Positions 1 through 40,027 of a DNA stretch of 40,027 nt are shown here, piece by piece (the stretch's first letter is position 1; the number at the start of each line of letters is the position of its first letter). This DNA comes from Syntrophomonadaceae bacterium. Its GTDB lineage: Bacteria > Bacillota > DSM-12270 > Thermacetogeniales > Thermacetogeniaceae. Location of the stretch: NCBI GenBank assembly GCA_012840405.1, contig DULM01000149.1, positions 1 through 40,027 of the forward strand, written 5' to 3'. Under the pieces are notes generated by a model. The model searched no databases, was not told the origin of the DNA, and saw nothing but the letters and a program-made list of their open reading frames with translations. Made by a program: the position numbers and the translations under genes.

Positions 1-1703
1 CAGCCACACTCAAGGCAGCGACCTGCTTCTTTGACAGCTTCCTCAGCAGCTAAACCTAAATTGACCTCCCGGAAGTTGTCCTTGCGCTCATCAGGTGACA
101 AGTGGGGCATCTCTACCCGTGGCACTTTGGTCACTTCTGCAAAATCATCAGGAGTCAAACCTTCCTGCTTGACAAGATAAGGCTCAGCGCCAGGAAATTC
201 CTCACCTGCAAGATAGGCAATTATTGATTCCGCAGCCTTTTTCCCCTGGGCTACAGCTTCGATGGCAATTCCCGGTCCTGTAACACCATCTCCACCGGCA
301 AACACACCTGGGAGGTTAGTTGCGAGCGTATGCTCATCAACAGCGATGGTGTTCCATTTAGTGAGAGCAACTGTGATCCCTTGAGGATTCACCTGCTGGC
401 CAATCGCCTTGATCACTGTGTCAATTTCTATAGTTTCCTCTGCTCCCGGTATGGGGACAGGCCTTCTCCTGCCAGATGCATCAGGTTCACCCAACTCCAT
501 CTTCTGCAGGCGAATAGCGGTCACATGCCCGTTTTCTTCACATATCTCAATGGGAGACACCAGGAAACGGAATTGCACCCCTTCTTCTTCAGCCTCTTTG
601 ATCTCTATGTCCTCAGCAGGCATCTCCTTTTTGGTTCTTCGGTAAAGGACCAGTACTTCCTTTGCCCCTAAGCGCAGAGCTGTACGGGCAGCATCCATAG
701 CTGTGTTTCCACCACCGACCACAGCTACTCTATCACCGATCCGCACTTCTTTATGCAAAGCTACCTCACGCAAGAAGTCAATACCCCCCAGTACCTCAGG
801 CAGGTCTTCACCCTTGCACCTGATACTGGAGCTCTCCCAGGCGCCGATCCCCAGAAAGACCGCATCATAATTCTCCCTCAGGTAGTCCAGGCTGAGATCG
901 ACCCCAACCCGGGTGTTATAAATGAACTTGACCCCCATTTTTTCAATCAGTTCTATTTCCTGATCGAGTACGGTTTTGGGCAGACGGTATTCAGGGATAC
1001 CATAGCGCAGCATGCCGCCGGCCTTTGGCATGGCATCATAGACAGTAACCTCATGCCCAGCCCTAGCTAAAAAGTAAGCAGCTGTCAGACCAGCAGGCCC
1101 CGCACCTACGACAGCCACCTTCTTACCGGTGGTTGGAGCTATTTCCGGCATGTATGGCTCCTGGCTCGCCAGATCCTGATCAGCCACAAAATACTTGAGC
1201 TGAGCGATGGAGATGGGTTCCTCTACCAACTGGCGCCTGCAGGCGGTCTCACAAGGATGGGGGCAGACCCGACCGATACAGGCTGGAATAGGCATGACCT
1301 CTTTAATTAAGGCCAGGGCTTCCCGGTATTGTTTGTTGGCGATCAAACCCACATATCCCTGGACATCGGCGTGTGCCGGGCAGGCCTGGATACAGGGACC
1401 ACGGCAGTCCCCATTATGGTCTGACAGCAGCAATTCTAATGTGAGTTTCCGGGATTCCCGCACCCTGGGAGAATCTGTGAAAATCACCATCCCATCTGCA
1501 ACCTCTGTGGCACAGGAGCGTAACAGCTTGGGATTGCCAGCCACTTCCACCACACAGAGGCCACACCCCCCATAGGGCTTCAACCGCTCATCATAACAAA
1601 GGGTCGGTATATCGATGCCATTTTGGCGTGCCACTTCCAAAATAGTCTGGCCGCGTACTGCAGTTACTTCTTTTCCGTTGATGTTAAGCTTCAAGTTATC
1701 CAT
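1..1703 (-). CDS. 2Fe-2S ferredoxin-domain / GltD-like FAD-NAD(P) oxidoreductase, C-terminus truncated by window edge
   Basis: Open minus-strand frame absent from the ORF track because it runs off the window. My translation starts MDNLKLNINGKEVTAVRGQTILEVARQNGIDIPTLCYDERLKPYGGCGLCVVEVAG and contains CIGRVCPHPCETACRR, VAVVGAGPAGLTAAYFLARAGHEVTVYDA, VAVVGGGNTAMDAART; ends ...AGRCLECG at the edge. GGGGGAG Shine-Dalgarno upstream of the ATG. Confidence 0.9.
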   Translation of the reverse strand, partial: MDNLKLNINGKEVTAVRGQTILEVARQNGIDIPTLCYDERLKPYGGCGLCVVEVAGNPKLLRSCATEVADGMVIFTDSPRVRESRKLTLELLLSDHNGDCRGPCIQACPAHADVQGYVGLIANKQYREALALIKEVMPIPACIGRVCPHPCETACRRQLVEEPISIAQLKYFVADQDLASQEPYMPEIAPTTGKKVAVVGAGPAGLTAAYFLARAGHEVTVYDAMPKAGGMLRYGIPEYRLPKTVLDQEIELIEKMGVKFIYNTRVGVDLSLDYLRENYDAVFLGIGAWESSSIRCKGEDLPEVLGGIDFLREVALHKEVRIGDRVAVVGGGNTAMDAARTALRLGAKEVLVLYRRTKKEMPAEDIEIKEAEEEGVQFRFLVSPIEICEENGHVTAIRLQKMELGEPDASGRRRPVPIPGAEETIEIDTVIKAIGQQVNPQGITVALTKWNTIAVDEHTLATNLPGVFAGGDGVTGPGIAIEAVAQGKKAAESIIAYLAGEEFPGAEPYLVKQEGLTPDDFAEVTKVPRVEMPHLSPDERKDNFREVNLGLAAEEAVKEAGRCLECG

Positions 1704-1716
1704 TCCATACTCCCCC

Positions 1717-3480
1717 TTACTCTACAGTGACAGCCTGATACTTGCTTGGGCAAGCCTCAAAGCAGCTACCACACTTCAGGCACAACTCCTGGTTAATCAC
1801 ATGGGGTTTTTTCTTCTCACCGGTAATACACTTAGCCGGGCACTTGCTGGCACAGGTCCCGCACCCACGGCACTTCTCCGGGTCGATCCGAAAGGTGATC
1901 AGGGATTTGCACTGCTTGGCAGGACACTTTTTATCTTTAATGTGAGCCTCATACTCATCTCTGAAATAACGGATTGTTGTCAGAACAGGGTTAGGGGCAC
2001 TCTGTCCCAAGCCGCAAAGTGATCCTTCTTTGACCTTAAGCGCTATCTCCTGCAGCAGTTCAGTATCCCCTTCCTGCCCCTCACCATTGCAGATACGTTC
2101 CAAAATCTCCAACATCCGTTTGGTCCCTATCCGGCATTGGACACATTTGCCGCAGGATTCAGATTGAGTAAATTCCAGAAAGAACCGCGCCACATCAACC
2201 ATACAGGTGGTCTCATCCATGACAACCATTCCTCCGGATCCCATGATCGCTCCGGTCTGGTTGATGGAGTCATAATCAACCGGTGTATCCAGCAGTTCTT
2301 CAGGAATACAGCCTCCAGACGGGCCTCCCAGTTGAACTGCTTTGAATTGCTTGTCCCCCTTGATCCCGCCTCCGATATTAAAAATAACTTCCCGCAGGCT
2401 CAGGCCCATCGGTACTTCTACCAGCCCACCCCGCTTAATCTTGCCTGCCAAGGCGAAAACTTTGGTTCCAGGGCTTTTTTCTGTTCCCATAGCGGAAAAA
2501 GCCTTGCCGCCATTGGCCAGGATCCAGGGCACATTAGCATAGGTTTCCACATTGTTGATGTTGGTGGGCTTTCCCCAGTAACCGGACTGAGCTGGGAAGG
2601 GAGGCTTTAAACGAGGCATTCCCCGCTCTCCCTCTAAAGAGGCGATCAATGCTGTTTCTTCACCGCAGACAAAAGCTCCTGCCCCTTGTTTGATGCTGAT
2701 TTCAAAGTCAAAACCGCTGCCGAAGATGTTTTTGCCGAGTATACCCCGCTCTTCTGCCTGTTTAATGGCCATCTCTGCCCTCTTGATCGCCAGCGGATAC
2801 TCAGCTCTGCAGTAGATAAACCCTTCCTTTGCCCCAACTGCATAGCCTGCGATAGCCATACCCTCCAGAACCGAATGGGGGTCACCCTCCAAAAGGCTGC
2901 GGTCCATAAAGGCACCCGGGTCTCCTTCATCAGCATTGCAGATGATGTATTTAATATCCCCTGGTGTCTTGCGGGCTGCATCCCACTTAAACCAGGTAGG
3001 GAAACCAGCTCCCCCACGGCCCCTCAGTCCGGATTCTTTTATTTCGGAGATTACCTCTTCAGGGGTCATCTCGGTAACCACACGCTTTAAGGCCTGATAT
3101 CCTTCATGTTCAATATAATCCTGGAGATTTTCGGGATTGATGACCCCGCAGTTCCGCAATGCCACCCTCTTCTGGCCTGCCATAAAACAGTAGTCCTTTT
3201 CCGGGGCAGCTAACAAGTATTGCTCCACCGGAGACTGACCTGTGATGTGTTCGTCAAAGATCTTGAGTACCACTTCTGGGGTGACATAGCCGTAGGTAAA
3301 GACTCTTTCCTGGTCATCGATTACATCTAAAAGTGGTTCAGCATGACACATGCCGATACAGCCTGTGTCCTTTACTTCTATATCTAACCCGCGTTTTTGA
3401 ATCTCTGCTTCGACGCTTTCCTTTACCTTTAAGGCACCGGCAGCTATGCCGCAACTTCCTAATCCTATCCTTATTTTCAT
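1717..3480 (-). CDS. NuoF/HndC-like NADH-binding FeS flavoprotein subunit (thioredoxin-like 2Fe-2S, FMN/NAD and 2x4Fe-4S domains)
   Basis: ESGLRGRGGAGFPTWFKW, ICNADEGDPGAFMDRSLLEGDPH, ESCGKCVQCRIGTKRM, and C-terminal CRGCGTCASKCPAKCI / CLKCGSCFEACPSKY ferredoxin motifs. Confidence 0.93.
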   Translation of the reverse strand: MKIRIGLGSCGIAAGALKVKESVEAEIQKRGLDIEVKDTGCIGMCHAEPLLDVIDDQERVFTYGYVTPEVVLKIFDEHITGQSPVEQYLLAAPEKDYCFMAGQKRVALRNCGVINPENLQDYIEHEGYQALKRVVTEMTPEEVISEIKESGLRGRGGAGFPTWFKWDAARKTPGDIKYIICNADEGDPGAFMDRSLLEGDPHSVLEGMAIAGYAVGAKEGFIYCRAEYPLAIKRAEMAIKQAEERGILGKNIFGSGFDFEISIKQGAGAFVCGEETALIASLEGERGMPRLKPPFPAQSGYWGKPTNINNVETYANVPWILANGGKAFSAMGTEKSPGTKVFALAGKIKRGGLVEVPMGLSLREVIFNIGGGIKGDKQFKAVQLGGPSGGCIPEELLDTPVDYDSINQTGAIMGSGGMVVMDETTCMVDVARFFLEFTQSESCGKCVQCRIGTKRMLEILERICNGEGQEGDTELLQEIALKVKEGSLCGLGQSAPNPVLTTIRYFRDEYEAHIKDKKCPAKQCKSLITFRIDPEKCRGCGTCASKCPAKCITGEKKKPHVINQELCLKCGSCFEACPSKYQAVTVE

Positions 3481-3482
3481 TC

Positions 3483-4073
3483 TTATTTCCCTCCCTCACA
3501 GGCCTGCTGTTCTGAAGCAGCCAGATCCCTTATTATTTTGAGGGCCTTATCAGGGGTTAGTGGTCCGTATGCCTGTTCATTGATCATCATTACAGGAGCT
3601 AAGCTGCAGCAGCCCAGGCAAGCCACACAATCCAGTGTAAAAAGCCTATCAGAGGTCGTTTCATTAGGCTTGATATTAAGTTCTTCACATATGGCTGTCA
3701 AGATCCGTTCAGATCCGTTGACATGACAGGCAGTGCCTTGACACAACAGGATATGGTATTTCCCAACCGGCTGCAACCGAAACTGTGTATAGAATGTTGC
3801 CACTCCGTATATTTTTGCTGGTTTGATCTTCATTGTGGATGCTATATAATCCATCACCTGCTGCGGAAGGTAACCGTAAATTGCTTGTACTCCCTGCAGG
3901 ATAGCGACTAGGCTGCCCTTTTTGCCCCTGTATTGCTCTAGCAGTTCCTGCAGAGACTGCCAGCTACTGGCATCCTTCTTTATGTCATTTTCTTGCTGTT
4001 TGTTGCACTGACAGGTACATGACATGGAGATAATCCTCCCCTCGCCTTGTTGATTACTTAATCTAACAATCAA
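3483..4073 (-). CDS. NuoE/HndA-like 2Fe-2S thioredoxin-fold subunit
   Basis: GYLPQQVMDYIA...YGVATFYTQFRLQPVGKYHILLCQGTACHVNGSE...CVACLGCCSLAPVMMIN. Confidence 0.93.
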   Translation of the reverse strand: MIVRLSNQQGEGRIISMSCTCQCNKQQENDIKKDASSWQSLQELLEQYRGKKGSLVAILQGVQAIYGYLPQQVMDYIASTMKIKPAKIYGVATFYTQFRLQPVGKYHILLCQGTACHVNGSERILTAICEELNIKPNETTSDRLFTLDCVACLGCCSLAPVMMINEQAYGPLTPDKALKIIRDLAASEQQACEGGK

Positions 4074-4106
4074 TAAAAACTCTTAAGTAAATTCGCATTT
4101 TTTAGT

Positions 4107-4937
4107 CTATTCCTGCCTGCTGGATCCAATTGACACCTTATCAGAGCTGCTCACCTGGTTAAGCTGAATGGTCCGAGCCACTACAGAAGACCGGGTGATC
4201 CGGACAAGGTCTCCCTTTTGAATGGGAATTTCCTCTTCTCCATCTATGGTCAGATATGTCTCGTAATCAGAATCCAGTTCAAATTCCAGTTGTGACGAAG
4301 ATCTGATCACCAAAGGATGTGAAGACGAAAATTGAGGGCAGATGGGGGTGATCACCAGTGCTGAAATACTGGGTTCAAGTATTGGACCTCCCGCAGACAG
4401 AGAGTAAGCTGTAGAACCGGTGGGTGTGGCACAGATTACGCCATCCCCCTGGTATCTTGTATATAACAAGCCGTCTAGCCAGAGCTTGATCTTGATAGTG
4501 TGTAAAACACGCGCCTTAATGACCGCATCATTGAGAGCTATTGACTGATGCAGACAGCCTTGACCATCCCTGAGCAGTTGAACATTGATCATCATTCTTT
4601 TTTTGATCTCATATTTACCCTGCAAAAGCAGATCCAAGGCCTCCATCAAGTCCTCAGGTTCGATACTGCTGAGAAACCCTACAGTTCCTAGGTTTACACC
4701 CAGTATTGGGGTGCCGCTGTCGGCATAGCTGCGGGCAGTCTTCAATAGTGTGCCATCTCCTCCTAAAACCATTACCAGGTCCCCTTCAGGGCAGTTACCT
4801 TCAGTAAGCTGGCAGAAACCAAGCAGACTGCAGTATACCCCCCTTGAGGAGAGTACGGCTTTAACCTTTTGGGCAAGAATTGATGCTTTGCTGTCATTTT
4901 TGTGGACTATGATTATCTGCAATTGTAAACCAGCCAC
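4107..4937 (-). CDS. NAD(+)/NADH kinase (first of two in the window), GTG start
   Basis: GGDGTLLKTAR, LGVNLGTVGFLSSIEP, TPTGSTAYSLSAGGPI, LTIDGEE; 33 nt upstream of the NuoE-like gene on the same strand. Confidence 0.88.
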   Translation of the reverse strand: MAGLQLQIIIVHKNDSKASILAQKVKAVLSSRGVYCSLLGFCQLTEGNCPEGDLVMVLGGDGTLLKTARSYADSGTPILGVNLGTVGFLSSIEPEDLMEALDLLLQGKYEIKKRMMINVQLLRDGQGCLHQSIALNDAVIKARVLHTIKIKLWLDGLLYTRYQGDGVICATPTGSTAYSLSAGGPILEPSISALVITPICPQFSSSHPLVIRSSSQLEFELDSDYETYLTIDGEEEIPIQKGDLVRITRSSVVARTIQLNQVSSSDKVSIGSSRQE

Positions 4938-4967
4938 CCCACCGCTTTTTTATGAGGCATTATTAAA

Positions 4968-4999
4968 GGCCGGAGCGGGTAGTCATTCCCGTCCCGGCC
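4968..4999. terminator. GC-rich hairpin between aldehyde dehydrogenase and NAD kinase; probable terminator
   Basis: GGCCGG-A-GCGGG-TAGTCATT-CCCGT-C-CCGGCC inverted repeat; followed by TTTAAT on the minus strand and TCTTTT on the plus strand. Confidence 0.55.
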
Positions 5000-5120
5000 T
5001 CTTTTACCTCAAAGTAGTTTGTACATCTTCAAGAATTTATTTACATCATAGAGCATAACAAATACAATTCAAAGGGAAAAACATCAAATGCTACAGGGAC
5101 GGTTAGTCTATCTACTACTT

Positions 5121-6596
5121 TTAATAGAGGCCTACCTTCTCCTCAGACAGGCTGATAAAAATGTTTTTCTTCTGGGTGTAGTGATCAAGCACCATATGGT
5201 GTGTTTCTCGGCCGATACCTGATTTCTTATATCCACCGAAGGGGGCATGTGCAGGCAGATTGTTGTAGTTGTTCACCCACATACGGCCTGTTTCAATCCC
5301 TCTTGCTACACGCAATGCTCTGTTGATATCCTTAGTCCAAACAGCTCCGCCCAGTCCATACTCACTGTCATTAGCCATATCGATGACCTCTTCCTCTGTC
5401 TTAAACTTGATAAAGACAGCAACTGGACCAAAGATCTCTTCCTGGGCAACTCTCATATCATTTTTAACATCAATCAGGATAGTAGGTCTCATGAAAGCAC
5501 CCTTGTCCAGCCCGTTTTCGGTGATGCGCTCGCCACCGCAGGCCACCTTTGCCCCTTCTTTTTTACCTATTTCTACATAGTCCAGAATCTTATTGAGTTG
5601 CCCCTCATTGACTTGAGAGCCCATTACAGTATCCTTTTCCCAAGGTAGGCCAACCTTGACCTTATTGAAAGCATCTACGCATTCTGCTAAGAACTTATCC
5701 CAGATATCCTCATGAACAAAGACCCGAGATCCGGCACAGCAAACCTGGCCCTGGTTGAACAGAATTCCCATCTGGACTCCTTCAATTGCCTTTTCCCATG
5801 GGCAATCAGGGAAGTAGATATTAGCAGACTTGCCGCCCAATTCCAAAGTGGCGGGGATCAGCCTTTTTGCAGCAGCTGCAGCGATATCATAACCAACTTC
5901 AGTAGAACCGGTAAAGGCTAATTTTTTGAAGCCTGGATGCTCCAGCATGTAGTTTCCTGTTGTGGAGCCGCGGCCGGTAACAACATTAACTACTCCTGGA
6001 GGCAGTACCTGATCAAGGAGTTTTGCCAGTTCAAGTATACTCAAAGATGTGACTGATGACGGTTTAATTACGACAGTATCCCCTGCTGCCAAAGCCGGAG
6101 CGATCTTCCAGCAAGCCATTAAGAATGGGAAGTTCCAGGGAATAATCTGGCCGACGACACCAATCGGCTCCCGCAGGATAATGCTCATGGTGTTATCATC
6201 GATCATTGCCACAGATCCTTCTTCCATTCTAACAGCACTGGCAAAATAGCGGAAGTGGTCAGCACCCAAGGGGATATCGATGGCAGTTGTTTCTCTGATG
6301 GGCTTCCCATTATCAAGGGTTTCAATCATAGCCAACTTTTCGGCGTTTTCATCGATCAGATCAGCGATCTTTAGCAGTATTGCTGCCCGCTCTGCGGGAC
6401 TGGTCTTCTTCCAGGATTCAAAAGCCTTTTGGGCCGCCTTCACCGCAGCATCAACATCATTTCTCGACGCATCAGCACAGCTAGCAAGAAATTCTCCGTT
6501 TGCCGGACAATAGGCCTTAAAGGTCTTTCCACCCTCGGCATCTACCCATTTGCCACCAATATACAGTTTGTAACTGTCATCCATCGGTTTTTGCAT
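5121..6596 (-). CDS. NAD-dependent aldehyde dehydrogenase (AldB/AcoD/ExaC-type)
   Basis: PWNFPFLMACWKIAPALAAG, LAFTGSTEVG, LELGGKSANIYF, NQGQVCCAGSR, EEIFGPV, PFGGYKKSGIGRE. Confidence 0.94.
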   Translation of the reverse strand: MQKPMDDSYKLYIGGKWVDAEGGKTFKAYCPANGEFLASCADASRNDVDAAVKAAQKAFESWKKTSPAERAAILLKIADLIDENAEKLAMIETLDNGKPIRETTAIDIPLGADHFRYFASAVRMEEGSVAMIDDNTMSIILREPIGVVGQIIPWNFPFLMACWKIAPALAAGDTVVIKPSSVTSLSILELAKLLDQVLPPGVVNVVTGRGSTTGNYMLEHPGFKKLAFTGSTEVGYDIAAAAAKRLIPATLELGGKSANIYFPDCPWEKAIEGVQMGILFNQGQVCCAGSRVFVHEDIWDKFLAECVDAFNKVKVGLPWEKDTVMGSQVNEGQLNKILDYVEIGKKEGAKVACGGERITENGLDKGAFMRPTILIDVKNDMRVAQEEIFGPVAVFIKFKTEEEVIDMANDSEYGLGGAVWTKDINRALRVARGIETGRMWVNNYNNLPAHAPFGGYKKSGIGRETHHMVLDHYTQKKNIFISLSEEKVGLY

Positions 6597-6756
6597 TTCT
6601 CTTTCCCTCCATAAGAAATATGATAATGATTTAAGTTCTCTAGACCACGCTCAGTCGCCGACCTTAGTTACCAACCTGTTCTACCACCCCCTCAGTAAAA
6701 ATGAACACCAATTGAAAGCTGTACCGGCAGGGGCGCGGTGCAGTTTTTTCCGCAGT

Positions 6757-6844
6757 AAACCCCTTTCCAAATGGGGAAGCCCATCAGTTTCCCCATGAAC
6801 CCTAACGACCTGCAAACCATAGTTTGAAACATTAGATTTGGAGG
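6757..6844 (-). promoter_or_regulatory. Candidate Moco/Tuco-like riboswitch aptamer in the 5' leader of the aldehyde dehydrogenase
   Basis: Minus-strand CCTCCAAATCTAATGTTTCAAACTATGGTTTGCAGGTCGTTAGGGTTCATGGGGAAACTGATGGGCTTCCCCATTTGGAAAGGGG aligns with the plus-strand copy (7140-7237): CAGGYCGWTAGGGT, GGAAACT tetraloop stem, GGCYTCCCATTTTGGAAAGGRG; closing CTCC/GGGG helix. Confidence 0.65.
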
Positions 6845-6877
6845 TTGTAAGAGATTTCATTTACAAAAACTATATAA

Positions 6878-6894
6878 AGCAATAATCGTGCCAA
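6878..6894 (-). promoter_or_regulatory. Sigma-54 (-24/-12) promoter for the aldehyde dehydrogenase
   Basis: Minus strand TTGGCACGATTATTGCT: exact GG-N10-GC spacing, matches TGGCACG-N4-TTGCW; the divergent neighbour is a sigma-54 activator. Confidence 0.85.
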
Positions 6895-7077
6895 TCACAA
6901 AACTGAATCTAAAACACTGCTTAAAACCAAGACATAAAGCAAAAATCCCAGATAATATCTATGGGATGAAGTGTTCACTGTATGTAAAAATACGTATTAT
7001 AACTGTAAAATCCAGGTTACACTATATTACATTTCACAACAGCTGATAGAAATTAAGCTGCTAGCTGAAATAAAATA

Positions 7078-7106
7078 TTGTCAAAATGGTGAAAGGATCT
7101 TTTATT
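7078..7106 (+). promoter_or_regulatory. Possible sigma-A promoter for the riboswitch/activator transcript
   Basis: TTGTCA-N17-TTTATT; would start transcription about 27 nt before the aptamer closing helix. Confidence 0.4.
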
Positions 7107-7139
7107 TATTTTGTCGAAGGTAAAATAAAATAATAAAAA

Positions 7140-7237
7140 TCTCCGAGCCTACAAGCCTGAAGCCGGTTTTTGGGTATGGATGACAGGCCGATAGGGTCTG
7201 AGAGGAAACTTTCAGGCCTCCCATTTTGGAAAGGAGA
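7140..7237 (+). promoter_or_regulatory. Candidate Moco/Tuco-like riboswitch aptamer upstream of the sigma-54 activator
   Basis: TCTCCGAGCC...GCCTG...GGGTATGGATGACAGGCCGATAGGGTCTGAGAG-GAAA-CTTTCAGGCCTCCCATTTTGGAAAGGAGA: closing TCTCC/GGAGA helix, 10-bp GNRA-capped stem GGTCTGAGAG/CTTTCAGGCC; motif resembles recalled Moco RNA (RF01055) consensus. Confidence 0.7.
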
Positions 7238-7259
7238 GTATGTGATTGTAGTTTATTTT

Positions 7260-7292
7260 ACCGGTGTACTCTCTGCACTGGTTTTTTGTTTC
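7260..7292 (+). terminator. Intrinsic terminator forming the riboswitch expression platform
   Basis: ACCGGTG-tactctctg-CACTGGT followed by TTTTTTGTTT; loop TACTCTC (7267-7273) is complementary to GAGAGTA (7234-7240), which overlaps the aptamer closing helix. Confidence 0.8.
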
Positions 7293-7429
7293 ATAACCTT
7301 CCTTGATAAAATCACATATTCACAACATACCTAACTCAGCCCCTAAACACCAGCAGACATAACAACAAACTGACCCAACTATATATACTAGTTTGATAAT
7401 ACCTGTTCCGCAGGAAAGGAGATAATAAA

Positions 7430-9415
7430 ATGCATACTGCTGAACAAGACAATATCAATATCAAAAAAGCATGGTTAAAGTTTGTACAAACTGGAACCAT
7501 CGACCCCATTGTACGGCCTGTAATCGCCGACTCCTGGCGCCGCTCCTACCGGGCTGGGGTTGATCCATTTTGTGGTGTCAATCACCATAACTCTCTGAGC
7601 GAGCCTCAACTGGATGAATTACTGGAAAAACACCGGGACTTTATTGATATCGCCAAAAGATTTATGTATAACATTTACCATTTTGTTAAAGGTTCTGGTT
7701 TTGTTGTCATCCTATCTGATGATAGAGGTTACATAATGGAAATAATGGGTGACAGTGACACACTGTTAAATGCAGTTAAGTTAAATTTGGTGAAAGGTGC
7801 CTGTTGGGCTGAACAAGTAGAAGGTACAAACGGATTGGGTACAGCCCTCGCCACAAAAAAACCAGTTCAGGTCTCAGGATACGAACATTACTGCCAGCGA
7901 ACCCAAAGTTGGACCTGCTCAGCTGCACCCATCTACGATGGTAATAAACTGATCGGTGCTCTTCAAATGTCAGGTCCCTCATCAAAAACACACCTGCATA
8001 CCCTAGGCATGGTTGTGGCAGCTGTGGAGGCCATTGAGCACGAAATAAAGGTCAAAAGGCAAAACAGCAAGCTGATCCTGCTAAACAACCAACTCAAACA
8101 AATTTTCCTCACAGTATCTGACGGAGTAATTGTTGTAAACAAAGAAGGTAGAATAAAACAAATTAATCCGGTAGCAAAGACATTTATTAATAACAACAGC
8201 CAGAAAAAACTTAACACTTTTATCAATCAGATACCGACAATCGAACAGATGCTTCAAGAGGGAAAACCCTACTTTGATAAAGAAATTACAGTTTCTGCAG
8301 GCACCTATACAAACCGCTTTCTTTCTACAGGAAAACCCATCAAGAATGAACACGGAGAGATCATCGGGGGTGTTATCTTCCTTAATCCCATCAACAAAAT
8401 CAAGAAACTCGTAAACCGTTTCAGCGGAGCACATGCAACCTTTCGCTTCGAAGACATTCTTGGCAACAGCCCTAAAATACGAGAAGCAGTTTCTATCGCT
8501 TCCCGAGCGGCAGAAAGCGACAGCAGTGTGCTCCTTACCGGAGAGAGTGGTACAGGGAAAGAGGTCTTCGCCCAGGCAATCCACAACAAAAGTCCTCGCA
8601 GGAACGGGCCTTTTATTGCTGTAAACTGTGGGGCAATTCCAAGGGAACTGATCGCCAGTGAACTCTTTGGCTATGAGGAAGGAGCATTTACCGGCGCTCA
8701 GCGAGGGGGACGCACAGGGAAGTTCGAACTGGCGTCAGGTGGCACACTGTTCCTTGATGAAATCGGAGACATGCCCCTGGAACAACAGGTAGCCTTGCTG
8801 CGGGTACTTCAGGATAAACAAATCACACGCATCGGAGGAGACAAGGCTATTTTCGTGGATGTGCGTATCATCTGCGCAACCAACAAGAACCTGGAGTTAG
8901 AAGTGGTCAAAGGTAACTTCCGCCAGGATCTGTACTACAGACTCAATGTTATCTCTATTGAGCTTCCTCCCCTGCGGAAGCGTAAGGAAGATATTCCTCT
9001 GCTCTTTGATCACTTTTTGCAGGAAACTAGCCGCAAACTTGGAATCAAGATCAACTTCGTAGATCCTGAAATCATTACTTACCTGCAGCAGTATCAATGG
9101 CCGGGCAATATCCGAGAATTTCAAAATGTTATCGAAAGAATGGTCAACCTATCAAACGGTGGGAATCTCGGAATCGAGCATATCCCAAAAGAAATAATTA
9201 TTCAGCAAATCAAGCCCAATTCCCTAATAAAACCACTAACTACAACCAGCAATGATAATATAAAAATCAAAGAATTATTAGCAGAAAAAGAGCGACAAGA
9301 AATTATCTCCACACTTCTCAATAACAATGGCAATATCAGCAGAACAGCAAAAGATCTGCATATATCCCGCCCGACACTCTATCGAAAAATGCGAAAACTA
9401 AATATCTCTCTCTAA
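7430..9415 (+). CDS. AcoR-like sigma-54-dependent transcriptional activator (GAF/PAS, AAA+, Fis HTH)
   Basis: [59 protein letters not shown]-terminal [27 protein letters not shown]. Confidence 0.95.
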
Positions 9416-9475
9416 ATATAAATGATTTCCGAACACTGCCGAACACCACTTTGACAGTTCCCGTGTTTTTTTCCT

Positions 9476-10453
9476 CTAAGCAGATGTTTCTGCTTTTGAG
9501 GCTGTCCATCGTCCACAGCGGTCCCCCCATCTGGCAAGAAGAGATTCATCCTGCTTAATTTCAATAACCTCACAAGCATTGGGACAGCCCTGACAGATGA
9601 AACTGCTGTTCTGAAACTGCTGGTTGGTAACCCCAAAACCTCGAAACTGCGTCTTTTCCCCATGCTCTAATATATGATCCCTTGCCAACAAAGCAACACC
9701 ATATGCACCCATAACATCAAAATGCTGGGGCACTATAATCTCTGTCTGCAAGGCTTTTTTGAAGGCTTCTCTCATTCCAGCATTGGCCGCAACCCCACCT
9801 TGAAAAACCACAGGTGGGCGAATCTCCAACCCTTTTCCTATATTGTTGAGATAATTACGCACCAATGCTTCACAGAGGCCGGCGACAATATCAGGCAGGG
9901 AATACCCCATTTGCTGTTTGTGGATCATGTCTGATTCGGCAAAAACAGTGCAGCGGCCAGCTATCCGAACAGGATTTGTTGCTCTCAAAGCTATATCTCC
10001 AAAATCTTCTATGGAAAGATTGAGCCTGCTGGCCTGCTGATCCAGAAATGAGCCAGTGCCAGCAGCACATACCGTGTTCATGGCGAAATCAACTACAATA
10101 CCATCTTTGATAATAATAATTTTTGAGTCCTGCCCCCCTATCTCCAGCACGGTCTGGACACCCGGCACAGCATGTAGTGCAGCTACAGCATGGGAGGTTA
10201 TTTCATTTTTTACCAGGTCTGCTCCTACCAGAACACCCGCTAGTGCTCGGGCACTTCCTGTAGTGCCTACACCACAGATGCGGTCCTTTTTTGTCAAACG
10301 CTCATTGAGCAAAGATAATCCCTGCTGTACCGCTTTGATAGGCTGTCCCTGTGTGCGGAGATAAAGTGGTGATAAATACATTTCTCCTTCAGGGTCGATC
10401 ACAACCAAATTTGTGCTGACAGACCCCACATCAATTCCTAAAAACAGATCCAC
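9476..10453 (-). CDS. 2-hydroxyacyl-CoA dehydratase activase family (HgdC/BadF-type ATPase)
   Basis: LFLGIDVGSVSTNLVVID, CGVGTTGSARALAG, VLEIGGQDSKIIII, NTVCAAGTGSFLDQQASRL, GGVAANAGMREAF; extra C-terminal CQGCPNACEVIEI. Confidence 0.9.
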   Translation of the reverse strand: MDLFLGIDVGSVSTNLVVIDPEGEMYLSPLYLRTQGQPIKAVQQGLSLLNERLTKKDRICGVGTTGSARALAGVLVGADLVKNEITSHAVAALHAVPGVQTVLEIGGQDSKIIIIKDGIVVDFAMNTVCAAGTGSFLDQQASRLNLSIEDFGDIALRATNPVRIAGRCTVFAESDMIHKQQMGYSLPDIVAGLCEALVRNYLNNIGKGLEIRPPVVFQGGVAANAGMREAFKKALQTEIIVPQHFDVMGAYGVALLARDHILEHGEKTQFRGFGVTNQQFQNSSFICQGCPNACEVIEIKQDESLLARWGDRCGRWTASKAETSA

Positions 10454-11546
10454 TCATCTGTTCCTCCTTTTTTCTGCTGCGAGCAGCAGCAAGATCAAGA
10501 AAGGCCTCCAGTCGTGTCTGAATTCCTGCTTCTCCTGAGTGTTCATCCAGATAAAAGGTAAGCAATGGAATATCATAATCCTTTGCTAAAGCCGGAAACA
10601 CCGAATGGGCAACTATTTCCGGCATACAGGTCAAAGGTGCCAGCTGAATAACACCATCATAATCCCTGCGGGCAAAGCCAACTGTACAGCCAACAGTCTC
10701 CACACCATGCCCGCCCACAAAGGAGTTTAGGTATGGGGAGGCAAGCTCTTTGTCATGAGCACATTCATATTTAACCCGCAGCAACCCCCCAAAAAGGTGC
10801 TCATTTATCCAGGCACTTAACCAAATGCTCCTGTTAACCTCCACTCCCAATAAACCCAAACGCTTTTCCATTTCATAATTAGCAAAAGGCTCTAAGACCG
10901 TGAAGATTTCTCCCACCAGACCGATGCGCAGTGGTTTTTTCTGTTGCTTCTTTAACTTTCCGGTCTTCTGTTGATAATCAACAACCACACCCTGTACTGT
11001 TCTTCGATCTCCAGCACCGTCAATCTCCTGTAAAGCTTCTCGATACAGTTTTTCCAACCGCAGTGGATCCTCCACCCGAGGGCGCAGGTAAAGTAATCGC
11101 CCTTCAACTTCGTCAATGGCCCTGGCCTTACACCAGGCAAATCTTATAGCTTTAATTACCTGCCACCAGGAAAGAGTTCCGATCAGATAGCGTATTTTAT
11201 CTTTAACCTCCTGGAAGCTCACATCAGGGGGTTCCAAAACTACCATTTCCATATTAACTCCCAGATCAGAGAGGATCTGCTGCTGCACCTGGGCATAGTA
11301 ACCGAACCGGCAGGGTCCTACACCACCAGCCATTAAAATGGTATCTGCCCCCTTTTCATGAGCCTCCAAATAGTTTCCCAGATTAAGTTTAAAAGGGAAA
11401 CAGGCAAACTCGGGTGAATATCGAACCCCCAATTCCACTGTTCTCCTGGAAGTTTGAGGTAGGAGTACAACCTCTAGGCCTAGACTAACCAGTAAAGCCC
11501 TAACGACAATGTACAGATTCCCCATATGGGGGTATGTGATTCGCAT
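10431..11546 (-). CDS. HgdB/DUF2229-like 'acyl-CoA dehydratase activase-related' protein
   Basis: MRITYPHMGNLYIVVRALLVSLGLEVVLLP...PEFACFPFKLNLGNYLEA...GGVGPCRFGYYAQVQ...PLTCMPEIVA...DEHSGEAGIQTRLEAFLD. Confidence 0.8.
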   Translation of the reverse strand: MRITYPHMGNLYIVVRALLVSLGLEVVLLPQTSRRTVELGVRYSPEFACFPFKLNLGNYLEAHEKGADTILMAGGVGPCRFGYYAQVQQQILSDLGVNMEMVVLEPPDVSFQEVKDKIRYLIGTLSWWQVIKAIRFAWCKARAIDEVEGRLLYLRPRVEDPLRLEKLYREALQEIDGAGDRRTVQGVVVDYQQKTGKLKKQQKKPLRIGLVGEIFTVLEPFANYEMEKRLGLLGVEVNRSIWLSAWINEHLFGGLLRVKYECAHDKELASPYLNSFVGGHGVETVGCTVGFARRDYDGVIQLAPLTCMPEIVAHSVFPALAKDYDIPLLTFYLDEHSGEAGIQTRLEAFLDLAAARSRKKEEQMSGSVFRN

Positions 11547-12528
11547 ACTTCAGCCTCCAAACAATCATTTCTGTAAAAGCCTCCAGCCGGGTATTAATAC
11601 CAGCCTCACCGGTATGCTCATCAATGGTGAGCATCATCAATGGCATATTCTGATGCTTGGCTGTTCTGGCCACCAATTCCTCAACCAGCGCTTCTGGGCC
11701 GCAGCCGAAAGAGGTTAAATAGATCACACCGTCCAGTTTTTGAGAACTGAAAAATCTGAAAGCTGATCCAACCATCCTTTTACCAAGGGTCCAGAACATC
11801 CGCTTAGGAAGGCTGGCGGCTTCCTTCTCTATCTCATCAGCTTGCAGGGATTCGGGCGTTACAACAACTGCTCCCAGTTGCTGGAGTTTTTTGATCAAGT
11901 TCATACTGATAAATGGATCATAAACATTGTAAGGATGTCCGATTAAACCGATGCGCAAAGGCTTGCTAGAGGAATTAACAGGAATTTCAGGAATAGCTAT
12001 ACCTTTTATCGCATCGGGAAGCATCAGCCCAGAATTCAACCGCTTCCAGAAAAACTGCTGTGCCTGCAAAGCAGCCTCTAAGGCATCTTCGATCAGCTTG
12101 CGATCAGCGGTCAAGCTGTTCCCCGCATCCCGTAAACAATCTACCCAACACTGGACAGGGTTTCCCTCTTTGCCGGCATCCACAGTGGTGTCTATCAGAG
12201 GAGGGAGTTTATTGATCCGCGCCTTTAGCATATCGGGGATTCCCATAAACTTGGGGCAAATATATTCTTTCGCCTCCACTCTGGTGATACGGGGCACAAA
12301 CAGATAATCCACTCTGCCGGCAAGGTAGGCAACATGCCCAAAATACACCTTGACCGGCAGACATACCTCACTCAAGGTGCTCTTGATACCTTGATCCAGT
12401 ATTGCCTTATTGGTCTCTGGAGAGAGAACAACCTCACAGCCTAGCCTAGTAAAAAACTCATACCAAAGAGGGTAGTAATAATAATAGAGCAGTGCACGGG
12501 GAATACCTATCTTTTTTATCCTTATCAC
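11500..12528 (-). CDS. HgdB/DUF2229-like 'acyl-CoA dehydratase activase-related' protein (paralog of neighbour)
   Basis: IGIPRALLYYYYYPLWYEFFTRLGCEVVLSPETN...SEVCLPVKVYFGHVAYL...SFGCGPEALVEEL...DEHTGEAGINTRLEAFTEM; overlaps next gene by 47 nt. Confidence 0.8.
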   Translation of the reverse strand: MIRIKKIGIPRALLYYYYYPLWYEFFTRLGCEVVLSPETNKAILDQGIKSTLSEVCLPVKVYFGHVAYLAGRVDYLFVPRITRVEAKEYICPKFMGIPDMLKARINKLPPLIDTTVDAGKEGNPVQCWVDCLRDAGNSLTADRKLIEDALEAALQAQQFFWKRLNSGLMLPDAIKGIAIPEIPVNSSSKPLRIGLIGHPYNVYDPFISMNLIKKLQQLGAVVVTPESLQADEIEKEAASLPKRMFWTLGKRMVGSAFRFFSSQKLDGVIYLTSFGCGPEALVEELVARTAKHQNMPLMMLTIDEHTGEAGINTRLEAFTEMIVWRLKYANHIPPYGESVHCR

Positions 12529-12532
12529 CCCT

Positions 12533-12575
12533 TATAAAAAATTACCGATCACTGAAAGGTCTCTGCTGATCGGTA
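12533..12575 (-). terminator. Intrinsic terminator after spoVAE
   Basis: Minus strand TACCGATCA-gcagagacctttcag-TGATCGGTA (9-bp stem) followed by ATTTTTTA. Confidence 0.8.
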
Positions 12576-12645
12576 TCAGGTACAACCCTATCATTGAGTT
12601 CATCTTCCAAGAGAAGCTATGGTGGTTGACTACAGACAAACCCAC

Positions 12646-13005
12646 TTAACTGCGCGGGTTGAACAGCACAGCAAAGGCATAACCGAAAATTACAGCAGCA
12701 GCAACACCTACTGCTGTAGATTCTATCCCTCCGGAAAAGGCCCCCAGCAGCCCTTTTTGTTCTACCGCCTTGATGGCACCCTGGGCTAAGCTGTGCCCAA
12801 AGCCTGAAAGGGGAATGGTTGCACCCGCTCCCGCTAGGTCCACCAGAGGCTGATAAAGGCCAACTGAACTCAGCAAAACCCCGCCGGTGACATAGCCAAC
12901 AAGGATGTGGGCCGGGGTGATAGAGGGTCTGGTCAGATCCATAAGCAGTTGTCCAATTACACAGATCAGGCCTCCCACAACAAAAGCCAATAATATTTTC
13001 AGCAA
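12646..13005 (-). CDS. spoVAE: Stage V sporulation protein AE
   Basis: LLAFVVGGLICVIGQLLMDLTRPSITPAHILVGYVTGGVLLSSVGLYQPLVDLAGAGATIPLSGFGHSLAQGAIKA; downstream of spoVAD. Confidence 0.93.
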   Translation of the reverse strand: MLKILLAFVVGGLICVIGQLLMDLTRPSITPAHILVGYVTGGVLLSSVGLYQPLVDLAGAGATIPLSGFGHSLAQGAIKAVEQKGLLGAFSGGIESTAVGVAAAVIFGYAFAVLFNPRS

Positions 13006-13017
13006 TCCTCACCTCTT

Positions 13018-14025
13018 TCAACTGGAAACAACAACAGCATGAGCAATAGCAGGGATCGATTCCCCCTGCTGACAGGTAATCGGGCTCATCAAAGCACCTG
13101 TTGCCATCAAAAGTATGTTTTTATATTTTTGCTCCTTGAGCTCTGAATAAAAATATCCCGCGAAGACAGCTGCCGCACACCCACAACCGCTGCCTCCGGC
13201 ATGCATATCCTGTTTTTCGGTGTCATATAACATAAGTCCACAGTCGCGCAGTTTGTCAGCGGGATTACAGCCCTGTTTTTTCAGCAGCTCTATCAACAGC
13301 TTTTGGCCAACCTTCCCTAGATCCCCAGTCACAATCAGATCATAGGAATCAGGGTTAGTGCCTGTATCCTTAAAATGGGTCAACAGGGTATCAGCTGCTG
13401 CAGGAGCCATAGCCGCACCCATGTTATTCATATCGGTGATACCCATATCCACCACTTTGCCTATAGTTCCGCCAACAATACGGGGGCCATCCCCTTGAGC
13501 CTCGACAACAAGAGCACCGCTGGCTGTAGCTGTCCATTGACCAGTGGCCGGCCGCTGCACCCCCTGCTCTACAGGGAAACGAAACTGCCTTTCCGCAGTA
13601 AGGTGATGGCTGGAGGAAGCCAACAGAACACGCTCGGCAAATCCGCCATCAATCAGCATACTGGCCAGCAGCATCGCCTCCACAAAGGTGGAGCAGGCTC
13701 CAAATAAGCCGAAAAAGGGGATCTCCAGACCCCGTGCTGAGTAATTGGCGCTGACGATCTGGTTAAGTAAATCCCCTGCTAAAAAAAGATCAGCATCCTG
13801 GGTCTCCAGTTTGATCTTTTTTAAAGCCAGTTTGCCGCTTTCCTCCAGCATTTTACATTCAGCCTTCTCCCAACTCTTTTCGCCAAAAAGGGGATCATCA
13901 ATGACCCAATCAAAATATTGAGCCAGGGGCCCTGCTCCCTCTTCAGGTCCAACAATAGTCGCACTGGAGGTAATCACAGGAGGTTGAGAAAAACTAACAG
14001 ACTGCTGTCCAACTTTTTGCCCCAT
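13018..14025 (-). CDS. spoVAD: Stage V sporulation protein AD (thiolase fold)
   Basis: PVITSSATIVGPEEGAGPLAQYFDWVIDDPLFGEKSWEKAE...FFGLFGACSTFVEAMLLASMLIDGG...MHAGGSGCGCAA. Confidence 0.96.
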   Translation of the reverse strand: MGQKVGQQSVSFSQPPVITSSATIVGPEEGAGPLAQYFDWVIDDPLFGEKSWEKAECKMLEESGKLALKKIKLETQDADLFLAGDLLNQIVSANYSARGLEIPFFGLFGACSTFVEAMLLASMLIDGGFAERVLLASSSHHLTAERQFRFPVEQGVQRPATGQWTATASGALVVEAQGDGPRIVGGTIGKVVDMGITDMNNMGAAMAPAAADTLLTHFKDTGTNPDSYDLIVTGDLGKVGQKLLIELLKKQGCNPADKLRDCGLMLYDTEKQDMHAGGSGCGCAAAVFAGYFYSELKEQKYKNILLMATGALMSPITCQQGESIPAIAHAVVVSS

Positions 14026-14037
14026 CCTGCATCACCT

Positions 14038-14514
14038 CTACTGCAGCAGATAATAGATGATCCCAATCAAACAAGATGTAATGATCCCGTAAACAAGCAC
14101 TGGGCCTGCGACTGTAAATAGCTTCGCCCCTACTCCAAAAAGAAAACCCTCCCTTTTATACTCCATAGCCGGAGCAACTATCGAGTTGGCAAAACCTGTT
14201 ATTGGAATAATTGATCCAGCTCCACCTATCTTCCCTATCTGGTCATAGACACCAATTCCGGTTAAAAATGCACCCAGAAAAACCATTGTGCCTGCGGTAA
14301 CAGCTGCAGCCTCCCGTTCACCAAGACCCTGACTGATAAAAAAGTCAAGAAACAGCTGTCCGATGACACAAATAGTGCCGCCCACTAAAAAAGCCATTAC
14401 ACAGTTTTTCAAAATGTTGTGTTTAGGTTTGACACTTTCCACCAGCAGCCTGTATTCTTCTCTTTGATTCTCTTGCTCCTGCTGCTGTTCATTGTTACCT
14501 TTCACAGCTACCAT
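14038..14514 (-). CDS. spoVAC: Stage V sporulation protein AC
   Basis: FLVGGTICVIGQLFLDFF...GVYDQIGKIGGAGSIIPITGFANSIVAPAMEYKREGFLFGVGAKLFTVAGPVLVYG. Confidence 0.95.
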   Translation of the reverse strand: MVAVKGNNEQQQEQENQREEYRLLVESVKPKHNILKNCVMAFLVGGTICVIGQLFLDFFISQGLGEREAAAVTAGTMVFLGAFLTGIGVYDQIGKIGGAGSIIPITGFANSIVAPAMEYKREGFLFGVGAKLFTVAGPVLVYGIITSCLIGIIYYLLQ

Positions 14515-14536
14515 CCCTATTTCTCATAAAAGATAG

Positions 14537-14564
14537 AGAGAGTACCAAAAATGGTACTCTTTAA
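14537..14564. terminator. Hairpin between dodecin and spoVAC, likely terminator
   Basis: AGAGTACCA-aaaa-TGGTACTCT inverted repeat. Confidence 0.5.
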
Positions 14565-14582
14565 GCTTTGGCATCAATAGCT

Positions 14583-14780
14583 TTATGAGTCTTTATAAGC
14601 TATTCTCACATTGGCTTTATACTCATAGATTTGACCATCCCGAACCCCAGCTGTCAGGTTGGCAACCTCTACACCGGTTATATTGTTTACAGTCTTAGCA
14701 GCCTGCTGGACAGCGCCTTTGATAGCATCATCCCAACTGTTTGTTGATTCCCCTACAAGATCCATCACTTTAACTACCAT
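14583..14780 (-). CDS. Dodecin family protein
   Basis: 65 aa VVKVMDLVGESTNSWDDAIKGAVQQAAKTVNNITGVEVANLTAGVRDGQIYEYKANVRIAYKDS, typical dodecin length and W/E motifs. Confidence 0.9.
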   Translation of the reverse strand: MVVKVMDLVGESTNSWDDAIKGAVQQAAKTVNNITGVEVANLTAGVRDGQIYEYKANVRIAYKDS

Positions 14781-14837
14781 AGTTGACCCCTCCTTAATTT
14801 TTACTACTATTATTGCCTTCCTTGCTGGTAAATATAC

Positions 14838-14886
14838 GCAAAAAAAGGCTGCTGCTCAAATGGTTCTGAGCCAGCAGCCTTTTTAG
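14838..14886 (-). terminator. Intrinsic terminator after sigF
   Basis: AAAAAGGCTGCTG...CAGCAGCCTTTTT near-symmetric, bidirectional-type hairpin. Confidence 0.8.
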
Positions 14887-14944
14887 CAACAGAGAGTGAC
14901 ACAAAACTGCTGAACAAAAGTCTAATGATCAAAAAAAGAGTAAA

Positions 14945-15706
14945 TTAGCTTAGATAGGCCCGCAGTTTGGCAAAAGCTCGTTTTTCCAAACGGGAAACCT
15001 GGACTTGTGACAAACCCAGTAGTGAGCCAACCTCTGCTTGGGTTTTATCCTGAAAGTACCTTAATAAAATGATCTGCCGTTCCCTTTCCGGCAGACAACG
15101 CAGGGCATCCCTCAGGTCTATCCTCTCCAAGCATTTTAGTTCTTCATCATTTGTACCAGGCAGATAGTCGATCACCTGGGATGACTCTTCACCATCCTGT
15201 CCAACACTTTCAAACAATGAAACAGGAAACTGGGCTGCCTCTATTGCCAGGACAACATCCTCTTTTTTTATTCCCAAATCCTGGGCAATCTCTTCAACAG
15301 TAGGTTCACGGGCCAGCTTGCGCACCAATCTCTCTCTGGACTGGCTGACTTGCACAGCTCTTTCCTTCAAAGCCCTGGTTGTCTTAATTGGTTGGTCATC
15401 CCTGAGAAAGCGACGGATCTCCCCAATAATCATCGGCACAGCATAAGTAGAAAATTTGACATTAAAAGAGGGATCAAAATTATCAATGGCTTTGATCAAC
15501 CCGATCACACCGATCTGGAAGATATCCTCTTCATCATAACCCCGCCCCTCAAAACGCTTGAGTATATTAAAAACTAAACGATAATTACAATTGACCAGTT
15601 TTTCTCTCGCCTTTTGATCACCCTGCCGCGCTTTTTCCAACAAGCGCATAGTTTCTTCTTCACTAAGGAGAGGAAAGCGAGGCAGACTCATATCCTGCAA
15701 ACCCAT
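14945..15706 (-). CDS. sigF: RNA polymerase sporulation sigma factor SigF
   Basis: 253 aa sigma-70 family: NYRLVFNILKRFEGRGYDEEDIFQIGVIGLIKAIDNFDPSFNVKFSTYAVPMIIGEIRRFLRDD; follows spoIIAA-spoIIAB. Confidence 0.95.
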   Translation of the reverse strand: MGLQDMSLPRFPLLSEEETMRLLEKARQGDQKAREKLVNCNYRLVFNILKRFEGRGYDEEDIFQIGVIGLIKAIDNFDPSFNVKFSTYAVPMIIGEIRRFLRDDQPIKTTRALKERAVQVSQSRERLVRKLAREPTVEEIAQDLGIKKEDVVLAIEAAQFPVSLFESVGQDGEESSQVIDYLPGTNDEELKCLERIDLRDALRCLPERERQIILLRYFQDKTQAEVGSLLGLSQVQVSRLEKRAFAKLRAYLS

Positions 15707-15715
15707 GATCTTCCT

Positions 15716-16168
15716 CTAATTTTCATTAAACCACTTTGCTTTTACTTCACTAGGTAATTTCTTGCGCATGATGACCTTAGTACCCAGATCAGGTTCTGAA
15801 GTCACCTCCAGTTCATCCATGAAGGTGCGCATAAAAACAAAACCCAACCCCATCCGTTCCGGGTCAGTTCCTTCACCTGGTTCTAATGCCTGATCCAGGT
15901 TATCGATCCCCTTTCCTCTGTCTTCTACAACAATTTCCAGATTGGAATCATACAAAGAGGCTGTTAGGGTAACAATCCCTTGGGGGTCCTTTTGGTAGCC
16001 GTGAACAATGGCATTGGTTACCGCTTCAGATACAGCAACTTTGATTTCTTCGAGAACACTCACATCATAATCAAGCTCAGAGGCAAAAGCAGCAACAGTA
16101 ACGCGGGCTAACCTAACATTTCCAGCTATACTTGGAAACTCAAGTTTGATATGGTTAATAGCCTTCAT
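15716..16168 (-). CDS. spoIIAB: Anti-sigma F factor SpoIIAB
   Basis: NVRLARVTVAAFASELDYDVSVLEEIKVAVSEAVTNAIVHGYQ...VVEDRGKGIDNLDQALEPGEGTDPERMGLGFVFMRTFMDE. Confidence 0.96.
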   Translation of the reverse strand: MKAINHIKLEFPSIAGNVRLARVTVAAFASELDYDVSVLEEIKVAVSEAVTNAIVHGYQKDPQGIVTLTASLYDSNLEIVVEDRGKGIDNLDQALEPGEGTDPERMGLGFVFMRTFMDELEVTSEPDLGTKVIMRKKLPSEVKAKWFNEN

Positions 16169-16170
16169 AA

Positions 16171-16521
16171 TTACATCACCTTCCCGGCTAAATACTTTAG
16201 CGCTTGGGCTGTATTAGGGTATACCGGTATCAGTCGGGTGATCCCGGAAAGGTTCAAAAGCTTAATGATCCTGGAATCTCCGCTGGCGATCACCACATTT
16301 CCCTCATTTTCCTTAACCTTCCGATAGCGGCCTAGGATAACACCCAAACCTGAACTGTCAATAAAACTAATTCCGGTTAGGTCAAAAAGGATATTTTTCA
16401 CCGCCTCTTTTTCATAATTGCGGTCAATTTCCCTGCGGCAGTGATCAGCCAGTTCCAAATCAAAATCCCCGAAAATTTTTACCAAAAGGGTATCTCCCAT
16501 CTTCTTGATCTCCAGGTTCAA
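16171..16521 (-). CDS. spoIIAA: Anti-sigma F factor antagonist SpoIIAA; start probably TTG at 16521 rather than ATG at 16554
   Basis: STAS domain ...ILFDLTGISFIDSSGLGVILGRYRKV; GGGAGGGG Shine-Dalgarno 6 nt before TTG AAC CTG GAG ATC; the predicted sigma-H start site lies at the upstream ATG. Confidence 0.9.
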   Translation of the reverse strand: MNLEIKKMGDTLLVKIFGDFDLELADHCRREIDRNYEKEAVKNILFDLTGISFIDSSGLGVILGRYRKVKENEGNVVIASGDSRIIKLLNLSGITRLIPVYPNTAQALKYLAGKVM

Positions 16522-16557
16522 TAACTGCCCCTCCCATCTCCCAACATTTTTCATTTG

Positions 16558-16587
16558 TAATTCAACATGAGAGAGAAATTATCCTGC
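16558..16587 (-). promoter_or_regulatory. Sigma-H promoter for spoIIA operon
   Basis: Minus strand GCAGGATAA-N12-GTTGAATTA matches RnAGGAwWW-N11-12-RnnGAAT. Confidence 0.75.
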
Positions 16588-16601
16588 TAAAAAATGGCAT
16601 T

Positions 16602-16630
16602 AAAAATTCCCCTGGTATCGGGGAATTTTC
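16602..16630. terminator. Terminator between dacF and spoIIAA
   Basis: AAAATTCCCC-TGGTATC-GGGGAATTTT, T-rich on both flanks. Confidence 0.75.
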
Positions 16631-16651
16631 GGAGGAAAGTTTTGCTGCTCT

Positions 16652-17818
16652 CTATCCAGCCATGGTCTTCAATGTTTTTTTCAGTTGCTGCCAGAATCCC
16701 CCTCTAGGTATATCTTTTTGCACCAGCAGGGGGACCCTCTGCTGAACCTTACCATCAACAATCAGTTTTACCTCTCCTACCTTTTGTCCTTTAGCAACAG
16801 GTGCATTGATGATCTCAGGAATTGTCACCTCAGTCTTTACATCTATTTTTTCACCTTTTTGGGTCACCACACCCACACCCTCGGGAACCACTACACCTGT
16901 ATAATCAACTGTGCCTTTTCCCACACGAACCTTGCCGACCACCTCACCGGCTTTTACTACCTCCTGGTAAGCAAAATTGGCAAACCCCCAGTTCAATAGT
17001 TTAATTGACTCATTAAAGTGGCCCCGTGGTTCTGGGACACCGAAAACACAGCAGATCAGGCGCAGATTGTCACGCTTCACTGTAGATGCCAGACAGTAGT
17101 TGGCTTCAGTAGTCCAGCCTGTTTTAAAACCATCTGTCCCATCATACCACCACAGCAGCTTATTGGTATTATCCAGTTTTGTTTTTCCACCGCGCAATTC
17201 ATAGTAATGCTTAATACTGGTCAGCTGCAAGTATTCAGGGTGTTTTGCAGCCTCTCGGCAGAGCACAGCCATATCATAAGCAGATGTATAGTGGTTTTTA
17301 GCAGGCAGGCCATGAACATTAACAAAATGCGTATTTTTCAACCCCAGTTCCTTGACCTTCTGGTTCATCAGATCCACAAAAGCCTTTTCACTTCCAGCAA
17401 TATGTTCGGCAACAGCCACACAAGCATCATTAGCAGAACCCACCGCAATAGCGATCATCATCTCTCTAAAAGTCATCTCTTCCCCTGGCTCCAGCCATAT
17501 CTCTGATCCGCCCATTTCCCAGGCTGCCTCACTGGTTACCACCTTGTCATCCCAGCTAACTTTACCGCTTTTTAAGGCCTCTAATGCCACCAAAAGTGTG
17601 GCAACTTTGGTCACACTGGCCGGTGCCATCCGCTTGTGGGGGTTTTTTTGATAAAGGATCTTACCTGTACTGGCCTCCATCAGCACTGCAGAAGGTGCAT
17701 CTGTTTCCGGTGTGCTGCTCCAGGCATATTTCGCAGGGACCAATTGCAGAAAAGAAAACAGCAGAATGATGGAAATGATCGAACGATAACTCATCGCGCT
17801 TTTACCTCCCTCTAGCAT
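16652..17818 (-). CDS. dacF: D-alanyl-D-alanine carboxypeptidase (DacF-like)
   Basis: APSAVLMEASTGKILYQKNPHKRMAPASVTKVATLLVALEAL, SANDACVAVAEH, KTGWTTEANYCL; N-terminal signal peptide; adjacent to spoIIA. Confidence 0.92.
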   Translation of the reverse strand: MLEGGKSAMSYRSIISIILLFSFLQLVPAKYAWSSTPETDAPSAVLMEASTGKILYQKNPHKRMAPASVTKVATLLVALEALKSGKVSWDDKVVTSEAAWEMGGSEIWLEPGEEMTFREMMIAIAVGSANDACVAVAEHIAGSEKAFVDLMNQKVKELGLKNTHFVNVHGLPAKNHYTSAYDMAVLCREAAKHPEYLQLTSIKHYYELRGGKTKLDNTNKLLWWYDGTDGFKTGWTTEANYCLASTVKRDNLRLICCVFGVPEPRGHFNESIKLLNWGFANFAYQEVVKAGEVVGKVRVGKGTVDYTGVVVPEGVGVVTQKGEKIDVKTEVTIPEIINAPVAKGQKVGEVKLIVDGKVQQRVPLLVQKDIPRGGFWQQLKKTLKTMAG

Positions 17819-17896
17819 GTTCTTTTCATAGTATCTGCAAGTTGAGCCCTGTTAATCCTGGGACAGGCTGCCAGAAAAAAGGAAGGAAGCTAAAAG

Positions 17897-19201
17897 CTAG
17901 TAAATGATATCAAGAATTAGAGGCGGCAACTGCGGGCTGTCCTGGCCAATAACAAAGGATTTCTTTACTCGCTCCTTCACCTCAGCCAGGTTATCCCTTC
18001 TGTTCACATGGAGCACAGCAAGGGGCTCACCAACAGCAACTGCATCCCCCATTTTTTTTCGTAAAACAATCCCTGCTGCGGGATCCACATTGTCATCTTT
18101 GCGCAGACGGCCGGCTCCCAGCAGCAGTGATGCCCAGCCTATCTCACGGGCATTGATCCAGTGAACAAAGCCTTCCTTGTCCGCCAGCAACTCGATTTGC
18201 TCAGCAGCCCTAGGAAGGAGGTCAGGGTTATCAAGTACCTCAGGAGAACCTCCCTGAGCTTCGATAATCTCCCGCATTTTAGCGAGCCCTGCTCCCTGCT
18301 TTAGCAGTTTTTCCAAAAGTATTCTTCCCTCTTCAGGAGATGGAGCTGCACCTGCCGCTGCCAGCATCTCTCCCCCCAGCACCAGGCAGAGTTCAAGTAG
18401 ATCACCAGGCCCATTGCCTTTCAGTGTGGAGATAGCCTCCTCTACCTCCAGGGCATTTCCCACCGCTAGTCCCAGGGGTTGCTCCATACTGCTGATCACA
18501 ATCACAGTTTTGCGGTGAAACTCGCTCCCTAAAGCTGCCATCAGTTCACCTAAGGCCCTAGCCCGATCTACAAAAGGAAGGAAACCACCGGATCCCACCT
18601 TGACATCCAATACGATCCGGTCCGCACCCCCGGCAATCTTTTTTGACATAATGCTGCTGGCTATCAAAGGGAGGGAATCTACTGTTCCGGTTACATCCCG
18701 CAGGGCATAGATCTTTTTATCAGCAGGTACTAAATTTGCGGTCTGACCTGCTAAGACTGCCCCGATCTTGCTGGCTATCTCTTTCATCTCAGCTAATGAC
18801 AGATCGGTCCTGAAGCCAGGTATGGACTCTAACTTATCCAGAGTACCTCCCGTGTGGCCGAGAGCCCTGCCTGACATTTTGACCACCTTTACCCCTGCAG
18901 CTGCCACCAAGGGCACAAGCACCAAGGTAGTCTTATCACCAACACCTCCTGTACTGTGCTTATCCACTTTGATCCCAGGGATATCTTTCAGATCCAGCAG
19001 ATCACCTGATTTGATCATAGCCAGGGTTAAATACTTTGTTTCTTCGTAGTTGAGACCCCGTAAAAAGGCAGCCATTAAAAAAGAGGACATCTGGTAATCT
19101 GGAATTTCTCCCTCGACAAACCCACTGACCAGATAATCAAGTTCCTGAAAAGTAAGCCTTTCCCCCTCCCGCTTTTTAATGATCAGATCAACTGCACGCA
19201 T
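17897..19201 (-). CDS. pdp: Pyrimidine-nucleoside phosphorylase
   Basis: KVDKHSTGGVGDKTTLVLVPLVAAAGVKVVKMSGRALGHTGGTLDKLESIPGF. Confidence 0.96.
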   Translation of the reverse strand: MRAVDLIIKKREGERLTFQELDYLVSGFVEGEIPDYQMSSFLMAAFLRGLNYEETKYLTLAMIKSGDLLDLKDIPGIKVDKHSTGGVGDKTTLVLVPLVAAAGVKVVKMSGRALGHTGGTLDKLESIPGFRTDLSLAEMKEIASKIGAVLAGQTANLVPADKKIYALRDVTGTVDSLPLIASSIMSKKIAGGADRIVLDVKVGSGGFLPFVDRARALGELMAALGSEFHRKTVIVISSMEQPLGLAVGNALEVEEAISTLKGNGPGDLLELCLVLGGEMLAAAGAAPSPEEGRILLEKLLKQGAGLAKMREIIEAQGGSPEVLDNPDLLPRAAEQIELLADKEGFVHWINAREIGWASLLLGAGRLRKDDNVDPAAGIVLRKKMGDAVAVGEPLAVLHVNRRDNLAEVKERVKKSFVIGQDSPQLPPLILDIIY

Positions 19202-19207
19202 GGTCCT

Positions 19208-20398
19208 TCACTCCTTATAAATGCCGGCTATAGGAGTTCCATCTCCCTGTTCCACAGCAAAGAATTTTGCCAAAGTTGCTCCCAGATCAGCCATCGTAGA
19301 GCGCACCCCGACTGAACCTACTTTTACTCCGGGGCCAGTGATCAGCAGTGGCACATATTCCCTGGAGTGGTCAGTGCTGGCTGTGGTAGGGTCACAGCCG
19401 TGATCAGCAGTCAGCACCAGCAGATCTCCCTGCTCAAGATTTTCAAGCAAATCAGGAAGCCATGAATCAAAGGCTTCCAGTGCCTTGGCAAAACCCTTTA
19501 TATCATTGCGGTGCCCATAAAGGGAATCAAAATCCACCAGGGTAGCAAAAACAAGCCCCCTCTCCAATTCTTGAAAAGCCTTTTTAGCAGCATTGAATAT
19601 CTCCTGATTTCCCGCCACTGGGATTGATTTGGTTACACCCTGGCCAGCAAAGATGTCATTTACCTTGCCCACAGCCACAACCTGAAAACCCCTGTTGCTG
19701 AGAGCATCTAAAAGTGTTGGCCGCGGTGGGGAAAGGGAAAAATCATGGCGCCGCGGTGTACGCCAGTAATTGCCATCTTTACCCAGGAAAGGACGGGCAA
19801 TCACCCTCCCTACAGCATGAGGCCCTGTCAGCAGTTCCCTGGCAACAGAACAGATTTGATACAGTTCATCGATCGGGATAACCTCCTCATGGGCAGCAAC
19901 CTGAAAGACACTGTCTGCAGATGTATAAACAATGGGGTATCCTGTTTTTACATGGAGATCACCCAATTCCTTGATGATCTCTGTCCCTGATGCAACCTTA
20001 TTACCAAGTACCTTTCTCCCGATCTTCTTTTCAAAGGGGATGATAATCTCCGGTGGGAATCCTTCAGGATAGGTGGGAAATGGCTTGTCCAAAATAACAC
20101 CGGTCATCTCCCAATGACCGCTGGTGGTATCCTTGCCTGCAGAGCGCATAGCCATCTTTCCGTAGGCTGCTTTTGGGTTAGCGGCAGCTGGCACACCAAC
20201 TAGAGGAACAATGTTGCCCAGTCCCAACTGTTCCAGACAGGGAAGGTGAAGCCCACCTACACTCTCTGCCAGGTTTCCCAGAGTGAATGAACCTTCATCC
20301 CCAAAATCTGCTGCATCAGGTAGTTCTCCCACACCAACCCCATCCATCACTAGAACTAATACCCTGTTCACACTAGGCTCTGGGATGTGATTTTTCAT
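19208..20398 (-). CDS. deoB: Phosphopentomutase
   Basis: [33 protein letters not shown]...[15 protein letters not shown]...[24 protein letters not shown]. Confidence 0.96.
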
Positions 20399-21263
20399 AA
20401 ACCTCCCTCATCTTTCTCTTGCTCAAATGGGTATAAATCTGTGTTGTTGTAATATCAGCATGCCCCAGCATTTCCTGGACAGCCCTCAAGTCTGCGCCGT
20501 TCTCCAGGAGGTGTGTAGCGAAAGAATGGCGCAGCACATGGGGGGTAATTTCGCTCTGGATTCCTGCTTTTTGGGCATAAGCTTTGAGTATTTTCCAAAA
20601 GCCCTGACGGGTTAACCGCCTGCCATTCTTGTTCAAAAAAACAGCTCGTTCCCTACTGTTTTTTCTTAACTTTAACCAACAGCGGGATAGATATTCTCTC
20701 AGATATTTTTGAGCTATTTCACCAATAGGTATAATCCGCTCCCGGGAACCCTTTCCCATGCAGCGGACAAAGCCCAGGTCCAAATTCAGATGCTCAGTAT
20801 CCAAACCGAGCATTTCAGAAACCCGCATCCCAGTGGCATACAACAGTTCCAACATAGCCTTGTCCCTCAGTCCTGTTAATGTTCCACAATTGGGCTGGGA
20901 AAGGAGTTTCTCTACCTCCTGGACACTCAGCACCCGTGGCAGATTCTTCTCCAATTTAGGAGATGTGAGGTTTTCAGTAGGATCTGTCGTTACCAGCCCC
21001 TCCTGCAATAGGTAGCGATAAAAGCCACGCAGGGCTGCCAGCATGCGGGACCTGGTTCTGGCGCTTTTGTTCAAGAGGCGCTGCTGGTTCAGAAAACTCA
21101 GAATGACATTCTGTGTTGCCTGTAATAGGTTGAGCTTCTGTGCAGATAAAAAAGAGGCATACTGCTCCAGGTCATAGCGGTAAGAGTTGATGGTATTGTC
21201 AGCAAGTCCCCGCTCGACCCGTAAAAAGGTTAAAAACTCATCCAAATAACGATTTTCACTCAA
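20373..21263 (-). CDS. xerD: Tyrosine recombinase XerD
   Basis: [75 protein letters not shown]. Confidence 0.93.
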
Positions 21264-21350
21264 TAATTTACCCCCGTTAATATTTTCCTGTTTTGAGATG
21301 AGTTCTACACATAAAAAAAAATTCCTCTCTGTACTCCAGAAAGGTTTAAA

Positions 21351-21671
21351 TCAAGGTATTAGCTGTTCTTTACCACTATAGAGTTGCTGCAGTTGATCCA
21401 TCAAGGGACTTTCTTCTGCCTGCGCCTTCCTACTGCTTTCCACCCTCATTAAATCCTGCTTTTTATCTATATCCCCGATTTCAGCTGCTATAAAAGAAAG
21501 AAACTGCGGTATGATGAGGCCGATCAAAAGCAAAAAGAACAGCAGTTTCAGAATAACAGCACATTTCTGTTTCCAGTTAGTGATAGTGATCAGCAGCATC
21601 AGCTTACCCTCCAATTTGTGATCATCACAGTTTCGGGACAACCCCTGATTTATATTATGAATCCTTCCCAT
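21351..21671 (-). CDS. Hypothetical small single-TM protein
   Basis: ORF with hydrophobic segment AVILKLLFFLLLIGLIIPQFLSFIAAEIG; start uncertain (MLLITITNW... also possible). Confidence 0.5.
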   Translation of the reverse strand: MGRIHNINQGLSRNCDDHKLEGKLMLLITITNWKQKCAVILKLLFFLLLIGLIIPQFLSFIAAEIGDIDKKQDLMRVESSRKAQAEESPLMDQLQQLYSGKEQLIP

Positions 21672-21721
21672 CAGCTAGAACCATAAAATCTGAATTAAAA
21701 AATCACAGCAGCATCAGATAA

Positions 21722-22351
21722 TCACTGATAGAGGGAAGAGAGCAATTTCAAAAAGTTAGGCACCAAATAGGTTTCCACCCAAGAACCCAGTAGAACCAGC
21801 AGGACAAAAAAGAGAAAAATCAATGAATAAACACCAATACTGCGCAGGGGAGCATCCCGGACAGTGCGCAGCAGTGTAAAGGAAAAATATAAAGACAGGA
21901 CTCCCGCCCCTAATAATGCCGGTATATAGCAGAGGTTCTGGGGAAGTACCCCAAGTAGGGCTAGAAGAAGCCCTTTCCCTGCTTCTTCCTGCACCAAAAA
22001 GCCAACGGTTATACCTACAGTAAATCCCTTAGCAGCGATCAACAATAAGATCAGCGGGGTCCCCACTACTGTTAAACCAAAAAACCAAAGAAGGGCAACA
22101 GAGGCCACCTGCATTTTAAGAATCTGATACCATGTTTTTAGATCAGAAAATGAATAAGTAGAGAGGACAGATGATTCTTCAAGGAAATAGGTGAGAAACT
22201 GACGCATTTCTTGCTGTACTAAGGGGTCTAGGTTGCGCAAACTGACAGCACCTAGAATTAAACCACAGATAAAAAAACCCACAGCTAATAAAAGGGGAAT
22301 CAGCAGCTGTTTTTGGGAATCAATAACAGCAGATGTCCTGGCTAAACGCAT
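21722..22351 (-). CDS. spoIIM: Stage II sporulation protein M; start more likely at 22351 than 22369
   Basis: Multi-pass membrane protein AVGFFICGLILGAVS...YFLEESSVLSTYSFSDLKTWYQILKMQVASVALLWFFGLTVVGTPLILLLIAAKGFTVGITVGFL; GGGGAGG SD 6 nt before ATGCGTTTAGCC. Confidence 0.9.
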   Translation of the reverse strand: MRLARTSAVIDSQKQLLIPLLLAVGFFICGLILGAVSLRNLDPLVQQEMRQFLTYFLEESSVLSTYSFSDLKTWYQILKMQVASVALLWFFGLTVVGTPLILLLIAAKGFTVGITVGFLVQEEAGKGLLLALLGVLPQNLCYIPALLGAGVLSLYFSFTLLRTVRDAPLRSIGVYSLIFLFFVLLVLLGSWVETYLVPNFLKLLSSLYQ

Positions 22352-22429
22352 AGTAATCCTCCCCGGCATACAACTTCCTCCAATAAAGTCTATGCCGGGA
22401 AAAATAAACCAATTACCAGAATGGACAAA

Positions 22430-23095
22430 TTATTTATCCAGCAGAAGTCCCGCTAAGAAACGGACAGCCAAAACATCTTCCGGGGCTTTACTGCTGGCTG
22501 CAATCAGAGCTATATCCCGCCCCTCCTTTTCTGCCAGTTCACAGGCTCTCTGCAAGCCCTTCCTGGCATTCTCCCAGCCTGTAAAACCAGGGGTGCGGGC
22601 TACAGTGGCGGTCAGAACCGGTGCACCAGCATTGAATGCGGCGTCAAAAGCGGTACCACCGCAATCAGTCACCGCAATAACAATTTTATCTTTAAAATCT
22701 ACCAGTTTGGCGGTTTCAGCACCCTGGTTGGGGTAAATCCCCACCTCCTTGATGCCAAGGCTGTGCAACCCTTCCAGTAAACCAGAGGCCCTCTGCAAGC
22801 GTTCATCGGCCCGTCCCACTCTAGGCTCTGCGATCACAACCACTTCAGAGTTTATTTCCTCGGCTTTTTGTGCCGCATACCTGCCTACAGCCCCTGGGTT
22901 CACAGGGACCGGTGCCTTGCAGGGGATGGGGCTGGCCCCTAGCACACAGACAGCTCCTTCCTGAAGAGCAACCTCCAGGGTTGTGCTCATATCGATCACA
23001 TCAACCACCACAACAACTTGCCCCTTACAGGCAGCCTGATAGGCACCACTGGCATTGCTGCTTATGGTAACCAATGGTTTATTCATCCCTGACAC
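22430..23095 (-). CDS. 2-phosphosulfolactate phosphatase-like (ComB superfamily) protein
   Basis: VVVVDVIDMSTTLEVALQEGAVCVLGASP...LVDFKDKIVIAVTDCGGTAFDAAF; similarity by recalled motifs only. Confidence 0.55.
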   Translation of the reverse strand: MSGMNKPLVTISSNASGAYQAACKGQVVVVVDVIDMSTTLEVALQEGAVCVLGASPIPCKAPVPVNPGAVGRYAAQKAEEINSEVVVIAEPRVGRADERLQRASGLLEGLHSLGIKEVGIYPNQGAETAKLVDFKDKIVIAVTDCGGTAFDAAFNAGAPVLTATVARTPGFTGWENARKGLQRACELAEKEGRDIALIAASSKAPEDVLAVRFLAGLLLDK

Positions 23096-24302
23096 CGGTT
23101 CCCCTCCTCACAGTGGAAACTACCTTTCCGTAGGTTCCCCCACCCCCTGGGTTGAAGATCAGTTCACCCTTACGTGCTTGTTGGATAGTCAGAGCCACTT
23201 TTTCTCCCACAACAGATACTAATTCCTCATAACCGACCTGATGTAAAACATTCATCTCGGTTCCAAAAGACTCCAGAAGCAAAGAAATCGTCTTAGGCCC
23301 CACTCCCGGCAAAAAGAGCAAAGGAACCTGGTAGTGGTAAGGGGGGCGTCCCTGGGGAGAAGAGGGTTCCCTCCAGTCCCCGATCTCGATAATCCGGTCA
23401 AGGACCCCTTTAACCACTTTTGAACTGCCGCAGTCAGGACAGCTTGCCACAGGAGGTGGTGCCTCAGCAATTTTGCCGCAGGAAAGACACTGGGTGCGGT
23501 GGTATTTCCCCAGCCTGGGATCAAGCCCAAAATTCGCCAGGACCTTCCTGCCTTCTTTTTTCTGCAGAGCCATTACCAGTTCTGCAAAACTGGGTTCAGC
23601 CAGGAGAAGAAGATTATATTCCCGGCCCAAATTTTTCAGAGAATGAGCATCTGAATTGCTTAAGAAGGTCAAATCAGCAAGCTCTGACAGATGGTCTGCC
23701 AGACCGGTATCTGCACTCAAGCCCAGTTCCAGAGCAAATATTTTGTTAAACCCCTGCTCTCCCAGCAGTGCAGTCAATCGATGGGTACAGCAACCGTAAA
23801 CACCCTTATGGGGTGTAAAGGCATGAGCAGGCATAAAGATCCCGGAGCGGGCCAACACCTCATCTAAAATCACCCTGGCTGGAAGGTGGCAGCGCTGAGT
23901 GCTCAACTCCGGGTTGGTAATATGTTCTGCCTGGAAAGAGGAAAAAGAACGAAGTGCCTCCAGTGTGGGAAAATAAGCGAGCCAGTGGGCAACTCCTCCC
24001 TTTTCCTCAGTTGTTTCCACTTCAGCACCGGGGATCAAGGTCAAAGAGTCCTGGTAGCGTAAGCCACCACCGGCCAACTCCCAGGCTATGCCTTCAGCAA
24101 CCAGGTCCTCCAGCTCAGAACAGAGCCTGGGGCAGGCCGCATCCACAATCCCCAGTATGTTCAAGCCTTTCCGCAGAGTCGCTTCCTCCAAGACCCCGGG
24201 TATGGTCTGGCTGCGGGCCGCGGTCACTTTCACCGGATAACCGCTTTGTGTTCGGCCGATATGCACATGCAGGTCCCCAAAGTATCTATTCAGCATGGTC
24301 AT
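23079..24302 (-). CDS. Endonuclease Q family protein (PHP domain, zinc ribbon, HhH)
   Basis: FGDLHVHIGRTQSGYPVKVTAA...LSNSDAHSLKNLGREYN...CLSCGKIAEAPPPVASCPDCGSSKV...LPGVGPKTISLLLESFG. Confidence 0.85.
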   Translation of the reverse strand: MTMLNRYFGDLHVHIGRTQSGYPVKVTAARSQTIPGVLEEATLRKGLNILGIVDAACPRLCSELEDLVAEGIAWELAGGGLRYQDSLTLIPGAEVETTEEKGGVAHWLAYFPTLEALRSFSSFQAEHITNPELSTQRCHLPARVILDEVLARSGIFMPAHAFTPHKGVYGCCTHRLTALLGEQGFNKIFALELGLSADTGLADHLSELADLTFLSNSDAHSLKNLGREYNLLLLAEPSFAELVMALQKKEGRKVLANFGLDPRLGKYHRTQCLSCGKIAEAPPPVASCPDCGSSKVVKGVLDRIIEIGDWREPSSPQGRPPYHYQVPLLFLPGVGPKTISLLLESFGTEMNVLHQVGYEELVSVVGEKVALTIQQARKGELIFNPGGGGTYGKVVSTVRRGTGVRDE

Positions 24303-24855
24303 TCAACATTCTCCCGGCCAGAATCCCTAAACATGTTTTGCCATCTCTGATTTCTCCGTTCAAAACCATACGGGCGGCCTCAGCAAGGGGGATGGTTACC
24401 ACATCGATAAACTCCTCTTCATCAGGGCAGGCCTCACCTTTGACCAGCCCTTTGGCCAGGACCAAGTAGAGAAGCTCATCACAAAAACCCGGTGATGTAT
24501 AAAAGGAGCAGATTAGCTGCCATTGTTCAGCTGTATAACCTGTTTCCTCCTCCAATTCCCGCCGGGCGCATGCCAGTGGTTCCTCATCCCCATCCCTTTT
24601 ACCGGCTGGCAGTTCCAGCAGGATCTCCCCAGTAGCATGCCTGTACTGCCGCACCATTATTACTTCACCATCTTGGGTTAAGGGTAAAATTACTACAGCC
24701 CCCGGGTGTTTGACAACCTCTCGTTTAGCGGTTTTCCCATCTGGGAGTTCAACAGTATCTACCTGCACTTTGATGATCTTTCCTTGGAATACTTCCTCTG
24801 ATGACACAAATTTCTCTTTGAGTCTCTCTTCCAGCCCCTTCTCCATCTTGATCAC
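24286..24855 (-). CDS. NUDIX hydrolase, ADP-ribose pyrophosphatase type
   Basis: LLELPAGKRDGDEEPLACARRELEEETGYTAEQWQLI Nudix box. Confidence 0.94.
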   Translation of the reverse strand: MIKMEKGLEERLKEKFVSSEEVFQGKIIKVQVDTVELPDGKTAKREVVKHPGAVVILPLTQDGEVIMVRQYRHATGEILLELPAGKRDGDEEPLACARRELEEETGYTAEQWQLICSFYTSPGFCDELLYLVLAKGLVKGEACPDEEEFIDVVTIPLAEAARMVLNGEIRDGKTCLGILAGRMLNDHAE

Positions 24856-24863
24856 CTCTATGA

Positions 24864-25940
24864 TTATTTACAAAGATCTGCCGCAATCGAACCTGCTGCA
24901 CCGGCAGCCAGGAAAAATGCCGGATCAGTAGACTGGTCTCGTCCCATACTGCTCACCCTGATCCCCATTTCCGCAAGATAGGCCAGTGCTGGGCTTCCAT
25001 CCCGGAACACTACCCTGTGACGAGCAAAGATCCTCGCTTCTTCCAGCTGTTTTTTGATCAGATCACTCTGCTGGCTGTTGTCCAATTCCGGCAGGGCGAT
25101 CACAGCCTCCCGCAGAGCAACCTGTCCCAGTGCAGTCAGGGTATGGTGGCTGACCCCTTGATGGCGGGGGCGCGGGTCAGCAAAACTGATCCTGGGAATA
25201 GCCACAGGCTGGCCCCCCAGAATGCTTGCTGCATTAATGATCTCGCCCTGCTCCAGGGCGGTTGTCCCCCACTTAGTGCCTGTCCCGACAATACCTGGTC
25301 CCATGGTGACAATAATCACATCTGCCTTGAGGACCTGATAAGCTGCGATCAGCCCGGAATAGATATTCACACTCTCCAGATCACCGCCAAAGGCATGCCC
25401 TGTGGTAACAGTTCCGGCAATGATCCCCTCTTTCTTGAGGGTCCGCACCATCCTGCTTAAAGGAAGAGGGAGAGCAGCACCATCGGTCATTACATAAACA
25501 ACCCTCAGTTGCTTCTTTCCTGCCAAACAGCCAGCAGCAGCAGGAGCCAGCATACTGTGCAGGGTCCCTACCACTACAGGGGTCCCTTCCAGTGATCTAA
25601 ACTCCTTGATGTCATTGTGGTATGGGCTCTCTTGCTCCTCTACACTGAGCACTTTAAGCTGGTAGGGGGTATAGCGGAGTTTCATAATATGTCCTGGCCC
25701 AGTTTTATTCTCCGGGGTGCGGCTCAGATTAGCGATCACAAAGTGATAGCCGCCAGTGCCCAATTTCAGTTGAACAGCTGTTGTGTTAAGATAAACCAGA
25801 TCCCCTACAAATGCCTCTCCACTGAGCAATGGGTAGTTCCAGGCAAGGCAGTTTGCTCCTTCACACTCCACTTCCAGTTCCTGAATCTGCTCTGAGGAGT
25901 CAATGATCCTGATAACTTTTCCTTTTTTCCAGTTGATCAA
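24864..25940 (-). CDS. DUF3866 family protein
   Basis: GTGGYHFVIANLSRTPENKTGPGHIMKLRYTPYQLKVLSVEEQESPYH; conserved uncharacterised family in Firmicutes. Confidence 0.8.
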   Translation of the reverse strand: MINWKKGKVIRIIDSSEQIQELEVECEGANCLAWNYPLLSGEAFVGDLVYLNTTAVQLKLGTGGYHFVIANLSRTPENKTGPGHIMKLRYTPYQLKVLSVEEQESPYHNDIKEFRSLEGTPVVVGTLHSMLAPAAAGCLAGKKQLRVVYVMTDGAALPLPLSRMVRTLKKEGIIAGTVTTGHAFGGDLESVNIYSGLIAAYQVLKADVIIVTMGPGIVGTGTKWGTTALEQGEIINAASILGGQPVAIPRISFADPRPRHQGVSHHTLTALGQVALREAVIALPELDNSQQSDLIKKQLEEARIFARHRVVFRDGSPALAYLAEMGIRVSSMGRDQSTDPAFFLAAGAAGSIAADLCK

Positions 25941-27076
25941 GGTTGCATCCCTTCTGTGCTTAATTGAATCATCTCCCAGAGAATTTGAACAACACTGATC
26001 AAATCCCGGGAATCCAGGTATTCCTCTGTGGTGTGGGCATTCTGCATTCCCACTGATAGATTGGCTGCTTGCAGTCCGGCCGCATTAAAAATATTGGCAT
26101 CACTGCCGCCTCCGGTGGGCTCCAGGCGCGGCTTGAGCCCAGCCCTTTCCATAGCTTTGGCAGCAAATTTAATTACCTGCTGTCCAGGGTCGATCCGGTA
26201 TTCGGGATATTCCAATGTCACATTTATTTCACAATCAGCTCCTGGGATCTGTTTGATCTTTTCAAACTCCTTAATGATCCTGGAGGTAATATCATCCAGC
26301 TTCTCCCTTTTCAGGCTTCTGGTCTCCCCCTGAACAAAAACTGAATCAGGGATGATATTGGTGGCTTTACCTCCTTCAATAATACCGATATTAGAGGTGG
26401 TTTCCTCATCGATCCTGCCCAAGGGAAGCCGGGAGATCACCTCACTGGCGATCCTGATGGCATTAACCCCTAACTCCGGTTCGAAACCGGCATGAGCGGA
26501 TTTTCCCTTGACAGTGATATTGAAAATATTCTGGGCCGGTGCAGCAGTAATGATAACTCCCGGTGAGCCGCTGGAATCCAGGACATAGCCGAAATCCGCT
26601 TCCAGTTTCCCATAGTCGAAGTTTCTGCTCCCCAATAACCCCCTCTCTTCCCCTACGGTCAGGAGAACTTCCAGCATGCCATGGGGCTGATCCTGCTCTC
26701 TGATCATCTCCAATAACTCCAACAGGGCAGCAATCCCTGCTTTGTCATCCCCACCAAGGACAGTATCCCCTTTACTCCGGAAAACACCATCTTCAAAGAT
26801 AACCTTCACACCATCAGCAGGCACAACTGTATCCATATGACAGCAGAAAAAAAGGGATTGGTATCGCTCATCACCGGGAAGCCGGGCAAGAAGATTGCCG
26901 GTTGTGCCTCCGATTTTGGCAGCTGTATCATCTTCCTCAACACTAAAACCAAAGCCCTGTAAACGGGACTTCAAATAATCGGCTAATTCCCGCTCTTTTA
27001 AGGATGGGGAAGGAATTTCGGCAAGTTTGATAAACTCCTGAAAAAGCCTTTCTTCATTTACGGCAACAGGCATCAT
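25937..27076 (-). CDS. M20/PepT-like metallopeptidase
   Basis: FFCCHMDTVVPADGVKV...LGGDDKAGIAALLEL...LTVGEERGLLGSRNFD...GGGSDANIFNAAGL. Confidence 0.9.
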   Translation of the reverse strand: MMPVAVNEERLFQEFIKLAEIPSPSLKERELADYLKSRLQGFGFSVEEDDTAAKIGGTTGNLLARLPGDERYQSLFFCCHMDTVVPADGVKVIFEDGVFRSKGDTVLGGDDKAGIAALLELLEMIREQDQPHGMLEVLLTVGEERGLLGSRNFDYGKLEADFGYVLDSSGSPGVIITAAPAQNIFNITVKGKSAHAGFEPELGVNAIRIASEVISRLPLGRIDEETTSNIGIIEGGKATNIIPDSVFVQGETRSLKREKLDDITSRIIKEFEKIKQIPGADCEINVTLEYPEYRIDPGQQVIKFAAKAMERAGLKPRLEPTGGGSDANIFNAAGLQAANLSVGMQNAHTTEEYLDSRDLISVVQILWEMIQLSTEGMQP

Positions 27077-27085
27077 AAAACCCCC

Positions 27086-27901
27086 TCATTTAGCTCTGCC
27101 CAAATTATCCAGGAAACGCAGCAGAGAATTGTTTTCTATAATCTCGGTAAGTGAATACTTCTCAGTAAACAGATGCAGCAAAAGCAAAAACCCAACCAAA
27201 ATCAGTTGAGCTGTAAAGGGCATGGTCCAGGCACAGGCTAAACCCAGGGCAGCACCCATCAGATTAGACCCAGTATCACCGAGCATCCCCTTTGCCTTCA
27301 GATCAACAGGAAATAGGGCTAATAGGCCGCCAGCTATAGGGGACAGCAGAACCAAAGGCATTTTACTCCAGTAAACAGCCAGCAAAATAATAAACCACAG
27401 ATAGAACACCTTGATCGCCCTACCAGGACGCAGATCCATCAGATTGATGGTATTGGCAGCCAATGCGATCAATAAAGCTGCAGTCAATATCTCCCACCAG
27501 GGCTGTGATTTCAGCAACAGCAATGAAAGGAACAGGGCTCCCAATCCCCCTCCTAAAGCCTTTAAGGCACCTGTGGTAAGCCTCCCCTGAAACAAAGCGC
27601 CAAAATGCCCTTTCAGCCCACGGCTGTCCCTGGACCCCAGCAGATCATCGATCAGGCCCAGCAGGGCAAAAAACAGAACAGCCAGCAGAAAAGTAAGAAC
27701 AGCTTCTGCTGAGAACCACTGCAGCAAAAGAAATGCTGCCAAGAGGTAAACAACAACCAGAACTAAACCAATGCTTACAGGAATGGATTCCTGGCGAAAG
27801 TTGGGGCGAACAGCTCCTGTTTCCTGAAGCAAATAAATAAAAAAAGGAAGCAGTAGCAAGGTTAGAATATAACCCACTCCCACTCCAATTAGTATCTTCA
27901 T
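27086..27901 (-). CDS. MraY/WecA-like glycosyl-1-phosphate transferase family membrane protein
   Basis: LLGLIDDLLGSRDSRGLKGHFGAL...ANTINLMDLRPGRAIKVF...GMLGDTGSNLMGAALGL. Confidence 0.8.
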   Translation of the reverse strand: MKILIGVGVGYILTLLLLPFFIYLLQETGAVRPNFRQESIPVSIGLVLVVVYLLAAFLLLQWFSAEAVLTFLLAVLFFALLGLIDDLLGSRDSRGLKGHFGALFQGRLTTGALKALGGGLGALFLSLLLLKSQPWWEILTAALLIALAANTINLMDLRPGRAIKVFYLWFIILLAVYWSKMPLVLLSPIAGGLLALFPVDLKAKGMLGDTGSNLMGAALGLACAWTMPFTAQLILVGFLLLLHLFTEKYSLTEIIENNSLLRFLDNLGRAK

Positions 27902-28569
27902 TGAGCCACCTCTTTCCAGGAACTGATCAAAGCCAGCAGAACATCTTTGAACTGCCTGCCCCGGTGCATAAAACCGGAAAGATCCCTGCCGGTGACCCGG
28001 TGAAACATTGTTGTGGGAACCTCCTGGATGCGAAAACCGCAGCGTGCTGCCTTAATGGTCATAGCTAACTCTACACCATATCCGGAAGCAAAGGGTGCCA
28101 CCGCATCCAGTACCTCTCTGCGCATAACCCGCTGGCCTGAAAGGGGAGCTTCCAGCCGCAGCCCTGTACGCAAATAGATCCCGGTGCGGGCCAAACCTTT
28201 GACCAGACCAAACCCTCCTGCTTTTTTAACAGGAGGGAAGGTAGCAATAGTCATGTCTGCCTTGTTATCCAAAACCGGGCCTGCCAGTAACTCCAGTTGA
28301 CCTGCACTTTCACCCAGATCCCCATCCAAGAGAGCCACCACTGGTTGATTAATATAGGGTATACCCCGATTGAGGGCCTCCCCCTTACCATAATTAGAGC
28401 CCAAGCTGATTACCTGGGCACCTGCTTCCTTTGCTTTCAGCGCTGTTCCATCCTGGGACCCGTCATCTACCACTATCAACTGCCCAACATGAGGAACCTT
28501 GATAGCTGCTTTCACTGTCTCAGCTATTAAATCTTCTTCATTATATGCTGGAATCAATACACTAATCAA
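27898..28569 (-). CDS. Family 2 glycosyltransferase
   Basis: ISVLIPAYNEEDLIAETVKAA...VDDGSQDGT...GKGEALNRGI...ALLDGDLGES. Confidence 0.92.
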   Translation of the reverse strand: MISVLIPAYNEEDLIAETVKAAIKVPHVGQLIVVDDGSQDGTALKAKEAGAQVISLGSNYGKGEALNRGIPYINQPVVALLDGDLGESAGQLELLAGPVLDNKADMTIATFPPVKKAGGFGLVKGLARTGIYLRTGLRLEAPLSGQRVMRREVLDAVAPFASGYGVELAMTIKAARCGFRIQEVPTTMFHRVTGRDLSGFMHRGRQFKDVLLALISSWKEVAQ

Positions 28570-28584
28570 ATCAAGGTCACTTCC

Positions 28585-29457
28585 TTACTCCAAAGGGGGA
28601 AGAAAACTTTCTGCGGTCTCTTTAATTCCATAATGCCCTGGATAACCGTTCATCGCCTGTATTAAAGCCAACTGTCCATGGGCTGTGTCAATATTATCGA
28701 CCGTTGTCAAATGAACATTCTTATAATAGCGAATATAAGAAATCTCTACATCACTGTCTTCAGTCCCGTAAACAGTGCAGCCTGCTTTCTGCAGTGATTT
28801 TATCAAATTCAGATCAAAGATCTTGGCATAATTCTCATCTTTATTATGACTTCCCCCGATCACAATTACATCCTGCAGGGGATGGCCATAGGTCCCTGTG
28901 ACACTGGCGATCTCATTGTCATCTAAAAAAACAATTAGATCGCGGTGTGCTCCTGTGGCCACCGCTTCTCCCAACAGTTTAGCCAGATTAGCCAGGTATG
29001 CATCAGGATCGGGGTCATCTTTACCCAGCATCCCTGCTGTTTGTTTGCTTAAACTGGAATCTTTAAGCAAGCCCAGATTGACCACAGTAACCGACTGTAG
29101 ATCGGCTCCTGCAGATCTGAGAGCACTGAGCAAGCCGTCATGTTCTTTATTATAGTTGATATCAATCACAGCTATTTTACGTCCTTCAAGCTTTCCCCTC
29201 ACAAGTAAAGGTAATACACTCTCATCGAATTTCTGGTGGTTGGCGATCACTTCCTGAGCCTGCATGAGGGCATCAGCATTCACCTTATTTTCCTCACGCA
29301 AAACAGTAAATTCTTTTTCCAACCCTTCGATCATCTTCTTCTGCTGCTGGGTAATCGCATCACTGCTGATCATTGAAGTGCCGATCAAAATCCCTAACCC
29401 TAAAGCCAAAAATACAGCAGCCAAAGAAGCAATGTGATATCTAATATCAACAATCAA
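28585..29457 (-). CDS. steB: MctB/SteB-like copper transporter-family (DUF3186-type) protein
   Basis: MIVDIRYHIASLAAVFLALGLGILIGTSMIS start typical of the family; next to SteA-like gene. Confidence 0.8.
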   Translation of the reverse strand: MIVDIRYHIASLAAVFLALGLGILIGTSMISSDAITQQQKKMIEGLEKEFTVLREENKVNADALMQAQEVIANHQKFDESVLPLLVRGKLEGRKIAVIDINYNKEHDGLLSALRSAGADLQSVTVVNLGLLKDSSLSKQTAGMLGKDDPDPDAYLANLAKLLGEAVATGAHRDLIVFLDDNEIASVTGTYGHPLQDVIVIGGSHNKDENYAKIFDLNLIKSLQKAGCTVYGTEDSDVEISYIRYYKNVHLTTVDNIDTAHGQLALIQAMNGYPGHYGIKETAESFLPPLE

Positions 29458-29504
29458 GCTAAAAAACTCCTTCCGTTTTCCTCCATAACCGGCTATAAAT
29501 CCTA

Positions 29505-30626
29505 TTATATTCGCAGCAATAGCTTAACCTGCATAATCAACAGCTTAAGAAAACCCCTGGTAGCTGGAGACATAATAACGATCACAAAAATAGGTAGCAA
29601 GGCGGCAAGAAATATCTGTAACACATGTTTCAGCTTCAGCCCCTGCCGGTAAAGTTTGCTTACTCCTTTAGCATCAACCAGCTTAGAACCAACCTTGAGA
29701 CGCACTAAAAAGGTGCTAGCCATCCCTGGACGGCCCTTCTCCAAAAAATCGATCATATTGGAGTGGGTCCCTACAGCCACCATCAATTCAGCACCATGTT
29801 CATAGGCCAGCAGGAACGCAATATCCTCACTGGTCCCTGGAGCTGCATAAACAACAGCATCCAAACACAGTTCCTTAACTCTCGCTAAACCTGGTGCGCT
29901 TCCATCTGTATAGGCATGAACCACAAGTTCAGCACCACACTGCAGCGCTTTATCAGAAACACTATCCATATCCCCTACAATAATATCAGGTCGATAACCC
30001 AGTTCCAACAGGGCATCAGCCCCACCATCCACACCGATCAGCACAGGTTTTATTTCATCGATATAAGATTTCACTGTAAGAATATCATGCTGGTAGCCGG
30101 CCCCACGCACTACAATCATGGCATGCCGGCCCTTTAATTTTGTTTTTAATGGGGGCGCGGGGTATTCCCCCAGAATTAATCCCTTTTCCCTGCGGGCATA
30201 ATCCAGGGTATTATCAACAAACTTGGCCAGTTCATGCTTAACATTATCCTGTGCTGCAGCCATTTTCTCCCTGACTGCCTCTTCAGTGAGGAGAACAGCC
30301 CGGGCCACAAAAACACCATTGCAGAAAATATCCTCTCCGGAGATGACAACCTCATCCCCTTCGCGGATCATCTGCATCACATCCTGGCCCGCATTATCAA
30401 GAAGCGGGACCCCTGCCATGATTATCTTAAGAGGACCCGCATTAGGATACCTGCCGGTTATTGATAAACTAGCATTGATGATTGCTTTTGGCCGACAATT
30501 GATCAGTGATTCTGCGGCCAACTCGTCAATATCTGTATGATCAATAACAGCTATTTCATGATTAGACAAGCGTTTGACGAGGTTTTTTGTGCGAACATCA
30601 ACTCTTGCCTTTCCCTTAATCTCCAT
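29505..30626 (-). CDS. steA: SteA-like putative cytokinetic ring protein (thiamine-pyrophosphokinase-like fold)
   Basis: GKARVDVRTKNLVKRLSNHEIAVIDHTDIDELAAESL...LIGVDGGADALLELGYRPDIIVGDMDSVSD; C-terminal TM segment. Confidence 0.85.
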   Translation of the reverse strand: MEIKGKARVDVRTKNLVKRLSNHEIAVIDHTDIDELAAESLINCRPKAIINASLSITGRYPNAGPLKIIMAGVPLLDNAGQDVMQMIREGDEVVISGEDIFCNGVFVARAVLLTEEAVREKMAAAQDNVKHELAKFVDNTLDYARREKGLILGEYPAPPLKTKLKGRHAMIVVRGAGYQHDILTVKSYIDEIKPVLIGVDGGADALLELGYRPDIIVGDMDSVSDKALQCGAELVVHAYTDGSAPGLARVKELCLDAVVYAAPGTSEDIAFLLAYEHGAELMVAVGTHSNMIDFLEKGRPGMASTFLVRLKVGSKLVDAKGVSKLYRQGLKLKHVLQIFLAALLPIFVIVIMSPATRGFLKLLIMQVKLLLRI

Positions 30627-30697
30627 GACCTAACCCTGCCTCGCCATTCTGACTTGCTATTAATTTTATACCAATTAATATTTGCATGCAAGTTTGC

Positions 30698-31465
30698 CTA
30701 ACTGACCTTGGTTCCCACCCTCAAGCGGTCAGCAACCATAGCAATAAACTCTGAATTGGTTGGTTTTCCCCGTTCCACATCAATAGTGTACCCAAAGAAT
30801 TTGTTCATTAGTTCCACATTGCCCCGATCCCAGGCCAACTCGATGGCATGACGGATTGCCCTTTCCACTCTGCTGGGTGTTGTGTTGTATTTCTCGGCTA
30901 TAGCAGGGTAGAGTTCTTTAGTGACAGCACCTAATAGGTTCATCTCTTCCACAACCATCAATATAGCATCCCTGATATATTGATAACCCCTCACATGGGC
31001 TGGAACCCCCATTTGGTGCATTAAATTAGTGACCTCAACATCCAGGTTGCGGGTTTTGGGGATAGAACTTTTCACATTCCCCACCTGATTATTGGCCAAC
31101 TGCCGCACCCTGTTGGCCAGTATCTCCAGGTCAAAGGGTTTGAGGATATAGTAATTGGCACCTAACTCCACCGCACGCCTGGTCATCGCCTCCTGTCCAA
31201 AAGCGGTGAGGATAATTACCCGCGGGCGGTCCTCACCATAGTCCATAGAAAGCTTCTCCAGCACACCAATTCCATCCAAATGAGGCATAATCAGATCCAG
31301 AATAATCACATCCGGAGTTTCCTCATTCAACATCTCTATAGCCTGTATTCCGTTATGTGCCACCCCGCAAACAACACAATCCTCAAGGCCATCAAAATAT
31401 TCTTTCAAAATTTCGCAAAAATCCTTGTTATCGTCCACTATCATTATCTTAATCTGACTTACCAA
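30698..31465 (-). CDS. spo0A: Sporulation master regulator Spo0A
   Basis: Receiver domain [20 protein letters not shown]...[22 protein letters not shown]-terminal [32 protein letters not shown]-type DNA-binding domain ([29 protein letters not shown]). Confidence 0.98.
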
Positions 31466-31521
31466 AGAATTTCGCCCCCTACATACAAATTACTTTATGT
31501 TATATCCTTTAATTTTATAGT

Positions 31522-31551
31522 TACTTCGACACCCCTACAAATATTTCCTTC
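31522..31551 (-). promoter_or_regulatory. Putative sigma-H promoter with overlapping 0A box upstream of spo0A
   Basis: Minus strand GAAGGAAAT-N12-GTCGAAGTA; TGTCGAA 0A box at 31525-31531 overlaps the -10. Confidence 0.6.
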
Positions 31552-31604
31552 ATCGAAATATAGGAGAAGATGACTTATTATAGATTTATAAAGATATTAA
31601 AAAA

Positions 31605-32948
31605 CTATACTGCCAGTCTCTCCTGATAGGGTGTCATACTTGTTCTGCCCGGCAGCAAGCCGGCTTCTTCCAGCATCATCTCAGCAAATACCCCATAGCC
31701 CTTGGCAGGGTCATTAACCAATACATGGGTCACCGCACCCACCAATTTCCCTTCCTGAATTATGGGACTTCCGCTCATCCCTTGAATGATGCCGCCTGTC
31801 CGGCGCAGAAGGTCCGGGTCAGTGACCTTGATGATCATAGATTTCCCATCAGCCCGTGGTCTGGGAAAAACAGTTTCAATGTTTACTTTAAAAGCTTCAA
31901 TGGTACGATTATTGATAACGGTGAGCATAATTGCTGGCCCTTCTTTAACCTGGTAACTCATGGCCACCGAAATCGGTTCTGGGAATAAGGGATTGGTCAC
32001 TCCCTGCTGTAAACGGCCAAATATTCCGTATGTGGTGTTCTTACTTATTTTCCCTGAAATATCATTTCCACCGAAGAAGCCAATTTTTTCGCCGATTTTA
32101 CCCCGTTCACCCTTTTGGATTGCCTGCACAACAGCAGAAACAACCCTGCCATCTTGAAAGACCATGGAATCCTCCGGGCCAGAAGTAGTGATCATATGCC
32201 CCAATGCTCCAAATTTTTTTGTTTTGGGTTCGACAAAAGTAAGGGTGCCTACACCGGCAGCAGCATCACGCACCAGAAGTCCGATGCGGTAGCGCCCGGT
32301 TTCACCACAGAACTGGGGTCTTATTTTTACTTCGCTAACCTTTCCCTTGTATTTGATCTTAAGCCTGATCTGTTTTTTCTTTCTGGCCTCTTGATCGATC
32401 AAATAGCTTAACTGGCTATCACTCTGTACCGCTGTACCCTCAACTTTCAAAATAACCGTTCCCGGCTTAAGACCAGCATCCTTACCGGGTGATACTTTGC
32501 TGCCATCCTGCAGTGTAATCTGAGAGTAACCCATCACCATAACACCCTCTGCGTTGAGTAGGACACCGATAGAGTGGCCTCCCACCATCACTTTTATAGG
32601 GGATACCACCTGCAGGGTAACTTTTTTGAAAGGGATCACACCAAAAAGGCGCAAATAGAGGTTGATATTCCCTGGAACATCAGCGATCAGAGAGTCATTC
32701 TGCTGCAGGATTTTCTGATTTGACCCATCCTGTAATTTTAGCTTTTCTTCCCCTTCAAGCACCAGAGCAGTAAGCTTCTCTGATAAATAAGCTGGGAAAA
32801 GATTTTCCAGGGCCACTCTATCCCCCACATTAACCCGCAGATGTGCCGGATTGGAAGCAGCAAATTGAACCAGGATTAGATAGCTTGATACTGTGAAAAT
32901 TACAAAGAAAAAAAGACCAATTATCCTTTTTAGGTTTGTGGTCTTAAT
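31605..32948 (-). CDS. spoIVB: SpoIVB peptidase (PDZ/S55); extends upstream of the tracked ORF (31605-32828), apparently from a non-canonical start
   Basis: MVGGHSIGVLLNAEGVMVMGYSQI, PDZ KDAGLKPGTVILKVEGTAV, TGGIIQGMSGSPIIQEGKLVGAVTHVLVNDPAKGYGVFAEMMLE; upstream in-frame KIKTTNLKRIIGLFFFVIFTVSSYLILVQFAASNPAHLRV encodes the expected N-terminal TM. Confidence 0.85.
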   Translation of the reverse strand: MKTTNLKRIIGLFFFVIFTVSSYLILVQFAASNPAHLRVNVGDRVALENLFPAYLSEKLTALVLEGEEKLKLQDGSNQKILQQNDSLIADVPGNINLYLRLFGVIPFKKVTLQVVSPIKVMVGGHSIGVLLNAEGVMVMGYSQITLQDGSKVSPGKDAGLKPGTVILKVEGTAVQSDSQLSYLIDQEARKKKQIRLKIKYKGKVSEVKIRPQFCGETGRYRIGLLVRDAAAGVGTLTFVEPKTKKFGALGHMITTSGPEDSMVFQDGRVVSAVVQAIQKGERGKIGEKIGFFGGNDISGKISKNTTYGIFGRLQQGVTNPLFPEPISVAMSYQVKEGPAIMLTVINNRTIEAFKVNIETVFPRPRADGKSMIIKVTDPDLLRRTGGIIQGMSGSPIIQEGKLVGAVTHVLVNDPAKGYGVFAEMMLEEAGLLPGRTSMTPYQERLAV

Positions 32949-33036
32949 CTTGCTTCAACTCCTGTGTGATCTCCTGGTCACACTCTTCCTCCGCAATTGT
33001 TAAAATAACCTTTTCTTAAAATCTTTATACCCTGAA

Positions 33037-34722
33037 TTATCCCTCCTCTCTAAATTTTAAAATCTGCCGGGCATGATTCAGTGTTGCCTCTTCATCTGCT
33101 GTACCGCCCAGCATGCGCACAATCTCAGTTACCCTCTCATCAGATTGGAGTTGTTTTACATTAATCCTTGTTTTTCCACCAGCAGCGCTTTTGCTTATAT
33201 AAAAATGGGTCTGTGCCCGCCCAGCTATATGTGGGGCATGGGTCACACAGATAACCTGTTTGTTCTGTGCAGCATAATAGAGCCGTTCAGCCACTGCTTG
33301 TAATGTCAATCCACCGATCCCAGCATCAATTTCGTCAAAGATCAGTGTGGGAATTTGATCATTATCCGCCAGAACCACCTTTAATGCCAGCATCACCCGG
33401 GACATTTCTCCACCTGAAGCAATTTTGGACAGGGGTTTCAGCGGTTCCCCGGGGTTGGCACTGAACAGAAACTCCAAAATATCATAACCTGCAGCTGTTG
33501 GTTCAGCTGACCGGCTAAAACCTACCTCCAAACGGGCATTTTCCAAACCCAGGGTGCGCAGTTCAGCAGCCACAGCTTCGCTCAGCAAGTGCGCCCCTTC
33601 CTGCCGCATAGCACTCAGCCTGCCGGCTTCTTCTTCATATCTCTCCAATGTTTCTCTTAATTCAGCTTCAAGCTGCTCTTTGCGCTGTGCTGCGCCCTCC
33701 AACCTTTCCATCTCCGCTGCTGCTTCCTCCCGAAAGGCGCAGACCTCTTTGAGGGAAGCACCATATTTGCGCATCAGATCATGGAGAGCGAAAAGCCTTT
33801 CCTCAACATTCCGGGCGTGATCCGGATCAAAATTCAACTGTTCCCTGTAGGAACGAAGCTTAGCAATGATATCCTCTAAACGATATAAAAGATCCTCGAT
33901 AGATGAAGCGAGTTCCTCCACTGATTTGTCGATACGGGCTATTTCCCGGATCTTTGCTGCGGCTTCTCCCAGTTGATCATAAGCGGGAGGGATCCCTTCG
34001 CCATCTGATAACTGTTCAATTGCTTCCTGTACAAAAACTGCTAATTTTTCACCATAGCGCAGGCGCTCCCTTTCTTCACGCAGTTGTTCCTCTTCTCCGG
34101 GAACGGGATTGACCTGGTCGATCTCCTGCAGGGCAAAGCTCAAGTAATCCAAACGGCGCTCTATTTCATTTTCGCTCAACTGCTGCTGCTTCTGCTCTTT
34201 TTTCAGCTGCATCAACTGTTTATATAATTCAGCCACTAGCTCTCTCTGCTCCAACACCTGAGAACCGCAATAGCGGTCCACCAGTTCCCTGTGCTCACTG
34301 ATCCGCAATAGTGATTGGTGCTCATGCTGGCCGTGAATATCCACCAAATACTCCCCAAAGGGCCGGTACATGCTGAGGGGAACAGCCCGTCCATTGACAC
34401 GGCAAATACTCCTCCCCTCAACACTTATCTCCCTGGTCAGCAGTAGAGTATGGTCTTCACTTACCGGTAACCCTAGAGAAAGCAGTTTTTCTTCAACCCA
34501 GGGACAGCGGCTATAGTCAAAAAGGCCCTCTACCTGTGCTTTTTCCGCACCCTTTCTCACCAGGTCGCTGGAAGCCCGCATCCCCACCAGCAGATTCATA
34601 GCATCTACTATAATTGACTTACCTGCACCTGTTTCTCCGGTAAGCACATTCAATTGGGGCCCGAACATCAGCTCAACATTTTCAATCAATGCAAAATCCC
34701 GGATCACAAGCTGAATCAGCAT
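33037..34722 (-). CDS. recN: DNA repair protein RecN
   Basis: MLIQLVIRDFALIENVELMFGPQLNVLTGETGAGKSIIVDAM...ASGGEMSRVMLALKVVLADNDQIPTLIFDEIDAGIGG. Confidence 0.98.
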   Translation of the reverse strand: MLIQLVIRDFALIENVELMFGPQLNVLTGETGAGKSIIVDAMNLLVGMRASSDLVRKGAEKAQVEGLFDYSRCPWVEEKLLSLGLPVSEDHTLLLTREISVEGRSICRVNGRAVPLSMYRPFGEYLVDIHGQHEHQSLLRISEHRELVDRYCGSQVLEQRELVAELYKQLMQLKKEQKQQQLSENEIERRLDYLSFALQEIDQVNPVPGEEEQLREERERLRYGEKLAVFVQEAIEQLSDGEGIPPAYDQLGEAAAKIREIARIDKSVEELASSIEDLLYRLEDIIAKLRSYREQLNFDPDHARNVEERLFALHDLMRKYGASLKEVCAFREEAAAEMERLEGAAQRKEQLEAELRETLERYEEEAGRLSAMRQEGAHLLSEAVAAELRTLGLENARLEVGFSRSAEPTAAGYDILEFLFSANPGEPLKPLSKIASGGEMSRVMLALKVVLADNDQIPTLIFDEIDAGIGGLTLQAVAERLYYAAQNKQVICVTHAPHIAGRAQTHFYISKSAAGGKTRINVKQLQSDERVTEIVRMLGGTADEEATLNHARQILKFREEG

Positions 34723-34731
34723 AGATAAACC

Positions 34732-35184
34732 TCACTTTAATAACTCTTCCAGCCGGGATACCACCTGGGGAACAGCATCTCGGGGCTTGATGATCATCAA
34801 AATGGTATCATCTCCGGCAATGGTTCCCAGTAATTCCTTCCAACCAACCTGATCCAGGGCAGATGCCACATTATGTGCTGCACCAGGCAAGGTTTTGACC
34901 AGGATCAGATTTTCGCAATCATCAAACTTCACCACATTTTCCCGAAACAAACGGCGCAAACGGTCATGGCCCCGTGGGTGATCAAACTGCTGCGGCCTGG
35001 CATAGCGATAAGAATCAGGCCCTGTCGGTACCTTAACCAACTGTAATTCTTTAATATCCCGTGAAATAGTTGCCTGAGTGGTCTTGATGCCTCTAGCCAA
35101 CAGTTCTTGAGCCAACTGAGACTGGGTGGTCACAGGTTTTTCAGCTATTATTTCTAGTATCGCCTGCTGCCTTAGCGGTTTCAT
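34732..35184 (-). CDS. argR: Arginine repressor ArgR/AhrC
   Basis: RQQAILEIIAEKPVTTQSQLAQELLARGIKTTQATISRDIKELQLVKV; GTIAGDDTILMI. Confidence 0.97.
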   Translation of the reverse strand: MKPLRQQAILEIIAEKPVTTQSQLAQELLARGIKTTQATISRDIKELQLVKVPTGPDSYRYARPQQFDHPRGHDRLRRLFRENVVKFDDCENLILVKTLPGAAHNVASALDQVGWKELLGTIAGDDTILMIIKPRDAVPQVVSRLEELLK

Positions 35185-35208
35185 AGGATACCATAATCCT
35201 CCATATAA

Positions 35209-36060
35209 TTAATTTCCTCCCCGAAATTTTAAGCGCAAAACTTCGGAAAAGGATCTCTTTTTTACCTTGACAAGTTTAGTATAAACATCTGCTTTGCGGA
35301 CCACAACACTATCATTCTTTTTTAAGGGAAATCCCACCTGTCCATCGATGGTGAGCATTACATCACTGCTATTTGTTCTCAAAATAATTCTGATCTCCTG
35401 ATCATCGGATAGAATAAAGGGCCTGGCATTAAGGCTGTGGGGGCAGACCGGTGTGACAATCATTACTTCCAACTGAGGGTTAACAATAGGGCCACCTGCA
35501 GAAAGTGAGTAAGCAGTGGATCCGGTTGGAGAAGCGACAATAAGGCCATCTGCTCGATAGGTTGCTAAATATTCGCTGCCTAAATAGGTTTCCAACTTGA
35601 TAATCCGGGAAATGGGGCCATTGTTGATTACCACATCATTGAGAGCAATAAAATCCTTGAGTGGTGAACCATCACGCAGGACCCTGGCTGCTAGCATCAT
35701 ACGGGACTCGATTTCATAATCATCCTTGATCAGTTTGTTCAAAGCAGGGAAAAGATCAGGTACCTCCAAATCGGTCAAAAATCCCAAATGGCCAAGATTA
35801 ACCCCCAGAATAGGAATCCCTTTTTCAGCAACTTGACGGGCAACCCCTAGGATTGTTCCATCCCCCCCAAGGGTCATGACCAGATCAACATCCTCCTGAA
35901 AATCGATTTCAGGGCAGTCAAAGGAGGACATATACATACTCTCTGTAGATTGAGGGACAACGACCTTTATATCCCTGGCCTTAAACCACTCCATGAGGGA
36001 TTGTAGAAACCTGCCCCTTCTTATTTTGCGCATATTGACAACCAAGCCTACCTGTTTCAT
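35209..36060 (-). CDS. nadK: NAD(+)/NADH kinase (canonical locus)
   Basis: VMTLGGDGTILGVARQVAEKGIPILGVNLGHLGFLTDLE...SPTGSTAYSLSAGGPIV; between tlyA and argR. Confidence 0.96.
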   Translation of the reverse strand: MKQVGLVVNMRKIRRGRFLQSLMEWFKARDIKVVVPQSTESMYMSSFDCPEIDFQEDVDLVMTLGGDGTILGVARQVAEKGIPILGVNLGHLGFLTDLEVPDLFPALNKLIKDDYEIESRMMLAARVLRDGSPLKDFIALNDVVINNGPISRIIKLETYLGSEYLATYRADGLIVASPTGSTAYSLSAGGPIVNPQLEVMIVTPVCPHSLNARPFILSDDQEIRIILRTNSSDVMLTIDGQVGFPLKKNDSVVVRKADVYTKLVKVKKRSFSEVLRLKFRGGN

Positions 36061-36070
36061 CTCCGCCTCC

Positions 36071-36901
36071 TCAAGTAGACTTGCAGTGCCGATCTAATAA
36101 TACAGAGTGTGCCAAATCAACCACTGCTTCTACATCTTTTTGAAAATCACGCTCTATCCCATCCTGATCGGCCGCAAGCCATAAAAAGAATTCTAAATTG
36201 CCATCTGTTCCGGTAACAGGTGAATAGGTCAACCCTTTATATGAATAACCACACTCCAGGGCCTTTTGGATCACATCAAGGAGAACCTGCCTGTGTACCT
36301 CAGGGTCCCTGATGATACCACCTTTACCCACCTGTTCTGGCCCCGCTTCGAACTGGGGCTTGACCAGTGCAAGCACTTCTCCACTGCTGTGCAGCAGTTC
36401 CCTTACCGGTGAAAGCACCTTTCCCAAAGAGATAAAGGAAAGATCAAGTGTTACCAGATCCACTTTCTCTCCCAGTTGCTCAGGTGTTAAATAGCGAAGG
36501 TTCACCCTTTCCATAACGGTGACACGAGGATCCTGGCGGAGTTCCCAGGCAAGCTGTCCATAACCCACATCAACAGCATACACCCTTTTGGCACCTAGAC
36601 CTAAAAGGCACTGGGTAAAACCACCTGTTGAAGCTCCTGCATCCAGAACCAACCGCCCCTGGACAGGTATTTTGAATTCCTTCAGTGCACCCTCCAGTTT
36701 AAGGCCACCACGGCTCACATAAGGACAGGGATCCTCTTTTACCCTGATCTCCCCCTGGGGGTCCACAAAGGTTCCAGGCTTCTCTATTCTTTTTCCCTCA
36801 TAATAAACCACACCTGCCATCAGGGCACGCCTGGCACGCTCACGGCTTTGGAAAAAGCCCTTTTCCACCAGGAGTTGATCAATGCGTTTCTTCTTACTCA
36901 C
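36071..36901 (-). CDS. tlyA: TlyA family rRNA 2'-O-methyltransferase
   Basis: S4 domain KKRIDQLLVEKGFFQSRERARRALMAGVVY; VLDAGASTGGFTQCLLGLGAKRVYAVDVGYGQLAW. Confidence 0.96.
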   Translation of the reverse strand: MSKKKRIDQLLVEKGFFQSRERARRALMAGVVYYEGKRIEKPGTFVDPQGEIRVKEDPCPYVSRGGLKLEGALKEFKIPVQGRLVLDAGASTGGFTQCLLGLGAKRVYAVDVGYGQLAWELRQDPRVTVMERVNLRYLTPEQLGEKVDLVTLDLSFISLGKVLSPVRELLHSSGEVLALVKPQFEAGPEQVGKGGIIRDPEVHRQVLLDVIQKALECGYSYKGLTYSPVTGTDGNLEFFLWLAADQDGIERDFQKDVEAVVDLAHSVLLDRHCKST

Positions 36902-36907
36902 TGTGTT

Positions 36908-38782
36908 CTACAACCAGCCCTTCTGCTTAATGAAATTAACAATACCCGCCGCATCCAAGCCCAGATTGCGGCGCAGAATATCAGGTGCACCGTGTTCCAC
37001 AAAACAATCAGGGATACCTATTCTCAGTACCTCACCAGAGAAAGAATGGATTGAGAGCATTTCCAACACTGCACTCCCAAACCCCCCAGCCAGAACATTC
37101 TCCTCCACAGTAATAACCCTTTTCGTCCTGTTGGCCCACTCTAATATCAACCCTTCATCCAGTGGTTTGACGAACCGGCAGTTAATAACTGCCACCTCTT
37201 TTCCGCAAGCAGACATCTGCTCTGCTGCCTCAAGGGCCTGGTAAACAAGGGGGCCAACCGCAAAAATAACCATATCTGACCCCTCCCGGAGCAGTTCCCC
37301 TTGACCCAGCGGGATCTCCCGCTGGTTGTAATCAACCTCCAGCAATGGGCCAGCCCCTCTGGGATAGCGTATAGCCACAGGGCCAGAATAGTTAACTGCA
37401 CTCTTAAGCATGGCAACCAGCTCATTTTGATCCCGGGGCACCATAACGGTCATCCCGGGGATATGCCGCAGATAAGAAAGATCAAAAATTCCCTGATGGG
37501 TCTCTCCGTCCTCTCCCACAATTCCTCCCCGGTCCAGAGCGAAGATCACATGCAGGCCCTGCAAAGCTGTATCATGGATCAGTTGATCATAAGCCCGTTG
37601 CAAAAAAGTAGAGTAAATGGCCACAACCGGAAGACAGCCTGCTCGAGCCAATCCGGCAGCCATGGTCACCGCGTGTTCTTCAGCTATACCCACATCAAAA
37701 AAACGTTGAGGGTACTTCCTGGCAAAATCCCGCAGCCCTGTACCATCAGACATGGCTGCAGTAATGGCTATCATCTGGGGATGTTCTGCAGCCAGATCAA
37801 CAACCGTTTTACCAAATACCTCTGTAAAAGTGGGAGCAGGGCCTTTAGATTTGGGAAGTCCTGTTTTTAGATCAAAAGAGCCAATACCGTGATACTTGTT
37901 AGGATATTGTTCCGCTGGTTTATATCCTTTTCCCTTTATTGTATTTACATGCACTAAAACAGGCCCAGCCAGCATTCTGGCTCTTTCAAAGACATTGATC
38001 AGGTCTTTGATATTATGTCCATCAATAGGCCCTAAATAGGTAAACCCCAATTCCTCAAAAAGCATCCCCGGTACCAGCAGGTATTTCACACTGCCTTTGA
38101 CACGCTCTGCAGCTTTAAACACCCGAGGCCCTATATTGGGTATGCGCTGCAGGACTTCTTTGATCTCCCCTTTACTCCTGTGGTATAAGGGATCGGTCCG
38201 CAGCCTGCTCAAATATCCGGAAAGTGCACCTACATTCCTGGTAATGGACATCTCATTATCATTGAGGACAACGATGAGGCGGGTTCCCAATTGGCCGGTA
38301 TGGTTTAATCCCTCAAAGGCCAATCCCCCGGTTAGTGCCCCATCCCCGATGACTGCGATCACTGAGTGATTTTCACCCTTCAGGTCCCTGGCCAGGGCTA
38401 GGCCTAGGGCAGCTGAAATCGATGTGCTGCTGTGGCCAGTTTCAAAACAGTCGTGAACACTTTCCCCACATTTGGGAAACCCGCTTAAACCCTTATACTG
38501 CCGGAGGGTTTTCATCTGTTCACTCCTGCCGGTGAGAATCTTATGAACATAACTCTGGTGTCCCACATCCCAGATGATCTTATCTCTTGGGGAGTCAAAA
38601 ACATAATGAAGTGCTAACGTAAGTTCCACAACACCCAGGTTTGGAGCCAAATGACCCCCGGTGCGGGATACGATTTCCAGAAGATAATCCCTTATTTCCT
38701 GTGCCAGCATATCCATCTGTTGCAGAGACAGCATCCGGAGATCAGATGGCTGACAGATCTTTTCCAACATCAAAAGCTTCAC
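36908..38782 (-). CDS. dxs: 1-deoxy-D-xylulose-5-phosphate synthase
   Basis: [43 protein letters not shown]...[25 protein letters not shown]...CFVEHG. Confidence 0.98.
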
Positions 38783-39351
38783 CTTTTTCCTTTATTCGAA
38801 AATAGTTCTCGTTTAGTCAATTTTTCTATCCAGGCAATGATCTGCCCGATGCGGAAGATGATCTCTGTTGCCTCATTTAGTGCAATTCCTTTTCCTATCG
38901 CCTTACCCCCTACAGTAAGGGCAGCAACCAATCCGGTCATCACCGTTGTCAGGAGGGTGGTATCCAGCCTGGGGCCAGTTGTCAACAGCCGAAAGACAAT
39001 AGCCACCCCGATTGCACCCCCTACTGTCGCACAAATGTCACCCATCACATCATTACAAATAATTGAAACCTGATCTGCATTTTTGACCAGCTTAACAGCC
39101 TGCCGCGCCCCCCATACCCTGTTGGCAGCACGGGCATTTAAAGGGCTTATTTCCGCAGCTGCAGCAGCAAAACCGATCATATCAAAGAGTACACCGATCA
39201 GTATAATAATCAACAAAAGCAGCAATGCTAATACAAGAGTAGTGATTTTCCCCAGGAAAATATCAGATAAGTAACTGAATAGCAGGCTGAGAACAAATGT
39301 TAATAAAGCATTGCCGAGACCACGGCGCAGCCATCGGTTTTGTTCAGGCAT
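38779..39351 (-). CDS. oapA: OLE-associated protein A (OapA), DUF21-like multi-pass membrane protein
   Basis: [68 protein letters not shown]; immediately downstream of the putative OLE RNA and overlapping dxs by 4 nt. Confidence 0.8.
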
Positions 39352-39380
39352 TCAGGTCACCACGAAATGTTATTAAGAAA

Positions 39381-40027
39381 TAGGTTGGGGTAAGGTTTTT
39401 TAACCTCGACCTCCAACCTGATAGATCTCAATGTAACAGGTGGTCTCCTGCTGGGTAAATATTGTGGCTTAGGTCTAGCAGGTTTTCCCAACAAGGAGCC
39501 AGGACGTCGCCGTCCTGGTGGTTTCCCTTTCATCCCTGTTCTGCTTCGTTGCCGAAAGCAGGGCTAGATTACCACTTAGTCCACACTTTAATCCCCAACA
39601 GGAGCTGCTAGGCAGACAGTCTAGGAGATTTCCTCGACGTATTGGCTAGTTTCTAGCCTCTTTTGCAGTGAAGGTTTCAGCCCTGGCTTGCTGTTGCAGG
39701 GCCCTACACCAGCAGGCCATTTTGTTGGCATCCACCATCACCACTCAAGGCAGGCTACACTGCACACAGCACTAATCAGGTACCGCATACAGGTTCAACT
39801 CAAAGCCGTAGTATTACACCACGCACTTGAGCCTCCGCGGAAGAAGGGTCAACGCCTACATGCCATTGTAGATCGCCCTTCATCCTTAACTCCCAGCACA
39901 AGCCCCCGACTGGGCGTCGAAAGCCAGCACCAGGAACTTCATCGATGTGCCCGTGACGGATTTTTAGGCCCGCCTTCGAAACTAGCCGCTACGACTAGAA
40001 TACTGCACCACCTGTCCATCATATCTC
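39381..40027 (-). ncRNA. ole: OLE RNA (ornate large extremophilic RNA), 5' end possibly cut by window edge
   Basis: About 650 nt with no long ORF on either strand, rich in stable hairpins (e.g. CCAGGACG-GCGA-CGTCCTGG; CTGCTT-TCGGCAACG-AAGCAG; GGTTGG...CCAACC at the 3' end), directly upstream of an OapA-like gene and dxs, the known OLE synteny. Confidence 0.82.

Follow-up and report, generated by a model that had tools for sequence, protein, structure and literature searches.

The bacterium analyzed here, from a family of acetogen-like anaerobes, appears to swap aldehyde-oxidizing enzymes according to cofactor supply, because twin molybdenum/tungsten cofactor (Moco/Tuco) sensors guard both an aldehyde dehydrogenase (ALDH) gene and the gene of its activator, these sensors are lost where the tungsten enzyme is absent, and a small RNA (sRNA) matches the mRNA of that tungsten enzyme, AOR. 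We consider it likely that Tuco supply decides between W-dependent AOR and the W-free ALDH, as a cofactor-gated isozyme switch. The aptamers, terminators, promoter, upstream enhancer (UAS), presence of AOR, phylogenetic pattern, sRNA-target complementarity, and covariation were observed directly; the ligand, the OFF sign in vivo, the shared aldehyde substrate, and the effect of the sRNA on translation are inferred, without expression, binding, or mutant data. The DNA analyzed (the window) is a stretch of 40,027 nucleotides from a 2.1-Mb genome that is 85% complete (G000).

The ALDH gene and the activator gene are divergent, and the 833-bp gap between them contains two RF01055 Moco/Tuco aptamers back to back (cmscan, Rfam 15). 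The locus comprises the following features:

5121-6596, minus strand: aldehyde dehydrogenase, non-acylating, 491 aa, without metal cofactor (PF00171, 594 bits)
6744-6866, minus strand: RF01055 aptamer of the ALDH leader (48.6 bits, E 9.3e-9), P3-less, with an atypical core (UCCGA lost)
6879-6894, minus strand: sigma-54 promoter of ALDH, TTGGCACGATTATTGC, an exact consensus match
6980-7031 (core 7004-7031), minus strand: enhancer (UAS) array of four boxes (TGTAA twice, TTACA twice), located some 90-137 bp upstream of the sigma-54 promoter
7129-7252, plus strand: RF01055 aptamer of the activator leader (69.0 bits, E 9.7e-15), P3-less, core intact
7260-7282, plus strand: intrinsic terminator of the activator leader, ACCGGTGTACTCTCTGCACTGGT and T-tract, with a loop that complements the 3' strand of aptamer P1 (antiterminator)
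7430-9415, plus strand: sigma-54-dependent activator, AcoR/DhaR-like, 661 aa (GAF, AAA+ with GAFTGA, Fis-type HTH)

Each aptamer lies upstream of its own gene on the same strand, and both score above the RF01055 gathering score of 36; by covariance-model score, the pair are members of this family. The earlier note's claim of two cofactor aptamers, one each for activator and ALDH, thus held. The activator-side copy has all of UCCGA, the GGAAAC loop, and GGAAAGG. The P3 stem is absent from both (linkers GAT and GTT), and all six intact aptamers that we checked carry linkers of 2 to 3 nt where P3 would be. Regulski et al. (2008) tied the P3-less form to Tuco (PMC2408646), a rule that is a correlation over 17 of 19 organisms (PMC2408646); deletion of P3 did not switch aptamer specificity. 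That the twin aptamers bind Tuco rather than Moco is inferred from the absence of P3 only, with no binding data. Elsewhere in the window, a complete OLE RNA occupies 39424-40027 on the minus strand (552 bits).

We compared the divergent ALDH/activator pair at eight loci: in the window genome and G003, which represent the window's own genus; in G007, which we take to be Thermacetogenium phaeum; in G018, from a third genus; in G004, G014, and G019; and in the outgroup G022. The sigma-54 promoter ends 12 nt before the 5' end of the ALDH-side aptamer, and an equivalent site is present at every locus examined (8/8). The spacing of the UAS boxes is identical in four genomes of two genera, and in four genomes the core pattern occurs without mismatch once per genome, always at the ALDH/activator locus. 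With a GAFTGA activator, a −24/−12 promoter, an upstream enhancer, and rpoN in the window's genome, the sequence anatomy of an enhancer-dependent sigma-54 system is complete. Because the UAS core is unique in the genome and always at this locus, the activator is probably dedicated to the adjoining ALDH, an inference from sequence without binding data. When the genome's contigs were searched with the activator, nothing but distant AAA+ relatives came up. The ALDH itself is nearest to the NAD-dependent ExaC/AldB type: it scores 624 bits against NCBIfam ExaC, under the cut-off of that model, and its nearest solved structures are the aldehyde dehydrogenase 9fm9 and ExaC 9koi.

Relatives of the activator were seen in other settings. 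In G051, a distant relative, a 52%-identical activator with no adjoining ALDH carries one RF01055 aptamer (L060 5474-5592, minus strand), which has a very strong terminator. T. phaeum has a second paralogous activator beside an AFOR fragment (L056, 1969756-1971735), and in genome G034 an activator relative lies about 4 kb from an AOR.

The earlier note had made its inference conditional on the supposition that both elements are OFF switches. In the window's activator leader, the terminator loop (UACUCUC) is complementary to GAGAGUA, the 3' strand of P1, more so than 98.6% of shuffles (99.8-100% in the activator leaders of relatives). The activator leaders of T. phaeum and G018 carry the same terminator/antiterminator device in different letters, with a weaker U-tract in the T. 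phaeum hairpin, and the platform is coupled to P1 in the window genome, G003, T. phaeum, and G018. The activator-side element therefore has OFF-switch anatomy in three lineages; its sign in cells is inferred, and there are no expression data. OFF-type platforms also occur in the ALDH leaders of T. phaeum and G018 (shuffle fractions 0.004 and 0.041), the G018 antiterminator being modestly better than shuffles. The supposition thus held anatomically for the activator side and, in relatives but not in the window's genus, for the ALDH side, without data on W/Mo response or ligand.

Within the window's genus the ALDH-side aptamer is unusual. Its UCCGA core, kept in 48 of the 51 RF01055 copies examined, has become UUACA, while the GGAAAC loop and GGAAAGG segment are intact. 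No terminator was found after this aptamer in the genus, and the sequence is near-identical in the sister genome G003, which is not independent evidence. Folding predicts that the 5' strand of the unbound aptamer can pair with the Shine-Dalgarno region of ALDH. Such pairing could possibly reverse the sign, so that the predicted element might switch translation in either direction, or be decayed. Because the core is mutated and the terminator is missing, the functional state of this element is uncertain. The activator-side switch is intact, and ALDH would therefore still be gated through its activator whatever the state of the ALDH side.

The earlier note had stated that no W/Mo catalytic subunit is visible, and had proposed looking for W-dependent AOR and FdhA in the rest of the genome. 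The statement is true of the window and not of the genome, where both enzymes were found. A full AOR operon lies on contig C90, encoding a ferredoxin subunit, AOR, a ThiS-like protein, NuoE/NuoF-like and Fer2 subunits, and two Fe-alcohol dehydrogenases. The operon has a separate sigma-54 promoter-like site, as well as a sigma-54 response regulator and a kinase of its own. Its AOR shares 88% identity with an AOR of T. phaeum, and contig C7 encodes a second, divergent AFOR. FdhA is on another contig:

L013 11785-14466 (contig C110): FdhA, whose reading frame contains a TGA in the Sec context R-T-U-H-A-P-T-V-A-G; RF01055 aptamer upstream, no close terminator

T. phaeum expresses two identical copies of AOR on ethanol (PMC6436200), and acetaldehyde-oxidizing activity is 15-fold higher with ethanol than with methanol (PMC6436200). 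AOR and ALDH are both encoded in the window genome; acetaldehyde is a plausible common substrate, although this is inferred.

There are nine RF01055 copies in the genome: the twin pair, two at a CbiQ/ABC operon, one orphan, and one each at FdhA, a DUF4213 protein, a TupA-like binding protein, and a NiFe hydrogenase small subunit with a Tat signal. The hydrogenase-linked copy (L012 12222-12342) precedes a gene start at 12651, and about ten of the family's genomes have RF01055 upstream of the periplasmic NiFe(Se) hydrogenase (also L209, L224 with two aptamers, L245-L249, L251, and L253). No second riboswitch class, such as nickel, was found in the hydrogenase leaders besides RF01055. This hydrogenase is another cofactor-free RF01055 target and may replace W-formate dehydrogenase.

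Across the eight loci, aptamers and AOR go together. Twin aptamers are present in the window genome, G003, T. phaeum, and G018 (where the contig breaks off behind the first codons of ALDH), and all four of these genomes encode a canonical AOR (>500 bits). The twin-element architecture, whose conservation upstream of ALDH/activator pairs the earlier note had wanted checked, is thus conserved in T. phaeum and G018 besides the window's own genus. The loci of G004, G014, G019, and G022 have no above-threshold aptamers, and none of these four genomes has a canonical AOR (no match in G004 and G022; 115 bits in G014; 59 bits with a stop in G019). Other RF01055 copies remain elsewhere in them (four in G004, seven in G014, 13 in G019, and two in G022), and the hydrogenase aptamer is retained in G014 and G019. 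In G019 the ALDH aptamer is a 22-bit relic and only the 5' third of the activator aptamer is left; the activator gene itself (L052 6471-9000) has two apparent frameshifts, from decay or assembly error. G019 is the sister of G018 (support 100/99), which has AOR and kept both aptamers, and the loss in G014 is separate because G014 branches outside this pair. Fisher's test of twin aptamers against AOR gives p = 0.029 (4 versus 4) or 0.10 (3 versus 3), with lineages that are not independent; the correlation rests on no more than three twin lineages, with about two of the losses resolved. Elsewhere in the phylum, no RF01055 aptamer was found near ALDH homologs (0 of 20 loci), and no aptamer accompanies those ALDH relatives from outside the family that occur together with AOR. 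The earlier note's inference of isozyme replacement is supported, in that aptamers are missing or decayed exactly where canonical AOR is missing.

What the earlier note did not see is an apparent Tuco control of the AOR arm through a riboswitch-gated sRNA. The orphan aptamer of the window genome has no gene after it and belongs to a unit found in several genomes:

L015 9205-9460 (contig C245; aptamer 9205-9327): orphan RF01055 aptamer and sRNA unit, with an OFF-type terminator, the conserved GATCGGCATCAGTACC, and a second terminator hairpin
L217, L207 (minus strand), L227 (minus strand), L330, L242, L322, L343 (minus strand), and L361: further copies of this unit

Besides the window genome, those with the unit are G003, T. 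phaeum, G009, G010, G018, and G019, and, with a longer match to aorB, G005 and G016. The sRNA seed complements codons 3 to 7 of aorB, the gene with which the AOR operon begins. In the window genome there are 11 contiguous pairs; in G005 the pairing extends over 28 bp (−46.3 kcal/mol versus −30.9 for the best of 2000 shuffles), and the G016 seed is the same. By contiguous complementarity, the aorB start ranks first in the window genome, T. phaeum, and G018, among only the translation starts in the loci examined; targets were not ranked genome-wide, and for the window genome the antisense strand of the sRNA locus itself was set aside. The sRNA covaries with aorB at two positions (8/8 and 7/8 genomes, 15/16 together), the exception being one mismatched pair in G010. 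The distribution has exceptions as well: G019 keeps the sRNA although AOR is gone, and G008 and G013 have AOR and no sRNA was found in them, nor was one found in G012. The unit consists of an aptamer and terminator, then a noncoding RNA that ends in a second terminator and whose pairing with the target covaries. By this sequence anatomy alone it qualifies as a riboswitch-gated trans-acting sRNA; its expression and its repression of aorB are inferred.

Several further observations concern this unit. In G005 and G016 (L361 and L343, minus strand), a second aptamer directly follows the first aptamer and sRNA, and in G016 the next gene is fdhA-like. The seed 16-mer has 37 matches in viral contigs. 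In T. phaeum, the orphan aptamer is not syntenic with ctpB/M23 genes. A small peptide in the conserved block was considered and rejected, there being no apparent start codon or common frame in the window-genome and T. phaeum copies.

In the mechanism that we propose, plentiful Tuco would be bound by the P3-less aptamer of the activator leader, P1 would hold the GGAGAG strand, and the terminator would form; the ALDH-leader aptamer would act likewise only in lineages with an intact copy. The NAD-type ALDH and its dedicated activator would then be off, the orphan-aptamer sRNA would be terminated, AOR would be made, and aldehyde oxidation would be left to this W-containing enzyme. When Tuco is short, GGAGAG would pair with the terminator loop and the activator would be made, bind the UAS, and drive ALDH from the sigma-54 promoter. 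The sRNA would be completed and its seed would block the aorB start; because the seed pairs with aorB codons 3 to 7, Tuco shortage should also block synthesis of unusable AOR. A bolder reading, which we favor by a narrow margin, is that one Tuco signal silences the W-free ALDH and its activator, protects AOR through sRNA termination, and gates the periplasmic NiFe hydrogenase too. If true, this would amount to a "tungsten-sparing response," in which the hydrogenase would use H2 in place of W-formate dehydrogenase.

Other readings of these data can be weighed against the isozyme switch. The aptamers could be ordinary Moco/Tuco riboswitches on an aldehyde-catabolism locus that feeds cofactor-dependent metabolism indirectly, with no isozyme replacement. 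In favor of this, Moco RNAs also occur on transporters and on enzymes that use the cofactor, the substrate of ALDH is unknown, and relatives elsewhere in the phylum have ALDH and AOR without aptamers. However, neither ALDH nor the activator needs a pterin cofactor, loss of the locus aptamers tracks AOR absence while other aptamers in those genomes stay, and a Tuco-gated sRNA has its complement in the AOR operon; we regard this reading as unlikely. The co-occurrence of twin aptamers and AOR could instead be a small-clade coincidence, given so few independent twin lineages and resolved losses. This also seems improbable, as both G019 aptamers decayed together and the AOR-bearing sister kept both.

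Two further alternatives bear on details of the isozyme switch. The twin aptamers may sense Moco, or both Moco and Tuco, which remains possible, though less likely, since the P3 rule is only a correlation and P3 deletion left specificity unswitched; against this, every twin-locus aptamer is P3-less, and the genome encodes a TupA-like binding protein along with a W-type AOR. The ALDH-side element of the window's genus may be degenerate or rewired to the ribosome-binding site, perhaps with the opposite sign, leaving the activator side as the single OFF gate. The altered core, the missing terminator, and the predicted pairing of the Shine-Dalgarno region with the aptamer 5' strand speak for this, whereas the intact GGAAAC loop and GGAAAGG, the score above the gathering threshold, and the near-identity in G003 (though not independent) speak against it. 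On balance we lean slightly away from the single-gate reading, which would in any case be compatible with an isozyme switch as such.

If the isozyme switch is correct, it would extend metE-type logic to the W/Mo cofactor, in a form where the activator is gated along with its target, and trace-metal supply would predict the route by which an acetogen oxidizes aldehydes. The sRNA, whose mRNA target shows compensatory changes, would be a testable metal-sparing RNA in the cultured T. phaeum, and the twin loci offer an in-cell test of the unproven Moco-versus-Tuco selectivity of P3-less aptamers. In the open-access literature that we searched (paywalled work lies outside it), there is no report of a Moco/Tuco riboswitch on an ALDH, an ALDH activator, a hydrogenase, or such an sRNA.

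The elements described here resemble published Moco/Tuco riboswitches (RF01055, PMC2408646) in aptamer class, P3-less variant, terminator platforms, and several copies per genome. The targets published so far serve to synthesize, transport, or employ the cofactor, whereas those here include an sRNA, a cofactor-free hydrogenase, and a cofactor-free ALDH with its activator. AcoR/DhaR-type sigma-54 activators beside ALDH genes share the domain layout, divergent position, sigma-54 promoter, and upstream enhancer; the window's activator differs in carrying a riboswitch in its leader. In Aromatoleum aromaticum, a W-dependent AOR and a phenylacetaldehyde dehydrogenase serve the same reaction, and deletion of the dehydrogenase raises AOR (PMC6365974). 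No riboswitch is described in the bearing sections of that paper. B12 riboswitches control B12-independent metE and ribonucleotide reductase, such that the cofactor represses the cofactor-free isozyme. The regulatory logic is alike, but here the cofactor and pathway are different, the gating covers the activator as well as its target, and a riboswitch-gated sRNA apparently acts against the cofactor-dependent isozyme. The Rli55 and EutX sRNAs of ethanolamine utilization are completed or not by a cofactor riboswitch and sequester a protein. The orphan-aptamer sRNA shares with them a cofactor riboswitch that decides its completion, whereas it appears to pair with an mRNA start, and by analogy its apparent target places it closer to metal-sparing RNAs such as RyhB and FsrA.
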